DNA of 64,000 bases from Mollicutes bacterium Phil14 (GTDB lineage: Bacteria; Bacillota_I; Bacilli_A; ML615J-28; CAG-698). Positions 1 to 64,000 of this stretch are shown in pieces. Under the pieces are notes generated by a model, which was not told the origin of the DNA, did not search any database, and saw only the letters and a list, made by a program, of their open reading frames with translations. Both the position numbers and the translations under genes were made by a program. The stretch covers positions 1 through 64,000 of the forward strand of contig MSHB01000007.1 in NCBI GenBank assembly GCA_001940985.1, given 5' to 3'. Numbering within the stretch: the stretch's first letter is position 1; each line of letters starts with the position of its first letter.

Positions 1-87
1 AATATAGTATTAACTACTATTAATGAACATTGCCCTGATTGTGAAGCTGCTAAATATTATATAAAAGATTGCCTAATGGTTCAATGA
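1..87 (+). CDS. 3' end of an unidentified gene (partial)
   Basis: Frame 1 is open from the window edge to a TGA at 85-87 and encodes 28 residues containing the cysteine pair CPDC. The segment is followed within 100 bases by a terminator-like hairpin, which fits a real gene end. Nothing about its function can be said from so short a tail. A chance open frame is also possible. Confidence 0.3.
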   Translation, partial: NIVLTTINEHCPDCEAAKYYIKDCLMVQ

Positions 88-152
88 AAGTAACAAATTC
101 TAGATTAAAATTCATAATAAAAAATAAATAATTATCTAAATTTTTATGTAGC

Positions 153-183
153 AAAAAAGTCAGTCCATAAGACCGACTTTTTT
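153..183 (+). terminator. Probable rho-independent terminator
   Basis: An imperfect stem (AAAGTCAGTC pairing with GACCGACTTT, one A/C mismatch) with a 4-5 base loop is followed by a run of T. It lies about 65 bases after the partial gene at the left edge. Confidence 0.5.
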
Positions 184-263
184 ATCTTTTTGTATGACCC
201 CCAGTTATTTTATAACGCCATAATATTATCACCAGATAAATACTATACAGAAAGGATGTGATT

Positions 264-507
264 AGTATACCATATTTTTAACTAATTTTAAAGATTCTAA
301 TTTTAATTATGACAAACTTCCTTTTAAGCAAAATGGTGCTACTTTTTATGTTAATGCTTTTTATATTCCTTCTGTTGAAACATGTTCAATTTGTAATTCA
401 AATAATTTTTTTCTAATCCAAAAGAATGTTTATCAAAAGAGTCTATATTAGCTATTTTAGATTGTATAAAACTAGCAAATCAAACTGAAAGCATCAGTCT
501 TTTTTGA
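264..507 (+). pseudogene. Frameshifted remnant of an unrecognised gene
   Basis: Two overlapping plus-strand reading frames together read as one protein fragment. The first (from about 266) contains LPFKQNGATFYVNAFYIP and a CSIC cysteine pair. It breaks in a run of seven T at 406-412. The continuation (SNPKECLSKESILAIL onward) is in another frame and stops at TGA 505-507. No start codon survives: an in-frame TAG lies at 263-265. I do not recognise the family. The composition of both halves looks like genuine coding sequence. It converges on the Fic gene tail at 508. Confidence 0.45.
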
Positions 508-1731
508 TTATTCATATTTATCTAACTCTTCTAAGTTTGCTTTAAAATAATGGCTTTTTCCACTTTGCAATTCGGAACACAAATTATACTTTTTTAAAAT
601 TCCTAAATATTCTGACATTTTTGTATTACCCTTTTTTAAAATTTTATTAAGCTTAGCCTTATTTAAACCAAAATCACCGAAAATACTGCTTTGTATTAAA
701 ACTAGCAATAAATTTTCTATATCATCTTTATTTTTATGATTTTTATATAAATCAGATACTTTTTCTACAATTTCTTGATATTTATCAAATGCTTGATTTT
801 TTTCATGTGCATATAATTCAGTCTTTAGATATGATTTATAAATTATATCTAAAAATTCATAAACAAAAGTAGACACATCTCCTTTGTTCCTCACATCATT
901 AGTATGATCAAATGCATCTAAATATTGTGTAAGATTTTCTTTAATAGTCATACTTAACCTAAAGCAAGTAACTTCATTAAAACATTTTGATAATACATAA
1001 CTTGAAATAAATCTATTAATTCTACCATTTCCATCATAAAACGGATGAATATAACCAAAGAAATAATGAAAAAGAGAAATTCTTATTAAAACATCAATTG
1101 AATCAGAATTTAGTATTTCTAAAGCTTTATCCATATAATCTATTATCTTAGATTCTGGCATAATTCCATTATGAATTGCTTTAGTACCATTTTTATAAAC
1201 ATAAACTTCACCTTTTCTAAAAATTGTTCCATCAGGCAAATTATTTTCATCTTCAGATTTAATTTCATTGTATAGCATTTCATCATATAACTTTCTGATA
1301 TCTTTTGAGTTATTAAGTTCTATTTGTTCTTCTGTTGACACAAAATATTTATTAACAATACATTTAAAACGATTGTGAGTAGCTGATTTCTTTTCTATAT
1401 CATTAATTAAATCATTTATATCACTTCGTTTTAAAATTATGCCTTCAATTTGATTTGTATATTCAATTTCATCAATTAATGATTTTCTTATATATTGTTC
1501 TTTGGCAATATTTGGTAAATCATCAAATATTTTATTTAATCTATAATTAAGAGTTTTTATTTTTGAAACAAGCTCCATAATTTCATTATCATAATTAAAG
1601 AATGATTGATTTCCATTAACTAATATATCAAATTTAATTGTTTTATTTGAATTAAATCTTTCATTATATATGTTATTAAATGTAAACGAATCATTCATAA
1701 CATATAATTTATATAATGAATTATAACTCAT
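508..1731 (-). CDS. Fic/Fido-domain protein with N-terminal inhibitory motif
   Basis: Predicted AMPylator-type Fic enzyme of 407 residues, numbered here from Met at 1731. The start was chosen because a GAGGTG ribosome site lies five bases before it. The Fic catalytic motif HPFYDGNGRINR lies at about residues 229-240, with the expected His, the acidic residue and GNGR. An upstream TNQIEG at about 92-97 matches the (S/T)xxxE(G/N) inhibitory helix of class II Fic proteins, so activity is probably autoinhibited. The last 80 residues look like a winged-helix segment (LNKAKLNKILKKG...). Fic proteins transfer AMP or related groups to target-protein hydroxyls; the target here is unknown. It follows the radical-SAM gene by about 43 bases and may be co-transcribed. 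Role as toxin or regulator is inference. Confidence 0.9.
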   Translation of the reverse strand: MSYNSLYKLYVMNDSFTFNNIYNERFNSNKTIKFDILVNGNQSFFNYDNEIMELVSKIKTLNYRLNKIFDDLPNIAKEQYIRKSLIDEIEYTNQIEGIILKRSDINDLINDIEKKSATHNRFKCIVNKYFVSTEEQIELNNSKDIRKLYDEMLYNEIKSEDENNLPDGTIFRKGEVYVYKNGTKAIHNGIMPESKIIDYMDKALEILNSDSIDVLIRISLFHYFFGYIHPFYDGNGRINRFISSYVLSKCFNEVTCFRLSMTIKENLTQYLDAFDHTNDVRNKGDVSTFVYEFLDIIYKSYLKTELYAHEKNQAFDKYQEIVEKVSDLYKNHKNKDDIENLLLVLIQSSIFGDFGLNKAKLNKILKKGNTKMSEYLGILKKYNLCSELQSGKSHYFKANLEELDKYE

Positions 1732-1774
1732 TAAATCACCTCTTTTATGAATTATGTTATTCAAAAACTTAATC

Positions 1775-2347
1775 TTAATTGCTAACTATTAGTTTTGAAA
1801 CATCTTCTGTTAAAAAACCATTAATATCCATGTTACCATCATCATAAATTGTAATAATTGCAGTCGTATAACCATCTGTTAATTTATAGTTTTTATATGG
1901 CCCACTATGTTTATATACTCGTTGATTAGTGGAACCTCTGAATTGTAAATTAACATTCCTTTTTTCATTTTCAAAACGACCTGCTACTACCAAATCAGAT
2001 TTATTCCATACTTTTAATTGAACATTATTAAGTTCTTTTTTTATATATCCTGTAAATAAAATAACAGTAAAACTATTTTCTTTTAATAATTCTACAACCT
2101 TTATAAGTTCATTTGCTTGATCCAAAGGTTCACCACCATGAATAGTTAAACCTTCAAGTTTTTCTATTCTACAAATTTCAAGAATTTCATTTTCGGATAT
2201 GGAAGTGCCTCCTTCAAAAGACCACAAGTGAGGATTTATGCATCCTTCACAATGAATAGAGCATCCTTTTAAATAAAGAAGTAATCTTTTGCCAGGACCG
2301 TAAAGATGTTCATTTTCAACTATCATTTGTTTTTGAATTTTTATCAT
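1775..2347 (-). CDS. NrdG-like radical SAM activating protein
   Basis: A 190-residue single-domain radical SAM protein. C29, C33 and C36 form the CxxxCxxC [4Fe-4S] site (GCSIHCEGC), followed by GGEPL at 71-75, which contacts S-adenosylmethionine. Length and layout resemble anaerobic ribonucleotide reductase activases and the short '4Fe-4S single cluster domain' family. No glycyl-radical partner is visible nearby, so the substrate is unknown. Its ATG overlaps the TGA of the DUF2997 gene by four bases (ATGA), implying translational coupling and a joint function. The sequence looks intact. The upstream part of this small operon is truncated (see 2550-2684), so the system may be non-functional. 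Confidence 0.8.
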   Translation of the reverse strand: MIKIQKQMIVENEHLYGPGKRLLLYLKGCSIHCEGCINPHLWSFEGGTSISENEILEICRIEKLEGLTIHGGEPLDQANELIKVVELLKENSFTVILFTGYIKKELNNVQLKVWNKSDLVVAGRFENEKRNVNLQFRGSTNQRVYKHSGPYKNYKLTDGYTTAIITIYDDGNMDINGFLTEDVSKLIVSN

Positions 2348-2550
2348 ATTTTTTTATTAACCTTGATGACGTTATCTACTATTGTTCCTTCCTTGAAAAA
2401 TTCGGGTTTTTTAGTCGTTGTTACTTCTAAAGCTAAATCTTTGAGTAATTTATCAAGTTCATTCAAACATTCAATTCCTTGCATACCAAATGTTTCAGCA
2501 TTAATTTCACCATTTTCATTAATATCTATAACTATTTTCTTATCCACCAT
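2344..2550 (-). CDS. DUF2997-family small protein
   Basis: A 68-residue protein starting at the ATG at 2550, which has a GAGGTG site seven bases upstream. The segment VIDINENGEINAETFGMQG followed by a conserved-looking cysteine and ELDKLLKDL fits the DUF2997 pattern (a short beta-beta-alpha domain with a Gly-x-x-C). DUF2997 proteins are typically encoded beside a DUF1257 protein and ATPase or Fe-S genes; here it is coupled by ATGA overlap to a radical SAM gene. Molecular function is unknown. Family assignment is from memory of the motif and should be treated as probable. Confidence 0.65.
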   Translation of the reverse strand: MVDKKIVIDINENGEINAETFGMQGIECLNELDKLLKDLALEVTTTKKPEFFKEGTIVDNVIKVNKKI

Positions 2551-2684
2551 TATTCGCACCTCACTAATATCAATTGTGTTTGAGTACCTTTTTTTACTTC
2601 TTGTACAAATAACCAATTCGTATCACACGCATCTCTTATTTTATGTAATCTATCTATTGATAATCTTGTTGTTTTTTGCAAGAT
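2550..2684 (-). pseudogene. 5'-truncated gene fragment coupled to the DUF2997 gene
   Basis: Upstream of the DUF2997 start an open frame of 44 residues reads RLSIDRLHKIRDACDTNW and on to LILVRCE. It ends in a TAA that overlaps the next ATG (TAATG), as expected for a real upstream operon gene. It begins only after an in-frame TAG at 2685-2687 and has no start codon, so just the tail of a gene remains. The missing part was probably lost when the region next to the Argonaute-like gene rearranged. I do not recognise the family; given the DUF2997 neighbour, a DUF1257-type or ATPase partner is a guess. Confidence 0.5.
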
Positions 2685-2733
2685 CTACAACATTTAAAAA
2701 AGCCTACTTATAATTAAGATAAATACATTGTGT

Positions 2734-4476
2734 CTATCTATTATTATTCATCATATTTATGTACTCATTCAAATATTTTAATGGGTATGGCAAAACCGTA
2801 TAACTGTTATATTTTACAAAACTAACACTTAAAGTATTAAGTAAGCCTTCAAAAATATTTTCTCCATTTTCTATATCAACTTTATATAGTAACGATGCTT
2901 TAGGAATGCCATATTTCATACCACTTCCAATTACTCCCGAGTTAAAATATATTGAATTGTTATAATTAAATAAGTTAATATCAACAACTCCACTTAAATT
3001 TTTAATTCTACTTTCCTTACTCCTACTTATATTTCCTTTTTCAAATATATCTTTATTAGGTAAACAGAAAGTATTAGTTCTTGAAACTAAAACTATATTT
3101 GAATAGGCATCCGAAATAATTATTTTTTCTTTTCCTTTATACGATGATAATATTGTGGCACATTCGTCAAACTCTTTATCATTAAATTTTCTAAAGTCAT
3201 CTATTTTATAAGCTAACTCAAATTCCCCATTAGGTTTTATTTTCACAAAATAGAATATTCCATCTTTTTCTTTTCCAAAAACATAGTTTTTCAAATATCC
3301 ATAACTTTGCCAATCATCAATTATTATACGTTTTTCATTTATAATTTCATTTTTAATAGCCAATTCTTTAATTATTGTATTAAATATGGCTTCATTGTTT
3401 TTAATAATTTTATTTAATGAATCTTCATAAGTTATACATTGAATTACTACATCTCGTTTAAGTTCTTTATATGGATCATTAAATCCTTTTTCAGAATAAT
3501 ATTCTTTATTATGTAAAAATACAACATTTAAACTGTTTTCTTTTATTTTAGTAGCAATATTTACAAATTTAAATTTTGTTCTAAATAAAGTGCATAAATC
3601 ATTAAATTCTTCTTTATATTCTTCTTCTTTAATTAAATTTATAATATTTATTTCTTTATCTGAAATTTCTTTTATTGCTTTTTCTAAAAAATCTTTATCT
3701 TTAATTTTCTCTATCGTTTTTTCTATTTTTATTTGATCAAATTCAAAAGAGAAAAACTTGCTATATTTATTTTGTAATACTTCTAATAACCAATAAATAT
3801 AATATGCTTTAGTTGTTTTTTTCTTTAAATCAGATAAATCTAAAAATGGAATTTCGGCTTTAGTATTATACAAAGGTTTATGAATATAAACTGAGCTTGC
3901 ATCATCATAGTTTAAAACTCTTTTTAATGCGTTATTTGCAGCAAATTGATATTTTGGAATAGTGCTATCTTTTTTTGTCTTATCATTAAATAATGATAAA
4001 CTAGTAAAAGAAGTAGCTTCAGCTAAAATATTCATATCTTGACTAATATCAATTCTTAAAGCTTTAAAACTTTTTCTATTACTAGACATCCAAGATGAAG
4101 AATATAAGTATAATTTTCCAGTTAAATTATTAAAAGATAATTCGTTAGATTCAAAATTATTAATGCTATATATAAATAGTCTAAATAAAATATAATCTTT
4201 TATCTCATTAGCAGAAACTTTAGTAATTTTTATGATTTCATCTTCTATCTCATTGTTAAGATAAGCTTTTGAAACAATATTTTTTCTAAACATTATAAAT
4301 GCATTTTTTCCATTTTCATAAGCTAAACTTAATGCTTTTAATCTATCAACTGGCTTATCTAATATATAAGCTCCTTTTTTTATATAATTATCTTTAGTTG
4401 TGATGACATAAAAGTCAAAATTTTCATCAATAACAGAATAATTAAACTCTACTAGTAAATGGTTAATTATTGCCAT
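2734..4476 (-). CDS. ddmE: DdmE-like prokaryotic Argonaute-family protein
   Basis: A 580-residue protein overlapping the 3' end of the helicase-nuclease gene by 14 bases. The start at 4476 has GGAGGT seven bases upstream. The last 60 residues (KYGIPKASLLYKV ... YTVLPYPLKYLNEYI) resemble the end of PIWI modules, where a conserved proline-containing segment places the C-terminus in the guide-binding pocket. I see no convincing catalytic DEDX tetrad. Known DdmE proteins are catalytically inactive, DNA-guided Argonautes that recognise plasmid DNA and recruit DdmD. Coupling to a helicase/PD-(D/E)XK gene of matching architecture is the main support. It is somewhat shorter than Vibrio DdmE (about 690 residues). 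A divergent pPIWI-type protein is the alternative. Confidence 0.65.
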   Translation of the reverse strand: MAIINHLLVEFNYSVIDENFDFYVITTKDNYIKKGAYILDKPVDRLKALSLAYENGKNAFIMFRKNIVSKAYLNNEIEDEIIKITKVSANEIKDYILFRLFIYSINNFESNELSFNNLTGKLYLYSSSWMSSNRKSFKALRIDISQDMNILAEATSFTSLSLFNDKTKKDSTIPKYQFAANNALKRVLNYDDASSVYIHKPLYNTKAEIPFLDLSDLKKKTTKAYYIYWLLEVLQNKYSKFFSFEFDQIKIEKTIEKIKDKDFLEKAIKEISDKEINIINLIKEEEYKEEFNDLCTLFRTKFKFVNIATKIKENSLNVVFLHNKEYYSEKGFNDPYKELKRDVVIQCITYEDSLNKIIKNNEAIFNTIIKELAIKNEIINEKRIIIDDWQSYGYLKNYVFGKEKDGIFYFVKIKPNGEFELAYKIDDFRKFNDKEFDECATILSSYKGKEKIIISDAYSNIVLVSRTNTFCLPNKDIFEKGNISRSKESRIKNLSGVVDINLFNYNNSIYFNSGVIGSGMKYGIPKASLLYKVDIENGENIFEGLLNTLSVSFVKYNSYTVLPYPLKYLNEYINMMNNNR

Positions 4477-7400
4477 ATGTATTACCTCCAAAAATAGCTA
4501 CTCTAATCTTATTGAAATCTTCTTTTAAAAGATAATGCATACTACCATTAACAATTTTAAATAAGCCTGATATTGTGATTACATCATTATAATTGTGTAT
4601 ATAAAAATCTTTATCTTCAAAATACATATTTACAATAACAGCTTTTTTACCATTTACTTTTTGTAACTTATTTCTAACTTTTTCTATTTCTTCCTCCTCG
4701 TTAAATTCTGTTGAAATTGACCAGTTTTTAAAGTCAATATATATATTTTCATCAGCTTTTAATTTGAAATCAAATTTTTCAAATTTATATTCATCTTCTA
4801 TTTCTGATAACTTTAGACCATTATATTCAAATATACATTTTCCTACTTCTTCACCAAGAATACCTTTGTAAATATTTTGAAAGATTGTCGGTAAAATCAT
4901 ATTTTCATTTTCTTCGAATTTAGTAGCATATCCATTATCTATAAAATACTTACGTATATATTCAAAGTTCATAAATAAGTCTGACCTAGCAGATTTTGAG
5001 GATAATTCTATTGCATGCTCTTCTTTTCTCAAATGAATTTTCTTTTCATTAGTCTCATCATTAATTGAATAATAATATTTATTATATTTTGTATTATTAG
5101 GAAAATGAGTATAGAAATCTTTAACTGAAAGAACTTCATATTCTTGAGAAATTTCTTCTAATTTGGAATTAGAAACTGTAGGATATTTTAGCACAATATC
5201 TCTTACAGCCTTCCAATCTTTCATTGATTCATTACTCCATGATTTCCTGTTAACACTTAAAATATTAATAATTTTCGAATTAATTCTATCATCTTGCTCT
5301 AATGTTCTATTTAAATAGGAAATAAAACTTGGGGCATAATCTGTTTTTTTGTTTGATAATTCAACAAGTGCAGCAAACTCTGGATTTAAAATTCTATTTT
5401 CCTCTTTTAGAAAACTAAAGTTAATTTTTTCAAATATTGAATTATCAACATATATATTTACGTCGGCCTTATTTTCTCTGGATGTTCTACAAATTCTTCC
5501 AACAGCTTGAATTAATATTTTTACAATATTATTATTAACTGATGTAGAACCATATGTACTTTTATCCTGGCCATTAAATATTTGTTGTCTTTTCATAAAC
5601 GATCTAAATGCATTTTTAATATTTTTTTCTGCAATATAAGGAGTAATATCTCCTCTTACTCTCAAAGTTTCCATTTGATATATATATTTAATTAAATCTT
5701 CTTCTATGGAATTATTATCTAATCTAACTAAAATATGTGTAGGATGTTCTAAATATAATGAATCTACATCTTTTTCTTTGCTATTTGTTCCATCTTCAAT
5801 TTGATATTGTAAATTTTGACCAGACCCTACCGCTGGATAACTTGAAAACAGAATTACTTTATGTCCTTCTTTTAATTCTTTTTTATATACTTCTTTTTCT
5901 TTTTCAAAATCACTACCGTAAAGTTTATGCACTTTAGGAACAACAGTTATATTTAAATCATCTTTCAAATTATTTAAAACTTTATTAATACTTTCAATTG
6001 AAAAAAGTTCATTATCAAGTTTAATATTTTTGTTTGTTAAAACAAGTAAAGCTTTTGACTTATCATTTAACAGAAACGATTTTATGGATAATATAATTTT
6101 TGTAAGTCTTCCATATTCATAGTTTCTCTTTTCTTCTTTATCACAACCAATAATTCTTGAAGTATCTAAAAGTTGTTTAAAAAATTTTTTATAATCATCG
6201 TTTTTAAATACTAAATTTGCAAATTCTAATGGTTCTTCACAATTTGCTACTAATTGATGAACAGAAATTTTTTTATCGTGATTAATTCTTTTATTAATAT
6301 TATCATTTATTCTATTTCTATCTTCAGTAGGCATTATATAAAAAGATTCTTTTAATTGTTCTTTTAAATATGCCAAATTATAGTTTCCTGTAACAGTATC
6401 AATGCTTGCTGTGGCAGATAAGCCTACTATCATAGCCCTATTTGATAATGCCAGCAAAAACCCTTCTGGAGTGTTATCTAAATAACACATTGAAATTTTC
6501 GTAGAAGTATCATGAGACATATCATCTTTAAAATCATAATATCTAAATCCATTAACATAAAAATCAGTATCTAAAGTATCTTTTTTTCTATTACTATTAT
6601 GTAAAGAATAATCATTAATTATAATTCTAGATACAGTTTTAGCAACATTAGAATCTAGGTTAAACGGATCTAGAATACTAGAAACAGCCTGATCTATTTC
6701 CATCAATTCTTGCTTGTTTTTAATAGCTATTTGATTATGATAGTTTAAATAATTTCTTGCTAGCATTGCGCAACAATTTAAAAAATATGTAGTTGCGCCT
6801 TTAATTGTTGAAATAACCGAATAAAAACTTATTAAATCATTATCTTTATCAGTAAACTTAATAATATTTTGACTTACTTCCTCTGATGACTTAACATATA
6901 TTTTTTTATTCTTACCAGTAGAAATCGTATGCAATGTAAAATCATCAAATAAAAAATATCTATCTCCATCTTCTTCTTTCTCTAGTTTAAATGAATACAT
7001 TAAGTTAAAATTATCATATGCGTCTAGAACAACCTTTTTCATTTTGTTAAAACTAGAAATTGAACTTTTATCATCATTTTCATCTAATGATCCACCAAAA
7101 AATGATTTTTCAAACTTTCTACTATTTAATGAACTAGCAATACTAAAAAACATACTATATAAATCTATTTTAAAATCACAACAATTTTGAATATCTTGAT
7201 TTAATACAACATCTTTTGTAGCATCAAATTCATCAATAAAAACTATTGACTTATCAATAATTGAATTCGAAGCAAATCTATAAGGCTTATTAATAATTGG
7301 ATCATTAACTGATACAAATTTACTTACTGTCATAAAAATGATTTTTCTATCTTTAGTTAAACAAGATGGATAAAGTTTTTTAACCCATATATATTCTTTT

Positions 7401-7930
7401 TGATTTAATCTACTAATTCTTTCTTTTTCGGTTTTTAAATTATTATTTATTTCATTCTTTAAATCTAAACGAAATTCTGGTTCATATGTTGTTCTAATTT
7501 CATTTAAAATACTTGATAAATTGCTTTCAGAAAAGTTTTCCTTACGCAATTTATTATATAATATAACTTGATTTAATAATGATGTATACGAGTTTTTTCT
7601 TTTAATAGTTTGTGGAATTTCATTGTCTACTTCTTCCAAATGCTCTACTACACATTCATAATTTGCTGGCAGTTTCAAAACAGAACTATTAAACAACTCT
7701 AAATCATTCTTAAATCTCTTCTTTAAGTCTTCTATTACTTCATCAATATTTTTAATTAATGGTGTAATATAAAATATTTTAGGAATATCTGTAAAAGATT
7801 TTCCTTTAATATAATCTTCTAAAATGTTAATTGTTCCGTATGTTTTCCCAGTTCCTGTTGGCATATCAATTAAAAACATACCATTTCTATTTTGTCGACT
7901 TTCGACAAATGCTTTTACTGCACCTTTCAT
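4463..7930 (-). CDS. ddmD: DdmD-like SF2 helicase fused to PD-(D/E)XK nuclease
   Basis: A 1155-residue protein; start at 7930 chosen for its GAGGTG site. Visible in order: Walker A DMPTGTGKT (about residues 22-30), DEAH-type motif II VFIDEFD (about 233), motif III VGLSATAS (about 503), motif VI QAVGRICR (about 810), and near the C-terminus FDFKL followed by IYIDFKNW (about 1060), which fits the D...DxK core of a PD-(D/E)XK nuclease. Known DdmD (about 1190 residues) is a helicase-nuclease that is loaded by the Argonaute DdmE onto plasmid DNA, then unwinds and degrades it. The adjacent overlapping Argonaute-like gene supports this. Both genes look intact. It is transcribed from its own promoter at 7980-8007. 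Confidence 0.8.
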   Translation of the reverse strand: MKGAVKAFVESRQNRNGMFLIDMPTGTGKTYGTINILEDYIKGKSFTDIPKIFYITPLIKNIDEVIEDLKKRFKNDLELFNSSVLKLPANYECVVEHLEEVDNEIPQTIKRKNSYTSLLNQVILYNKLRKENFSESNLSSILNEIRTTYEPEFRLDLKNEINNNLKTEKERISRLNQKEYIWVKKLYPSCLTKDRKIIFMTVSKFVSVNDPIINKPYRFASNSIIDKSIVFIDEFDATKDVVLNQDIQNCCDFKIDLYSMFFSIASSLNSRKFEKSFFGGSLDENDDKSSISSFNKMKKVVLDAYDNFNLMYSFKLEKEEDGDRYFLFDDFTLHTISTGKNKKIYVKSSEEVSQNIIKFTDKDNDLISFYSVISTIKGATTYFLNCCAMLARNYLNYHNQIAIKNKQELMEIDQAVSSILDPFNLDSNVAKTVSRIIINDYSLHNSNRKKDTLDTDFYVNGFRYYDFKDDMSHDTSTKISMCYLDNTPEGFLLALSNRAMIVGLSATASIDTVTGNYNLAYLKEQLKESFYIMPTEDRNRINDNINKRINHDKKISVHQLVANCEEPLEFANLVFKNDDYKKFFKQLLDTSRIIGCDKEEKRNYEYGRLTKIILSIKSFLLNDKSKALLVLTNKNIKLDNELFSIESINKVLNNLKDDLNITVVPKVHKLYGSDFEKEKEVYKKELKEGHKVILFSSYPAVGSGQNLQYQIEDGTNSKEKDVDSLYLEHPTHILVRLDNNSIEEDLIKYIYQMETLRVRGDITPYIAEKNIKNAFRSFMKRQQIFNGQDKSTYGSTSVNNNIVKILIQAVGRICRTSRENKADVNIYVDNSIFEKINFSFLKEENRILNPEFAALVELSNKKTDYAPSFISYLNRTLEQDDRINSKIINILSVNRKSWSNESMKDWKAVRDIVLKYPTVSNSKLEEISQEYEVLSVKDFYTHFPNNTKYNKYYYSINDETNEKKIHLRKEEHAIELSSKSARSDLFMNFEYIRKYFIDNGYATKFEENENMILPTIFQNIYKGILGEEVGKCIFEYNGLKLSEIEDEYKFEKFDFKLKADENIYIDFKNWSISTEFNEEEEIEKVRNKLQKVNGKKAVIVNMYFEDKDFYIHNYNDVITISGLFKIVNGSMHYLLKEDFNKIRVAIFGGNTYGNN

Positions 7931-7979
7931 AAAACACCTCTTTCTAAATACCCATTTCAATAATAACAATATTTATTAA

Positions 7980-8007
7980 ATTATATCATTTTATTTTTTA
8001 AAATCAA
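7980..8007 (-). promoter_or_regulatory. Promoter of the ddmDE-like operon
   Basis: Minus-strand -35 TTGATT (8002-8007) and -10 TATAAT (7980-7985) are separated by 16 bases, about 50 bases upstream of the ddmD start. No operator-like repeat was noticed. Confidence 0.65.
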
Positions 8008-8093
8008 TTTATTAATATATTACTATTTAAAATATACTTTTTCTAAAATCTTACTCTATTACTCTCTTAACAACAAATTCGCTCATTCCCAAA

Positions 8094-8236
8094 TTATATC
8101 ATATTTTTGTTTCGAAGCGCTTTTGTTAATGATTTATATAATTTAATAGATAAATCCAATTTTTCACTTCTATCACTGTAATTTTCTAATATATATTTAA
8201 ATAGTTTGTTTATAATTCTTCACATCATTAACAACT
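8094..8236 (-). pseudogene. Frameshifted C-terminal remnant downstream of the truncated helicase
   Basis: Immediately after the TAA of the helicase gene, two other frames read KVVNDVKNYKQ and then LFKYILENYSDRSEKL through LTKALRNKN, ending at a TAA at 8094-8096. The composition looks like a genuine protein tail rather than random AT-rich DNA. I infer it is the original C-terminus of the helicase, left after an internal deletion and a frameshift. Confidence 0.4.
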
Positions 8237-10126
8237 TTATAATTTTTTACTATGCACGTCAAGTTGTTTTCTACTTAAATCAAAAATATCATTAAATAAT
8301 TGGCCTAAATCATCATCGATATAAACATCTTTTTCAAATAAAGGTTCTAGTTTCTTTCTTACATCAACAATCAAGTCAACCTTTACATCTTCATCAGGTC
8401 TCAAATTGTCATTTTCAATATGACGTTTAGTTCTTCTTAAGATATCAATATCAATTCTGACCAAGTCCTTTTTATCATTTAATACTGATATCTTAGAATT
8501 AATGTCTTTAGCATTGTCTTCAAACTTTTTGATTTCTTCGTTAGCCTTATCTAAAACCTTTTGAGATTTTTCTATTTTGGCTTTTGCCAACTTTAATTTA
8601 TCAAAGTTTTCAGCAAATTCTATTTTGTTCTTTTCAAAATTCTTATATCTATTAACAGCTTTCTTCATATTAGAAGAAATATTTAAATAGAAATTATCCA
8701 CTAGGAATTTTGGATCATATTCGTTTTCTTTCTTTTTATCATTATTGGAAGGAATTAATCTAATAGGTACAATTTCAGCAATCTTAGGTAATCTTTCAAA
8801 TACATTATCAATTGCCTTATGAGTTTCTGATGAAATTAATACCTTCTTACCTTTTTTAATTAGCTGAGCTACTGTTTCAGCAATTACTTGTGTTTTACCA
8901 GTTCCTGGAGGACCTTGAAGTAAGAATATACCGTTACTTGAAACTGCTTTTCTTACAGCCTCTTTTTGCTTTTCATTAAGAGAATCTAAATACCATATCC
9001 AATCACTAGGTTCAGCTTTAACAGTGTCTAATTCTTCAGGATTAAAAAGATATGTTGAAAGATATGGATTCTTAACATATCCAGAATAGAAATTATCTAA
9101 AGCTGCTTCTTGTCTTGATATCTTTGCCTTTTCAGCACGATTATCGTAAACAATATATTCACAAGAATCTACAGCCTTTTTTTGCTTATCGGAAATAACA
9201 TTATTAGAATCGCCTAATCTAAAATATAATGAGAATCTAATAATTGTTTCTTCTTCAATTGCTTTTTCTTTATCAGATTTTAACTTAGCATCAAGTTCTT
9301 CTTTTGATTTAATCTTTTCATTTCTAACATCATCTTTATATTTATTAGTAATTTCAGAATTCTTTTTAATCTCGTACTGTGCCAATAATCTTTTTAATTC
9401 AGCTTCATTCTTATTAACATTGTCTTGTAATAATTTAGAGTTTCTTTCAACATAATATGACTTGACATCAATTTTTGAACATTCTTCTTCAATTAATACT
9501 TTTATTCTTGAAGCATATTCATTGTTTTTTTCTTTTTTATCTTGTTTATTATTCTTTTTAATATTAGTTTCGATTTCTTTTTTCTTTTTATCAATTAAAC
9601 TAATAATATTTTTATCTTTATTTTCTAAAACATCTTGTTCTAAAGAACTATCTAATTCTTTTTTATATGAATCTATTCTTTCTTTAGCCTGTTTATTTAG
9701 TTCTTTTTCATATAAATTAACAGCTTGTTTTACTTCTTCTTTAATAATCTTTTCAAACTTAGCATCTATATTTTTATATGATTTATCAATATCTCTTGTA
9801 TATACTAGATCTAATTCTTCTAAATGATCAGTAGGTTCGATATCATAAGAAACTATTTTAAATCTATCACCTAATGCATAGCCAGCATTTAATAATTCAC
9901 CAAAAGTAACCTGTTTATCGTTATGCTGTGATTTGCTTTCAGGATCAATAGCAGTAATAAATACATTATCACTAGATAATGAACGAATCTTACGTTCTTC
10001 TTCATTAACTAATTTTCCACGTTTTGTAACTTTAGCTTCATTAAACGCTTTTCTATTTCTTTCAATATCTAATCTAATAAGTGGGAATTCTTCAGCATCT
10101 TCTATCTTTCCAGATAAAACAATCAT
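8237..10126 (-). CDS. SF1 (UPF1-like) helicase, C-terminally truncated
   Basis: A 629-residue ORF with an N-terminal unknown domain (1-120), a long charged coiled-coil region (about 120-330), then an SF1 helicase N-terminal core. It contains QKEAVRKAVSS, Walker A QGPPGTGKT and the SSETHKAIDNV block typical of UPF1/DNA2-like AAA_11 proteins. After another coiled-coil insert the protein stops. Motif II and motifs III-VI, which normally follow over another 400-600 residues, are absent, so it cannot be a working helicase. The tail remnant at 8094-8236 suggests an internal deletion. It is the last gene of a three-gene operon, 3 bases after its neighbour, with a GGTGAG site. Confidence 0.75.
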   Translation of the reverse strand: MIVLSGKIEDAEEFPLIRLDIERNRKAFNEAKVTKRGKLVNEEERKIRSLSSDNVFITAIDPESKSQHNDKQVTFGELLNAGYALGDRFKIVSYDIEPTDHLEELDLVYTRDIDKSYKNIDAKFEKIIKEEVKQAVNLYEKELNKQAKERIDSYKKELDSSLEQDVLENKDKNIISLIDKKKKEIETNIKKNNKQDKKEKNNEYASRIKVLIEEECSKIDVKSYYVERNSKLLQDNVNKNEAELKRLLAQYEIKKNSEITNKYKDDVRNEKIKSKEELDAKLKSDKEKAIEEETIIRFSLYFRLGDSNNVISDKQKKAVDSCEYIVYDNRAEKAKISRQEAALDNFYSGYVKNPYLSTYLFNPEELDTVKAEPSDWIWYLDSLNEKQKEAVRKAVSSNGIFLLQGPPGTGKTQVIAETVAQLIKKGKKVLISSETHKAIDNVFERLPKIAEIVPIRLIPSNNDKKKENEYDPKFLVDNFYLNISSNMKKAVNRYKNFEKNKIEFAENFDKLKLAKAKIEKSQKVLDKANEEIKKFEDNAKDINSKISVLNDKKDLVRIDIDILRRTKRHIENDNLRPDEDVKVDLIVDVRKKLEPLFEKDVYIDDDLGQLFNDIFDLSRKQLDVHSKKL

Positions 10127-10129
10127 ATC

Positions 10130-10894
10130 TCACCATTTAAACTCATCTCGTCCATCAAGAAGATATTCATCATAAATTGAAGCATTCTTTTTATAGTCTT
10201 TTCTATTTACAGCATATGCTTCAACAAACATAACTCTATCTAATTTGAAATTACGTTTTGATTGTTCTTGAAGATAGTATTTTCTAAATTCAATATACTT
10301 GTTCCAAACTTCATATGTTTTTCTAATTTCCTCTGGATGTTCAACAGTCCAGCAATTATCTATAATCGTTTTAATGTTGTTAGGTGTAAAAAATGTATCA
10401 TTGTAATCAACATGATTTATACTCCAATATCCTCGTTCAAATGAATTACAAACCGAATAATCATCCACTCTTACATCATATGGAGATTCCATTGAATCAT
10501 CAATTAATTGTAATCCCTTAATCTGTAACATTTTTAATTTTCCACCTTCATAAATATCACCAATCAAGATGATGTTTTGATTGTCAGGTAGAACTCTTTT
10601 CATTGATAAAGTTAATTCTGGTCGAATAACTACATTATTTAAAAAAGATGGTTTGTCTTCTGCTACTTGATGTTTCTCTCTTAAGAAATTAGGGCAAGAA
10701 ATATAATATTTCTTATTAAAGTTAGTAGGGAAACATGTTTCAATAAAAGTATTAAAATTAGTTACTTGTCTTTCCAATGGGATTCTTCTTTGAAGCAATT
10801 CAAATTGTTCGTTTAATGATAAATTATAAAAATCATTTTTTGAGTTTGCTCCTCTATTTAAATGTTCACTAAAAGATAAAAATATATATGCCAT
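10130..10894 (-). CDS. Unrecognised protein in the helicase operon
   Basis: A 254-residue soluble protein with no membrane segment, starting after an AGGAGG site and lying 12 bases after the upstream gene. A central part reads RVLPDNQNIILIGDIYEGGKLKMLQIKG in two beta-like stretches. The C-terminal 80 residues are helical and charged (KYIEFRKYYLQEQSKRNF). I see no catalytic motif I can name. Operon position between a possible HEPN-type protein and an SF1 helicase suggests it belongs to the same conflict-type module. Function unknown. Confidence 0.7.
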   Translation of the reverse strand: MAYIFLSFSEHLNRGANSKNDFYNLSLNEQFELLQRRIPLERQVTNFNTFIETCFPTNFNKKYYISCPNFLREKHQVAEDKPSFLNNVVIRPELTLSMKRVLPDNQNIILIGDIYEGGKLKMLQIKGLQLIDDSMESPYDVRVDDYSVCNSFERGYWSINHVDYNDTFFTPNNIKTIIDNCWTVEHPEEIRKTYEVWNKYIEFRKYYLQEQSKRNFKLDRVMFVEAYAVNRKDYKKNASIYDEYLLDGRDEFKW

Positions 10895-10906
10895 TCTTTT
10901 GTCCTC

Positions 10907-11836
10907 CTATATATCTAGTGGATTAACAATAACATCTATTTCATCTTGTACGACGTCTAAGAAGTAATCATCATAATCCCATTGTGCATCAGCTGCATTT
11001 TCACCAAATGCTCTCGCACATAATTCATCAAAGAATAAATGTAAGTTATCTAAACAATCTAAGATGAATTTTTCATCTAGTTTAACAACAGAAAGTGCAG
11101 ATTCACCATTTTGATATTTTTCTTCTGGGTCCCATACCATTTTAGGATACCATTGCTTCAAGATCTTATATGATCTAAGAGAGTTATGTTTAAGGAAGTT
11201 CCAAACGGTAAATGCTCTATCATATAATTTGTAATTATCATATTGTCTAAATGATAATGCATTATCACCCTGAAGACCTTGAATATAAATATCAAATTGT
11301 TTCTTAGTATAATCTTCTTCTTTATAACCACAGGCAGTTAACATCTTTAAACATAACGCATCAATGCTAGACATTAATTGATGAAAGAATTGAGCATATA
11401 AAGATTTAATAATTACTTTATAATCCGCACTTCTTTTCATACCTGCAATAAATGCTTTTGCATTAGCTTCATCGTACTCAAGAACACCATCAGCTAAATA
11501 ATCTAATCTCGCACTGTCTTCTACTTGCTTTGGTGTTTTAATACTATCAATAAAGCTTTTATATTCTCTAAACCATAATTGTTTATAACCTGCTAACAAA
11601 TCTCTGAACCAATTACATTTATAATCGGATCTATGTTGCTTTGTTGGAAGGTAATAAACAGATTGTCTTATTTCTATTTTAGTATCAGGAATAGTAAAGA
11701 ATTTTTTATATCTCTTTGTGTCAATTTTAATTCTGCCATCTTTAGCAATAAGGCCATAATAATCAATCTGATCGCATTTATTATCTTTTTCTAATTTATC
11801 GTAGTTTTTACCGATGACTTTGCTTTTCTTTTTCAT
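10907..11836 (-). CDS. Unknown protein, possible HEPN-like domain
   Basis: A 309-residue protein starting after AAGGAGGTG. It is helical from about residue 130 onward. The block FFHQLMSSIDALCLKML followed some 65 residues later by TVWNFLKHNSL and KILKQWYP resembles the 'N-x-x-KH' region of HEPN-type nuclease or scaffold proteins, but the canonical Rx4-6H motif is not clear. It is the first gene of a three-gene operon, immediately downstream of a terminator and a candidate small RNA with its own promoter, so its expression may depend on readthrough. HEPN assignment is tentative. Confidence 0.65.
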   Translation of the reverse strand: MKKKSKVIGKNYDKLEKDNKCDQIDYYGLIAKDGRIKIDTKRYKKFFTIPDTKIEIRQSVYYLPTKQHRSDYKCNWFRDLLAGYKQLWFREYKSFIDSIKTPKQVEDSARLDYLADGVLEYDEANAKAFIAGMKRSADYKVIIKSLYAQFFHQLMSSIDALCLKMLTACGYKEEDYTKKQFDIYIQGLQGDNALSFRQYDNYKLYDRAFTVWNFLKHNSLRSYKILKQWYPKMVWDPEEKYQNGESALSVVKLDEKFILDCLDNLHLFFDELCARAFGENAADAQWDYDDYFLDVVQDEIDVIVNPLDI

Positions 11837-11860
11837 GTTATTGACACCTCCTTATATACA

Positions 11861-11895
11861 AAAAAGTGACGATAGGTATTAGCCTATCGCCACTT
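11861..11895 (-). terminator. Leader terminator upstream of the three-gene operon
   Basis: On the minus strand a stem of 5 + 7 base pairs with one internal mismatch (AAGTG-GCGATAGG against CCTATCG-TCACTT) and a 6-base loop is followed by five T. It ends only eight to ten bases before the AAGGAGG site of the gene at 10907-11836. It therefore either terminates a separate small RNA or attenuates the operon. Confidence 0.75.
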
Positions 11896-12074
11896 CAATA
11901 ACATTCTTCCTTTTATTATGTTATTTTGTTTAGACACGCAATACCACTCTTGAAATTTAGCTTTTAACTATTGGTTTACTCCTCATATGGTATATCCCAA
12001 CCATAAGATTCGCTCCAACATTCCATATAGGTAAAGTTCTTACTCCACAGTTTCAGAACATGCATTTGTATCTA
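11861..12074 (-). ncRNA. Candidate structured small RNA or regulatory leader
   Basis: About 215 nt between a good promoter (12081-12110) and an intrinsic terminator (11861-11895), with no convincing ORF. Several hairpins are visible: GTTCT/AGAAC, TATGGT/ACCATA nested inside a CCTATATG/CATAT-G-AGG pairing, and a perfect AATAACAT/ATGTTATT stem at 11897-11925 (plus coordinates) with an A-rich loop containing AAGGAAGA. It sits directly in front of a conflict-type operon, like RNAs of retrons, type III toxin-antitoxin or AbiF loci, but I recognise none of those. No T-box or known riboswitch core was seen. Confidence 0.5.
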
Positions 12075-12080
12075 ACTATA

Positions 12081-12110
12081 ATTATATCATATTATTGAAA
12101 TTTATTTCAA
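12081..12110 (-). promoter_or_regulatory. Promoter of the candidate small RNA
   Basis: Minus-strand -35 TTGAAA (12105-12110) and -10 TATAAT (12081-12086), spacer 18 bases. Predicted start about 12074. Confidence 0.65.
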
Positions 12111-12117
12111 TATCTAG

Positions 12118-12158
12118 GACACATTTACAGTTTTCGTCATTATTATAACAGATGTGTC
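12118..12158 (-). promoter_or_regulatory. Inverted repeat flanking an extended -10; possible operator
   Basis: Seven-base arms GACACAT (12118-12124) and ATGTGTC (12152-12158) bracket an extended -10 sequence TGTTATAAT read on the minus strand (12142-12150). The XRE regulator gene ends 44 bases away, so this is a plausible binding site for it. Assignment is inference. Confidence 0.4.
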
Positions 12159-12201
12159 AAATATGAAAAATGTACTATAGTTCAAAAATAAAAAGAAGGA
12201 T

Positions 12202-12432
12202 CTACTTGGTTACAAGTAAATCCTCCATTTTCATATTAAATATTAGAGCCAGATTATACAAGTTTTCAACATTAGGCATCTTCTTTGCACATTCCCAATC
12301 ATAAATCACACGAGGTGTGTTTAGTTGAAGTAATGCAGCTAGTCTATCATGTGTTAGATTAGCTTTGATTCTAAGGGACCTAAGTCTAATACTTGTTGCT
12401 TCTTTATCTAATATGGCTTTTTGATAATCCAT
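12202..12432 (-). CDS. Small XRE-family HTH regulator
   Basis: A 76-residue protein that is essentially one helix-turn-helix domain (IRLRSLRIKANLTHDRLAAL then TPRVIYDWECAKKMPNVENL and LALIFNMKMEDLL). Start at 12432 was chosen because AGGAGGT lies eight bases upstream; a TTG two codons earlier is unlikely. A strong promoter lies at 12492-12520. Probably a repressor of the downstream RNA/three-gene operon and perhaps of itself. The recognition helix is slightly unusual, lacking the common Q-x-x-(V/I)S pattern. Confidence 0.85.
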   Translation of the reverse strand: MDYQKAILDKEATSIRLRSLRIKANLTHDRLAALLQLNTPRVIYDWECAKKMPNVENLYNLALIFNMKMEDLLVTK

Positions 12433-12491
12433 ACACAAGTACCTCCTTTGAGCCCTTCCTCAACTTTCTGGTACTTCAGATTATCGGAATA

Positions 12492-12520
12492 ATTATATAA
12501 CAAAAGAGTTATTTTATCAA
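12492..12520 (-). promoter_or_regulatory. Promoter of the XRE regulator gene
   Basis: Minus-strand -35 TTGATA (12515-12520), 17-base spacer, -10 TATAAT (12492-12497), about 60 bases before the start codon. Confidence 0.75.
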
Positions 12521-12584
12521 TTTACTGAATGTACAATAACTCTACAGTTATTTGACCTTAAATTTGCTAATGTCATTTTTTCAC

Positions 12585-12664
12585 CTAAAAAACAGGTTTT
12601 AACATACCTATTCCATTAGTTTCCACTAAATGCAAGTTTAAGAATAAAATCACTACAATTATTT
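12585..12664. repeat. Intergenic ~80-bp element, copy A
   Basis: Shares roughly 70-75% identity over its length with 18883-18963. Both begin with CTAAAA, then ACAGGTTTTA, then TTCC.TTAGTTTC, and end TAAAAT.ACTA....TTATTT. Each copy lies just 3' of a minus-strand gene. The first 20 bases form an imperfect hairpin around ACA. Could be an old duplication, a shared terminator region or a recombination scar. Confidence 0.55.
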
Positions 12665-12677
12665 GAGGTTAATTTTC

Positions 12678-15600
12678 TTACTGATTCCCTTTTTTGCTAA
12701 GCAAATAATTAAGCAACTGAAAATCTTTATTTAAATCCATAGTTTTTGAAATATATAATTCATGTAGTACCGCCTGTAATATTGCACTATGTTTATAATT
12801 ATCAGCATCACTGTCAAATGTCTTGTTTAAAAAGTCTTTCATGTCATTATTGCGTGTTGATAGGTACATATTATATGTGTAATAATTATTATAATTCATA
12901 TTTTTGAGCATGATTGCCGCCTCAAAAACTTTTTCTGTAGGAATCATTTGTCCAATAATTTGTGTTATTCCTACATTGGCGATGCTTTTTGCATCACATA
13001 GATAATTAAGCATGCTATTTTCAGATATTATAATATACTTTTCATTACCATCAGCTATAGATAAAATACTCTTTTCATCTTCCATCTTGAAATCATCGAA
13101 TTCAAGTTTTTCTTCATTTAGCATTAAATAGTAAGCTTTAGACTTTACCTCTTTAAATTTATTAATAAATTCTTTGAAGTGTACTAAATATTTTGAATCT
13201 TGTTTTTTCGTATAATTGTTTTTTCCATATAAAACCATTTTACCTGTAGAATCCATGCTTAAAGAGCCATCATTTAAATTAATATCATTTAACTCGTTAT
13301 TAATCTCATTGATAATTCTATTTTTAATATAATCAGAAATACAAAAATTATCTTTAATTTCAAAATGAATTTTCTCATAAATGTTAAATAGCACAAATAA
13401 GGCATCATAATAAAACAATAAATTTATATTACTTATTTCACCATTTAAGATTTTAAGATTGTTTATAAGTTTATTAGATGATTCTCTTAGTAAGAACATT
13501 AAATTATAAAACAGTTTATTTTCAAAGAATATTTTAGATGAAATTGAAAGTGGCAACTTATCCTTAATCGACAAATACTGATCATTCATCCTTTTCCTAT
13601 AATCATATCTCTGTTTTGTAATGTCCTTTATTTTTTTAACAGCATCATCAATAGGCCCACCAATCGTTATTGTACTTGGGTTTAATGTGAGTTCTCTTAA
13701 AAATAATTTTGAATAGTACGAATACATATCTTCAATTAAATCTATCTTATATTCTTTTCCATTATATGTAATAATATCTCCTACAGAGCAATACATATAA
13801 TCACAATATGGTTCACAATATAAACATGCATCAATCCACTCAGTATTGTTATTACTAAATCCATCAAAAATACTTTTTTTATGAAATACAATTATTTTTT
13901 TATCATTATAACTACTTATTGTTACAGCAGTATTATCATTTACTTCACTACATGTTTTAGTCGTATTTTTATTAGTTAATTCGAATATCTTAAATAAGCA
14001 ACCTGAATTATTTACTCCAGTAATTAATGCCTTTTCATAAAAATCTAGTGCGTTTTCTAACTCATTGTTATGATAATAAACTTCTGCGACATAAACTAAT
14101 TCATAATAATTTTTAGATAGCAATGCTTTTTCAAAGTATTTATCCTTAATGTATCTTTCTTTTTCTAATCTATAATTAAATAACAACTGCAAAGAACCAG
14201 GATTATTAAAAGTGTCAATTTCATAATATAAATTTTCAAATGCCTTCTCATATTCACATTTGTTCCAATTTATAATTGCTAAATTATGATTAATCCCTAA
14301 AATAGTTTTTGAATTATTGATGGCATTATATTCATTCAGTAATATGTCGTCGTATTGATGACTATTTTGATTATAATGATGAAACATTAATATATAATTA
14401 GCTTTTAAATCAACATCCCTTATTCGTTTTATCGTTTCAAAAAAACGTTCGTTTTCATGTGCCATTATTAAATTAGCCAAATAGATTTCAACACTAAAAT
14501 TTGATAATTTATCCTCATGAGTAATGCACCATTTTTTTAGATTATCATCATCGGGATTATAATTCCAACATAAGCAATTATATAAAAAATCTTCTGAATA
14601 TAGTTCTTTATATTTTTTTAATTCATTAGTGAATTCATTCTTTTCAATATATCTTCTATACAACATAAGAAAAGCTGAATCCTTCTTCAAAAGATATTTA
14701 TGTTCATCTAAAAAATCTCTTGTAATCGAAGGATTATTTGCTAAAAAAGCCACTAGAGATTTATAATCATCTACTCTAGTCGAATAATCAAGTATCTCAT
14801 CGACTAATATAGGACATTTTTTCTCTATCATAAAACCATAATATATGTCAGCAATTTCTTTTTTTGCCTGTTCTTCCTTTGAGAGTCTATTATAATAATA
14901 TTCAAACATTTCGCTATTTGCTATTGCCAAATAAATCAATATAAACTTATAGATATTTTGTTTGATATCACTATTATATTTATCAATCATATTTATATAT
15001 TTGGAAATATCATTAATTACATTGTCTTTTGAAAGAACATCGGCGGTAATCAGACATTTTTCTCGTAATTTTAAAATAAAAGAAATGAATTCATAGTAAT
15101 AATCATCTTCACAAAATTCCAATTTATTTCCATTTTTGTCATATATATAACAAAATTGAGATGATGAACTAAATATATAATTCATTATGAATTTTATTTG
15201 AATTCCAGGTTTAAATGACTTTAATTTTGCTGATATATCTTGATTTTTAATCAAATCCTCTGTTTTACTTTTTACGACCTGCTGAGCAACATACTTTAGA
15301 TCGTCGCTTATAATTAAATCAATAAGACTTTCGATTTCTTTTTTATTGTCAAATTCTATTAAAGTTAAAACAATATCATCTATATTCTTATAACCGAGTT
15401 CAATATATGATTTGATATCATCATGGCATTCTTTTCTAAATATACAGGCTAAAATTATTCTGTATCTTATAATTATTTCGTTTAAATTGTGATTTTGAAT
15501 ATCTTTAAAATCATTTATTTTCGTACTTATAATATCAAAATCGCCTGTTTTTAATAGGGACATAAACAATGCTTCAAGTTCCTCGCCACTATCTATATTT

Positions 15601-15959
15601 TTAGGATTAAGAGCTTCTTGTCTAGTTCTTTCCTCCGCAATAAACTTCCACTCTTTCAACTTATTGGTAGTATATTCACTTGGATCGTTGTCTATTAAAT
15701 GATGATGAACGCCACACATAACTATGCAGTTATCATAACTTTTTATTTCATCTGAAGATAAATTTGGATCATATCTTGGTCCACCTGGAGATGCAGCAGC
15801 AATATGAGCATATTCAGCAAGATTAATTAATTCACTTGAGTTCTTTTTTCGACTTACTAAAAGTCTATTACAATCTGGGAAGCAGCATCTAAAACCTACA
15901 CTTCTTCCAGCTAAGTTCTTTATTTTATCAGAAAAATCATTTTCCTTTGGTCTGCTCAT
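12678..15959 (-). CDS. Large HNH-nuclease / helical-repeat protein
   Basis: A 1093-residue protein; start at 15959 follows GAGGTG by seven bases. The N-terminal 110 residues form an HNH-type nuclease: paired cysteines (CCFPDC, about 26-31), AHIAAASPGGPRYD (about 54-67) and NCIVMCGVHHHLID (about 82-95), with the expected Cys and His metal ligands. Residues about 130-700 are alpha-helical and tetratricopeptide-like (for example ELENALDFYEKALITG), suggesting a sensor or scaffold solenoid. The C-terminal 350 residues are unassigned. This layout fits a nuclease effector of an anti-phage or conflict system, but I cannot name one. Its neighbour at 16001-16717 lies 41 bases upstream and may be a partner. 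Confidence 0.75.
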   Translation of the reverse strand: MSRPKENDFSDKIKNLAGRSVGFRCCFPDCNRLLVSRKKNSSELINLAEYAHIAAASPGGPRYDPNLSSDEIKSYDNCIVMCGVHHHLIDNDPSEYTTNKLKEWKFIAEERTRQEALNPKNIDSGEELEALFMSLLKTGDFDIISTKINDFKDIQNHNLNEIIIRYRIILACIFRKECHDDIKSYIELGYKNIDDIVLTLIEFDNKKEIESLIDLIISDDLKYVAQQVVKSKTEDLIKNQDISAKLKSFKPGIQIKFIMNYIFSSSSQFCYIYDKNGNKLEFCEDDYYYEFISFILKLREKCLITADVLSKDNVINDISKYINMIDKYNSDIKQNIYKFILIYLAIANSEMFEYYYNRLSKEEQAKKEIADIYYGFMIEKKCPILVDEILDYSTRVDDYKSLVAFLANNPSITRDFLDEHKYLLKKDSAFLMLYRRYIEKNEFTNELKKYKELYSEDFLYNCLCWNYNPDDDNLKKWCITHEDKLSNFSVEIYLANLIMAHENERFFETIKRIRDVDLKANYILMFHHYNQNSHQYDDILLNEYNAINNSKTILGINHNLAIINWNKCEYEKAFENLYYEIDTFNNPGSLQLLFNYRLEKERYIKDKYFEKALLSKNYYELVYVAEVYYHNNELENALDFYEKALITGVNNSGCLFKIFELTNKNTTKTCSEVNDNTAVTISSYNDKKIIVFHKKSIFDGFSNNNTEWIDACLYCEPYCDYMYCSVGDIITYNGKEYKIDLIEDMYSYYSKLFLRELTLNPSTITIGGPIDDAVKKIKDITKQRYDYRKRMNDQYLSIKDKLPLSISSKIFFENKLFYNLMFLLRESSNKLINNLKILNGEISNINLLFYYDALFVLFNIYEKIHFEIKDNFCISDYIKNRIINEINNELNDINLNDGSLSMDSTGKMVLYGKNNYTKKQDSKYLVHFKEFINKFKEVKSKAYYLMLNEEKLEFDDFKMEDEKSILSIADGNEKYIIISENSMLNYLCDAKSIANVGITQIIGQMIPTEKVFEAAIMLKNMNYNNYYTYNMYLSTRNNDMKDFLNKTFDSDADNYKHSAILQAVLHELYISKTMDLNKDFQLLNYLLSKKGNQ

Positions 15960-16000
15960 TTTTGTACACCTCACTTTTTCATTTAATTGTTATTTAATCA

Positions 16001-16717
16001 TTACCATAAATAAGGATTTTTAAAGCATTCAATTGCTGTGTCTATATTAATACTATCTCTAAAATCGCTATACTTTCTATAATGAGAAATTTCGATTTGT
16101 GGAGATGGACTAGCTAGTAATTGAGACCAAAATCTTCCATTAACATCATTTAACCATATAGTTAATATTGGCGTACCCAGATTAGAAATCATTACTTGTT
16201 CTTTTATATAGTAGATTCTTAATTTTAATGTTTGACCTGGTTTTATATATCTCTTATGAGACCAAACTTCGTAATTTAATAAATTCTCGGTAATATAAAA
16301 CTCTTTTCTTTCTAATTCAACTAAAGAAAGATTTTTTGGCAAATTACCAGTGATACATATATCTGCAATTTCAGTAAGACCAGTGTTCTTCAATTCATAT
16401 TCCACGAAATCTAAATTGTCATCTTTTAATGCTTTTTCATCATAAAAGAATCTTGCTCGACCATTATCATCAATAAAATTAGTGATATTAAGCATCAACA
16501 CATTGCAATCATTATTCACTTTTTTATTGCTTTTAGTTGCTTCAAAATCTTGATATTTAATTATTTCCAATCTTGGTTTTTCAGCATCAGCCTTCAATAA
16601 TTGTTCATTCTTTTCTTTTTCTCTTTCATGTTTTAAAGTTAATCTGACTCCAAAATAAGTAAACAATCCTCCAATGAGGCCTCCTAATATACTGCCAGCA
16701 AAAGCTAACCAATCCAT
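16001..16717 (-). CDS. Membrane-anchored protein of unknown function
   Basis: About 238 residues. One N-terminal hydrophobic helix (WLAFAGSILGGLIGGLFTYFGV) is followed by a short charged helix (KHEREKEKNEQLL) and then a mainly beta-type cytoplasmic domain (residues about 50-238) without recognisable catalytic motifs. Start taken at ATG 16717 behind GGGAG; two further ATGs lie 6-9 bases upstream. It precedes the HNH/TPR gene in the same orientation with a short gap, so the two may work together, for example as a membrane-tethered sensor and nuclease. That link is inference. Confidence 0.65.
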   Translation of the reverse strand: MDWLAFAGSILGGLIGGLFTYFGVRLTLKHEREKEKNEQLLKADAEKPRLEIIKYQDFEATKSNKKVNNDCNVLMLNITNFIDDNGRARFFYDEKALKDDNLDFVEYELKNTGLTEIADICITGNLPKNLSLVELERKEFYITENLLNYEVWSHKRYIKPGQTLKLRIYYIKEQVMISNLGTPILTIWLNDVNGRFWSQLLASPSPQIEISHYRKYSDFRDSINIDTAIECFKNPYLW

Positions 16718-16805
16718 AATCATCACTCCCTTCTACTTAAGTATTGCAATTACAAATATTGCATATAAAAGTAATCTAGATACAAATCACTAACATTATT
16801 TGCAG

Positions 16806-17102
16806 TTAAATAACTAGTTTTAATTTGCTAGCAAATTCATCTATTTTATTTTTAATCTCTAGTAATTGATTCTTTAGTTCAGTTGCTTTATCTTCTGCAT
16901 TATTGATATTACCAAAGTTTACTTTATAAGATTTAATATGCCACCAAGTATTAAAATCAACATCTTCAGCTTCTAAAGCTTCCGCCTTAGTTTTAAGCTT
17001 TTCAATTATTTCTTTATTATCCTTGAATGCTTTAATAGTAATATAAACCTTAGATCCAGTTACATTAAATTCACAATAATTCTGGTTTATCCCATTTAAC
17101 AA
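16806..17102 (-). pseudogene. 3' fragment of an unknown gene fused behind a broken methylase
   Basis: An open frame whose convincing part is about 90 residues (from CEFNVTGSKVYI to EFASKLKLVI). It has no start with a ribosome site. Its first codons overlap the methylase C-terminus in another frame, so I read it as the tail of a different gene joined to the methylase by a deletion. The helical end (EDKATELKNQLLEIKNKI) is coiled-coil-like. Family unrecognised. Confidence 0.5.
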
Positions 17103-17793
17103 TGGTTTCTAAAACATGATAAAATCTACTATATTGTCTAGACGAATATGGTGGATCAATATATACCAAATCGCATTCTACCTCTTTTGCCAATTGATTA
17201 GAATCTTTTCTAGTAATAAAAATATTTCTTACATCGTCATTAGATTTTATAACTGGATTAATCAATTCATATGAGAATGAACTTTTTAATGAAACATTTT
17301 TTCTGTAAGCTTCATAATGGCCAACAGTATTAGCACATCTATCAAATGAATATAAAAGTGATGTAAGTAGAATACAGTATTCTCTATCATTCAATTCATT
17401 ACGAGAATCTTCGATATCCTGTCTTATAAACCCTATTACTTTTGCATCATTATATTCAAAAAATTTGTTACCAAAATTTATTGAAACATAATTATCCGAA
17501 ATATCCTGCGGATTAATATTTTTATATTTTTGATAAAACTTTGTTATCTTTGATAAATCATATTCTTCCTTCTTATAAAAAGCTTTGTAAATCACCTCAT
17601 TAGAATACAAAAAGTCATTAATATAAAAAGTTGAAAAATCATTTATAAATTCATCAGTTACTACACCAGTACCAGCAAACAAATCACAAAATGATTTACA
17701 ATTAGGACACTCTTTAGAAACAATACCACGTATCCATGGGGTGATTTTATATTTGCTTCCTGTGTATCTTCGATTGTTAATTCTAAATGACAT
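17071..17793 (-). CDS. D12-class N6-adenine DNA methylase, truncated at the C-terminus
   Basis: A 240-residue remnant; start at 17793 follows GGAGGT. It shows RRYTGSK at the N-terminus, the SAM motif FCDLFAGTG, and catalytic motif IV DLVYIDPPY followed by SSRQYSRFYHVLETI, all typical of Dam/D12 adenine methylases. The protein stops about 25 residues after DPPY, whereas family members continue for 60-100 residues through a conserved block, so it is probably inactive. The adjacent out-of-frame fragment marks the deletion junction. No restriction endonuclease gene is visible. Likely a decayed restriction-modification or phage methylase gene. Confidence 0.8.
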   Translation of the reverse strand: MSFRINNRRYTGSKYKITPWIRGIVSKECPNCKSFCDLFAGTGVVTDEFINDFSTFYINDFLYSNEVIYKAFYKKEEYDLSKITKFYQKYKNINPQDISDNYVSINFGNKFFEYNDAKVIGFIRQDIEDSRNELNDREYCILLTSLLYSFDRCANTVGHYEAYRKNVSLKSSFSYELINPVIKSNDDVRNIFITRKDSNQLAKEVECDLVYIDPPYSSRQYSRFYHVLETIVKWDKPELL

Positions 17794-17898
17794 AGAACTA
17801 CCTCCATAAAAACTCGAATATATTATATCATATGTTGCCTTCGATTTCCATCGAATACGTCCATCTTTTTTTTCCATCGATGATTAATTTTTTTATTC

Positions 17899-18846
17899 TT
17901 AACCATCTTTGAATTGAGCTAGTATTTCATCTAGTCTTTTACCCCAATCAGTCATCCTTTCTTCATAACCATCCATTTGTTTTATATTTGCATTAAATGC
18001 TGCTTTAAAGTAACCATAAAGATCTGCTATTTCATGCTTATGCTTTCTTACATAATCTCTGGTATACCTAAATACCCTTTGAAGCAGCTCAAATTCATAA
18101 TCCCTTTTAGCATCCTGAAATAGCTGCTCAAACTTATAGAGGTCAATATCATAAACAGAAATCAGATGATCATCAATTAAACATTTTGTGTAATACGAAA
18201 GATAGAACGGAACGTTCCTTTTATCATATTTATCCTCTTTATCTTCTTTCTTTTTTCTTTTACTTTTACTTTGTGTACTTTTGCATACATAAATTGAGTT
18301 ATTGTCAGCATTTATAGAATTATTGTCGACATTAATTAAATTATTGTTAACATTAATTCTTGTTTCATCAGTTGATTCATTATCATTATTTATGTCAACA
18401 TTAATTCCATTTTTGTTAACATAAATACCTCTTATACATTCTTCATCTTCAGGAGTTAATATCCAATAAGGTCTCTCCTGCTTCTTACGTCTCATGGTGC
18501 AGGCCAGAAACTGTTTCTGCACCGCTCTTGATGTGATTACCTTATGCTCATATAAATTCTTTATATCGATTATATTTAAATCAACCATCATCTTGAGAAT
18601 TGCTAAAACAGCTTCTGTGTCAAATTCACCACACTTCAAATTAATGCGATACCAGATGTCTTCAGCTAGTGATTCTAGATCGGACTCCACATAGTATCCA
18701 TTCTTATAAACTATACATAAAAATTCTATATAGACGAGGATTCCTTCACTGCCATGAGCTCTTACTAATTTTCTAAGCTTTGGATCAGATTCAAAATCCA
18801 CATCTAAAGGGAAGTAATCAAGTCCCTGTTTTGGAAGTCTAGCCAT
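17899..18846 (-). CDS. DUF4373-type phage/plasmid replication protein
   Basis: A 315-residue protein beginning MARLPKQGLDYFPLDVDFESDPK, followed by a winged-helix-like domain up to about residue 110 (HGSEGILVYIEFLCIVYKNG). This matches the DUF4373/Lin1244-Lin1753 N-terminal domain of Firmicute phage and island replication proteins. The middle (about 140-190) is a low-complexity Asn-rich heptad repeat (INVDNNS, INADNNS) encoded by phased 21-bp repeats. The C-terminal 100 residues are helical. GGAGGTG precedes the start. Probably initiates replication of the integrated element, with the repeats as possible origin sequences. Confidence 0.75.
   Translation of the reverse strand: MARLPKQGLDYFPLDVDFESDPKLRKLVRAHGSEGILVYIEFLCIVYKNGYYVESDLESLAEDIWYRINLKCGEFDTEAVLAILKMMVDLNIIDIKNLYEHKVITSRAVQKQFLACTMRRKKQERPYWILTPEDEECIRGIYVNKNGINVDINNDNESTDETRINVNNNLINVDNNSINADNNSIYVCKSTQSKSKRKKKEDKEDKYDKRNVPFYLSYYTKCLIDDHLISVYDIDLYKFEQLFQDAKRDYEFELLQRVFRYTRDYVRKHKHEIADLYGYFKAAFNANIKQMDGYEERMTDWGKRLDEILAQFKDG
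18280..18426. repeat. Phased 21-bp repeats inside the DUF4373 gene
   Basis: A 15-base core close to ATTGTCAACATTAAT occurs at about 18280, 18301, 18322, 18343, 18391 and 18412. Four are spaced exactly 21 bases, then two more 21 apart after a 48-base gap. They encode Asn-rich heptads. Their position inside a replication gene makes iterons of an origin a possibility. Confidence 0.65.
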
Positions 18847-18882
18847 GTTTCACCTCCTATTTTTAAAAATATAAAATTTGCA

Positions 18883-18963
18883 CTAAAACGACAGGTTTTA
18901 GTATGCTTTTTCCTTTAGTTTCTTTTTTATTCCATTTCGAGAGTAAAATAACTAGGATTATTT
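18883..18963. repeat. Intergenic ~80-bp element, copy B
   Basis: Related copy of 12585-12664. Its left part is a clean hairpin, CTAAAAC-GACA-GGTTTTAG, with T-rich sequence after it on the plus strand. It ends at the stop codon of the excisionase-like gene. Confidence 0.55.
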
Positions 18964-19174
18964 ACGCTTCAGGATTTGTGAATTTTCTTTCATATTCCTT
19001 TAAGTGTTCTTCATTAAATCTGATTTGTTTTCCTATATAGAAACAGCCTAGTTTCTTGTCTCTTACTAATTGTTTAATAGTCCTTTCTGATACTTGGTAA
19101 AGTTCTGCTACCTGTGCAATAGTGAAATATTTTCTTTGTTTGGCTTCTAGTTCAGCTTCAGTGACATTATCCAT
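18962..19174 (-). CDS. Excisionase-like MerR/HTH_17 DNA-binding protein
   Basis: A 70-residue protein with one winged-HTH domain: YFTIAQVAELYQVSERTIKQL, KLGCFYIGKQIRFNEEHLKEYE. This is the HTH_17/Xis pattern of small excisionases and phage regulators. Start at 19174 was chosen for AGGAGG eight bases upstream; it overlaps the stop of the antirepressor gene by 8 bases, so the two are coupled. Its position between integrase and replication gene fits a directionality factor or regulator of the element. Confidence 0.75.
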   Translation of the reverse strand: MDNVTEAELEAKQRKYFTIAQVAELYQVSERTIKQLVRDKKLGCFYIGKQIRFNEEHLKEYERKFTNPEA

Positions 19175-19925
19175 TATTCTTTCCTCCTGCATAATCTTCT
19201 AATGTTTTCTTAATTAAATTGATTCCGGATTTATAACAATAAGTTCTATAGCACACATTAGTAGCGCCAGTCTTATCTACATACTTATGTTCATCAATTC
19301 TAAAACAACCTTTATCTACAAAGGCCTGATAAGGCATATTATCTTCTTTTAAAATGTTTTTAGCTCTTAATATCTTAAAGACCTCGCTAGTAGCTAGGTT
19401 GATACCTATAATTTTAGGAACATCATAAATATCCTTTAAAACACCAGAATCTAGATTACGCTTAATGTAATTCTTCATTTCCTTACTTTCTTCTATTTCT
19501 GCAGTAAGAATTAGATTTCTAGTCTTAAGTGCATGATATTCATCTAAAAAGGCCATAGCGTTAGTTTCGTTACCAACAAGTAGCTTTACATCATATCTAC
19601 CATGTTTTCTTATTTCTGGTAGTACTTCTTCAACAACCCAGGAAACAAAGCCTTCAGCTTCTTCTTTTCTAGATTGAAAGATTAATCTATAGAGATTACC
19701 TTCACTAACAAATAAGAGTTTCCCTGCCTTCTTAGATTCAGGATTATCTAGTTTTATGATTCCTTTTGAATCGAGTCTTTTCTTTACATCACTAGGATTT
19801 TTAATCTCTAAGATAGAGCATGCATCCTTTAAACAAAATAAAGGATTATTCTTTTCATCAAGTGCAGTTCTTAAATTACCAAATGCTGCACTTTCAAATG
19901 TTGTTAAACCATTTTTATTTTCCAT
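19167..19925 (-). CDS. Phage antirepressor (BRO-N plus C-terminal KilA-C-like domain)
   Basis: A 252-residue protein. Residues about 5-105 match the BRO-N fold (FGNLRTALDEKNNPLFCLKD, ACSILEIKNPSDVKKRL, FVSEGNLYRLIFQSRK, FVSWVVEEVLPEIRKHG). A helical linker is followed by a C-terminal domain (LATSEVFKILRAKNIL ... YRTYCYKSGINLI) like phage antirepressor C-termini. Start at 19925 (ATG) lies about 12 bases after GTGAGG; the GTG six codons upstream overlaps that site and is unlikely. Such proteins relieve repression of prophages and islands; the partner repressor is not obvious here. Confidence 0.85.
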   Translation of the reverse strand: MENKNGLTTFESAAFGNLRTALDEKNNPLFCLKDACSILEIKNPSDVKKRLDSKGIIKLDNPESKKAGKLLFVSEGNLYRLIFQSRKEEAEGFVSWVVEEVLPEIRKHGRYDVKLLVGNETNAMAFLDEYHALKTRNLILTAEIEESKEMKNYIKRNLDSGVLKDIYDVPKIIGINLATSEVFKILRAKNILKEDNMPYQAFVDKGCFRIDEHKYVDKTGATNVCYRTYCYKSGINLIKKTLEDYAGGKNNG

Positions 19926-19985
19926 ATTTATTTTTTTCCTCACTTTTTCTTGATAAGGCCAAAAGCTGTCACGCTTATTTGAATC

Positions 19986-20815
19986 CTATTTTTTGACCTT
20001 TGGCAAAATAGAATCAACAATAAATTCTGTATTATTAGATTCTCTATTGATATTATGTAAGTATATTGTCGTTGTGTTTATAGACTTATGACGAAGTAGC
20101 GCTTGGACCTCTTGAATAGATGATCCATTCTTTAAAGCTAAAGTAGCGCATGTATGTCTTAATGAATGGGCTGTATATTTCTTATCATCAAGTCCTATTA
20201 AACTTAATAAGGATTTAACTGCGATTGTAACTGCACGAGGTGTTATTCTTTCATCCTTTTTAGAATTTGAATGCGATAAAAAAAGAGCATCACTGTTACT
20301 GTTTCGTTTCATTAAATACTCATCTACTAAAATCTTTACATTATCCGGCAACTTTACATATTCAGCTTTATCATCACGCCCTTTTCCCTGAATATATAAA
20401 ACATTACAACCATTCACTTTGGTTAAGTCTTCTACATTGGCTCTAGAGATTTCTACCGTTCTTAGTCCTGTAGTAATTATTAATCTAACTATTACGTAAT
20501 CTCTAAAATGTTTTATTGATTTAGTCGATAACTTTTCCGCTTTTCTTAAGAGTCTTTTTACCTGATCTACATCTAGTGCTTCCCTTTGAAATGTTGGTGA
20601 TATTGTCGCACCTTTAAGATGTCTTGCAATATTAGGATAATAATCCATCTCTTCACACCAGATATAAAACCTTCTTAGTAAAACCACTACTTTTGAAGTG
20701 AAGCTGAAGATACCTTTTCTTCTAGTTCATCTCTATAAGTGTTCAGATCTCGTTCAGTTGGATTAACAATACCTTTATTCTTTAAGAATGTAAGACCTGT
20801 CAATCTGAGGCATAT
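19986..20815 (-). pseudogene. Tyrosine recombinase (integrase), 5'-truncated and frameshifted
   Basis: The intact catalytic part (about 230 residues) has the full active site: Arg in TTGLRTVEISRA, Lys in the beta-hairpin (GKGRDDKAEYVKL), HSLRHTCATLAL with His and Arg, the second His in LLRHKSINTTTIY, and the nucleophilic Tyr in that block. Upstream, the core-binding domain continues in another frame (GLTFLKNKGIVNPTERDLNTY) until a TAG at 20687-20689, so one frameshift near 20690-20710 separates the halves. The N-terminus is missing beyond about 20815, where an opposing ORF begins. It probably once integrated the island at the ssrA 3' end. It follows XerC/D length rules only after repair. Confidence 0.75.
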
Positions 20816-21367
20816 AAGGTAGAGGAATTAAATAAAATTATCGCTACACTCATAACCACACTAAAAAAGGATATTCTAGGGTTTAAAAAGCTATTGATTT
20901 CCTTCTTTAAATCAAATGATGAATTATCAATTAAAAATGAAATAGATGAGTTAACGAATAATATCAATTCACTAAGTCAGAAATATAGATACAATGTTAA
21001 TTCAGAAGATACCTTCTTAAGAATGACTGCGGCCGAATATCTTTCAAAAGCAATCGATGAATCAATTAAGAAAAATGCTCTGGTTATGAGATTAGTGGAA
21101 ATTGAAAATTCTGAAGATAAAGCTAGCGCTATTATTAAACTTCTTAATGGTTCAGTCACAGAACCTGATCTAATAGAAAACTCAAACTTCAAAGAATTAT
21201 TTTCTAACTGTGTCATAGTTAATCAAAAATTAATATACTTAGTTATAGGAAAGCCTCTGGATGATAATATACCTAAGTCTCCAACGCTTCTTTATAACTC
21301 AGAACATGAATACGTAGTTAGAAAGACAACATTTAAAACTAAATACGGAATAATTATAAACAAATAA
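20807..21367 (+). pseudogene. 5'-truncated ORF, possible serine-recombinase C-terminus
   Basis: The frame is open from a TAA near 20790 to the stop at 21365-21367. It lacks an ATG with ribosome site; TTG 20894 is only an internal candidate. The first 70 residues are coiled-coil (EAYKVEELNKIIATLI, NEIDELTNNINSLS). Then come a helical region and a beta-rich end (KELFSNCVIVNQKLIYLV ... YGIIINK). Coiled coil followed by such a tail resembles large serine recombinases, but no catalytic domain remains, so the assignment is weak. It abuts the broken integrase head to head. A good terminator follows. Confidence 0.35.
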
Positions 21368-21369
21368 AA

Positions 21370-21412
21370 AAAGGCCTTAAGTTTCTAAATTCTAGATTCT
21401 TAAGGCTTTTTT
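21370..21412 (+). terminator. Terminator after the truncated plus-strand ORF
   Basis: Perfect 8-bp stem GCCTTAAG/CTTAAGGC with a 17-base loop followed by six T, three bases after the stop codon. An A-run on the left lets it work in both directions. Confidence 0.85.
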
Positions 21413-21557
21413 CGAGTCCGTTTTAGTTCAAATCACCCGAAGGGGTTTGGCTAGATTGAACTATATAAAAATGATTAATTTAATATTTCAGAGTATTAAA
21501 GATAAGAAAAATATAGCTAGAAACTCTATAAATTCTATCAAAAATGCCCTAAAAATG

Positions 21558-21589
21558 AAAAAAACACCATAATTTAATCAATTATGGTG
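21558..21589 (-). terminator. Terminator of the tmRNA gene
   Basis: Minus strand: perfect 10-bp stem CACCATAATT/AATTATGGTG with a 5-base loop followed by seven T, 14 bases beyond the tmRNA 3' end. Confidence 0.9.
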
Positions 21590-21602
21590 AGTATCTTTCT
21601 AA

Positions 21603-21954
21603 TGGTGGACTAGCCGGGATTTGAACCCGGGTCTTAACTACAATCTATTCAGATTTCTACATGCTTATCTTATTATCTTTAGTTCGTACGTTAATATGAA
21701 ACAAGCAATCTATTAACGCCTATCCTTTAGATTTCATACATTTAGCCAAGGCATTCTAAACATACAACCTGCAGTATCTGAAGTCCGACAGGGATGCCCT
21801 GAAGGTCGGCTTCCCATTGGACGCTGCTAGTTAATTAAGCAGCAAATGCAAAATTTTGATTTCCGGTTATTTTAAAAACCTCGGTGTTTTTACGTGCACA
21901 ACCACGGCATGCTTACTAAACGTCATATAGCCAATCGAATCCATAAACTAGCCC
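21603..21954 (-). ncRNA. ssrA: Transfer-messenger RNA (tmRNA)
   Basis: The 5' GGGCTAG pairs with CTAGTCC just before the encoded ACCA end at 21603, giving a 7-bp acceptor stem with one G-U. The T arm GGGTTCAAATCCC is visible at the 3' end. The reading frame ends NQNFAFAA then TAA at 21835-21837. If translation resumes at the GCA at 21895-21897 the tag is 20 residues (ARKNTEVFKITG then NQNFAFAA); the exact resume codon is inferred. tmRNA with SmpB rescues stalled ribosomes and tags the products for proteases such as ClpXP and Lon, both encoded nearby. Its 3' end borders the accessory island, as is common for ssrA integration sites. Confidence 0.97.
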
Positions 21955-21962
21955 ATGTATAA

Positions 21963-21983
21963 AGCAAACATATAATGTTTGCT
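21963..21983 (-). promoter_or_regulatory. Inverted repeat at the smpB stop / ssrA promoter
   Basis: Perfect 9-base arms AGCAAACAT and ATGTTTGCT around a 3-base centre. The right arm includes the smpB stop codon. A weak ssrA promoter (-35-like TTAGCA, -10-like TATACA) overlaps it. Could act as an mRNA end hairpin for smpB, an operator, or both. Confidence 0.5.
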
Positions 21984-22440
21984 AATAATTATTTTTCATT
22001 ACCTTTTTTACATCTTTTTTAATTGCTTCTTTTTTAAGGTCTTCCCGCTTATCATAGTTTTTCTTACCCTTGCAAAGAGCAATTTCAATTTTAACTAAAC
22101 CAGTTGATAAGTAAACAGTTAAAGGAACTATAGTTAATCCTTCTAAAACAGTTTTTTGAGCTAACTTTCTAATCTCTTTTTTATGAGCTAAAAGCACTCT
22201 ATCTCTAGTTTCTTGATGGTTAAATATATTACCTAAATCATATTTAGCAATATGCATGTTATATATATTCAAAGTATTGTTTTTAACCTGACAATATGCA
22301 TCTTGTATTGATACTTTTCCCATACGAATTGATTTAATCTCTGTTCCGGTTAAAACAATTCCACATTCTAATGTATCTAATATAAAGTATTCATGTGATG
22401 CTTTTTTATTTCTAGCGATTATTTTTTTTGAATTTTCCAT
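21982..22440 (-). CDS. smpB: SmpB, tmRNA-binding protein
   Basis: A 152-residue protein of normal family length. Start at 22440, inside the end of rnr (29-base overlap), with AGGA upstream. Motifs: ARNKKASHEYFILDT, GIVLTGTEIKSIR, VSIQDAYCQVKN and the basic tail typical of SmpB (GKKNYDKREDLKKEAIKKD). It binds the tRNA-like domain of tmRNA and delivers it to stalled ribosomes. Directly upstream of ssrA on the same strand, with rnr before it, the usual Firmicute order secG-rnr-smpB-ssrA. Confidence 0.97.
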   Translation of the reverse strand: MENSKKIIARNKKASHEYFILDTLECGIVLTGTEIKSIRMGKVSIQDAYCQVKNNTLNIYNMHIAKYDLGNIFNHQETRDRVLLAHKKEIRKLAQKTVLEGLTIVPLTVYLSTGLVKIEIALCKGKKNYDKREDLKKEAIKKDVKKVMKNNY

Positions 22441-24559
22441 GTTCTTTTTCCTGCTTATCTTTATTATACACCAATTTGAAATCAATTTCACGAACTTTTT
22501 TATCTGATTTAGTAAGTTTAACTAACACACTATCACCAATGCGATATTTTCTTCTTGTCTTTTCACCAATCAAAGTATATAAAGTAGGATTAAACATATA
22601 GTAATCATCAGTCATATCTTTTAGTCTAACTAATCCTTCAACTGTATTTGGTAAAGTTACAAACATACCAAAATTAGTAATTGAAGAAATCTTTCCTTCA
22701 AATGTCTGACCAATAAAATTACTCATATATTCAGCTTTTTTCATATCTTCAACATCATATTCACATTGAATACTTGCACGTTCTTTCTTACTTGATTGAA
22801 TAGCGATATCACTAATTTTATTTGTTAGAGCGTTAAACTCACTGGCATTTATATCTCCATCAAAGATATATTTTCTAATTAATCTATGAACAACTAAATC
22901 AGGATATCTTCTAATAGGAGAAGTAAAATGAGTATATGACATACTACCAAGTCCAAAATGTCCAATGTTTTCTTCACTATATATTGCTTTTGACATTAGT
23001 CTTAAAACAAGTGTTTTTAAGAAATCATCCTCTTCTTTAATACTAGTTAAAAACTTTTGTATTTCTGTTGAGTATCCTGCTCTTAATGAATATCCTAAGG
23101 CTTGAGATAAGACTTTAAGGTCTTGAAGCTTTATTGGATCTGGTTTATCATGAACACGATAGATAAACGGTAAATCCATTCTTTCAATAGTTTCAGCTAC
23201 TGTTTCATTAGCAAGTATCATAAAAGATTCTATGATTCTTTCGCTTACACCTCTTTTTATTAGTTTAACATCTATGGCTTTTCCTTCTTCATCAACAATT
23301 ATTTTTCCTTCCGGAACATCAAAGTCAAGTGCTCCTCTTTTGGTATTTTTTTGTTGCAAAATTAAAGCAAGTTCATTCATTATTTCTAAATCAGGAAGTA
23401 CCTCTAAATATTCTTTATCACTCTTACAATCTTTAGTTTCTAAAACTTCATTACATTTATTATATGTTAATCTTTTCTTAGTTTTGATTACTGTTTCAAA
23501 TAGTTCTGACTCTATAACTTTACCTTGACTATCAACTATCATTTCTAAGCCTTGTGCTAGTTTTTCTTCATTGGGATTTAATGAACACAAATCATTACTT
23601 AATCTAACAGGTAGCATTGGTATAACTCTATCAGCTAGGTATAGACTTGTTCCTCTACTATATGCTTCTTTATCAAGGTATGAGTCTTCTTTTACGTAGT
23701 AGCTAACATCAGCAATGTATACGCCTAAAAAGTAATTACCATTATCAAGTTTTTTAATTGATACAGCATCATCTAAGTCTTTTGAATCATCACCATCAAT
23801 AGTGTATATTGCTTTATCAAATGAATTTCTTCTTCTTTTTGTCTCTTTTGAAATATCACTATCAATATGATTAACTTCATAGATAGTATTATCATTAAAT
23901 TTAATACTAAATCCATATTCAACAGCTAAACTTAAAATATCAACACCAATATCTTTACTAGAACCAATTACAACATTCACATCTCCTTCAAAATAATCAT
24001 AGTTATAATTAGTTATTTTTAAACTAACAATATCATCTACTTTACTACCATTTAAGTTATTAACTTTTACTTTTACATTAATATCTTTATTATCGGTCTC
24101 TAAGTAGTATGAGTCACGTTTCTTATCTTTTTTTATGCTACCTACAAGTGTTTCAATACTTCTTTTTAGTATTTTAACAACACTTGCTTCATCTTTACTT
24201 TTTCCTTTTCGAAAACTTTTTTTATTAATCTTGAATAATACTATATCTTTATCATATGCACCTAAAAAGTCATGTTTTGATACATATAAATCATTTTCAA
24301 AATCATCACTAATAATAAATCCATAGTTAGGATTTTTTATTGATATTTTACCTTTGTAGTATCCTAAGTCTTTAGGAAGAATATATCTTGTTTTTTTCTT
24401 ACTTAAAAATAAGACATTTTCTTCTACTAATTCATTTAAAGTTTTCTTTAAAAGTTCACCATCTTTAAGGGTTTCAAGTTCAAGCAAAGAAAAGAAATCT
24501 TCAAATGTTAGTGGTTGATAATCAGGATTATTAATAATTTCTAAAATTTCATTTTTCAC
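22412..24559 (-). CDS. rnr: Ribonuclease R
   Basis: A 715-residue 3'-5' exoribonuclease. Start is a GTG at 24559 with GAGGTG six bases before it. N-terminal winged-helix and cold-shock domains are followed by the RNB catalytic domain (AIYTIDGDDSKDLDDAVSI, with the metal-binding Asp cluster; then YSRGTSLYLADRVIPMLP and HFTSPIRRYPDLVVHRLI), and a C-terminal S1 domain (FEGKISSITNFGMFVTL). RNase R degrades structured RNA and the mRNA released by trans-translation, which fits its place beside smpB and ssrA. A terminator lies between secG and rnr, so rnr may have an unseen promoter or depend on readthrough. Confidence 0.97.
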   Translation of the reverse strand: MKNEILEIINNPDYQPLTFEDFFSLLELETLKDGELLKKTLNELVEENVLFLSKKKTRYILPKDLGYYKGKISIKNPNYGFIISDDFENDLYVSKHDFLGAYDKDIVLFKINKKSFRKGKSKDEASVVKILKRSIETLVGSIKKDKKRDSYYLETDNKDINVKVKVNNLNGSKVDDIVSLKITNYNYDYFEGDVNVVIGSSKDIGVDILSLAVEYGFSIKFNDNTIYEVNHIDSDISKETKRRRNSFDKAIYTIDGDDSKDLDDAVSIKKLDNGNYFLGVYIADVSYYVKEDSYLDKEAYSRGTSLYLADRVIPMLPVRLSNDLCSLNPNEEKLAQGLEMIVDSQGKVIESELFETVIKTKKRLTYNKCNEVLETKDCKSDKEYLEVLPDLEIMNELALILQQKNTKRGALDFDVPEGKIIVDEEGKAIDVKLIKRGVSERIIESFMILANETVAETIERMDLPFIYRVHDKPDPIKLQDLKVLSQALGYSLRAGYSTEIQKFLTSIKEEDDFLKTLVLRLMSKAIYSEENIGHFGLGSMSYTHFTSPIRRYPDLVVHRLIRKYIFDGDINASEFNALTNKISDIAIQSSKKERASIQCEYDVEDMKKAEYMSNFIGQTFEGKISSITNFGMFVTLPNTVEGLVRLKDMTDDYYMFNPTLYTLIGEKTRRKYRIGDSVLVKLTKSDKKVREIDFKLVYNKDKQEKEHGKFKKNNR

Positions 24560-24595
24560 TTGAATCACCTCATTTCTATTATTTCCAATTTGCTG

Positions 24596-24617
24596 AAAAA
24601 AAGACCTTAAAAGGTCT
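24596..24617 (-). terminator. Terminator between secG and rnr
   Basis: Minus strand: perfect 7-bp stem AGACCTT/AAGGTCT with a 2-base core, followed by six or more T, about 12 bases after the secG stop. Confidence 0.85.
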
Positions 24618-24628
24618 ATTATTTCATA

Positions 24629-24865
24629 CTATTTTAAACGATCTACAAAGAAAGCAGCACAAATTGCTAATACAAAGAATGCTATTGAAAGGATAGTTGT
24701 AATATAAGTAATCCAAAGTTCAATTCCTCTTTCTTTTTTGTTAGCAAATAGTTCTGATTTTTCGCCAGTGAATGCTTGAGTTGCATCTTCTTTTGATTTT
24801 TGTAATACGATAATAGCAATTAATAAAACAGACACAATTAATAATAAAATATCTACAGCAGTCAT
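24629..24865 (-). CDS. secG: SecG, preprotein translocase subunit
   Basis: A 78-residue protein with two transmembrane helices (AVDILLLIVSVLLIAIIVLQ and YITTILSIAFFVLAICAAFF) joined by a polar loop containing KSKEDATQAFTG, the usual SecG pattern. Start at 24865 has AGGAGG seven bases upstream. SecG assists SecYE in the membrane. A consensus promoter lies at 24938-24966. Confidence 0.93.
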   Translation of the reverse strand: MTAVDILLLIVSVLLIAIIVLQKSKEDATQAFTGEKSELFANKKERGIELWITYITTILSIAFFVLAICAAFFVDRLK

Positions 24866-24937
24866 TTGTTTTCCTCCTAATAGTGCAAAATGCACATTTA
24901 TAAATCAAAATAATAATATATAACGATTAACATACAT

Positions 24938-24966
24938 ATTATATCATAATTATTATCTAAATGCAA
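24938..24966 (-). promoter_or_regulatory. secG promoter
   Basis: Minus-strand -35 TTGCAT (24961-24966), 17-base spacer, -10 TATAAT (24938-24943). Confidence 0.75.
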
Positions 24967-24970
24967 TATT

Positions 24971-25007
24971 TTTTTAAAAATATGGAGGCATAAAAAACTA
25001 TGCCTCC
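24971..25007 (-). terminator. Terminator after lon
   Basis: Minus strand: stem GGAGGCATAG/TATGCCTCC (nine or more pairs) with a T-rich loop, followed by ATATTTTT. It starts seven bases after the lon stop and immediately precedes the secG promoter. Confidence 0.8.
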
Positions 25008-25013
25008 TAAGTT

Positions 25014-27335
25014 CTAAAATACTAAAGCATTTTTTACTACTTCATCAATTGATGAAACAGGGATAATCTCTAATTCATCCTTAACGCCTTCAGGAATCTC
25101 ATCGATATCTCTAACGTTTTCCTTAGGTATTAAAATAGTCTTTAGCCCACTTCTGTGTGCAGCTATTGATTTTTCTCTTAGGCCCCCAATAGGAAGTACT
25201 CTACCTCTTAGAGTAATCTCACCTGTCATACCAACATTATGTTTTGCATAGCGTTGGCTAAGAGCAGAGATAATTGCTGTTGCCATTGTTACACCGGCTG
25301 AAGGTCCATCTTTTGGAACTGCACCTTCTGGAACATGAACATGGATATCATTTTCTTTGAACATATCAGGATCAATACCAAATTTCACAGCATTTGCTCT
25401 TACATAACTTAAAGCTGCTTGAGCAGATTCTTTCATGACATCACCAAGTTTACCTGTTAAGACAAGTTTTCCTTGTCCTTTGTAATAAGTAACTTCAACT
25501 GGTAGAGTGTCTCCACCATATTGAGTGTATGCAAGTCCAGTAACGACTCCAATTTGGTCAACATCATCAATCTTATTATAAACGAATTTTGGTTTTCCTA
25601 ACCATTCTTCAAGATTATTTTCATCAATTACAGCGTGAGTTGTAGTCCCCATCAAGATTGCTTTAATAGCTTTTCTAATTAAAGTTCCGATGTTTCTTTC
25701 AAGTTCTCTGACACCAGCTTCTTTAGTATAGTTTCTAATTATACTCCATAAAGCTTCATCAGTTAATGTGAAATCACATTTGTTAAGACCATGTATTTCT
25801 AATTGCTTGTCAATTAAATGACGTTTAGCAATTTCAAATTTTTCATATTCAGTATAACTGCTTAATTCAACAATTTCCATTCTGTCACGAAGAGCAGCAG
25901 GAATGTTCTCTAAGTAGTTTGCTGTAGCAATGAAGAAAACATGACTTAAGTCGTATGGCTCTTCTAGGTAGTGATCACTAAAAGCATGGTTTTGCTCTCC
26001 ATCTAAAACTTCAAGCATAGCACTAGCAGGATCACCTCTAAAATCACTTGACAATTTGTCTACTTCATCTAACAAGAAGACAGGATTAATAACTTGTGCT
26101 CTTTGCATTCCTTGTAATATTCTACCAGGCAATGCCCCAACATAAGTTCTTCTATGACCTCTTATTTCAGATTCATCTTTTATTCCACCTAGAGATTGTT
26201 TAACAAAGTTTTTATTTAGGCTTGTGGCAATAGATTTAGCTAGTGATGTCTTACCAACTCCTGGAGGACCTACTAAGCATAAAATAGCTTGTGGATTCTT
26301 TTGAGTCATAATTCTTACAGCTAAATATTCCAAGATTCTTTCTTTAACAATTTCTAAGCCATAATGATCTTTATCAAGTTGTTCTTTAGCTTTTTTAATA
26401 TCTTTTGATTCTTTTGATTCTTTACTCCAAGGAAGACTAATGATAAAGTCTAAATATGTTCTCACAATAGAGCTTTCAGCACTAGCAGAACTCATAGATG
26501 AATATCTTGAAAGTTCATTCAAGGCTTTTTCTTCCATTGATTTTGGCATTTTAGCATCTAATATTTTCTTTCTTAACTCATCAATATCAGTTTCTTTTTT
26601 AACTTTATCACCAAGTTCATCTTGAATAACACGCATCTTCTCGCGAAGATAATATTCTTTTTGACTTTCATTTATTGATTTTCTAACTTCATTTTCAATA
26701 TCTCCTTCTAACTTCAAAATGTACTTTTCTTTTTCTATGTCTGCTACCATATAGTTCAAACGTTTAGTAACACTTGGAGTTTGTAGATATTTTAATTTTG
26801 TATTCAAATCAAATTTTAAATTATAAGCCAAAACATCAGTTAATTTATCAGCCGTAACTCCTTGAGAAACTGTCTTAGTTAACTCAGGATTATCTTCAAA
26901 TAATTTAACGCCACCATTTTCAATTTCTTTAATTAAGACACGAACAACAGCTAATTCATCTTCTGCTGCTCCATTTTCAATTGGTTTTGATACAACATTA
27001 ACCAACCAATATGGACTTGCTTGTACTAGTTCTAAGAATTCACATCTAACAATTCCTAAAACCTTTATTTTATGATTGCCGTTTGACTCCATGTCATATA
27101 ATACTTTGACGATTAAACCTTCTTTATATACTCCATCTATAGTAGGGAATTCTTCAGCTGGATTTTTTTGAACAAATAAAGCTAAATATTTATTTGTTTC
27201 AGTTGCAACCTTCAATGCCGCTATGCTTTCCACTCTTCCTACTTCTAAACGAATCTCATTGTTTGGAAGAGGGACAATTCCTCTTACGGCAATAGCAGGA
27301 ACAACGCTTTGTTCAATAGTCGTATTTGAAAACAT
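25014..27335 (-). CDS. lon: ATP-dependent protease Lon
   Basis: A 773-residue LonA protease. Start at 27335 with GGGGTG six bases upstream. N-terminal substrate-binding domain to about 300; AAA+ module with Walker A GPPGVGKTS and Walker B VFLLDEVDKL; C-terminal protease domain with catalytic Ser in PKDGPSAGVTMATA and Lys in GGLREKSIAAHRSG. Normal length, all catalytic residues present. Soluble, degrades misfolded and regulatory proteins, including some tmRNA-tagged ones. Transcribed with the 368-residue gene and clpX upstream (19- and 22-base gaps). Confidence 0.98.
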   Translation of the reverse strand: MFSNTTIEQSVVPAIAVRGIVPLPNNEIRLEVGRVESIAALKVATETNKYLALFVQKNPAEEFPTIDGVYKEGLIVKVLYDMESNGNHKIKVLGIVRCEFLELVQASPYWLVNVVSKPIENGAAEDELAVVRVLIKEIENGGVKLFEDNPELTKTVSQGVTADKLTDVLAYNLKFDLNTKLKYLQTPSVTKRLNYMVADIEKEKYILKLEGDIENEVRKSINESQKEYYLREKMRVIQDELGDKVKKETDIDELRKKILDAKMPKSMEEKALNELSRYSSMSSASAESSIVRTYLDFIISLPWSKESKESKDIKKAKEQLDKDHYGLEIVKERILEYLAVRIMTQKNPQAILCLVGPPGVGKTSLAKSIATSLNKNFVKQSLGGIKDESEIRGHRRTYVGALPGRILQGMQRAQVINPVFLLDEVDKLSSDFRGDPASAMLEVLDGEQNHAFSDHYLEEPYDLSHVFFIATANYLENIPAALRDRMEIVELSSYTEYEKFEIAKRHLIDKQLEIHGLNKCDFTLTDEALWSIIRNYTKEAGVRELERNIGTLIRKAIKAILMGTTTHAVIDENNLEEWLGKPKFVYNKIDDVDQIGVVTGLAYTQYGGDTLPVEVTYYKGQGKLVLTGKLGDVMKESAQAALSYVRANAVKFGIDPDMFKENDIHVHVPEGAVPKDGPSAGVTMATAIISALSQRYAKHNVGMTGEITLRGRVLPIGGLREKSIAAHRSGLKTILIPKENVRDIDEIPEGVKDELEIIPVSSIDEVVKNALVF

Positions 27336-27354
27336 AGCTTTCACCCCTTTGCTT

Positions 27355-28461
27355 TTATAATTTTATATTAGAAATTAAACCTGATTCTTTACAGTATTCT
27401 AATACTTTAATTTGATCTATTTGATCTTCAAATAAAGTTCTTAAAAAAGATTGCGATCTTCTTCCATCAGCTAAGAAAAATAATCTTGAAGATTCATCAA
27501 TCTTTTTTTGTAGTGCTTCACTGATTATGCCTTCGCTTCCGGTTTTTAGCTCTACTACTTTTACTAAGTATTCACATATAAGCATCTTTTTACTACTGTT
27601 GATTACTAAATCTTTATCACATTCATTAGTTTCAGGAAATGAATCTAATAAGAAATTAACCACAACATCATCAAACTTTATTTGTTCACTTTTGCTAATA
27701 CTTTCAATAATAAAATACATTGCAATTTGAATATCTTTTTGGAATTCTAAGACATTCCTTACTTTTTCAATAAAGCCTTTAGGAGTTTTAGAACCAATTC
27801 TTAATTTTGAAACAACTTCATTAGTTAGTTCATACGGAACCTTTTTTTGAATTCTTGTTATCTTTGCAATTGTATCTACTTCATCTTTATCAATGACAAT
27901 TTCATTATTAATTCGTTTTCCCATAAACTTATCTAAATCAATGTCATCTTCATCATCAACATCTGTAGTTTGATCTTTAATTTCATTTATGATTAAATCA
28001 TCTTTAACATAACGCAAATCATAAGTAACTACACAGTCATCATCAACTATTTTAATATCTTTCAAATCATAAAGATTATTTTCAATTAAAACATTGTGAA
28101 CAAAATTATCAATAGATGATTCTTCAACTTTAAATTCGTATAACTCTTCTGGAATAAATGTTGGCAAAGATATATTAATATCATCTGGTAAAATACAAGT
28201 TTTAGTAATACCCAAAAGCGGTTTATCTTTTTCAACTCGCGTAATGATTGATGTTTTTCTTGGACCAACTGGAGTCACATCAAGTTCATTAAATTTATCA
28301 TCAATTACATCTTCTATAGCCTCAATAATTTTATCAGTTATTACTTCATCTAAAGAACCATCTTCATTATATCTTACAAACATATCATTAACTTCACTAG
28401 CATCAAAGCCAAAGTAAAGTTGACAAAATTGTTCCCCAACACATTCTAATCTAAACTTCAT
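27355..28461 (-). CDS. Unknown 368-residue protein between clpX and lon
   Basis: A soluble acidic protein with GAGGAA before its start. No catalytic motif is recognisable. The layout (an N-terminal alpha/beta part, a beta-rich middle, then a long helical C-terminal half containing KKVPYELTNEVVSKL and FQKDIQIAMYFIIESI) is reminiscent of trigger factor, whose true gene lies two genes upstream. The helical segment 'VPYELTNEVV...' resembles the IPE-x-hydrophobic helix of trigger-factor C-domains. This could be a diverged trigger-factor paralogue or a clade-specific chaperone. Its location in a tig-clpX-lon cluster suggests a role in protein quality control. Confidence 0.6.
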   Translation of the reverse strand: MKFRLECVGEQFCQLYFGFDASEVNDMFVRYNEDGSLDEVITDKIIEAIEDVIDDKFNELDVTPVGPRKTSIITRVEKDKPLLGITKTCILPDDINISLPTFIPEELYEFKVEESSIDNFVHNVLIENNLYDLKDIKIVDDDCVVTYDLRYVKDDLIINEIKDQTTDVDDEDDIDLDKFMGKRINNEIVIDKDEVDTIAKITRIQKKVPYELTNEVVSKLRIGSKTPKGFIEKVRNVLEFQKDIQIAMYFIIESISKSEQIKFDDVVVNFLLDSFPETNECDKDLVINSSKKMLICEYLVKVVELKTGSEGIISEALQKKIDESSRLFFLADGRRSQSFLRTLFEDQIDQIKVLEYCKESGLISNIKL

Positions 28462-28483
28462 ACTCTATTCCTCTACTAAAGGT

Positions 28484-29755
28484 CTATGCTCTTTTAGCAT
28501 GCTTTTTTACAAAAATTGGTTCTTTACCAGATAAGACTACATCTTTAGTTATAATGCATTTTGATAAGTCTTTTTGTTCTGGAATATCAAACATTACTTC
28601 TAACATAATATTTTCAATTATTGCTCTTAAGCCACGAGCACCAGTCTCTTGTTTATGAGCTTTTTCAGCAATCTCAGTAATGGCTTCATCATCAAATTCT
28701 AAAGTAACTCCATCCATTTTAAACATCTTTTGATATTGACGTAAAATAGCATTCTTTGGCTCTTTTAAAATCTTTACTAAATCTTTTACTTCAAGCATCT
28801 CTAAACTTGCAATAACTGGTAATCTACCAACAAGTTCAGGAATGATTCCATACTTTTTAATATCTTCATGGGTAACCATTTTATATGCTTCTTTTTCTTC
28901 TTTTTTCTCGTAACTCTTACCATTAAATCCAATTGATTTTTTACCAATTCTTGAGTTTACAACATCACTAATTCCTTCAAAGCTACCACCACAGATAAAC
29001 AAAACATTTGTTGTATCAAATGGGATAAACTCTTGATGAGGATGCTTTCTTCCTCCTCCAGGAGGAACGTTCGCAACTGTACCTTCTAATATCTTAAGAA
29101 GAGCTTGTTGGACACCTTCACCACTAACATCTCTTGTTATTGAAGGATTATCAGATTTTCTTCCTAATTTATCAATTTCGTCAATATAAATTATTCCTTT
29201 TTGAGCAAGGTCAACATCATAATCTGCAGCTTGTAAAAGTCTTAACAAAACATTTTCAACATCTTCACCAACATAACCAGCTTGTGTTAAGCTTGTAGCA
29301 TCAGCAATCGCAAAAGGAACTTTAAGAATATGAGCTAAAGTTCTTGCGAATAATGTTTTACCACTACCAGTTGAACCAATTAATAATATATTGCTTTTTT
29401 CAATATCTACATCACTACTTGAAAACAAGTTATTTTGAATTCTCTTATAGTGATTATATACTGCTACAGATAATACTTTCTTAGCATAATCTTGACCAAT
29501 AATATATTCACCTAAACGGTCATAGATTTCATGCGGAGTTAAATCAAGTTTGAATTCTTCACTACTCTCTGTTTTAATCTCTTCACTATCGAAAGCAGGC
29601 TCTTTTTCTAACATATGGTAACAGAAATCGATACAAACATCACAAATGTAACATCCATCTCCTTCAATTATAATTCTGTCCTCACTTTCAGGAAGGCCAC
29701 AAAAAGAACATACTCTTTCATTTTGCTTTTTATTTTTATCATTGTTTTTATCCAT
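28484..29755 (-). CDS. clpX: ClpX, ATPase subunit of Clp protease
   Basis: A 423-residue AAA+ unfoldase. Start at 29755 behind GAGGTG. N-terminal zinc-binding domain CSFCGLPE ... CYICDVC; Walker [10 protein letters not shown]; Walker [10 protein letters not shown]; sensor and pore-loop region [21 protein letters not shown]-type C-terminal block ([12 protein letters not shown]). Normal length. It selects and unfolds substrates, including SsrA-tagged proteins, for ClpP; clpP itself is not in this window. Confidence 0.98.
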
Positions 29756-29807
29756 ATGTTTCACCTCTTTCCTTATTATTTTTCTTTTTTATTTTTTTAA
29801 ACTTTTT

Positions 29808-31097
29808 TTATTTCAAAACAGCATTTTCTTTTAATAAATCAATAGTCTTTAAAGTCGTAAAATAGTCTTTTACTTGTTCTTTTGGTAAATTTTTAGTTAT
29901 TTGCTCTAAAGTTTGATTATATTCTTTTGCTAAACCATTATAATATTTATCATAATCAGCTTTTACTAATTTAACTTTTGCTTCTTTCTTAACTGCTTCA
30001 ATAACTACACTTTCTAAAACAAAGCGTTTAGCAGCTGGAGTCATCATTTCTTTATATTGTTCCATATTTGTTCCTTGGAATGCTAATAATTGATCTGCTG
30101 TAATTCCATAAGCTTTTGCTTGTCTTTCGATTTGAGAAATCATTTGGTTTAATCTATTTTGAACCATTGCTTCAGGGATTTCAACTTTTGCATCATCACA
30201 TACAGCATGTAATACATCATCAGTAAATTTATTTTCATTAGCTTCTTTCTTATCAATTCCTAAAGTTTCGCTAACATTCTTTCTGTATTCTTCAACTGTA
30301 TTAACATTTTCAATTTCTAATCCTTTAACAAATTCATCATTTAATTCTGGTAGAACACGTTTTTTAATTTCATGTAATTTCACTTTAAATACGGCAGGTT
30401 TACCAGCTAATTCTTTAACTTGATATTCATCAGGGAATGTAACATTAACATCTTTTTCTTCTTCAGCGTTCATTCCTACCATTTGCTCTTCAAAGCCAGG
30501 AATAAATTGACCACTACCAATTTCTAATGAATAGTTTTCAGCTTTTCCGCCTTCGAATTCTTTACCATCAACATATCCTGTAAAATCAAAGATAGCTGTT
30601 TCGCCTTTTTCTAAAGGTTTTCCTTCAACAACTTCAAGTTCACTATTGTTCTTTAATTGTCTTTCGATATATTGATCGATTTCTTCAACAGTAACTTCAT
30701 CACTTTCTCTTCTTACTTCTACACCAAAGTATTTACCTAAAGTAACTTCAGGATATACTTCAACTGTAGCAGTATACTTAAACGGTTTATCTTTTCCCAT
30801 ATGTTCAAAGTCAACATCGATTTCTGGTTGACTAACAACTTGTAGTTTCTTACTTTCAACTGCTTCATAATATGTATCATTTAAAGCGATATCAATTGCT
30901 TCTTTTAAGATAGATCCTTCACCAAAACGTCTTAAATACATTTCGCGAGGAACTTTACCTTTTCTAAAGCCTTTAACTTCAACATCTTCTAAAACTTTTG
31001 TAAAAGCTTTTTCATACTTTTCATTAAACTCTTCTTTTGTTAAAACTATGTCTAACTTAGCCTTGCTACCTTCTATTTTTTCAACTTTAACTTTCAT
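29808..31097 (-). CDS. tig: Trigger factor
   Basis: A 429-residue ribosome-associated chaperone and prolyl isomerase. AGGAGA site before the start. Ribosome-binding signature GFRKGKVPREMYLRRFG near residues 40-57; FKBP domain with GETAIFDFTGYVDGKEFEG and SGQFIPGFEEQMVGM; helical C-domain with EIPEAMVQNRLNQMI. Full length. A promoter is seen at 31137-31164. First gene of the tig-clpX-unknown-lon cluster. Confidence 0.98.
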   Translation of the reverse strand: MKVKVEKIEGSKAKLDIVLTKEEFNEKYEKAFTKVLEDVEVKGFRKGKVPREMYLRRFGEGSILKEAIDIALNDTYYEAVESKKLQVVSQPEIDVDFEHMGKDKPFKYTATVEVYPEVTLGKYFGVEVRRESDEVTVEEIDQYIERQLKNNSELEVVEGKPLEKGETAIFDFTGYVDGKEFEGGKAENYSLEIGSGQFIPGFEEQMVGMNAEEEKDVNVTFPDEYQVKELAGKPAVFKVKLHEIKKRVLPELNDEFVKGLEIENVNTVEEYRKNVSETLGIDKKEANENKFTDDVLHAVCDDAKVEIPEAMVQNRLNQMISQIERQAKAYGITADQLLAFQGTNMEQYKEMMTPAAKRFVLESVVIEAVKKEAKVKLVKADYDKYYNGLAKEYNQTLEQITKNLPKEQVKDYFTTLKTIDLLKENAVLK

Positions 31098-31136
31098 TAC
31101 TATTCTCCTTTTATTCTTACTTCTTTTAACTTTACT

Positions 31137-31164
31137 ATTATATCATAATATCATTTTTTTGCAA
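31137..31164 (-). promoter_or_regulatory. tig promoter
   Basis: Minus-strand -35 TTGCAA (31159-31164), 16-base spacer, -10 TATAAT (31137-31142), about 40 bases before the tig start. Confidence 0.65.
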
Positions 31165-31173
31165 GTCTTTAAC

Positions 31174-31767
31174 TTATTCTAAAAATATCATTTTAACCTT
31201 TTCTGTTAATTCACTAATAATATCGTTATGATAACCTAACTCATATAATTGATCAATTAATTCTAACATTCTTCCAAAAATATATTCTAACGTTATTTCA
31301 ATCCCTAAATTGGCTTCAACTATTAATCCGTTAATAAGATTAACAATTATGAATAATAACAAAACACTTGGTGTTTTATATGATATTCTTAAGAGATTTG
31401 AATAATTAGCACCATCACTAATCAAATACTGCTCGTTTGCAGGGTGAGTGATAACCTTACTTCTTTTTATAATCGAAAAAGCATGATAGATATCATTACT
31501 AGCAAGAGTTGATAGTAAAACATAGTATAATTCTTCATGACTTTCGTATCCTCTTTTTAATAATTCTTCACCTAATAAAATAGCTTCATCATAAATTTTT
31601 AAATAGAAAGCACTCTTTACTAATTCATTAAATACTATATCTTCTTTTAAGGCTTCAAAGTTTTCTAACATTTCACCTTTTAATTTATAAATAGATAGGT
31701 AATCTTCACTTTCTTTATACCTTTTTACTTTTCCAATTATTCTCACTATTTCAACAGGAAATTTCAT
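31174..31767 (-). CDS. Unknown helical protein downstream of pepF
   Basis: A 197-residue, almost entirely alpha-helical protein (FNELVKSAFYLKIYDEAILLGEELLKRGYESHEELYYVL) that looks like two or three tetratricopeptide-type helical pairs, with a hydrophobic helix near the C-terminus (VLLLFIIVNLINGLIVEA). It starts two bases after the pepF stop and is surely co-transcribed. No recognised family; a scaffold or regulatory role is a guess. Confidence 0.7.
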   Translation of the reverse strand: MKFPVEIVRIIGKVKRYKESEDYLSIYKLKGEMLENFEALKEDIVFNELVKSAFYLKIYDEAILLGEELLKRGYESHEELYYVLLSTLASNDIYHAFSIIKRSKVITHPANEQYLISDGANYSNLLRISYKTPSVLLLFIIVNLINGLIVEANLGIEITLEYIFGRMLELIDQLYELGYHNDIISELTEKVKMIFLE

Positions 31768-31769
31768 AT

Positions 31770-33464
31770 CTATTTTATCTTTTCACTATCGACATTATCC
31801 AACCATTCTTTCAAATGATTAGCTACATATTTAACTGTTCCATCGATAAATGGATTTTTTAAATTGGCAACTTTTAAAAGTTCTAAGAAAGTCTTACTAC
31901 CACCAGCACAGCACAAACGATAATAATCTTCCCAAGCTTTCTCATGATTTTCTTGATTCTTAATCCAGAATTGTTGAGCACAAACTTGAGCTAATGTATA
32001 GTCTATGTAATAGAATGCTGTTGAGAATATATGTCCTTGACGTAACCAATAGTTACCTTTATCTAAGAATTCATTTTCATATACCTTAAATGGTAAGTAT
32101 TTCTTTTCAATCTTTCTCCAAGCTTCTTTTCTTTGTTTTGGAGTATATTCAGGATGTAAATAGATTTCGTGTTGGAACTCATCTACAGTAGCACCATATG
32201 GAATAAAAGTGATTGTGCCCGCTAAATGAGAGAACAAATATTTATCCTTGTCTTCTTCAAAGAAAAGATTCATCCATGGCCATGCAAAGAATTCCATACT
32301 CATAGAGTGAATTTCGCAAGCTTCTAGTGTTGGCCATATATATTCAGGAACAGTTATGTTTCTGCTACAATAGCATTGAAAAGCATGTCCAGCTTCATGT
32401 GTTAAAACATCAACATCTCCACTAGTACCATTAAAATTAGAAAAGATAAATGGAGATTTATAATTAGTTATAAATGTACAATATCCACCACTTGTTTTTC
32501 CTTCTTTGGCTTCTAAATCCATTAATTCATGTTCACGCATAAAGTCAAAGAATTCACCAGTTTCTTTACTCATTTCATGATACATCTTATTAGCTTTTTC
32601 TACTAGCTCTTTAGCGTTTCCTTTTGGTTTAGGATTTCCACTTAAGAATTCTAAATTAAAGTCATAACTCTTCATATCTTTGATATTAAGACGTTTGCCT
32701 TTTTCTTTAGCCATTTCATTAACAATAGGAACTAAGTCTTCATATATTTGCTTACGGTAATTCTTTACCATTTCACTATCGTAATCAGTTCTTCCAAGTC
32801 TTGCATAACCTAATGGAATATAGTTTTCAAATCCTAACTTTTTAGCCATGCGGTCACGAACTTTTACTAATGAATCATATATATCATCAAATTCTTTTTC
32901 ATTTTCTTCAAAGAACTTAGCTGTAGCTGCCTCAGCTTCTTTTCTTACGTTTCTATCTACATTAGTTGTATATGGAGCAAATTGAGATAAATTCAAAATC
33001 TTACCATCAAATGGGATTTTTGCTGAAGCAATTAGTTTTGAATATCTTGAACACAATTTATTCTCTTCTTGTAAATCTTCAATTATTTCATTAGAAAAAG
33101 TTGTTAAATCTAAGCGAATTGAATCAAATAACTTTTTGCCATATTTTTCTTCTAGTTTACCAACTAAAGGAGTAGCAACTAAAGCCTTATTGATTTCATT
33201 AATATAACTTGAAATAACTGGACTATTTTCATCTAAAAATTCTTGTTCCTTTTCATAGAACTCATCATTTGTATTAATGCTATAACGGATGCTACATAAA
33301 GTTAATGCTGTATCAACATCACCTTTAATTTTATTGATTTCATCTATTGTTTTAACTAATTCGTCCAATGAATTTGATTCTTTAATCACTTTCAATGCAC
33401 TTTCAAATTTCGCTTTTAATTCTTCTAAATTTGGTCTTTCGTATTTATATTCACTAAACTTCAT
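31770..33464 (-). CDS. pepF: Oligoendopeptidase F family M3 metallopeptidase
   Basis: A 564-residue cytosolic zinc peptidase of normal family length. The metal-binding motif HEAGHAFQCY is present near residue 358, and the third ligand region follows (LEACEIHSMSMEFFAWPWM). The N-terminal helical region contains YARLGRTDYDSEMVKNYRK, typical of the M3B subfamily. AAAGGA ribosome site. It degrades oligopeptides produced by protein turnover or uptake. Followed immediately by the helical unknown gene. Confidence 0.95.
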   Translation of the reverse strand: MKFSEYKYERPNLEELKAKFESALKVIKESNSLDELVKTIDEINKIKGDVDTALTLCSIRYSINTNDEFYEKEQEFLDENSPVISSYINEINKALVATPLVGKLEEKYGKKLFDSIRLDLTTFSNEIIEDLQEENKLCSRYSKLIASAKIPFDGKILNLSQFAPYTTNVDRNVRKEAEAATAKFFEENEKEFDDIYDSLVKVRDRMAKKLGFENYIPLGYARLGRTDYDSEMVKNYRKQIYEDLVPIVNEMAKEKGKRLNIKDMKSYDFNLEFLSGNPKPKGNAKELVEKANKMYHEMSKETGEFFDFMREHELMDLEAKEGKTSGGYCTFITNYKSPFIFSNFNGTSGDVDVLTHEAGHAFQCYCSRNITVPEYIWPTLEACEIHSMSMEFFAWPWMNLFFEEDKDKYLFSHLAGTITFIPYGATVDEFQHEIYLHPEYTPKQRKEAWRKIEKKYLPFKVYENEFLDKGNYWLRQGHIFSTAFYYIDYTLAQVCAQQFWIKNQENHEKAWEDYYRLCCAGGSKTFLELLKVANLKNPFIDGTVKYVANHLKEWLDNVDSEKIK

Positions 33465-33540
33465 ATTATTTTCCTTTCTACTAACTATATTATACCATAT
33501 TCTTACAATTTTTAGTTAAAATTATGCATTTTTTATGACA

Positions 33541-33567
33541 AAAGTCTCATGAAAAAATCATAAGACT
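33541..33567 (-). terminator. Terminator at the end of the SGNH hydrolase gene
   Basis: Minus strand: stem AAGTCTTATG/CATGAGACTT (one mismatch) with a T-rich loop and TTTTGTC after it. It overlaps the stop codon of the gene at 33567-34901. Confidence 0.65.
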
Positions 33568-34901
33568 TATTTCTTTATCACAGTATGAACTAGACTTCTA
33601 TAAAAAACATCGCCAATTTGCATATATCCATTTATAGATGGATGCACGCCATTAGTACCAATCATTTCTAAAGTTCCATTTCTGTTATTAACTTTTGCCA
33701 TTTGGTATGGCATATTATATTCGACATCAAATTGACTCTTAACATCAATATATTGAACAAAGCTATTGTATTTTTCACTTAAGCAAAGTCTTTCTAACCA
33801 ATCATTGTAATTAAAAGCAGTAACAACATCACCAAAGACATCATGGTAAGGACCTTTAGCTCCATAGTTTGCGGCGATACCACCATTAATGGAATTTAGA
33901 GGAATACCCATGCACTTAATTAAACAATTAGGAAATTGCTCGTGCAATTTATCTATTAGTTTTGGAGCATATTCTTCTTGCATTGTGAATTTTTCATTAT
34001 ATGGAATATATAAACCATTCCAACTTAATAAAATATATACAAAGTTTGGTTCATTAAAACCATTCTTTTTACAATAATTTTTAAAGTCAATATCGTTTAC
34101 TTCTTCATTCCAAAATGGATTAACATTTTCAAATTCAAATTTAGTTACTTTAAGCGAATCAGTATGAATAGCATTTTCTAAATGAACAAATTCATCTTTT
34201 ATAACTGGTGTAAAAGAAGTATTTCCTTCACCACGTTTAAATTTCAAGCGATCTTTTTCAATAGTTTCTAAAACCCATTTTAAACCATTGCAAACCCAAA
34301 CGCTATGTTGATCTTCACTAGTCTTATTGTTTCCAACAGCCTCAATCCACACTGCTGATTGAGTGCTAACACCTGATGGGGCACAGAATGTTTTCCATTG
34401 CCAACATCCATATCCCTCATGACCAACATAAATTCCATTTTCTACTTCTTTTTTTACTGTACCAATAAGTTCAATACTATCACTATAACCTAGTCCACAA
34501 GGTTCTCCTCCGCTTAAAGCAAATCTTCTATAACCTTCAGCACACCAATATCCTCCACAAGTCAAGCTATCACCAATACACAAAATTGTAACTTTTTCTT
34601 TTGGAGCAACTGGTTTAGCAACTTTTAATATAGTAGATGATGAATCTAATAGTTCACCTAAGTTTGTAAATAATCTAACATTTAAAACATATTCCCCAAC
34701 ATCACCTTCTGTTGGTGTATATGTAAAATATCTACCATATGGTTTTCCTTTATCACAATCAATTTTAATATAGTATTGATATGGATCAAATGCTCTTATT
34801 ATTCCACGATAGAATAATTCAAATCTGTCTCCAACAACCAAATCATATGACTTTGGTAAAAATATAATCTTTTTCTTTAAATCAACATTAATTTCATCCA
34901 C
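33567..34901 (-). CDS. SGNH/GDSL-type hydrolase
   Basis: A 444-residue protein with a GTG start behind AGAGGT. An N-terminal beta domain (1-105) precedes an SGNH hydrolase domain: LCIGDSLTCGG with the catalytic Ser, a Gly-containing block GHEGYGCW, FVYILLSWNGLY, and NGVHPSINGY near the C-terminus with the catalytic His; the usual Asp position reads Asn. No signal peptide, so cytoplasmic unless exported otherwise. Likely a carbohydrate or lipid esterase. It starts 10 bases after the membrane glycosyltransferase gene, suggesting a shared role in envelope glycan synthesis or acetyl-group handling. Confidence 0.8.
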   Translation of the reverse strand: MDEINVDLKKKIIFLPKSYDLVVGDRFELFYRGIIRAFDPYQYYIKIDCDKGKPYGRYFTYTPTEGDVGEYVLNVRLFTNLGELLDSSSTILKVAKPVAPKEKVTILCIGDSLTCGGYWCAEGYRRFALSGGEPCGLGYSDSIELIGTVKKEVENGIYVGHEGYGCWQWKTFCAPSGVSTQSAVWIEAVGNNKTSEDQHSVWVCNGLKWVLETIEKDRLKFKRGEGNTSFTPVIKDEFVHLENAIHTDSLKVTKFEFENVNPFWNEEVNDIDFKNYCKKNGFNEPNFVYILLSWNGLYIPYNEKFTMQEEYAPKLIDKLHEQFPNCLIKCMGIPLNSINGGIAANYGAKGPYHDVFGDVVTAFNYNDWLERLCLSEKYNSFVQYIDVKSQFDVEYNMPYQMAKVNNRNGTLEMIGTNGVHPSINGYMQIGDVFYRSLVHTVIKK

Positions 34902-34911
34902 TTTATTACCT

Positions 34912-36192
34912 CTAGTTTTCTAAATTTAAATTTTCTTCTTTTACTATATTTTTATCTTTTACTATGTCTTTAATGGCTTTAACTACTAAAACTATTAGAG
35001 TTATTGCTTGAACTATATAATTCTTAAAAGCATAGAAAGGTTGCATAGCAATAATTGCTAAACATATACCATAGAATAATTTATCCTCTTTACTAAAACT
35101 ATCAAAGTTTTTAAAATAGATAACAATTGGTGCTACTAATATTAACATTGTATAACCATATGCAACACCTTGGAATAATTCATATGTACAAATACTTAAT
35201 ATCATAAATTGCATTACTAATTTACTATTTTTTCTTAGAAGTGGTAAAACAATTGCCACAATTAACAATGAAAATCTTCCTAGTTTACTTAATATTCCTT
35301 GCAAAGCTTTTAAGTCACTTTTAGTAATTATTTCTAATAAATATACAAATTTAGAAATTGTACTATCTAATGAAATATTACTGAAATCTAAGTTTCTTCC
35401 TTCACCACCATTAAAGTGAGTAAAGTTATTCCAAATTTCTTTAATATTATTAAATCCACCTTTTGTTAGTAAGAATGGAATGAATAATAAAATTAGTGAA
35501 TACACTAACGTCTTAACAAAATCTAAAAATCTTCTTTCTTTGAAGAAAAAGAATAGGAGAATAATTGGATATATTTTTATGGCTACTGAACATGCTAAAC
35601 ATAAGTTTGCTAATTCTCTCACCCATCTTTTTTCACTATCATACATATAGAAAAATAATAAGGCAAATAGCAAAGCTGTTATTAAAACATTGCCTCTTCC
35701 AAAACAATAAATTAATGGTCCAAAGCAAAATACTGTCACTAATAGATATATTAATTCTTTTCCTTTAAAGCCACTCATCTTTTTAACAATCAATAAGATA
35801 ATTACAATATTAATTAAATAATATAAAATATAACTACATACAAATGATGGCGAGTTTTTCATATCCATTAAACTAATTTCACCTTTTACTAGTTGTTCTA
35901 AAGAACCAGAGCAAATAAGAGCGAATGGATAAAATATCAAATAAGCAAATGGGGGATAAATAGAATGAATATTATATTCATTTTTATATGGATTATCCAC
36001 TATACAATATGACAAATCTTCAGCAAAGTCAGAAAATAATTTCTTATCAAAAAGTATTAATACAGTGTTTTCATCTATTGCATGAATAACAATTGATGCA
36101 ATAATAGTTAAAACAAATAAAAATACTGAACAAACACAAACAAACTTTAAAACATTTTCACGAGTATTAAACTTAAATAAATTTTTAAACAT
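34912..36192 (-). CDS. GT87/DUF2029-type membrane glycosyltransferase
   Basis: A 426-residue polytopic protein with about ten transmembrane helices. An N-terminal helix is followed by an extracytoplasmic loop with DFAEDLSYCIVDNPYKNEYN and the motif YPPFAYLIFYPFAL, the pattern of the GT-C fold GT87 (alpha-mannosyltransferase-like) family that uses polyprenyl-phosphate sugars. The acidic residues in the first loop are the likely catalytic site. AAAGGTG before the start; promoter at 36222-36251. Donor and acceptor are unknown. Its downstream partner is the SGNH hydrolase. Confidence 0.75.
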   Translation of the reverse strand: MFKNLFKFNTRENVLKFVCVCSVFLFVLTIIASIVIHAIDENTVLILFDKKLFSDFAEDLSYCIVDNPYKNEYNIHSIYPPFAYLIFYPFALICSGSLEQLVKGEISLMDMKNSPSFVCSYILYYLINIVIILLIVKKMSGFKGKELIYLLVTVFCFGPLIYCFGRGNVLITALLFALLFFYMYDSEKRWVRELANLCLACSVAIKIYPIILLFFFFKERRFLDFVKTLVYSLILLFIPFLLTKGGFNNIKEIWNNFTHFNGGEGRNLDFSNISLDSTISKFVYLLEIITKSDLKALQGILSKLGRFSLLIVAIVLPLLRKNSKLVMQFMILSICTYELFQGVAYGYTMLILVAPIVIYFKNFDSFSKEDKLFYGICLAIIAMQPFYAFKNYIVQAITLIVLVVKAIKDIVKDKNIVKEENLNLEN

Positions 36193-36221
36193 ATATATAC
36201 ACCTTTCAAAATATTAACTCC

Positions 36222-36251
36222 ATTATACCATATATATATTTTTCTTTTCAA
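36222..36251 (-). promoter_or_regulatory. Promoter of the GT87-SGNH operon
   Basis: Minus-strand -35 TTGAAA (36246-36251), 18-base spacer ending in TGG (extended -10), -10 TATAAT (36222-36227). Confidence 0.7.
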
Positions 36252-36344
36252 GTTAGGAAATAAAATTATACGATTTTTATATGAATATCATTGTTTGTAT
36301 GATATAATATACTAACAATTAGGGAAAAACTGAGAGGTAATAAA

Positions 36345-37064
36345 ATGATAAGAAAAATTATAAAAATTAACGCAGAAGCTTGTAATGGATGTGGACTTTG
36401 TGTTAATGCTTGTAATGAAGGGGCAATAGGAATAGTAGATGGAAAAGCCAAACTACTAAGAGATGATTACTGCGATGGATTAGGTGATTGCTTACCTAGT
36501 TGCGCTGCTAATGCTATATCTTTTGAAGAAAGAGAAGCTAGTTCTTATAACCGCGAACTTGTAATGCAAAGAAAGCTTTTAAAACAATCAATGAGAAGAG
36601 CAATGCCAAGTAAAGTAAAAGAGAATAATGAAAAAATTGTTAGATCTCCTAAAGCCCAACTTGGTAGCATAAAAAAACCTCAGCCCACATTTAATGAACA
36701 AACAAGTTTGACTAATTGGCCAGTTCAAATAAAATTAATGTCCCCAATTTTCCCTTGTTTTGAAAAAAGCGATGTTTTAATTGCGGCTGATTGTACTGCC
36801 TATTCATATGCTAATTTCCATAATGATTTCATGAGTGGCAAAACTACTTTAATAGGTTGTCCAAAACTTGATAATATTGATTATAGCGAGAAACTATCTG
36901 AGGTGTTTTCAAGAAACAATGTTAATAGTGTCACTATAGTCAGAATGGATGTTCCTTGTTGCCGTGGAATTGAATTCGCAGTTAGAGAAGGAATTAGAAA
37001 AAGTGGAAAAGATATTGAACCAGAAACTATAATCATTTCAACAAAAGGTAAAATAATAAAATAA
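36345..37064 (+). CDS. Ferredoxin-domain protein (4Fe-4S)
   Basis: A 239-residue protein with a bacterial ferredoxin domain at the N-terminus: CNGCGLCVNACNEGAI then CDGLGDCLPSCAANAI, giving two possible clusters. The C-terminal half (ADCTAYSYANFHNDF, LIGCPKLDNIDYSEKL, MDVPCCRGIEFAVREG) has extra conserved-looking cysteines. This matches a family of ferredoxins of Firmicutes annotated only as '4Fe-4S binding protein', sometimes next to Rex or hydroxylamine-type enzymes. GAGAGG site; an extended -10 (TGATATAAT) lies at 36300-36308. Electron transfer partner unknown. Single-gene transcript with a terminator directly after it. Confidence 0.85.
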   Translation: MIRKIIKINAEACNGCGLCVNACNEGAIGIVDGKAKLLRDDYCDGLGDCLPSCAANAISFEEREASSYNRELVMQRKLLKQSMRRAMPSKVKENNEKIVRSPKAQLGSIKKPQPTFNEQTSLTNWPVQIKLMSPIFPCFEKSDVLIAADCTAYSYANFHNDFMSGKTTLIGCPKLDNIDYSEKLSEVFSRNNVNSVTIVRMDVPCCRGIEFAVREGIRKSGKDIEPETIIISTKGKIIK

Positions 37065-37070
37065 AAACGA

Positions 37071-37117
37071 CCCTTTAGTTTTAAATATCTATTTTTAGAT
37101 ATTACTAAAGGGTTTTT
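37071..37117 (+). terminator. Bidirectional terminator between converging genes
   Basis: Stem CCCTTTAGT/ACTAAAGGG with an inner ATATCT/AGATAT stem, followed by TTTTT on the plus strand and a T-rich stretch on the other. It serves the ferredoxin gene and the ParB-like gene ending at 37130. Confidence 0.8.
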
Positions 37118-37129
37118 ATTATAACAAGT

Positions 37130-37732
37130 TTAGTTACTTTCGTTCATTTTTTTCCTTATTTTCTTTTTAATTTTACAATACAACTCTTCACTTAATTCTT
37201 CATTTAGAGCATTCATTTCATCATCTGGTATCCAACTTTTATTAAAGTCGGTTTCTTTAAAAAGTGAGATTAATCCTGTAAGTTGTTTAAGACGTAAGAT
37301 TTCTTCCGGTTCCATTCCCAAGTGTTTAGAAATCCATTCATCACTCCTTCCAAGTTCATGAAGATCTTTAATAATATTTGACATTAAGTCAACGTCATGA
37401 CTTCCTCTAGCACGGTTGTGTCTAATAGTACTTGCCATTCTGTTTCCTAAGTCTTTATCAATTACTGAAACAGGTAGCATTCCACCTTCTCTTTCATATA
37501 TATCAGCATTTTCTAACATTACTCTGTACCTATGAAAACCATCAACTATTATATAATTATCACTTTCTTTATTGTAATAACATACGATTGGCATTGTATA
37601 CCCATCTTCTTTTATACTTTCATAAAGTAATTTCATTTCTGGAGTAGCAACTGAATTAGGATTATAATCATTAGGACTAATCTTTTCAATTGGAACAGAA
37701 ATTACATTATATACTGGGCTTTTATAATTCAT
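37130..37732 (-). CDS. ibrB: IbrB-like ParB/sulfiredoxin-fold protein
   Basis: A 200-residue protein with the ParB-type nucleotide-binding core: VPIEKISPNDYNPN, LLYESIKEDGYTMPIVCYY and IVDGFHRYRVMLE, followed by an HTH-like segment (GRSDEWISKHLGMEPEEILRL). It overlaps the 3' end of the PAPS-reductase-like gene by 11 bases. That pairing is the hallmark of IbrA/IbrB, first described as a regulator pair in E. coli. It is not chromosomal ParB, since no parA or parS is nearby. Biochemical function is unknown; ParB-fold proteins can bind CTP. Confidence 0.8.
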   Translation of the reverse strand: MNYKSPVYNVISVPIEKISPNDYNPNSVATPEMKLLYESIKEDGYTMPIVCYYNKESDNYIIVDGFHRYRVMLENADIYEREGGMLPVSVIDKDLGNRMASTIRHNRARGSHDVDLMSNIIKDLHELGRSDEWISKHLGMEPEEILRLKQLTGLISLFKETDFNKSWIPDDEMNALNEELSEELYCKIKKKIRKKMNESN

Positions 37733-39053
37733 TTTCTTTCTCCTCCCACGTTTTATACTTATCTTTAATTGTCTTTATGGCAAAATATTGTTCTCTAGTT
37801 AGACCAAATCCCATAAACCTACACATATGATCATTTTTCAAAATACAATAACACATTCTTTTCCAACTAGGAACATCTCTTGTTGTTTTAATATCATCAG
37901 TATCATCAGGTATTTTTTCTAAAAATATAATTCGTGATTCTTTTAAAACTGTATAGTTTGAAATTCCGTTTCTTTTTATTTTATAGCCTCTATCAACTAA
38001 TTCCTTTATCGTTATTTCCTCTAAGCCTCCACCAATAGTATGCCAAAACTTTAAAGAAGTTTTAAATTTTGAAACATATCCATCTCTTGCTTTTTTTGGC
38101 AAAGTTAAAAGTAAAAACTTAGTGTATGACTCCCAAGTGTGCCCTTTTGGTAAAGTTATATTTTTATATCCTAAGGCTTTACTTTTTCCATAGATATTAC
38201 CAAAGTTAACGCCACAAACTCTTCCTAAAAGTCTTGCCCAAGTTGAAGGATCAATTACTCGATATAAATTTAAACTTTCTACCGCGTATTCATTAAATGG
38301 TGAAGCTACTCGCATTTGACTTGGATTTACACCAGCCATATAAAACATATCATAAAGTTTATTATAAGAATAAGAATTTTTATATATGGCATGCCAAACA
38401 TCACTAGTGGTCCAATCATATAAAGGTGAAGCTGCCCAAACATTTTTAAATTGATTTGTGATATAACATCTTTTTTTATAACCATATTTTTTATTCAAAA
38501 ATCCATTATATCTTTGCAAAGACTCTTCAGCTCTAATTCCTAACAAACAAACAGTTGGCTTATCACCATGAGATATACGATACCATCTTCCAAATTGTTT
38601 TGCTAAATCTTCTTGATGCATTTTATATTTATATGTAGTAATTTTATTGTTTTCTAAATTAATAACATAGTCTTTATCAGGCAGTTCTCTTACCCAATCT
38701 TTTTCTTTTTCGTCATCCCAAGGATACCAAAAAATATCTTCATTGCTTAATGAAGTTCTTGTTGCCATAGGAAGACATACCCAATATAGTTCAGCTTCTT
38801 CTTTGTATTTCTCCATTGTCTTTTCAACATATTCAGTAGTGTAACAATATTGTGCTTCAAAATCTTGGTGAAAAATTCCAATTTTTCTATCAGGATAATA
38901 CTTTCTTTTAAAGTCCATTACTAAATCAAGTAATACACCACTATCCTTACCACCTGAAAAAGAAACGTATATATTATCGAATTCTTTGAAAATGAATCTT
39001 AATCTACACTGTAAAGCATCATAAACATTCATTTCTAAATATTTTTTGTACAT
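37722..39053 (-). CDS. ibrA: IbrA-like PAPS-reductase family protein (DUF3440)
   Basis: A 443-residue protein of the adenine-nucleotide alpha-hydrolase superfamily. The PP-loop is VSFSGGKDSGVLLDLV at about 30-45, followed by IGIFHQDFEAQY and, later, the DUF3440 region (WAASPLYDWTTSDVWHAIYKN, YMAGVNPSQMRVASPFNEYA, WARLLGRVCGVNFG). AAGGTGG site. It shares the ATP-pyrophosphatase core of CysH and of DndC, but partner and layout match IbrA rather than phosphorothioation systems, because no DndA/D/E is present. Probable role: nucleotide-dependent regulation or sulfur transfer; unproven. Confidence 0.85.
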   Translation of the reverse strand: MYKKYLEMNVYDALQCRLRFIFKEFDNIYVSFSGGKDSGVLLDLVMDFKRKYYPDRKIGIFHQDFEAQYCYTTEYVEKTMEKYKEEAELYWVCLPMATRTSLSNEDIFWYPWDDEKEKDWVRELPDKDYVINLENNKITTYKYKMHQEDLAKQFGRWYRISHGDKPTVCLLGIRAEESLQRYNGFLNKKYGYKKRCYITNQFKNVWAASPLYDWTTSDVWHAIYKNSYSYNKLYDMFYMAGVNPSQMRVASPFNEYAVESLNLYRVIDPSTWARLLGRVCGVNFGNIYGKSKALGYKNITLPKGHTWESYTKFLLLTLPKKARDGYVSKFKTSLKFWHTIGGGLEEITIKELVDRGYKIKRNGISNYTVLKESRIIFLEKIPDDTDDIKTTRDVPSWKRMCYCILKNDHMCRFMGFGLTREQYFAIKTIKDKYKTWEEKENEL

Positions 39054-39126
39054 TTTACCACCTTCCAGTAATTGACATTTTTCTACATTTCTATTTTACC
39101 ATATTTTTCCAATTTGTAAATAGTTT

Positions 39127-39154
39127 AAAAAAATGCAAGTATATTAATACCTGC
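39127..39154 (-). terminator. Terminator after rimO
   Basis: Minus strand: stem GCAGGTAT/ATACTTGC (imperfect) with short loop, followed by seven T, just beyond the rimO stop codon. Confidence 0.75.
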
Positions 39155-39156
39155 AC

Positions 39157-40476
39157 TTATTTTACAATTTCACCAAATATATCATAAAAATCTATATCAA
39201 CTATTCTACACAAATATTTTTTTGATATCTCTAGTTTTTCATCACTTTTTATAATTATTTCACCATCTATATCATCAGGAGCATACATATAACCTCTTGC
39301 ATAATATAAACCAGCTTCTTCATCGTATGATTCAATAATACAATCATATGTATTATTTAAATATCTTTTATTTTGGTCTAGGGAAATCCATTTTTGCATT
39401 TCCATTATTTCATTTAATCTATCTTCTTTAACTTGTTTAGGCACTTGAGGACGCATATAGTATGCTTTTGTATTTTCTTCTTTTGAATATGCAAAAGCTC
39501 CTAAATGGTCAAATTTATTTCTCTTGATAAATCTTTTCAAAATTTCAAAATCTTTCTCACTCTCATGAGGGAAACCTAGCATTACTGTCGTTCTAATAAC
39601 GGCTTCTGGTATTTCTTCTTTAATCTTATCAAGCAAAGAATTTAAGAACTCTTCGTCTCCTCTTCTTCCCATCCATTTTAATACTTTACTTGAAGCATGT
39701 TGAATAGGGATATCAAAATAAGGTAATACTTTATCATTGTTTTTGATTGTTGAAATTAATTCATCAGTAATTTCATCAGGATACAAATATAATAATCTTA
39801 TTACATAATCTCCTTCAACTTCTGTCAATTTATTAATAAGTTGAGCTAAATTTGTATTTTTTAAATCTATTCCATACTTTGTTAAATCTTGACTAATCAA
39901 ACATATTTCTTTTCTATTAGTAGATACTAAATATTTAAATTCACTAATAATATCTTCTTCTTTTCTACTAACAAATGTTCCTCTAATCAACGGTATAGCA
40001 CAATAAGCACAACAGTTATTACATCCTTCACTTATCTTTAAATATGCAAGGTGTTTGGGTGTTGATATAATTCTATTTTCAAAAGATAAGCATTTATTTT
40101 GATAATTCGTATCTCCCATAAGTCCCATTATTAAATCACCAAAATGATAGTAGTCTCTAATTGGGATATACAAATCAACTTCAGGAATCGCTTCTTTTAA
40201 TTCATCTAAGTATCTTTGAACTAAACATCCTGTAGCCACAACCTTAGCTCCGTTTTCTTGTTTATATTTCAAACAATCTAAGATAGTAGAAATAGCTTCA
40301 TTTTTAGCACTTTCGATAAATCCACATGTATTTATGATAATTACATCAGCTTCACTTAAATCTGTTATAATCTCAACATCCATTTTATCGAAAAGACCTA
40401 ATATCATCTCACTATCAACTAAGTTTTTTTCACATCCTAAAGATACTAACCCTAATTTCATTTTCTTTGTTTTCAT
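39157..40476 (-). CDS. rimO: RimO, ribosomal protein S12 methylthiotransferase
   Basis: A 439-residue radical SAM methylthiotransferase. The N-terminal UPF0004 domain has the three cluster cysteines in VSLGCEKNLVDSE, IIINTCGFIESAK and VVATGCLVQRY. The radical SAM motif is CNNCCAYCAIP; a C-terminal TRAM-like domain ends near FYDIFGEIVK. The GCEKN spelling and the pattern RDYYHFGDL fit RimO, which modifies S12 Asp89, rather than MiaB. AGGAG site. Full length. Confidence 0.92.
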   Translation of the reverse strand: MKTKKMKLGLVSLGCEKNLVDSEMILGLFDKMDVEIITDLSEADVIIINTCGFIESAKNEAISTILDCLKYKQENGAKVVATGCLVQRYLDELKEAIPEVDLYIPIRDYYHFGDLIMGLMGDTNYQNKCLSFENRIISTPKHLAYLKISEGCNNCCAYCAIPLIRGTFVSRKEEDIISEFKYLVSTNRKEICLISQDLTKYGIDLKNTNLAQLINKLTEVEGDYVIRLLYLYPDEITDELISTIKNNDKVLPYFDIPIQHASSKVLKWMGRRGDEEFLNSLLDKIKEEIPEAVIRTTVMLGFPHESEKDFEILKRFIKRNKFDHLGAFAYSKEENTKAYYMRPQVPKQVKEDRLNEIMEMQKWISLDQNKRYLNNTYDCIIESYDEEAGLYYARGYMYAPDDIDGEIIIKSDEKLEISKKYLCRIVDIDFYDIFGEIVK

Positions 40477-40493
40477 TATATATACTCCTATTT

Positions 40494-41360
40494 TTAAAAT
40501 AAACTTATTTGCCTAAATTCTTGGGGAAACTCATGCAAATATGAAAATAAATAATCATTGCCTAATATGATATTCCTTTTTTTACATTCACTAACTAATA
40601 ATTGATATAACCTCTTGCTATTTTTAGAGTTTACTTCATAGCTATTTCCATATTCTTTTATATATCTTTCTTTTAAAGAAGGAAAACTTTCGTCTAACTT
40701 CTTATAAAAATATTCTCTATTACCTTCTCTTAAAGTAAGTCCAAAACCAAAAAATATTATACCATATACCTTACACTCTTCAATATAGTCAAGTAGTTGC
40801 AATAGATTTTCTTCAGTATCATTAATATATGGTAAGAAAGGACAAAGCCAAACAATAGTCTTAATACCTTCTCTTTGTAACTTCTTTAACATCTTAACTC
40901 TTTCAGAAGTTACACTAACATTGGGTTCAACTATTTTACAAAGTTTATCCGAAGCTGTTGTTAAAGTCACTTCAACAACCACTTTTGATTTTTCGTTTAT
41001 TTTCTTAAGCAAATCTAAATCTCTAAGCAATAGTGTTGATTTCGTTTGAATCGCTATTCCTGCTTTATATTTTTCAATTACTTCTAAGCATTTTCTAGTG
41101 TATTCTAATTCTTTTTCTAAGTGACAATAAGGGTCACCCATAGCACCTGTTGAAATCATTATTTTCCTATTTCTTTTCAGAAGCAATTCTTTTTCTAACA
41201 TCATCGGAGCATCTTTTTTCACTTCAACATCAGTAAAGTCATCTCCAATGTGGTAGCACACACTTCTTGAATCACAGTATATGCATCCATGTGTACAGCC
41301 ACGATAAATGTTCATTCCGTTATCCTTAGATAAAATAGTTTGATATTCTTTATAATGCAT
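40494..41360 (-). CDS. Radical SAM protein of the SPL-like family
   Basis: A 288-residue protein starting at 41360 behind GAGG. The cluster motif is CTHGCIYC within MNIYRGCTHGCIYCDSRS, typical of the SplB/'Rv2578c-like' radical SAM family found in many Firmicutes. Later blocks are IMISTGAMGDPYCHLE and VEVTLTTASDKLCKIVEP. No spore photoproduct role can be concluded. Substrate unknown. The gene lies 17 bases upstream of rimO on the same strand. Confidence 0.85.
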   Translation of the reverse strand: MHYKEYQTILSKDNGMNIYRGCTHGCIYCDSRSVCYHIGDDFTDVEVKKDAPMMLEKELLLKRNRKIMISTGAMGDPYCHLEKELEYTRKCLEVIEKYKAGIAIQTKSTLLLRDLDLLKKINEKSKVVVEVTLTTASDKLCKIVEPNVSVTSERVKMLKKLQREGIKTIVWLCPFLPYINDTEENLLQLLDYIEECKVYGIIFFGFGLTLREGNREYFYKKLDESFPSLKERYIKEYGNSYEVNSKNSKRLYQLLVSECKKRNIILGNDYLFSYLHEFPQEFRQISLF

Positions 41361-41403
41361 ATAAATTTCCTCTTGAATAATTTTAACATATATTTTAAAA
41401 AAT

Positions 41404-41448
41404 ATAAAGGCTATTTTAGTTCTAATTTTATAGAATCCTAAAATAGCC
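41404..41448 (-). terminator. Strong terminator after the HdeD-family gene
   Basis: Perfect 11-bp stem GGCTATTTTAG/CTAAAATAGCC with an inner TTCTA/TAGAA pairing; T-rich sequence follows on the minus strand (TTTATATTTTTT). Confidence 0.8.
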
Positions 41449-41474
41449 ATCTTTAAAAAGGTTTATTAATTTTT

Positions 41475-42059
41475 TTAATCTAAATCAATATAATTATATC
41501 CTTCAAGGAATTTTTTCTTAGCTGTACGAACCTTGCGACTGAAAACAAGTGTTTTAACTAAATCACAAACTCCATCAACTATTAAACAAATACCAGCAAC
41601 CATAGTTATTGTATCTAGAGTAGTTGAAAACATTACAAATCCTCCTAGAGCTATTGTAACTATTGAAATCAAAAGTAATACTACCCAACCACTTATACGA
41701 GCACTTGCGCAGTAGAGACTATCTACTAAACTAATACTACCATCAATAACAATATACACGCCAAAGATTATTGGTAAGATATTTTTTATAACATCAGGAT
41801 ACACTAAACAGAATATTCCAAGCAACATGAAAGAAACACCAGATATTAGCAAATGTCCTCCAAGTAAAAATCCATAAGCAATTGAAGCTATAATTATTAC
41901 TGAACTAATACATATCAATATGATTCCTCCAACTGTGCATAAAGCATCTGTTGAATCACTAGGAAATACCATAAATAAAACACCTAATGCTATTAATAAA
42001 ATAGAAGAAATAATTGTCTCTAATTTAAACTTTTGAAATAACTTTTTAATTTGCTCCAT
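41475..42059 (-). CDS. HdeD/DUF308 family membrane protein
   Basis: A 194-residue protein with six transmembrane helices in three repeated pairs (IISSILLIALGVLFMVF, GGIILICISSVIIIAS, HLLISGVSFMLLGIFCLV, ILPIIFGVYIVIDGSISL, WVVLLLISIVTIALGGFVMF, VAGICLIVDGVCDLV). The repeating 'G-x-x-x-I-x-D-G' elements are typical of HdeD/DUF308. Start at 42059 behind AGGAGTG. Family members are linked to acid stress in enterics; here function is unknown. Confidence 0.85.
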   Translation of the reverse strand: MEQIKKLFQKFKLETIISSILLIALGVLFMVFPSDSTDALCTVGGIILICISSVIIIASIAYGFLLGGHLLISGVSFMLLGIFCLVYPDVIKNILPIIFGVYIVIDGSISLVDSLYCASARISGWVVLLLISIVTIALGGFVMFSTTLDTITMVAGICLIVDGVCDLVKTLVFSRKVRTAKKKFLEGYNYIDLD

Positions 42060-42180
42060 TTTTTTCACTCCTTAACTTATATTATTATTCTACTATAATT
42101 ATATTTTATATTCAACAACAAACCCATAAATTTTGTTCATTTATGTACATTTTTAAAGATTTGTCGCAAATTGAGTAATA

Positions 42181-42662
42181 CTATTTTTCACAATAAAAAC
42201 TAAGTATACTTATATTACTGTCACACTTATCAACAAAATTTAAGAATCTATCAGTTTCAATCATTTTTTTTAATTTTGTTGAGAAAGCTAAAAAATAGAA
42301 CAAAATAAAATGAATATAAATTAATGCTCCTAAAAGTAGCATTGCTACTAAGTTGCTGCTTGATTTTGTTTGTGAAGTAACTTTTCCATCACTATAATAA
42401 GTATCTACTCTATATGTTGTAGAAGAATATAGAGGTGATATCTTATAAAGTACATATACAAAAATATTACAATTAATGCATAAGAAAAGAACAAATATAG
42501 TAAAGATATAATCTCTAGAACCATTAAGAATTATTTCTTTTAATTCTGGGCTATAATAAGTAAGATAATTACAAGCCAATATATAAACTTAATTATACCT
42601 GATAAGAAATTAATAATTTTTCTTAAAACGACAACTCTTCTATCTTCAGTTGCAAAAAGCAT
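42181..42662 (-). pseudogene. Frameshifted membrane-protein gene (downstream of a pair)
   Basis: The first half starts at ATG 42662 behind AAAGGA and reads MLFATEDRRVVVLRKIINF, then a transmembrane helix (IYWLVIILLIIA). The remainder lies in another frame: PELKEIILNGSRDYIFTIF, a helix, a loop with DTYYSDGKVTSQTKSSS, and a last helix, ending at 42181. The frames must be joined near 42555. The repaired product would be about 160 residues with three helices. Family unrecognised. It overlaps the end of the upstream broken gene, so the two once formed an operon. Confidence 0.5.
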
Positions 42663-42997
42663 GGTCCTTTTGCAAATAGAGGAGAAAAGTATTGTTTGAA
42701 AAATGTTAGAAAACCAATATGATTCATAAGGTATTCATAATTAGCATAAATTGCTTCATCACGTTTTGAACTAATAAAAAAGTCAACTAATTCTAATAGG
42801 TTTGCACCTAATATAACTATTATTAAAATTTTATCATCATCATATACACATTTACCAAAAAGTTCATACTTTTCGCTAAGCCAAGAAACCTGTTTTTTTT
42901 ACACAAAGATAATATGCACCTATCGCTATAAGTGCTAATAAAAAATCGTAATTAGTTTTTTTGGAAAGGGTTTTGCTTTGTTAAATTTTATACTCAT
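42623..42997 (-). pseudogene. Doubly frameshifted small gene
   Basis: Reads MSIKFNKAKPFPKK, then after a run of seven A another frame (NYDFLLALIAIGAYYLCVKK), then after a second A-run a third frame (QVSWLSEKYELFGKCVYDD through LQLKIEELSF), ending at 42623-42625. Repaired length is about 120 residues with one or two hydrophobic helices. GGAAAT precedes the start. I do not recognise the protein. Two homopolymer slips in one gene suggest decay or sequence errors. Confidence 0.5.
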
Positions 42998-43007
42998 TGT
43001 TATTTCC

Positions 43008-44108
43008 TTATTTAGAAAAATATTTAGCTATTTTTTGCATTTTATTTTGTTGATCAACTTTAAAAGGACAACGCCTATTACAATGTCCACATTTTAGACA
43101 TGCACCAGCTTTCACTTTTAATTTATCATAATGATCATGAGCCATTTTGTCACCAGCAAGTGATAAATCATAATATTTATTAACAATACCAATATCTATG
43201 CCAGCTGGACATGGTTGGCAGTGATTACAGTAAACACAATGTCCTAAAGCTTTATCAGGTGTAAAACTAGCAATTACAGAGTAGTCTCTTTCTTCTTGGG
43301 TTGAAGATGGATAAGCTAAAAGCTCATCTAAGTCTTTTAGGTTACGTACTCCTGGAACAACACTTAAAACGGCAGGGCGATCAAGACAGTACTTAATACA
43401 TTGATTTTTAGTTAAAGCTTTACGGAATGGAGAAGTGTTATCTTGTAAAAGTTGACCGCCATGGAATGGTTTCATTACTGATATACCAACACCATCTTTC
43501 TCACAACGACGGAATAATTCCGCACGTTCATTAGTAGTACCAATACCATATTCATCACCACACTCTAAGTCATATGCTGGGTTTATAGAAAACATCATCA
43601 TATCCATTATACCAGTATCAAGAAGCTTATGGGCAACACTTGGAGTATGAGAAGAAAAACCAATATGTTTTACTATTCCTTTTTCTTTTAAACTTTTTAC
43701 ATAATCTAAAATCTTATTTCTTTTAATATCTTCAATGTCACTTTCTTCATCTACGCAATGAAGAAAACCGAAATCAACATAGTCAGTATTTAATGCTTTA
43801 AGTTCCCATTCAAAAGTATCTTTTATTGTTTTTAAATCACGAGACCATCCATATTCTCCATTTTCTTTATATATAGCCCCAAAGTGTAATTGGAAATATA
43901 CCTTTTCACGATTTTTGGCAATTGCTCGTCCGAATGGTTCATAAACACTTTTTCCACCAGCACATAAATCAAAAAAATTAATTCCATTTTCTATAGCTTT
44001 TTCAATTACTGCTTGTATTTCTTCTGGTTTAGTATTTTGTATTCCTCCCATACCTAAACCTAAAACACCTATTCTTTCATTCCCATGAGGAAGTTTTCTG
44101 TATTCCAT
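43008..44108 (-). CDS. Aldo/keto reductase with C-terminal ferredoxin domain
   Basis: A 366-residue protein. N-terminal TIM-barrel AKR domain (RKLPHGNERIGVLGLGMGGIQ, GINFFDLCAGGKSVYEPFG, YVDFGFLHCVDEE, KHIGFSSHTPSVAHKLL) and a C-terminal 4Fe-4S domain (CVYCNHCQPCPAGIDI and CLKCGHCNRRCPF). The usual catalytic lysine region reads VYFQLHFG, as in the Fe-S AKR subgroup, so canonical aldo/keto chemistry is doubtful. Start at 44108 (ATG) lies about 13 bases after AAAGGAG; an earlier start is possible. Follows a tRNA gene on the same strand. Confidence 0.88.
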   Translation of the reverse strand: MEYRKLPHGNERIGVLGLGMGGIQNTKPEEIQAVIEKAIENGINFFDLCAGGKSVYEPFGRAIAKNREKVYFQLHFGAIYKENGEYGWSRDLKTIKDTFEWELKALNTDYVDFGFLHCVDEESDIEDIKRNKILDYVKSLKEKGIVKHIGFSSHTPSVAHKLLDTGIMDMMMFSINPAYDLECGDEYGIGTTNERAELFRRCEKDGVGISVMKPFHGGQLLQDNTSPFRKALTKNQCIKYCLDRPAVLSVVPGVRNLKDLDELLAYPSSTQEERDYSVIASFTPDKALGHCVYCNHCQPCPAGIDIGIVNKYYDLSLAGDKMAHDHYDKLKVKAGACLKCGHCNRRCPFKVDQQNKMQKIAKYFSK

Positions 44109-44226
44109 ATTATTTTTCAAACTCCTTTCTAACGATATTTTTCTTTTAAAATGATTTTTACTACATTTATTAAAAAAAACACCACCAGTTTTATTTGACA
44201 GTGATTCCATTTATTTTTCTAGATAA

Positions 44227-44303
44227 TGGCGTCCCACAGCAGATTCGAACTGCTGGCAGCCCGCTTAGGAGGCGGGTCCTCTATCCTGCTGAGGTAGTGG
44301 GAC
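44227..44303 (-). tRNA. tRNA-Arg (anticodon CCT)
   Basis: A 77-nt cloverleaf: acceptor GTCCCAC/GTGGGAC, D arm with CCTCAGCAGGATAGAGG, anticodon stem CCCGC/GCGGG with loop CTCCTAA (anticodon CCT, reading AGG), T arm GCAGTTCGAATCTGC, discriminator G and encoded CCA. Confidence 0.96.
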
Positions 44304-44392
44304 ATATGTTTATTATAACATAAATAATTAATAATTGAAATAGCTAAATACATATTTTATTTTTTTTAGAATAATATTAATTGAGGCGAATT

Positions 44393-45004
44393 ATGGTAGA
44401 TTTATTATTTAGTTTTATTGATAAATATGGACTTATAGCTATTCTTTTAGCAATAGCCATTGAATATGCATGTTTTCCAATTCCTAGTGAAGTTGTTTTA
44501 CCACTATGTGGAGCTTTAGCCTTCACGAAACAATATGATTTTTTCTTAATCCTTTTTTTAAGCCTTTTTGCATCTTTAGTTGGATCATCACTATGTTATA
44601 TTATTGGTAGAACAGGGGGAGTAAAAGTTATAAATTGGTTAAAAAAAAGATATCCAAAAAGTGAAAAAGGATTAAATGAAGCCGAAATATGGTATACTAA
44701 GTATTCTTTAATTTCAGTTAGTGTAGGAAGAATTATTCCTCTTTGTAGAACATATATATCTTTTATTTCTGGAAGTGCTAAACAAAATTATCTGAAGTTT
44801 ATCTTTTTTTCTAGTTTAGGAATAATTACTTGGAATGCTATTTTAATTACCTTAGGTTATAAGTTTTATGAAAACTTAGATTATATTAGTAAAATATATA
44901 ATGATTACAAAAAGATAATTATTATTATTGTTATAATTATATTAATCATTTCAATAATAGTTTTCTTTATTAAAAAAAGAAGAAAAAAAGCTAATTATAA
45001 TTGA
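44393..45004 (+). CDS. DedA-family membrane protein
   Basis: A 203-residue protein with four to five transmembrane helices. Family signatures: EYACFPIPSEVVLPLCGALA near the N-terminus, GSSLCYIIGRTGG, and VSVGRIIPLCRTYISFISGSAK, which is the conserved Arg-containing segment. Start at 44393 behind GAGGCG. DedA proteins are linked to recycling of the lipid carrier and membrane homeostasis. The end is highly basic (KKRRKKANYN). Confidence 0.92.
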   Translation: MVDLLFSFIDKYGLIAILLAIAIEYACFPIPSEVVLPLCGALAFTKQYDFFLILFLSLFASLVGSSLCYIIGRTGGVKVINWLKKRYPKSEKGLNEAEIWYTKYSLISVSVGRIIPLCRTYISFISGSAKQNYLKFIFFSSLGIITWNAILITLGYKFYENLDYISKIYNDYKKIIIIIVIIILIISIIVFFIKKRRKKANYN

Positions 45005-45056
45005 CATTTAAAAACTAATTATATAAAATATATCGTATTTTAAAAAAAGGTGAATT

Positions 45057-45443
45057 ATGAAAAAACATTACAAGATTTATTTAATTATTTTTGTCATATT
45101 AATAATTACAGGTTTAAGTTTCTTTGTTATAAGGTATAATCAAAAAACGTTTGTTGGAGAAAGAATTAAAAATCCTGATTCTTATCTATTAGATATCAGA
45201 AAAATGAATGGTAGCGATAACCATTCCATGGATTTAAAAAAAGGTGCTTCATTAAAAATCTCATTTGAAACATATAAAGGATCACTAAATCTAAAAATTG
45301 TTAATCAAAAAAATGAAATAGTATATGAAGGAAATGGAAAAGTAGCTACTAACTTTACTATTGATTTACCTAGTGATGATTCTTATACTTTCTTTGTTAA
45401 AGCCAAATGGGCTAAAGGTTACATTAATATCTCTGTTAAATAA
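45057..45443 (+). CDS. Small membrane-anchored extracytoplasmic protein
   Basis: A 128-residue protein with AAAGGTG before the start, one N-terminal helix (YLIIFVILIITGLSFFVI) and a soluble beta-rich domain (GASLKISFETYKGSLNLKIV, VATNFTIDLPSDDSYTFFV). No lipobox. Forty-odd bases after the DedA gene, probably co-transcribed. Family not recognised; the domain looks like a small jelly-roll or Ig-type module. Confidence 0.7.
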   Translation: MKKHYKIYLIIFVILIITGLSFFVIRYNQKTFVGERIKNPDSYLLDIRKMNGSDNHSMDLKKGASLKISFETYKGSLNLKIVNQKNEIVYEGNGKVATNFTIDLPSDDSYTFFVKAKWAKGYINISVK

Positions 45444-45492
45444 AAGACTCATATCTAATTGAATTAGCTCAACTTGATATGAGTCTTATTTT
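45444..45492 (+). terminator. Bidirectional terminator between converging genes
   Basis: Perfect 12-bp stem AAGACTCATATC/GATATGAGTCTT with a 20-base loop, then TATTTT. It serves the gene ending at 45443 and panE ending at 45491 on the other strand. Confidence 0.75.
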
Positions 45493-46510
45493 ACATTAAT
45501 GATAAATTATCAAATGAAGGTTTTAATTCTCCTTTTTCTATTCTTTTAACAATTTCAATAACTTTATCATTTACTGGAGTCTTAACATTAAATTCTTTAC
45601 CTTTTCTTGAAACAACTCCATTTATTGCTTCTATTTCACATTTCTTTCCCTTTTCAATATCTTGTAACATGCTTGCTTTTATCAAAGCATGTTTTTTTAT
45701 AGCCATTGGTAAAATAATGAATACAAACTTTTTCTTTAGCCAACAGTTATAATCCATTAGTTTGGCAACATCTTTTCCTTGAATTGGTTCAAGTTTAATA
45801 TTTTGCGCTTTACATACATCTATACATTCTTTAATTAGAGCTTGAGCATACTTCCTTGATTTTTTATTTTTAGCAACTTCACCAAAAGTAGCTCCAAGTA
45901 CAGTACTCATTCCACTAAAAGCTGAGTTGACAAGTAGTTTTGACCATCTTGTACCAATAAAATTATCGTCTATCTCTGTAGGTCCCATTAATTCTAACAC
46001 TTCTTTTACAACTTGTAATTTATCTTTATTCTTATCAGTAAAACTACCTAAAGAAAAAGTTAAATTATTAGGATCAGATGTCAATTCACTAACTCCAGGT
46101 TCTTTCAAAGTTGCTCCCCAAGCAACTGTACATCCTAACACTTTTTCTTCTGTTAGAATATCTTGTAATAAATACTCTGGTAGTCCATTTTGCAAAGTAA
46201 CAACTACACCTTCACTAGTCAAATAATCTTTTAAGAACTTTGCAACATTTTCATTATCTTGTTGCTTAGTCATTAAAAATATAATATCATATTTGTCTTT
46301 CATTTCTTCTATATATAAAGCATTAACTTTAACATTAAAATTGACCGTTCCAGTAACAGTTGCTCCCTTTTCTTTTAATGCTTTTATATGATTTCTATTT
46401 CTATTAATCAAGTCCACTTTCACATTAGCCTTACTAATATACGCCCCTAGAATTGTACCCAATGAACCAGCACCATAAATTGCAATTTTCAAGTCATTAA
46501 TTGTGTTCAT
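45491..46510 (-). CDS. panE: Ketopantoate reductase family protein
   Basis: A 339-residue ApbA/PanE-type NADP-dependent dehydrogenase. Rossmann motif IAIYGAGSLGTILGAYISK, then IIFLMTKQQDNENVAKFL, VVTLQNGLPEYLL and the C-terminal helical domain with GTRWSKLLVNSAFSGM (catalytic Lys) and the conserved Asn/Ser. Start at 46510 behind GGAGGT. It may reduce 2-dehydropantoate in coenzyme A synthesis, but no other pan genes are near, so a paralogue with another substrate is possible. Confidence 0.85.
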   Translation of the reverse strand: MNTINDLKIAIYGAGSLGTILGAYISKANVKVDLINRNRNHIKALKEKGATVTGTVNFNVKVNALYIEEMKDKYDIIFLMTKQQDNENVAKFLKDYLTSEGVVVTLQNGLPEYLLQDILTEEKVLGCTVAWGATLKEPGVSELTSDPNNLTFSLGSFTDKNKDKLQVVKEVLELMGPTEIDDNFIGTRWSKLLVNSAFSGMSTVLGATFGEVAKNKKSRKYAQALIKECIDVCKAQNIKLEPIQGKDVAKLMDYNCWLKKKFVFIILPMAIKKHALIKASMLQDIEKGKKCEIEAINGVVSRKGKEFNVKTPVNDKVIEIVKRIEKGELKPSFDNLSLM

Positions 46511-46950
46511 AAAAATAACCTCCACATATTTATTATAACACATAATTAAAGTAAAAAAAAGAAGGTAATTTTTTTGCTCACATCCTAAACTCTATCAATT
46601 AAATATTACAATACTTAATTATCCATTTTAATGTGCAATTTATATATGGTTAATAAATCTTCAATTAAAAACAATTCAATTGTTTTATTTTAAAACATAT
46701 AATTAATGCCACCTTATTACATTTCGGATCTTTAATTTTGCACTACTGTATATTTAAGAAGAACAATATAAATCTAATCTATTTATATCATATCTATGGA
46801 TTTTTTCAGTTATACCTCGTGATAACCTTACTTTTATATTTCTCCATATTTAAACATAATCTAACTATCCAAACAAATTTGTCTATTATGATAAACATAC
46901 ATCGTAGAATTATCTCTTACGAGTCTTGATTAGTCTTTTACAATGTATAA
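46511..46950. other. Non-coding stretch with a duplicated 5' gene end
   Basis: No credible gene. At about 46660-46735 (minus strand) it contains a decayed copy of the ribosome site and first 12 codons of the lipoprotein gene at 46951-47376: AATAAGGTGGC then ATGTTTTAAAATAAAACAAT, matching ATGTTTAAAAACAAAACAAT with an extra T. The copy hits a stop at codon 3. The rest is AT-rich with only short random ORFs. Confidence 0.6.
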
Positions 46951-47376
46951 TTATTTTTCTAATTCAAATCTAACAATGATAACTCCATTATATCCATCTT
47001 CACTTGTCACCTTAGCTACAAATGAATTTGTCTTATTTCCGTCAACGATTTTTCCGTTAAATATCCATTCCTTAACTATATATCCATCATCTGGGGTAGC
47101 AACAAAAGTCATTGTTCGGCTGCCTTTTTTACCTCCTGATAATATAGCTACTCTCGAACTATTACTACACCCTAGTTCGCAAACACGACTATTTTCATCG
47201 CGACATCTATAAATTCTACTTGTAGAGATTGTATCATGGATTTTAATTTCTCCGTTACCACCTTCAACATCGTAATGAAAATAATATCCATAATCTGTAC
47301 ACCCTATAGCTCCAATGAGGCTAAAGAGAATCACACCCAATGTTAAAAATAATTTAATTGTTTTGTTTTTAAACAT
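46951..47376 (-). CDS. Putative lipoprotein with InlB-repeat-like domain
   Basis: A 141-residue protein with an N-terminal signal (KLFLTLGVILFSLIGAIGC); the lipobox is IGAIGC. The mature part has GGKKGSRTMTFVATPDDGYIVKEWIFNGKIV, resembling the beta-repeat (InlB B-repeat or 'GYxVxxW' type) of Firmicute surface proteins, and two cysteine pairs that may form disulfides. AAGGAGGT site. A decayed copy of its 5' end lies downstream. Surface location likely; function unknown. Confidence 0.75.
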   Translation of the reverse strand: MFKNKTIKLFLTLGVILFSLIGAIGCTDYGYYFHYDVEGGNGEIKIHDTISTSRIYRCRDENSRVCELGCSNSSRVAILSGGKKGSRTMTFVATPDDGYIVKEWIFNGKIVDGNKTNSFVAKVTSEDGYNGVIIVRFELEK

Positions 47377-47744
47377 ATGATTACTACCTCCTTATTACAT
47401 TGTAAAATATAATCCAAAAACTCCTCATAGTATTACCTAAAGAGAGTTGTATCATTATTTTTTTAAAATCCTCAGGTAATTATAAAAACTATCAAGGTTG
47501 TTTGATTTCACTTATATTTTATCAAATATAAGCTATTATTTCAATAAAATTACAAAAATCAATTCATATAGCAAACAAATAATGAAATCATAATTATTTT
47601 ATAACTATAAGTGATTCACTATCAATACTAAAGAATAAATAGTAAACAAAAAAGACAATACTTAGTAGAAATTATTTCAATTCCTATTAAAAGTATTGTC
47701 TTATTTTTCACATGAATTCTTGATGAACTCATCTAAATTATCAT
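47377..47744. other. Intergenic region between two lipoprotein genes
   Basis: No gene seen. It contains the ribosome site of the lipoprotein gene (near 47385), a terminator at 47646-47702, and otherwise AT-rich sequence. I found no clear promoter for the lipoprotein gene. Confidence 0.5.
47646..47702 (-). terminator. Terminator after the RsgI-like lipoprotein gene
   Basis: Perfect 12-bp stem AAGACAATACTT/AAGTATTGTCTT with a 27-base loop, followed on the minus strand by TTTTTG. A T-run also occurs on the plus side. Confidence 0.8.
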
Positions 47745-48950
47745 TTATTTTTTGCTTTCTACAACCATTGCTTTTAATTCAGCTTTTCTAGCTTTAAGAT
47801 CTTTTTCCATTTGATCTAAAGTTTCTTTACTAATAGATTCTTCGAATTTTTCAAACAAAGCTTTCTTATTAGTGTTGATATAATTTTCAGCATTAGTCAA
47901 TTTCTCTTCAAGTTTTAATTCTTGAGGGAATTGTTTTTCTAATTCTTCTAATGAATTATAAATAGTTTCTAATGATTTAATTAAAGTATCGAAACTTGCT
48001 TTAATAGTAGCATCAACAGTCTCAACAACCTTATCAGCTGCTTCTAATGCTTTTTTACTAACAGTAATTTGAGCTTCAAAAATAATTGAATTTGATCCGT
48101 CAGAAACACTAAATTGAATCTTCTTACTTGCTAAATCTTGTTTTGCTTTTTGATATGCTTCCATAGCTTTTACATAACTTGATTCAGGATTAGTAAATGT
48201 ATAAACTTCAAATTCTTTTAAACTATTAATAGCATCACTGAAACTTGTTAATAATGATTTATAACTTTCTAAGAATTGTGTATAACCATTTTCTAATGCA
48301 GTAGCAATTTCTTGTTTGTAATAAATCTTGAATTCATATGCTTTTAATGTTTCATAATATTCTTCTAATTTAACACTAATAAATTGTGCTTTTTCTTTTG
48401 TAGCATCTTTTACTTTAGTTAATAGTTCTTGCATAGTCATTGCTTTAACTTCTTCTCTAGTTAAAGTTGGATCATATGCCATTACTATTTCTTCAAGAAA
48501 TTCTCTACCTTTAGAATTTTCAATTTCTAATTTAAGACTTAATTTTAATTCTTCAATAGTAGCTTCAATTTCGCCTTGAACTTTGCTTTCAATTTGTTTA
48601 GCAAGTTCTACAGTGTTAGATGTAACAGATATTTCAATTCCTTGACTATCAGCTTTAACACTACCTTTGAAAGTGTAGCCTAATTCTTCAGTTAAAGTAA
48701 CTATTTTTTCTGTAGCTGCTTCAATCTTTAAACCTTCTATTTTTTCATCTTGAAGTAATAATTTTCCATCTTCATTAGTGCCATTAACAGCAACAACAAC
48801 GCCTTTTTCATTAACAACTAATTCAACGCTTGGGTTAGTTTCAATAGTAACGTATGATAATTGTGATTCAGTCTTATTACCGCAACCTACAAGTATAAAA
48901 CCTAGTAATAAAACCATTAAGGCACCTTGCAATCTTAATACTTTTTTCAT
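47745..48950 (-). CDS. RsgI-like extracytoplasmic lipoprotein
   Basis: A 401-residue lipoprotein: signal MKKVLRLQGALMVLLLGFILVGC with lipobox. Residues about 32-70 (YVTIETNPSVELVVNEKG, VVAVNGTNEDGKLLL) match the conserved 'NPSIEL...N..G.V' segment of RsgI-type anti-sigma factors, which sense conditions outside the membrane. Unlike RsgI there is no N-terminal cytoplasmic anti-sigma domain or transmembrane helix; the segment is instead lipid-anchored and followed by a long coiled-coil region (about 110-400). It may be a sensor without direct sigma binding. Consensus promoter at 48984-49012. Confidence 0.75.
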   Translation of the reverse strand: MKKVLRLQGALMVLLLGFILVGCGNKTESQLSYVTIETNPSVELVVNEKGVVVAVNGTNEDGKLLLQDEKIEGLKIEAATEKIVTLTEELGYTFKGSVKADSQGIEISVTSNTVELAKQIESKVQGEIEATIEELKLSLKLEIENSKGREFLEEIVMAYDPTLTREEVKAMTMQELLTKVKDATKEKAQFISVKLEEYYETLKAYEFKIYYKQEIATALENGYTQFLESYKSLLTSFSDAINSLKEFEVYTFTNPESSYVKAMEAYQKAKQDLASKKIQFSVSDGSNSIIFEAQITVSKKALEAADKVVETVDATIKASFDTLIKSLETIYNSLEELEKQFPQELKLEEKLTNAENYINTNKKALFEKFEESISKETLDQMEKDLKARKAELKAMVVESKK

Positions 48951-48983
48951 GTTTGAATAACCTCCTAATTAATTATCACTAAT

Positions 48984-49012
48984 ATTATAATATGATTATT
49001 TCCATCTGTCAA
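48984..49012 (-). promoter_or_regulatory. Promoter of the RsgI-like lipoprotein gene
   Basis: Near-perfect minus-strand promoter: -35 TTGACA (49007-49012), 17-base spacer, -10 TATAAT (48984-48989). Confidence 0.85.
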
Positions 49013-49043
49013 GAAACATTATTGCGTTTTTTGTCGTTTTAAT

Positions 49044-49274
49044 TTAAACAACTATTTTAACTTTAACGCCTTCTTTAGTAGTAACATTAACTAAAACAAA
49101 GTGTCCATTTTTCTTAATAAACTTCTTTAATTCATTATATGAACTTCTTATTATTTCATCATAGCGAATTTCCTCTTCATTTAAATCAACAAGTTTCAAA
49201 AACAACTTGCTTTTTATAAATGATAAGGGAAAATATAAAACTACTTTTCTTTCTCTTTTTATTACTATTTTCAT
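49044..49274 (-). CDS. Small protein related to the C-terminus of its XRE neighbour
   Basis: A 76-residue protein with a beta-strand, helix, beta layout (KVVLYFPLSFIKSKLF ... FVLVNVTTKEGVKVKIVV). The same pattern, 'V.IPL..(I/V)K...' followed by '(V).(T/D)..(G).KV.I', occurs in the C-terminal domain of the XRE regulator encoded one base upstream, so the two are probably homologous domains that interact. GGAG precedes the ATG. Function is inferred only from this pairing. Confidence 0.7.
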   Translation of the reverse strand: MKIVIKRERKVVLYFPLSFIKSKLFLKLVDLNEEEIRYDEIIRSSYNELKKFIKKNGHFVLVNVTTKEGVKVKIVV

Positions 49275-49275
49275 A

Positions 49276-49767
49276 TTACTCCACTATTATTGAAACTTTT
49301 TCTCCATCATCTGTTTCTACTGAAGCAATTTCTCCAATTACACCTTGTTCAATCATTTTATATATTTCATTAAAATCAATTGATGATAGAGCAGTATTAC
49401 CAGAAACTTGCGGAATAGCAACACCAGCTTCTATACAGGCTTTTATAACAAGAATTGGAATATTAACGACTACTTTATTTCCGTCACCAAGAACTCTAAT
49501 TTTTAAAAACATTTTAGATATATCCTTACGTTTTTCTTCTGTAAGACATTCTACTTTGTTTTCAACTTTTTTTCCTAACAACTCATCAACAGTTGTATCA
49601 AAAATTTCTGCTATTAGTGGAAGAGTAAGTATATCAGGAAGATTAATATCATTTTCCCATTTGCTTACAGCTTGAGGACTTATATTAAGCCTATTAGCTA
49701 ACTCTTCTTGTGTTATTCCTTTTTTCTTTCTTAAAGACATTATTCTTTGTCCAAATGTTTCATTCAT
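49276..49767 (-). CDS. XRE-family regulator with C-terminal SHOCT/DUF2089-like domain
   Basis: A 163-residue protein. HTH domain at 1-65 (LRKKKGITQEELANRLNISPQAVSKWENDINLPDI). After a linker, residues 85-163 (IRVLGDGNKVVVNIPILVI ... IASVETDDGEKVSIIVE) form a beta-rich domain often found in small Firmicute regulators of envelope stress. AAGGAGG site. Forms a two-gene unit with the 76-residue protein. Probably a transcriptional regulator of nearby membrane genes. Confidence 0.85.
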   Translation of the reverse strand: MNETFGQRIMSLRKKKGITQEELANRLNISPQAVSKWENDINLPDILTLPLIAEIFDTTVDELLGKKVENKVECLTEEKRKDISKMFLKIRVLGDGNKVVVNIPILVIKACIEAGVAIPQVSGNTALSSIDFNEIYKMIEQGVIGEIASVETDDGEKVSIIVE

Positions 49768-49887
49768 ATTTATTTCCTCCTTAATTTAAACACAATAAAT
49801 TATAAGTCATTTATATATGTTTTTTAATAACTTATCAGTTTAACTTGTATACTGTTAGTTGTTTTTTCACTCAACCAATGGTTTATA

Positions 49888-50556
49888 TTAATTAATCTTT
49901 TCTTTTTTGGGGTTTTTCAAATTAAAATCACCAGGTAAGATATCAACATCTGCCACATCATCAACTTCTAACATTATAAGAGCAATTATCACCCCAACAA
50001 ACGCTACACTAAATGATGCAATCATCATATTTTTAAATAGTTCATTTGATTTGTTTGTTTCCATATTCATACATAAACATAAAACAAACGCCATATTAAT
50101 AATTGAATAATATCCTAAAGTTGACATAAATGTAGTTTTAGTAAAAATTATTATTAATATATAGGCAATAATTGAAATTATCGCAAATATTAATGCAAAC
50201 CCATTTATATGTTTTTCAATAAAAGGAATTTGTATTAATCCATAAAATATCCATATATATAAAAGACATGCTAGTGATAATAAAATCATAACTAAAAGGG
50301 AATTAGTATATCCAGTATATAAATACCATGCTTTTATTAATAACCCTAGTGAAACAGAATTTATTAATAGACATGCTATACTAACTTTTTCTTTAAATAT
50401 TAAGGCTATGACACCACTCACTACTAAAATAGCTACCCCTGAAATAAAAAACTTCCATGGTGAGATATTATCTATACCATTAAGGCAATAAGTCAATATT
50501 GATGATAACAAGAAAAATGAAAAACTTATTATACTAACTAAAGTTATTTTTTTCAT
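49888..50556 (-). CDS. Multi-pass membrane protein of unknown function
   Basis: A 222-residue protein with six predicted transmembrane helices (ITLVSIISFSFFLLSSIL, FFISGVAILVVSGVIALIF, IACLLINSVSLGLLIKAW, LLVMILLSLACLLYIWIFY, ALIFAIISIIAYILIIIF, MMIASFSVAFVGVIIALIM) and a short acidic cytoplasmic tail. AAGGAGG site. Lies upstream of the XRE regulator on the same strand. Family not recognised. Confidence 0.75.
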   Translation of the reverse strand: MKKITLVSIISFSFFLLSSILTYCLNGIDNISPWKFFISGVAILVVSGVIALIFKEKVSIACLLINSVSLGLLIKAWYLYTGYTNSLLVMILLSLACLLYIWIFYGLIQIPFIEKHINGFALIFAIISIIAYILIIIFTKTTFMSTLGYYSIINMAFVLCLCMNMETNKSNELFKNMMIASFSVAFVGVIIALIMLEVDDVADVDILPGDFNLKNPKKEKIN

Positions 50557-50631
50557 ATGTTCTTCCTCCTTGCTTTATTATATCATATTTTATGATTGTT
50601 TAATAGTGATTAAAAATTATCCAATACAATT

Positions 50632-50664
50632 AAAAAACTCTCTATAGTTTTAACTATAAAGAGT
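50632..50664 (-). terminator. Terminator after the broken solute-binding gene
   Basis: Stem ACTCTTTATAGT/ACTATAGAGAGT (one mismatch) with a 4-base loop, then six T on the minus strand. Confidence 0.8.
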
Positions 50665-50715
50665 AAATGCATAAAACTCACTAAATAAAAGCGAATTTAA
50701 TATAATATTTAGTTA

Positions 50716-51865
50716 TTATTTGTTTTTGGATAATGCTAGTAAAATTTCATCATATGAGTATTTATATCCATTATAAATTATACAATCATTAACAGTTTTA
50801 CCAGTATCATGTGACCAATTAGTAGTTAGATTATTTGATATATCACTATTAGATGAACGTAGTAAATATTCTCTGTATAAAGAAAAATCAAGTCCACTTC
50901 CTGAAATTTTGTCAAAGCTAATATCATACTTCCCGCAGTATAACTTTTCACTAAATATTTGTCCAAAATACTCACCTGTCCAAGAAGTAACATTAATTAT
51001 AAAATTACCACTAGACACTTCATCAGAATTAAAAGCTTCTTCAATTGATTTTTTTATAATATTATGAATTTCTTTACATTTGTTTTTATCAGTAAACTGT
51101 CCATAAGCAATCTCAATATTTAAAGTAATATTACTATCTTCTACTAGATTATAAACATTAGTTTCTACTAATTCATCTATAGCAAGTTTAAAATATTTTT
51201 TTGCTTTTTCTAAATTATAATTATAATAATCATACTTAGAATAATCTATTTGGCTATCATTATTTATACTTTCAAAATTTTTAAATAATTCTTTGTCAAG
51301 GCATAAATTTAACCCCCTAATAAAATATTCATTAGATAGGATTGCCTTAACATCCCAGTATTCGTTTTTTGGAGTTTGTTTTTTTTATTCCATTTTCTCC
51401 AAAGAAATATTCCCATGTGGCAAATGATGTAGAATTTAGATTCAAACTATAACTTTTAGTAAGTGGGATGCCTATTAAATTTGTTCTATATAAATACTTA
51501 TCTAATAAGTTTAATACTTTTTCTTTCTCTTCTTCACTTGTAATTGTAAAATGTAATTCAGTTGCATTAATAGGTACTTGGTCATATATTTTCTTTTTAT
51601 AGTCTTCATTTAATTTTGAAATTTCCGAAACTTTATCTAAATCATATATTTTATCAAGATATTCCTTAGAAATATTGTTTATATTATTTTTTATAGTATC
51701 ATCACTTAAATTTATAATTACTAATTCTTTTAATTCATTAAAATCATTAATACTTTCAGATCTTAAAAACTCAATTAATTCATTAGTCTTTTCGCCTGTA
51801 TTATTACAACCCGTAATAAATAAAAATAAAATTAATATAAAGCAAGATAATAATTTTTTAATCAT
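50716..51865 (-). pseudogene. Solute-binding lipoprotein (OppA-like), frameshifted in an A8 tract
   Basis: The 5' part (172 residues from ATG 51865 behind AGGAGG) has a lipoprotein signal (LLSCFILILFLFITGC). It leaves frame at a run of eight A at 51381-51388. In the next frame the protein continues without a stop for 220 residues (PKNEYWDVKAILSNEYFIRGL ... CIIYNGYKYSYDEILLAL) to 50716. The second part matches family 5 (oligopeptide-type) solute-binding proteins. One A inserted or lost restores about 383 residues, shorter than usual for the family (about 500), so an internal deletion may also exist. Phase variation, transcriptional slippage or sequence error are all possible. No permease genes adjoin it. 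Confidence 0.7.
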
Positions 51866-51945
51866 ACATTTTCCTCCTATAATATTTAATGGAAAAATTT
51901 TTCCCTTACTTTATTATATCATATTTTATGATTATTAATAGTAAT

Positions 51946-51969
51946 AAAAAAAATGCTTCAATTGAAGCA
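51946..51969 (-). terminator. Terminator downstream of tRNA-Arg(TCT)
   Basis: Perfect 8-bp palindromic stem TGCTTCAATTGAAGCA followed by eight T on the minus strand. Confidence 0.8.
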
Positions 51970-51977
51970 CATTTCAT

Positions 51978-52000
51978 AAAAAAATTGTCCTGGATGGGAC
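51978..52000 (-). terminator. First terminator after tRNA-Arg(TCT)
   Basis: Short stem GTCC/GGAC with a 6-base loop, followed by AATTTTTTT on the minus strand, 13 bases from the tRNA end. The stem repeats part of the tRNA acceptor sequence. Confidence 0.55.
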
Positions 52001-52012
52001 TAAAATAAAAAA

Positions 52013-52089
<77 letters not shown>

Positions 52090-52107
52090 ATATCTAAATG
52101 CTCATAT

Positions 52108-52136
52108 ATTATATCAGTTTTTTTTCACTAAATCAA
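52108..52136 (-). promoter_or_regulatory. Promoter of tRNA-Arg(TCT)
   Basis: Minus-strand -35 TTGATT (52131-52136), 17-base spacer, -10 TATAAT (52108-52113), about 19 bases before the tRNA. Confidence 0.75.
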
Positions 52137-52156
52137 GTTTATTTTGAAAAATTATT

Positions 52157-52183
52157 AAAAAAAGTAATTCCAAATGGAATCAC
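52157..52183 (-). terminator. Terminator after the double GNAT gene
   Basis: Stem GTGATTCC/GGAATTAC with a 4-base loop (one wobble), then seven T on the minus strand. Confidence 0.8.
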
Positions 52184-52192
52184 TCTTTGTTG

Positions 52193-53161
52193 TTATAATT
52201 CTTTTTCTAATGAGCAGAAGCTTTGAGCTATCTTAAATCCTGCTCCCATATAAATATATCTAGCATAATTAGTTAATCCAGTGTAAAAAGTCATGAACTT
52301 GGCGCCATTATTTTTTGAGTAAAGAGCAAGACTAGAGAATAAAGCTTTTCCTAAACCTTTGCCTCTAAGGGAATTTGAAATTGCTATTCCATCAAAGTGA
52401 CCACGACCACTTTCTTCATTCCACATTGCTCCAGTCCAACCCATTACTTTTCCATTTTGACTTACTACTAAAAATGGATATGGTTTTTCTAATGCTAAAT
52501 TTTCTTTTATTACTTTTTCAAAATCATATATATTGATGTCTTTATAGAAGTCCTCAATACCAAAATGTTTTTCTTTATCATATAGTTCTATTTTTATTCC
52601 TTCTTTTTCACATTTAGCTAAAATTTCTTTTATGCTAGGTGATATCTCATAATCTGATAGTGCTAAATGAAAAGCATCGCAATATCCAAATGTTTTATAT
52701 CCGTGATGTAATAAAAATAGATATATTTCACTATTAATACTAACCCCTGGTGCACAAGGGTGATCGTGTTTATCTGTTTTAGGAATATACCATTCATAGC
52801 ATGATGGTAAAAAGCCTGTAGCAATTAGTTTCTTTTTATTTAAATCTTTAGCTAATTTTTCTGTTAATCTTAAAAGTTCTCGTCCGATTCCTTGATTTCG
52901 ATATTTATCTTTAACAACCAAAGCATTTAAATAAGCATTATCTTTATTTCTAGTACTGTCAATTAATATGCTAAATCCCACTAAAACTTCATTATCTTTT
53001 GCTAGTATTACATTATCAAATTTAAAATCAGGATTTGTTAGCATCTTTTTTTCATATTGTAATAAAGTATACGGTTTATAAAATCCATCTATATTAACAA
53101 CTTCATTCCATAATTCATTCATGCTTTTCAAATCTTCTTTTTTTGCACTTATATATATCAT
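52193..53161 (-). CDS. Protein with two GNAT acetyltransferase domains
   Basis: A 322-residue protein. The first GNAT domain (1-150) has the acetyl-CoA motif VKDKYRNQGIGRELL; the second (about 190-322) has ISNSLRGKGLGKALF and ends AGFKIAQSFCSLEKEL. GGAGG site. Tandem GNAT proteins acetylate small amines or antibiotics; the acceptor is unknown. It diverges from the transporter operon starting at 53552, so the 390-base gap holds both control regions. Confidence 0.88.
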   Translation of the reverse strand: MIYISAKKEDLKSMNELWNEVVNIDGFYKPYTLLQYEKKMLTNPDFKFDNVILAKDNEVLVGFSILIDSTRNKDNAYLNALVVKDKYRNQGIGRELLRLTEKLAKDLNKKKLIATGFLPSCYEWYIPKTDKHDHPCAPGVSINSEIYLFLLHHGYKTFGYCDAFHLALSDYEISPSIKEILAKCEKEGIKIELYDKEKHFGIEDFYKDINIYDFEKVIKENLALEKPYPFLVVSQNGKVMGWTGAMWNEESGRGHFDGIAISNSLRGKGLGKALFSSLALYSKNNGAKFMTFYTGLTNYARYIYMGAGFKIAQSFCSLEKEL

Positions 53162-53254
53162 TATTTTCCTCCATACTACTATATTATATCATTTTATATA
53201 AAAAAACAAACATAAAAAGTAAGCGTTTTATATTTTAATTTTATTGACATTTTC

Positions 53255-53283
53255 TTGAAAAAGGTATAAAATTATAGTATAAT
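53255..53283 (+). promoter_or_regulatory. Promoter of the aromatic-type ABC importer operon
   Basis: -35 TTGAAA (53255-53260), 17-base spacer, -10 TATAAT (53278-53283). A second candidate pair, TTGACA at 53244 with TATAAA at 53265, is less well spaced. The RNA would start near 53290, just before the leader-peptide ribosome site. Confidence 0.75.
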
Positions 53284-53302
53284 TTTTTAGAGAGGAAAAA
53301 CA

Positions 53303-53359
53303 ATGAAAAAGATATTTAATTCTTATTTTTATTATTACTTTTATTATCCAAGGACATAG
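53303..53359 (+). CDS. Leader peptide MKKIFNSYFYYYFYYPRT
   Basis: An 18-codon ORF with AGAGAGG eight bases before its ATG. Codons 8-15 read Tyr-Phe-Tyr-Tyr-Tyr-Phe-Tyr-Tyr: six tyrosines and two phenylalanines in eight codons. Its overall look resembles the E. coli pheA leader ([15 protein letters not shown]). The last codons and the stop lie inside the 5' arm of a terminator-like hairpin. A ribosome stalled at the Tyr run would cover that arm and allow readthrough into the ABC transporter. AT-rich DNA can produce Tyr/Phe runs by chance, so the ribosome site and hairpin placement are the main evidence. Confidence 0.6.
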   Translation: MKKIFNSYFYYYFYYPRT

Positions 53360-53389
53360 TGTTTTAACAAACATCTTCTTGGACTTTTT
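53347..53389 (+). terminator. Attenuator hairpin overlapping the leader-peptide stop
   Basis: Outer stem TCCAAG (53347-53352) with CTTGGA (53378-53383), inner stem TGTTT (53360-53364) with AAACA (53369-53373), then C and five T. The outer stem is short and there is an interior loop, so strength is moderate. Confidence 0.55.
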
Positions 53390-53442
53390 GTCTTGCTTTA
53401 CAAAAAGTTTAAAGTAATCTCAATAAAGAATTATTGTTATTT

Positions 53443-53532
53443 GTTATTACACTATTACATTATAATATTGTAATAACTAACAAAATAAAAAAATAAATCA
53501 TGTGGTTATTACTAAATAGTAGTAACCTTTTT
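53443..53532 (+). promoter_or_regulatory. Alternating hairpins ending in a terminator before the first transporter gene
   Basis: Four segments: 1 GTTATTAC (53443-53450), 2 GTAATAAC (53470-53477), 3 GTTATTAC (53505-53512), 4 GTAGTAAC (53519-53526). Segments 1:2 pair perfectly, 2:3 pair perfectly, and 3:4 pair with one wobble. The 3:4 stem extends to GGTTATTACT/AGTAGTAACC and is followed by TTTTT at 53528-53532, ten or so bases before the AAGGAGG site of the gene. This is the order of protector, antiterminator and terminator stems in classical attenuators. What selects between them is not evident. Confidence 0.6.
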
Positions 53533-53551
53533 AATTTTTAAGGAGGACATT

Positions 53552-54547
53552 ATGAAAACATTAAAAAAATCTTTTATTTCATTATTTATTATTTTAACTA
53601 TTCTTTTACTTTGTAGCTGTAAAAATTCTAACAAAATTAGAGTTGGTATTTTGCAATATACAACAATTAATGCCTTAGACAATGCCAAAGAAGGAATTAT
53701 TGAAGGTTTAAAAGAAAATGGTTTTATTGAAGGAGAGAATATTGTAATTTCTGTTTTAAATCCCGAAGCCGATCCTAATAGCCTAGATATTATGGCAAAG
53801 GACTTAGTCAGAAAATCTGATATAGTTATTGGAATTGCTACCCCAGCCGCTGTAGCCTTACAAACTGCTGCTAAAAATGAAGGCAAGAATATCCCTATTG
53901 TCTTTACAGCTGTTACTGATCCAGTTGATGCAAAACTTGTTAAAGATATAAACGCACCAGAAGCAAATATTACAGGAACTAGTGATATGAATCCTGTCAA
54001 TGAGCAAATTGAAATCATTAAAAGAATAATTCCAAATATTAAAAAAATGGGAATTTTATATACTGTAAATGAAACAAACTCAAAAGTTCAGGCTGATATA
54101 GCAGCTGCTAAAGCAAAAGAATTAGGAATAGATGTTAGTTTTGGTCAAGTGACTGGTATAAATGATATCACTCAAATAACTAGAAATATTATTACAAATG
54201 GTGCTGAAGCTCTTTATATACCTACTGATAATAACTTGGCTAAGAATATGCCAGCTTTAGTTGAAGTTGCTAACTCTTTGAATGTCATAACAATTGTTGG
54301 TGAAGCTGGTATGTGTAGTAATGGAGGTTTAATTACTTTAGGTATTAATTATAAAGAATTAGGTAAGATGACTGGAGACATGGCCGCAAGCATCTTGAAA
54401 GGTTCTAAAATTAGCAGTTTGGCTGTTAAAGCTCTATCTATTGAACAATGTGATTTTACTATCAACATGACTACAGCAAAAGCTTTAAAAATTGAAATCC
54501 CAAAAGATATCCTAGATGTATCTAAACTAATAGAAACAGGTGAATGA
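53552..54547 (+). CDS. TrpX-type ABC transporter substrate-binding lipoprotein
   Basis: A 331-residue lipoprotein: signal SFISLFIILTILLLCSC with lipobox, AAGGAGG site. The mature protein matches the TrpX/YtrF-like binding-protein family: VGILQYTTINALDNAKEGII, IVIGIATPAAVALQTAA, IPIVFTAVTDPVDAKLV, GTSDMNPVNEQIEII, ALYIPTDNNLA and GGLITLGINYKELGKMTG. In other Firmicutes this family takes up tryptophan or other aromatic compounds under T-box control. Here the leader encodes a Tyr/Phe-rich peptide instead, which suggests tyrosine or phenylalanine as the sensed, and perhaps transported, amino acid. Confidence 0.88.
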   Translation: MKTLKKSFISLFIILTILLLCSCKNSNKIRVGILQYTTINALDNAKEGIIEGLKENGFIEGENIVISVLNPEADPNSLDIMAKDLVRKSDIVIGIATPAAVALQTAAKNEGKNIPIVFTAVTDPVDAKLVKDINAPEANITGTSDMNPVNEQIEIIKRIIPNIKKMGILYTVNETNSKVQADIAAAKAKELGIDVSFGQVTGINDITQITRNIITNGAEALYIPTDNNLAKNMPALVEVANSLNVITIVGEAGMCSNGGLITLGINYKELGKMTGDMAASILKGSKISSLAVKALSIEQCDFTINMTTAKALKIEIPKDILDVSKLIETGE

Positions 54548-54548
54548 T

Positions 54549-55475
54549 ATGTTAGAAACGATAAAATATATAATAATTGATGCTTTGTGCATGGGGCTTC
54601 CATATGCCCTACTTGCACTTGGTATTTTTGTAAGTTACAGAATCTTAGACTTTTCAGATTTGACTTGCGAAGGAAGTTTCACATTAGGAGGAGCAGTATG
54701 TGTAAGTGGCATTATTCTAGGAATAAATCCTTGGCTTACATCTATCTTAGGAGGTGTTAGCGGATTTGCTTGCGGAATCTTTACTGGTCTTTTACATACA
54801 AAATTAAAAATTCCTGCTCTACTTTCAGGAATAATTACTATGACAGCTTTATTTTCAATTAATCTTTTAGTTATGGGAATAACAAAAAACAGTTCTTCTT
54901 TTGCACAAGCATTTGATACTGTTGCATACGTTGGTGATAATAAAACAATCTTTAGTTTATCAATTTTTAAAAATAGAAACATGAATGCCATTTTTATTAG
55001 TGCAGTTATTGTTTTTATAATGGTAGCTTTTATATATTGGTTTTTTGGAACAGAATTTGGAATGTCAATTAGAGCCACAGGAATGAACCAACAAATGGCT
55101 CGTTCTCAAGGAATCAATACAACAATAATGATAATAATTGGGTTGGGTGTTGGTAACTTCCTAATAGGTGTTAGTGGAGCATTAACAGCTCAATACACAA
55201 TGAGTGCTAAAAGCGATATGGGGACTGGAGCATTAGTTATTGGTTTAGCATCTATTATTTTAGGTGAATCAATTTTTGGAAAGCGAAGTTTTAAAAATTG
55301 GATTATATCAGTTTTACTAGGCTCAATAATTTATTACTTAATTATCGGAATTGCTATTAATTTAGGTTTACCTACTTTCTTATTGAAACTTTTATATGCC
55401 GTTTTAATTATAATTATTTTAGTTATTCCATTTATTAAAAAACTTCTAAAAAAACGTGAGGTGAAAGCATGTTAA
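54549..55475 (+). CDS. TrpY-type ABC transporter permease
   Basis: A 308-residue permease of the branched-chain-amino-acid-like family with eight to nine transmembrane helices (GLPYALLALGIFVSYRILDF, FTLGGAVCVSGIILGI, FIWFGTEFGMSIRATG-type loop seen as FGTEFGMSIRATGMNQQMA, which contacts the ATPase). Start at 54549 behind CAGGTG; the binding-protein stop is 1 base away. Second gene of the operon. Confidence 0.9.
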   Translation: MLETIKYIIIDALCMGLPYALLALGIFVSYRILDFSDLTCEGSFTLGGAVCVSGIILGINPWLTSILGGVSGFACGIFTGLLHTKLKIPALLSGIITMTALFSINLLVMGITKNSSSFAQAFDTVAYVGDNKTIFSLSIFKNRNMNAIFISAVIVFIMVAFIYWFFGTEFGMSIRATGMNQQMARSQGINTTIMIIIGLGVGNFLIGVSGALTAQYTMSAKSDMGTGALVIGLASIILGESIFGKRSFKNWIISVLLGSIIYYLIIGIAINLGLPTFLLKLLYAVLIIIILVIPFIKKLLKKREVKAC

Positions 55476-56245
55476 AATTAGAAAACATTACTAAAACTTT
55501 TGATTTAACAGAAAATAAAGCTGATATTAGAGTAGCTTTAGATAACATTTCACTTGAAATAGATGATGGCGAATTTGTAACTATTATTGGTGGAAATGGT
55601 AGTGGAAAGTCAACATTAATGAATATCATATCAGGAGCATTTTCTGCTGATAGTGGAAAAGTAATCATTGATAATGAAAATGTAAATAACTTAAAAGAAC
55701 ACAAAAGAGCAAAATTCTTAGGACGAGTATTTCAAGATCCAAATATGGGAACTGCTGGAAACATGTCAATACTTGAAAATATGGAATTAGCCTATAAAAG
55801 AAATACTCAAAAAACTTTAAAGTGGGGTTTTAAAAAGGAACATTATAATTGTTTCAAAGAATCATTATCTAAACTTAATTTAGGACTTGAAACGCGACTT
55901 GAGCAAAAAGTAAAATTGTTAAGTGGTGGTCAAAGGCAAGCTTTAACTTTGCTAATGGCAACTATTAAAAAACCAAAAATATTATTGCTTGATGAACACA
56001 CTGCTGCCCTTGATCCTAAAACTGCTAGAAAAGTTCTAACACTAACTAACGATATAATCACCACTGAAAAAATCACCACAATCATGATAACTCACAATAT
56101 GCGTGATGCTATAAAATATGGTACTAGATTAATTATGATGTATGATGGAAAAATAATTTTTGATGTTAAAGGTGAAGAAAAATCAAAATTAACTGGCGAA
56201 GAACTTTTAGACAAATTTGATGAACAAGAAAAAGATATTATATAA
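55469..56245 (+). CDS. TrpZ-type ABC transporter ATPase
   Basis: A 258-residue ATP-binding subunit. Walker A GGNGSGKST, Q-loop RVFQDPNMGTAGNMS, signature LSGGQRQALTL, Walker B ILLLDEHTAALD and switch His in MITHNMRDA, all intact. GAGGTG site; the start overlaps the permease stop by 7 bases. Completes a three-gene importer (binding protein, permease, ATPase). Confidence 0.95.
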   Translation: MLKLENITKTFDLTENKADIRVALDNISLEIDDGEFVTIIGGNGSGKSTLMNIISGAFSADSGKVIIDNENVNNLKEHKRAKFLGRVFQDPNMGTAGNMSILENMELAYKRNTQKTLKWGFKKEHYNCFKESLSKLNLGLETRLEQKVKLLSGGQRQALTLLMATIKKPKILLLDEHTAALDPKTARKVLTLTNDIITTEKITTIMITHNMRDAIKYGTRLIMMYDGKIIFDVKGEEKSKLTGEELLDKFDEQEKDII

Positions 56246-56250
56246 AAAAC

Positions 56251-56290
56251 AAAGTATTAATTGTACTTAAGTACTCTTAATACTTTTTTT
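56251..56290 (+). terminator. Terminator of the ABC importer operon
   Basis: Stem AAAGTATTAA/TTAATACTTT (10 pairs) around an inner palindrome GTACTTAAGTAC, followed by seven T. Confidence 0.85.
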
Positions 56291-56340
56291 ATCATATTTT
56301 TCTTACTTTCAGATATATTTTACTGAAGGGAGGAAGAAAA

Positions 56341-57042
56341 ATGTTTGTCATTTTAGATCCTGGTCATGGTGGAGCAGATCCTGGTGGTGGTAGTAATAAA
56401 TATTGGAAAGAAAAAAATCTCGCTTTAAAAATCTCTAAATATCAAAATATGAGACTTAACAGTCTTAATATACCATCAGTTTTAACAAGAGATAATGATA
56501 CTTACCTATCACCTAAAGAAAGAGTTAATATCGTTAATAATTATGCTAATGGAAAAGACTCCATTTTAATATCTAATCATATTAATAATGGTGGCGGAAA
56601 GGGAGCTGAAGTAATATACTCTATTCGTGATACGCCTGTTTTAGGAAACTACATCGCTGATGAAATTAAAAAAACAGGGCAAAATATTAGAAACGTTTAT
56701 ACAAGAAAAAACAGCTTAGGAAAAGATTATTACTTCATTTTAAGAGACACACCTTATTCTAATAGCAATATTGTTGAATATGGATTTGCTGATAATCCTG
56801 TTGATCAAGATATTCTATTATACAACTGGCCAATCTTAGCCGAAAGTGTAGTTAGAGCTATTGCAACTTATTATAATGTAGCTTATTTCCCACCTAATTT
56901 TACTGTTTATATAGTAAGAGAAGATGATTCGTTATATAAGATTGCTAAAAACTATAACACTACAATTGATAAAATTATGAAAGATAATAATTTGAAAAAT
57001 GCTAATCTTCAAATTGGTCAAGAGATATTCATTTATCAATAA
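56341..57042 (+). CDS. N-acetylmuramoyl-L-alanine amidase with LysM domain
   Basis: A 233-residue Amidase_3 enzyme: zinc ligands in ILDPGHGGADPG, the Glu in WKEKNLALKI, and SNHINN; catalytic Glu in NIVEYGFADNP. Residues 187-233 form one LysM domain (YIVREDDSLYKIAKNYNTTI, LKNANLQIGQEIFIY). GGGAGGA site. There is no signal peptide, so it may be released by lysis or act as an endolysin-like or spore/cell-wall enzyme; the same is true of many phage amidases. The YlbJ-like gene follows after 7 bases. Confidence 0.9.
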   Translation: MFVILDPGHGGADPGGGSNKYWKEKNLALKISKYQNMRLNSLNIPSVLTRDNDTYLSPKERVNIVNNYANGKDSILISNHINNGGGKGAEVIYSIRDTPVLGNYIADEIKKTGQNIRNVYTRKNSLGKDYYFILRDTPYSNSNIVEYGFADNPVDQDILLYNWPILAESVVRAIATYYNVAYFPPNFTVYIVREDDSLYKIAKNYNTTIDKIMKDNNLKNANLQIGQEIFIYQ

Positions 57043-57049
57043 GTAAATA

Positions 57050-57970
57050 ATGAAAAAAATATCATACCTAATGCTTGTAGTATTAGTTGTACTCATATTT
57101 TATTGTGTTTGTTATAACCCTAGTATCTTTTTTAATTCTATTATAGATACTTTATACATTTGGTTAATGAAGGTTTTTCCTTCATTATTTACTTTTTATC
57201 TAATATCTAGTTTATTAATTAACTTTAAAATATTAGATAAATTATCATTTTTCTTTAAACCCATTAAAAAAATACTTAGATTAAAATTCCAAACAAATGA
57301 AGCCTTTAATTTATTCATTTTAAGTATGTTTAGTGGTAATCCATCAACAGTTTTGTTTATTAATCAAAATCAAGATTATATAACGTCCTTTGATGCATTA
57401 ACATTACTAAAATGCGCATCATTTGTTTCTCCAATTTTTATAATTTCTTTTTTTAGTTTTGACTTAAAACTTGCTTACATTTTGATATTTTCACATTTCT
57501 TTTCTAATATTATTTATTGTATGTTTCTAACAAAAAATAATAAATATTTAATAAATAAGAGTAATGTTAAAGAAAATGATTCTTTTACTAATATAAGTAA
57601 CTTTCTAAATTCTATTAAAGAATGTATGAATATATTATTAATGATTGCTTCTATGATGTGTCTTTGTAATATTATAAAATATAGTATTACTACTTTATTA
57701 AACGCTATAGGATTAAAAAGTAATCTATTTAAGATTTTTTTATCTTTCTTTGAAATATCAACCGGTTTAAATGATTTGATATCGTTAAACTTAAACAAAT
57801 TACCCTTTTTATTACTTTCTTCATTTTTATTAGGTTTTGGTGGATTATGTATTCACCTGCAAGTTAAAAATGTAATAAATAGTAATTTAAAGTTTTCTTC
57901 TTTCTTTTTTGCTAGATTAATTCATGGAAGTATTAGTACATTAATAACTTTTATTATCTTAATATTATAA
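57050..57970 (+). CDS. YlbJ-like membrane protein (nucleoside-recognition domain)
   Basis: A 306-residue polytopic protein with seven or so helices. The segments IIDTLYIWLMKVFPSLFTFYLI and FILSMFSGNPSTVLFINQ match the conserved 'W...vfPsLfPF' and 'S..sG.P....l' blocks of the YlbJ/Gate family, required for sporulation in Bacillus but also kept in non-sporulating relatives. Co-transcribed with the amidase, hinting at a wall-related unit. Basic loops suggest the N-terminus is inside. Confidence 0.75.
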   Translation: MKKISYLMLVVLVVLIFYCVCYNPSIFFNSIIDTLYIWLMKVFPSLFTFYLISSLLINFKILDKLSFFFKPIKKILRLKFQTNEAFNLFILSMFSGNPSTVLFINQNQDYITSFDALTLLKCASFVSPIFIISFFSFDLKLAYILIFSHFFSNIIYCMFLTKNNKYLINKSNVKENDSFTNISNFLNSIKECMNILLMIASMMCLCNIIKYSITTLLNAIGLKSNLFKIFLSFFEISTGLNDLISLNLNKLPFLLLSSFLLGFGGLCIHLQVKNVINSNLKFSSFFFARLIHGSISTLITFIILIL

Positions 57971-57975
57971 AAATT

Positions 57976-58426
57976 TTAAAGATCGCAATCACTATATTCT
58001 AAAACTAAACGTTCACTTATTATTTCTAGGTTACTATTTCTAGTTCTTATGGCATCGATAAATTCTTTTTCTAATTTATCATCCTTTAATATTATTTTAT
58101 ATGTTAAGCGAAACATACTTTCCATATTAATCATTTTCACTTTAATAAGTTCACATTTAGATCTATATTTATTAAAGACATCACTAAATTCATTAATATA
58201 GTCAACATCTTCAAGTATAGTTATTTTATAAATTCTTTCTTTATTACTTGTTTTTCTTTCCCAAATATTTACCTTATTAAGAAAAAGCACTTCCGCATAT
58301 CAAAGTAAATAAAGTTCCATATAAGATATATCCCATAATAAAGGTAAGTCCTGTTGCCATGGCAATAAAAATTATACAAATCTCTTTGGCTTTACTAGGA
58401 GCAGAACGAAACCTTACTAGCCCAAA
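57976..58426 (-). pseudogene. C-terminal part of a DUF4956 membrane protein
   Basis: The upstream end reads GLVRFRSAPSKAKEICIIF then two hydrophobic stretches (FIAMATGLTFIMGYIL, YGTLFTLICGSA), a signature of DUF4956 proteins (often next to CotH/VTC polyphosphate-type genes). A frameshift in a short T-run near 58290 separates it from the cytoplasmic tail (LNKVNIWERK ... EKEFIDAIRTRNSNLEII) that ends at 57976. The N-terminal helices are missing: the fragment is joined directly to a response-regulator fragment at about 58427. Non-functional. Confidence 0.7.
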
Positions 58427-58706
58427 GGCTCCTGCGTCTAAGCCTAATACTTTATCATCTGTTTCTGCTTTTGCGGTTAGCATTAAAACAGGAGTATTAT
58501 TCAAGCTTTCCTCATCTTCTTAACAACTGTTAATCCATCAACTTTTGGCATCATAATATCTAAAATAATAGCATCATATATACCATATTCCATTAGTTCT
58601 AAGGCTTCTAAACCATTATAGGCAGTATCAACTTCATATTTATCTCTAAGCCTTTTTTTATTGCCTTTGATAATTCTTTCTCATCTTCAACTAATAAAAG
58701 TTTCAT
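58427..58706 (-). pseudogene. Response-regulator receiver domain, frameshifted and truncated
   Basis: From ATG 58706: KLLLVEDEKELSKAIKKGL; after a slip near a run of seven A: RDKYEVDTAYNGLEAL and DAIILDIMMPKVDGLTVVKKMR, with the phospho-acceptor Asp; after a second slip: NNTPVLMLTAKAETDDKV and LGLDAGA. This is the receiver domain of an OmpR-type regulator. It is cut off before the DNA-binding domain and runs into the DUF4956 fragment. No histidine kinase remains nearby. Confidence 0.8.
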
Positions 58707-58747
58707 CTAAACCACTTCTATTATATTTTAACTTAATAAATTAAATT

Positions 58748-58921
58748 TTACTTAAATTGATTTAATTCTTTATTGTAAAAATAACCTATTCCATTAAGTT
58801 TTTTCTCTAATTCATCTTTATCAATTTTTAAATCTTCACACAACTCGTCTAAATCTTTATAATCATCTCTTAGTTTTGTATTAATATAACTTAATAAAAT
58901 AATAGGATTACTGCTATTCAT
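58748..58921 (-). CDS. DUF4250-family small protein
   Basis: A 57-residue protein: NPIILLSYINTKLRDDYKDLDELCEDLKIDKDELEKKL then GYFYNKELNQF, the full DUF4250 pattern. Start at 58921 behind GAGG, overlapping the rsmD stop by 8 bases. The family is widespread in Firmicutes, helical, and of unknown function. Confidence 0.85.
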   Translation of the reverse strand: MNSSNPIILLSYINTKLRDDYKDLDELCEDLKIDKDELEKKLNGIGYFYNKELNQFK

Positions 58922-59486
58922 TTTCTTTTTCCTCGCTAACGAATTGATATATGCATATTTCACTACTTGCATAAGTATAGTTCTTTATTGTTTTAATATT
59001 ATTTTCTTCTTTAGGAATATAATTTCCTCTAACATATTGACATACCATTATTCCTTTATCATTGATTAATTTGTTTTCAATTATAAAATCAATAATTTCT
59101 GCGATTATGTTTAGTCTATATGGTGGATCTAAAAATATAATATCAAATTTCATACCATCATTTTTAAATTTATTTAGGGCTACTTTGTAATCTAATTGAT
59201 ATAATTTAGTATTTTCTTCTTCTTTAAGTAATTTAATATTGCTTTCAATAACTTTGCTAGCACGATAGTCTTTTTCAACTATATAAGCCATCTTACATCC
59301 TCTACTTAAAGATTCCAAGCTTAAAGCCCCACTACCTCCAAATAAATCTAAAACTATATCTTGTTCAAAGTATGGACCAATAGTATTAAATACTGATTCT
59401 TTCATCCTATCCATCATTGGTCTTGTGTTCATTCCTTCTAATGTGTTAAGCACTCTACTTTTGTGTTTTCCAGCAATTATTCTCAT
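58914..59486 (-). CDS. rsmD: RsmD, 16S rRNA (guanine-N2)-methyltransferase
   Basis: A 190-residue methyltransferase: RIIAGKHKSRVLNT, TRPMMDRMKESVFN, SAM motif VLDLFGGSGALSLESLSRG and catalytic motif IIFLDPPYRL. Methylates G966 of 16S rRNA. AGGAGA site. Coupled to the DUF4250 gene downstream; the usual coaD partner is not present here. Confidence 0.95.
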   Translation of the reverse strand: MRIIAGKHKSRVLNTLEGMNTRPMMDRMKESVFNTIGPYFEQDIVLDLFGGSGALSLESLSRGCKMAYIVEKDYRASKVIESNIKLLKEEENTKLYQLDYKVALNKFKNDGMKFDIIFLDPPYRLNIIAEIIDFIIENKLINDKGIMVCQYVRGNYIPKEENNIKTIKNYTYASSEICIYQFVSEEKENE

Positions 59487-59634
59487 TTTTTTATCTCCTA
59501 AAAAAATTTTTTATTTTTTATGTATAAAAAATACATATTCAAATCATAATATAATTGCAAGTAAAAATCTTGCAAGAAGAATCCCCTATTCTTCTATCAT
59601 ACTTCTCCTCTCCCTTTCACATATATATCAATTT

Positions 59635-59662
59635 AAAAATAGAGTTATTGAAAAATAACTCT
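59635..59662 (-). terminator. Terminator after the 114-residue protein gene
   Basis: Perfect 9-bp stem AGAGTTATT/AATAACTCT with a 4-base loop. T-runs lie on both sides, so it can act in both directions. Confidence 0.8.
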
Positions 59663-59683
59663 GTTTTTATTTCTAATCATTAT

Positions 59684-60028
59684 TTAAATAAAATAAGAAT
59701 CATCATCTTCATCATCACTTAATACTTTTTCAACGTAGTAACAATCATTCTTTTCATCATAACATACTGTGTATTCAGTATCAATTATTTTAAAATTAGG
59801 ATAATTAAGTCCCTTTTCTTCACATGTACGATAATGCATAATAATAATATTTCCAATATGAGTTGGACCACCGAGTTCTATTGGTTTCAAATACGTAATT
59901 ACCCAACCAACTTGATTATCTATCATATAATCGCTTTTTTTAATTTTCTTTCCAGAAAAATCATAAGCATATTCTTTATTACCCATTTCGGCTTCCCAAA
60001 TCTTTAAAGCATCTTTTTTATCAAACAT
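59684..60028 (-). CDS. Small protein with degenerate HNH-like fold
   Basis: A 114-residue acidic protein. The order ALKIWEAEMGNKEYAYDFSGKKIKKSDY, GWVITYLKPIELGGPTHIGNIIIMHYRTCEEKG resembles HNH proteins ('W..D.i.P...GG.....N......~.N..K'), but the metal-binding residues are largely replaced, so nuclease activity is unlikely. The C-terminus is a run of Asp/Glu. It overlaps the lipid kinase gene by 8 bases and is translationally coupled to it. Confidence 0.6.
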   Translation of the reverse strand: MFDKKDALKIWEAEMGNKEYAYDFSGKKIKKSDYMIDNQVGWVITYLKPIELGGPTHIGNIIIMHYRTCEEKGLNYPNFKIIDTEYTVCYDEKNDCYYVEKVLSDDEDDDSYFI

Positions 60029-60947
60029 TGTTCTTTTTCTCTTTCTTTAATTTCTTTTTTAGTTTCTTTAGGGGAACATATATCTGTAAATGACCCTTTA
60101 AGTTTTCTATTTCAACACTTCCACTAGGTCCTTTTTCACCATCTATACACCAAGTAATATCATCTGAAACTTCGATTTTAAACTTACTTTCTCTTAATAG
60201 TATCGCACTTTTTCTCCATCTACCACCTAAAAGACCATGGACAAATGTTTTTATGATATTAAATCTTCCTTTTGATTTATCATCTTTTACAAGTATAATA
60301 TCAAATAATCCATCATTTAAGTGACCATATTTGTTAAATGATATTCCACCCACACTTTTTGAGTTCATAACTAATAATAATGGTGATGTCATTTCAATTT
60401 TTTTAGTATCACTTATATATTTCACTTTACTAACAGGCGTATTAAAGAACTCATCAACGCCATCTTTTATGTATGCTAATCTACCTAAAATCTTTTTGGC
60501 CTCATGTTTAGTTTTACATGATGTACCAGTACATGCACCTATTGTAGCTACATATGTGAAATAAGAATCATTAATTTTACCAACATCATGATAAAAAACT
60601 CCGCCATTAACAATGCATTTTAAAGCCCCTTTAATGTTACGAGGTATACTTAAATTTCTAGCTATATCGTTAGCAGTTCCAGAAGGAATGTATCCTAAAA
60701 CTGGTCTAACACTTTCACTAGAAATTCCGCAAGTGATGTTATTAAAAGTACCATCACCGCCAGAAAAAATTATGGCATCATATATTAGGCAACTTTCTTT
60801 CACCTTGGCCATCACATCATTTGCAGACTGAGATTCATACACATCAACAACATCAAACTTTTTGTATAAAGTTTTTACAATATAGTCAAGTTTTTTTAAA
60901 ATCTTACCTCTACCACTTTTTGGGTTGTAAATAAAAATACATTTCAT
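60021..60947 (-). CDS. Diacylglycerol/lipid kinase family protein
   Basis: A 308-residue DagK/YegS-type kinase: IYNPKSGRGKILKKL, nucleotide-binding IFSGGDGTFNNITCGI, and GYIPSGTANDIARNLSIP; later FDIILVKDD and a C-terminal beta domain. Recycles diacylglycerol or phosphorylates sphingoid-type lipids at the membrane; a basic C-terminus (KKLKKKLKKEKK) would help membrane binding. Promoter at 60965-60993. Confidence 0.92.
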   Translation of the reverse strand: MKCIFIYNPKSGRGKILKKLDYIVKTLYKKFDVVDVYESQSANDVMAKVKESCLIYDAIIFSGGDGTFNNITCGISSESVRPVLGYIPSGTANDIARNLSIPRNIKGALKCIVNGGVFYHDVGKINDSYFTYVATIGACTGTSCKTKHEAKKILGRLAYIKDGVDEFFNTPVSKVKYISDTKKIEMTSPLLLVMNSKSVGGISFNKYGHLNDGLFDIILVKDDKSKGRFNIIKTFVHGLLGGRWRKSAILLRESKFKIEVSDDITWCIDGEKGPSGSVEIENLKGHLQIYVPLKKLKKKLKKEKKNNV

Positions 60948-60964
60948 ATTTCATCACCACATAT

Positions 60965-60993
60965 ATTATACAAAATTTACTTTTTCTTTTCAA
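60965..60993 (-). promoter_or_regulatory. Promoter of the lipid kinase gene
   Basis: Minus-strand -35 TTGAAA (60988-60993), 17-base spacer, -10 TATAAT (60965-60970), about 18 bases before the start codon. Confidence 0.75.
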
Positions 60994-61153
60994 GACGTAT
61001 TTTTTGTTTATTTTTGTCACACCTTTCTTTAAAAGGCTCAAAACCACCTAAATTTTCCTTTATGCTCGTTTTTCATATATTATTCTAATGAGTTTATTAG
61101 TCCGCATTCACTTTTGAATAAAGCTAAATTTCAGCAAACCTATTTTTACAAAA

Positions 61154-61189
61154 TAAAAAGAGACTGTGCTTAAAAAAACACAACCTCTT
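61154..61189 (-). terminator. Terminator after the ABC exporter genes
   Basis: Imperfect stem AAAGAGGTTGTG/CACAGTCTCTTT with a T-rich loop, then TTTTATTTT on the minus strand, directly at the gene end. Confidence 0.65.
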
Positions 61190-61192
61190 TAC

Positions 61193-63028
61193 TTATTTTT
61201 TAGACTTTTCAATGCCTTCATTAATGAACTGATTTTTATATAATTCGTAATATTCACCTTTCAATTTCAAAAGTTCAGCGTGACTTCCTTTTTCAATAAC
61301 CTCACCATTTTTAACAACCAAAATTATATCAGCATTTTGGATTGTTGAAAGACGATGGGCAACTATGAAACTTGTTCTACCCTTAAGAAGTTTTTGAGTT
61401 ACTTCTTGCACAACTTCTTCAGTCTTAGTATCAATTGATGAAGTCGCTTCATCTAAAATTAAAATCTTAGGATCAGCAATTATTGCTCTAGCAAATGATA
61501 TTAATTGCTTTTGCCCAGTAGAAAGTTTTGAACCACCTTCACCAACAATAGTATCATATCCATTTGGAAGCTTTTCAATAAATTCATGAGCATTTACTGC
61601 CTTACTTGCTCTTATTACATCATCCATTGTAGCATCTAAATTTCCATATCTGATATTATCTTTAATGCTTTCGTTAAATAAATGTGGACTTTGTAAAACA
61701 TAACCTAAGTTACTATGTAGCCAAGATATTGAACGTTCTTTGTAATTTCTACCATCTATTAATATTTCACCTTCAGTTGGCTCATAAAAACGACAAATCA
61801 AATTAACAATTGTACTTTTACCTGCTCCAGTAGGACCTACTATAGCAACAGATGTACCTTTATCAATCTTTAAATTGAACTTTTTCAAAACATCTTCTTT
61901 ACCAGTATATGAGAAAGAGACATCCCTAAATTCAATATCACCCTCAAGTTTTTCCCAATTTTCTTTCTTAGGATTTTCAAAAGTACCATATTTTTCTATA
62001 ACTTCTTTACTATCTTGAATCTCAGGAACCATTTCAATCAATGACATAACTCTTTCAGCAGAAGCTTGAGCTTGTTGGAAATCAGCCAAAATTCTTGCTA
62101 TTTGCATTATCGGATCAAAAAACTGGGTAGTACAATTAATAAATAAATATAAAGTTGATACTCCAATTAAAGCTTCTACTCTACCAATTATCATTCCACC
62201 ACCAACACGTAGTATAATTGCTACTGCCACATAACTAATAACCAGTAATATTGGGAAAAATAATGCTGAATATGTAATAGCTCTTATTGAGCTTTTTTTC
62301 ATTTTCCCACATAACTCATCAAATTCATCATTCCTTGTATTTTCTAAAACTAATGTTTTAGTTGTCTTACTTCCTAATATACCTTCGTTATAACTTCCAG
62401 TGATTTTTGAATTAATTTTTCTAACACTTCTATAATTAGCTAAAATCTTCTTTCTAAAATAGATACTAACAATAACTAAAATTGGTATTAAAGCTACAAT
62501 TATTAGTGCAAGTCTCCATTCAACAACAAACATAACTATTAGCATTCCTATCATTGTAAAACTACCCCATAGCATATCAACCAATCCCCAAGAGATGATA
62601 TCTGCTAATCTTCTTGAATCGGAAGTTAATCTTGCCATTATCCAACCTGCTGGAGTTTTATCAAAATATGAAAATGGTAGTTTTTGCAAATTATTAAAGG
62701 CTTCGCTTCTAATTTCGTATCCGACTCTTGCCTCAACTACACCAGCCATCTTTATAAATCCCCATACAGTAACTCCATAGCCAATAGCTATCGCTATATA
62801 ACCAATAACAAATATTTTTACTGTTGAGAAATCTTTTTTAGTAAAGAATTGATCAATAGCATACTTATTTAATAACGGATAAACAATATCCATACACGCT
62901 AAACCAACAACAAATATAATCATTAAGATTAAATGTTTTTTTCTTTTTAAAACAACTTTAAAAATCTTTTTCCAAATACCGGCGCTGAACTTCTCAGAAC
63001 TATAATCTTGTTCTTCAAAACTATTCAT
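61193..63028 (-). CDS. ABC exporter half-transporter (canonical partner)
   Basis: About 611 residues: six transmembrane helices (1-320), then a nucleotide-binding domain with Walker A GPTGAGKST, signature LSTGQKQLISF, Walker B ILILDEATSSID with the catalytic Glu, and switch His in VAHRLSTI. Start at 63028 (or the adjacent ATG 63031) behind AGGAGGTG; it overlaps the upstream gene by a few bases. With that gene it forms a heterodimeric multidrug or lipid exporter of the BmrCD/TM287-288 type. Confidence 0.93.
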   Translation of the reverse strand: MNSFEEQDYSSEKFSAGIWKKIFKVVLKRKKHLILMIIFVVGLACMDIVYPLLNKYAIDQFFTKKDFSTVKIFVIGYIAIAIGYGVTVWGFIKMAGVVEARVGYEIRSEAFNNLQKLPFSYFDKTPAGWIMARLTSDSRRLADIISWGLVDMLWGSFTMIGMLIVMFVVEWRLALIIVALIPILVIVSIYFRKKILANYRSVRKINSKITGSYNEGILGSKTTKTLVLENTRNDEFDELCGKMKKSSIRAITYSALFFPILLVISYVAVAIILRVGGGMIIGRVEALIGVSTLYLFINCTTQFFDPIMQIARILADFQQAQASAERVMSLIEMVPEIQDSKEVIEKYGTFENPKKENWEKLEGDIEFRDVSFSYTGKEDVLKKFNLKIDKGTSVAIVGPTGAGKSTIVNLICRFYEPTEGEILIDGRNYKERSISWLHSNLGYVLQSPHLFNESIKDNIRYGNLDATMDDVIRASKAVNAHEFIEKLPNGYDTIVGEGGSKLSTGQKQLISFARAIIADPKILILDEATSSIDTKTEEVVQEVTQKLLKGRTSFIVAHRLSTIQNADIILVVKNGEVIEKGSHAELLKLKGEYYELYKNQFINEGIEKSKK

Positions 63029-64000
63029 CATTTTCACCTCCTCTAGTAGAATCAAATTCCTTTTCTAGAGCTCCTTGTATATCCCATAAAGTCTTATACA
63101 AACCTTCCTTATTAGCTAATTCTTGATGAGTACCAATTTCTGATATTACACCTTTTTCTAATACAATAATCTTATCAGCTTCTTTTGCGGTAGTTATACG
63201 ATGAGTAATGATAATCGTTGTCAAGTTATCTTTTCTTTCTTTTAAAGCATTTCTAATTTTTAAATCTGTCTTTGTATCAACCGCACTTAATGAATCATCA
63301 AATATCATAATTGGTTTTTTCAAAATTAGCATACGAGCAATAGCTATACGTTGTTTTTGACCACCACTTAGTGTAACACCCTTTTCACCAACTAAAGTAT
63401 TGTAACCATCACTAAATTCTAATATATCACTATGAATAGAAGCAATTTTAGTTGCTTCATATACTTCTTCATCTGATAAAGTAGGATCAGCAACACGAAT
63501 ATTTTCAATTATCGTTTTAGCATATAGGAATGGGTCTTGTAATATTATTCCAACATTTTTACGTAGATACTTTTTAGAAATATCTTTAAGATTTACACCA
63601 TCAAGTAATACTTCACCACTGTTATATTCTAATAGTCTAGTTAAGATTGCGGCTATAGTACTCTTACCACTACCAGTCTTACCAACTAAAGCAACAGTTT
63701 CTCCTTTTTTAATATTAAAACTAATATTATTTAATAGATTTTCTTCGCTATCATTAAATTTAAAAGATACATTTTTAAATTCAATGTTACCATTAATTTC
63801 AGGCTCTAATACGCCATCACTTTGTTCATATTCATCTTCAATATCTAATACTTCATAAATTCTATTACTAGCAACAGTTGCTTTACCAAAATCACCAATG
63901 ATTCTACCCAAGCCACGAATAGGATATACAAGCATTCCTATATACATCATACAAGCTATAATATCAGCAGTATTAACAATTCCTTTTCTAGCTAACAAAA
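63021..64000 (-). CDS. ABC exporter half-transporter (degenerate partner), 5' end outside the window
   Basis: About 325 C-terminal residues are visible; the start lies beyond 64000. The end of the membrane domain is followed by Walker A GKTGSGKST, signature LSGGQKQRIAIARM and Walker B IMIFDDSLSAVD. The catalytic Glu is replaced by Asp (FDD), the mark of the non-canonical half in heterodimeric exporters, where one ATP site is weak. H-loop ITHRITTA is present. It overlaps the downstream half-transporter gene, so the pair is co-translated. Confidence 0.92.
   Translation of the reverse strand, partial: LLARKGIVNTADIIACMMYIGMLVYPIRGLGRIIGDFGKATVASNRIYEVLDIEDEYEQSDGVLEPEINGNIEFKNVSFKFNDSEENLLNNISFNIKKGETVALVGKTGSGKSTIAAILTRLLEYNSGEVLLDGVNLKDISKKYLRKNVGIILQDPFLYAKTIIENIRVADPTLSDEEVYEATKIASIHSDILEFSDGYNTLVGEKGVTLSGGQKQRIAIARMLILKKPIMIFDDSLSAVDTKTDLKIRNALKERKDNLTTIIITHRITTAKEADKIIVLEKGVISEIGTHQELANKEGLYKTLWDIQGALEKEFDSTRGGENDE

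Follow-up and report, generated by a model that had tools for sequence, protein, structure and literature searches.

The importer operon and its leader region

The window, that is, the whole stretch of 64,000 nucleotides of Mollicutes bacterium Phil14 DNA that was analyzed, carries on its forward strand a gene for a lipoprotein substrate-binding protein of the PF04392/TrpX-like kind (53552-54547; Pfam PF04392, 4.9e-65). It is followed on the same strand by genes for a permease (PF02653 by Pfam; 54540-55475) and an ATP-binding protein (PF00005 by Pfam; 55469-56245), which overlap the respective preceding gene by 8 and 7 bases. Judged from these domains, the operon (53552-56245) would encode a PF04392/TrpX-type ABC importer with three components, with tyrosine uptake as its probable function. 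The NCBIfam TrpX model (NF041285) matched with 1.1e-85, but its 287.5 bits fall short of the model's cut-off of 390 bits.

A probable sigma-70-type promoter, TTGACA-17-TAAAAT, lies at 53244-53272 on the same strand; it agrees with the consensus in 11 of 12 positions and is the joint best match in 52000-56000, with a second, overlapping match ending at 53283, a consensus scan alone being no proof of function. Downstream of it are the ribosome binding site AGAGGA (53291-53296), a purine-rich site found at the same place in most homologous leader ORFs, and an ORF of 18 codons plus stop (53303-53359, forward strand) for the leader peptide MKKIFNSYFYYYFYYPRT, in which codons 8-15 comprise six Tyr and two Phe codons. 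The operon thus follows a short ORF that is rich in codons for the amino acid to which the operon is predicted to respond.

In the minimum free energy (MFE) structure, the sensor codons ATTACTTT (53334-53341) pair with AAAGTAAT (53411-53418) in a helix, P0 (53334-53418), which encloses the first hairpin; the sensor codons are thus themselves base-paired. This first-tier hairpin, H1 (CCAAGGA/TTCTTGG; 53348-53382), is followed by CTTTTT at 53384-53389, a T-tract that is taken up by a further hairpin of the MFE structure, H1b (ACTTTTTGT/ACAAAAAGT; 53383-53408). Hairpins resembling H1b were recognized by eye in two other leaders (L023 and L026). The T-tract of H1 may serve as a pause site or as a weak first terminator.

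Mutually exclusive second-tier hairpins before the binding-protein gene

The second tier consists of four arms on the forward strand. Arm 1 (TTTGTTATTAC; 53440-53450), whose 8-base core GTTATTAC (53443-53450) opens the region 53443-53532 treated in the preliminary description, can pair either with a segment at the end of the leader ORF, segment A, or with arm 2 (GTAATAACTA; 53470-53479). Arm 2 can pair instead with arm 3 (GGTTATTAC; 53504-53512), as an antiterminator, and arm 3 with arm 4 (GTAGTAACC; 53519-53527), which together with the five T at 53528-53532 (arm 4 and T-tract, 53519-53532) forms a predicted intrinsic terminator 5' of the structural gene. Within 53443-53532, the pairings 1:2, 2:3 and 3:4 are mutually exclusive. 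The MFE of a 109-nt stretch is -24.3 kcal/mol, whereas shuffled sequences average -12.6 (sd 2.8; z = -4.2), none of 200 shuffles being as good. The 3:4 hairpin was the sole terminator-like site found by a scan of both strands of 52000-56000; because 1.3 such sites are expected by chance, the scan by itself proves nothing, and the decisive support is comparative.

For the comparison, homologues of the binding protein were sought at four taxonomic levels around the window (genus, family, order and class) and also in a second family, and the leaders were read directly. Helices were assessed in 24 leaders, namely the window and 23 further leaders from other genomes, by a permutation test of own against swapped partners (20,000 permutations) and by a block alignment of the arms. 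In the block alignment, A and A2 were positioned by best complementarity, which biases it toward pairing; the swap tests are free of this bias.

Own partners paired better than swapped ones in 1:2 (-11.7 versus -8.0; 0/20,000) and in 3:4 (-11.2 versus -7.7; 0/20,000), and both helices showed double changes. Support was weaker for 2:3 (-8.6 versus -7.6; 16/20,000), which has few double changes of its own because the TTATTAC core shared by arms 1 and 3 is nearly invariant within the order. In the first tier, P0 also exceeded its swapped partners (-8.2 versus -6.4; 0/20,000, or 1/20,000 without near-duplicates), and the CCAAG:CTTGG stem of H1 is paired in 100% of the leaders, CTAAG:CTTAG and ACCAG:CTGGT being compensated forms of it, and shows double changes in the 24-leader alignment as well. 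The preliminary description had proposed the three exclusive hairpins, with 2:3 as antiterminator and 3:4 with five T as terminator, and these proposals are borne out by folding, swap tests and covariation, 2:3 being the weaker element. It had further named a lack of compensatory changes in homologous leaders as grounds for rejection; such changes are present in H1, 1:2 and 3:4, few in 2:3, and most abundant in the pairing of A with arm 1. Its suggestion that the second tier is the main switch is probably right. The shared TTATTAC also suggested that the Tyr codons might pair with arm 2 or with arm 4; this was rejected, as neither pairing rose above swapped partners (7,503 and 6,867 of 20,000, respectively, after removal of near-duplicates).

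A segment at the end of the leader ORF pairs with arm 1

Segment A, also labelled 0 (CATAGTGTTTTAACAAAC; 53355-53372, forward strand), overlaps the leader stop codon and is located between the two strands of H1, in the loop of this first-tier hairpin. It pairs with 53440-53456, that is, with arm 1 and its 3' neighbor A', which extends to 53456, and in the window this duplex reaches -14.5 kcal/mol (RNAduplex). Across the 24 leaders, A paired with its own partner at a mean of -14.75 kcal/mol, compared with -8.6 (sd 0.63) for permuted partners (0/20,000, also after near-duplicates were dropped). In the block alignment, 12 of the 15 pairs of A:1 showed double changes, several of them with four or five pair types, which makes it the best-covarying helix of all; the covariation score of A:1 plus 2:3 was 0.407, versus 0.165 when shuffled. 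The segments differ accordingly between genomes, with GATGTCATG pairing with CATGACATC in L020, GATATCATAA with TTATGATATC in L029, GATTATGT with ACATAATC in L028, and AAAATCGTGT with ACACGATTTT in L008. As controls, A was also paired with arm 3 and with the remainder of the 1:2 loop; neither combination was significant in the swap test on the same 24 leaders.

Segment A, as the link between the leader peptide and arm 1, was missed in the preliminary description, which had seen here the geometry of a textbook attenuator. In an attenuator of that type, arm 2 becomes free to pair with arm 3 because the stalled leader ribosome sits on segment 1, and both the reality of the 1:2, 2:3 and 3:4 pairings and the Tyr leader peptide upstream would suit it. 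However, 80 nt separate the end of the stop codon (53359) from the first base of arm 1 (53440), and a ribosome, whose footprint extends approximately 15 nt past the P site, never gets there, so that geometry rules out that it masks arm 1 directly. Moreover, the textbook arrangement leaves the covariation of A with arm 1 unexplained, and we regard it as very improbable.

Another reading starts from H1 itself: with its CTTTTT, it could be the real Tyr-controlled terminator, melted by a ribosome stalled on the Tyr codons, the second tier being a backup with a logic of its own. The retention of CCAAG...CTTGG followed by CTTTT in most leaders, including those of another family, and the full pairing of H1 are in line with such tandem terminators. 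On the other hand, H1 has a short stem and a large loop, its T-tract is occupied by H1b in the window, and the covariation of arm 1 with a segment that lies inside H1 would have no explanation; this arrangement is therefore an unlikely one in our view.

Homologous leaders in related bacteria

A Tyr/Phe-rich leader ORF was found upstream of the orthologue in 16 of the 18 genomes of the same family with a close orthologue and in all five other such genomes of the same order (21/23 across the order). Most of these ORFs end in FPR or YPR and are followed by CCAAG...CTTGG-CTTTT, a variable linker and the arms, usually in the form GTTATTAC / GTAATAAC / GTTATTAC / GTAATAAC; in L019 and L008, the ORF extends past A. 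By these sequence comparisons, the chain of four pairings is kept in dozens of related uncultured bacteria. No recognizable Tyr run was present in the leader of the binding-protein gene in two leaders of one genus (L016 and L017, of genomes G005 and G006). These two belong to close orthologues and have second-tier-like hairpins and a terminator, and their genomes have a prephenate dehydrogenase.

In the second family (that of genome G059), 21 leaders have Tyr/Phe ORFs followed by arms of different sequence, such as GGTGTT / AGCACC / TTTGGTGC / CCAAAC, and A again pairs better with its own partner (-14.7 versus -10.0, sd 0.65; 0/20,000 in these 21 leaders). The same five-segment topology thus occurs in two families of the class whose arm sequences are unrelated, which points to a recurring design. 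When the 43 genomes of the order were searched for the second-tier arms in other contexts, the matches besides the known loci were chance-like ones and a locus with Cys codons, described below.

A tyrosine-type pocket in the binding protein

The closest solved relatives of the binding protein are 3lft (Trp), 6hni, which is CD0873 (Tyr), and 3lkv (Phe). In CD0873 of C. difficile, Glu-263 bonds the hydroxyl of tyrosine and a Tyr replaces the Gln that binds Trp, and these two residues are reported to set tyrosine specificity (PMC6816091). Residue E251 of the window protein aligns with Glu-263, and Y267 with the Tyr site, so that its pocket is of the Tyr type and not the A/Q of the Trp binder. From this alignment, we infer that tyrosine is the substrate.

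The same E and Y are found in nearly all proteins encoded behind Tyr leaders, the exceptions being L069, L185, L186 and L198. In Enterococcus alcedinis (L010), a Trp leader (WQNW) goes with an A/Q pocket, as in the solved Trp binder; the Trp-codon leader ORF, MNETTYNTQLHNSWQNWRR, lies approximately 400 nt upstream of the homologous transporter gene. Similarly, the protein behind the leader SYFFSYFR of L200 carries A and Y, the pair described for the Phe binder. Homologues controlled by a T-box mostly have E and Y too, and therefore the pocket does not depend on leader type; E and Y are also found with L195, whose leader has Phe codons only. Overall, the correspondence between leader codons and pocket is good, but not perfect.

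Moreover, no prephenate dehydrogenase was detected in the window's genome, the assembly of which is 93% complete, and this is consistent with a need for tyrosine import. Within the window's family, a prephenate dehydrogenase scored over the cut-off in 1 of 16 genomes with the leader, as opposed to 5 of the 12 genomes that lack the leader (p about 0.04, one-sided Fisher test).

Ribosome position and the choice of hairpin

In a masking test, the RNA upstream of the ribosome's leading edge (+15 footprint) was removed before folding, and pairing fractions were calculated for the stage before arm 4 is made. With the ribosome stalled at the last Tyr codon of the window, the fractions of 2:3 and 1:2 were 0.77 and 0.12, and with a stall one Tyr codon earlier, they were 0.93 and 0.00. 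At the stop codon, the preference was reversed (2:3, 0.00; 1:2, 0.74), and nearly the same values were obtained with no ribosome (0.00 and 0.73). Among the 24 leaders, 2:3 exceeded 1:2 in 16-18 when the ribosome was stalled and in 2 when it was at the stop codon; no flip occurred in 6-8 of them (e.g., L079, L082, L081 and L028). With no ribosome, 2:3 was favored in 7 of the 24, so that an off state by default is not general. In the model, then, ribosome position changes which hairpin forms. Once arm 4 is included, the equilibrium fold favors 3:4 in most leaders, even with a stalled ribosome, and therefore the choice must be kinetic, made during transcription, like that of other attenuators.

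The preliminary description had left the choice of fold to either the leader-peptide ribosome or an unknown ligand. The masking test favors the first, acting through A, and the second found no support. More broadly, a ligand, a tRNA acting through a T-box or an RNA-binding protein might pick the fold, the small ORF being incidental; T-boxes do occur with transporter homologues from other parts of the class, and the close relatives L016 and L017 keep second-tier-like hairpins without a recognizable Tyr leader. Against this, no Rfam family matched the leader strand even at E 5, neither the T-box (RF00230, or the conserved T-box sequence) nor another element, whereas other members of the class do match; the earlier statement that no T-box or known aptamer is present holds. 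The Tyr codons are also kept while their flanks and the codons chosen vary, and the Tyr/Phe/Trp content of the leader tracks the pocket of the transporter in the few cases that offer a contrast. We consider a control of this kind extremely improbable.

Altogether, the leader is very likely a tyrosine-responsive, ribosome-mediated transcription attenuator with the relay A-1-2-3-4, which controls an ABC importer of tyrosine or aromatic amino acids. When tyrosine is scarce, the ribosome would stall on the Tyr codons, melt P0 and cover the 5' strand of H1; A, just downstream of the stalled ribosome, would stay free and capture arm 1, leaving arm 2 free for arm 3, and with the antiterminator formed, the transporter genes would be transcribed. 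When tyrosine is plentiful, the ribosome would reach the stop codon, which is inside A, and hide A, so that arm 1 would pair with arm 2, 3:4 would form, and transcription would end near 53532. With no ribosome, P0 and H1 would keep A out of reach in the window, making off the default there. Because masking flips 2:3 and 1:2, tyrosine shortage should lead to read-through and plenty to termination, which would suit an importer.

Relation to known systems and wider meaning

The trp, his and pheA attenuators of E. coli have an ORF rich in the regulated amino acid and mutually exclusive hairpins 1:2, 2:3 and 3:4, of which 3:4 is an intrinsic terminator. The present leader is like these systems of Proteobacteria in its short, amino-acid-rich ORF, its exclusive hairpins and its terminator 3:4. 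It is unlike them in that 80 nt lie between the leader ORF and arm 1, in that an extra segment at the ORF end is predicted to relay ribosome position by long-range pairing, and in that the ribosome would favor 2:3 by exposing A and not by covering arm 1, its sensor codons being paired in P0. Ribosome-mediated attenuation is a known kind of control, of which the added relay segment, as read from these sequences, is a variant.

Within Bacillota, His leader peptides of hisS and hisZ in Bacilli have been described as an attenuator that replaces a T-box (Naville and Gautheret 2010, PMC2965389); they concern another amino acid and other genes, and no relay segment is mentioned in the part of that account available to us. 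Also in a Gram-positive bacterium, the bmrB leader of Bacillus subtilis bmrCD places ribosome-mediated transcription attenuation before an ABC transporter, which, according to the portion of the article available, is a multidrug exporter induced by antibiotic pressure and not an amino acid importer (PMC4191407). In Acholeplasma, a low-GC Gram-positive relative, uORFC-13-1 upstream of aroF, in which Phe codon(s) precede a terminator, is a candidate uORF attenuator; it likewise concerns aromatic amino acid metabolism, but belongs to a biosynthetic gene and has one substructure plus the terminator and a Phe run instead of a Tyr run (PMC8632094). The homologous transporter trpXYZ of Streptococcus suis is also subject to transcription attenuation by aromatic amino acid supply, but through a 461-nt Trp T-box that reads uncharged tRNA, where the window uses a leader peptide (PMC9382623). 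Neither Tyr leaders in Bacillota nor the relay segment were found described in the open-access literature; as most subscription journals lie outside it, this absence is weak evidence of novelty.

A match to the Rfam family RF02863, "Enterococcus sRNA 2410", that passes the gathering score was found in L105 (G049:C5:64080-64690) at 338-562. Its start falls within the final codons of the aromatic leader ORF MKNINITSSNRSYFFSYFR, and, as in the window, it lies between a Tyr/Phe ORF (SYFFSYFR) and a homologous PF04392 binding-protein gene, although its hairpin sequences are other than those of the window. The family's annotation is that of an E. faecium sRNA (PMC5593968); from its position, this RNA is probably an attenuator leader.

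Leaders with other sensor codons were also encountered. In L127 (G023:C7:26900-28800), a leader at about 560-635 has the H1/A/1/2/3/4 architecture with three Cys codons (NFYCAYCICFPRKLVS), and is followed by a 33-aa ORF and, after that, by cysK (374 bits to NCBIfam TIGR01139, versus a cut-off of 351). This locus is a single copy in which both strands of P0 are changed, and its sequence suggests that the sensor amino acid may have been exchanged; cysK may have a promoter of its own. Two leaders (L123 and L124, of genomes G368 and G391) have ORFs that mix Trp and Tyr codons (QAQQWSYYYYFS and QAQQWSCYYYFS) before the homologous transporter. In Clostridia, the Tyr/Phe leader ORFs NASFYFYYFYFFNEVALVDGQK and NYYYFYFYYFYNEVAFVDGQKK (L013 and L014) stand in a simpler arrangement with a G+C-rich terminator before transporter homologues.

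It is about an even bet whether relay attenuators of this kind, with a segment at the ORF end that carries ribosome position across some 80 nt and with swappable sensor codons (Tyr/Phe, Cys), are a class-wide feature of Bacilli. If they are, they would be modular amino acid sensors that work without T-boxes, for aromatic importers with Tyr/Phe codons and, at the cysK of genome G023, with Cys codons. Bacillota are expected to govern their amino acid genes mainly by T-boxes, and the tyrosine importer described here seems to be controlled by a leader peptide instead. The rules of the design, sensor codons plus a capture segment, are simple, which makes it testable and possibly reusable. Moreover, an RNA filed as an Enterococcus sRNA may be a leader attenuator, and leader codons can help to annotate the substrates of transporters.
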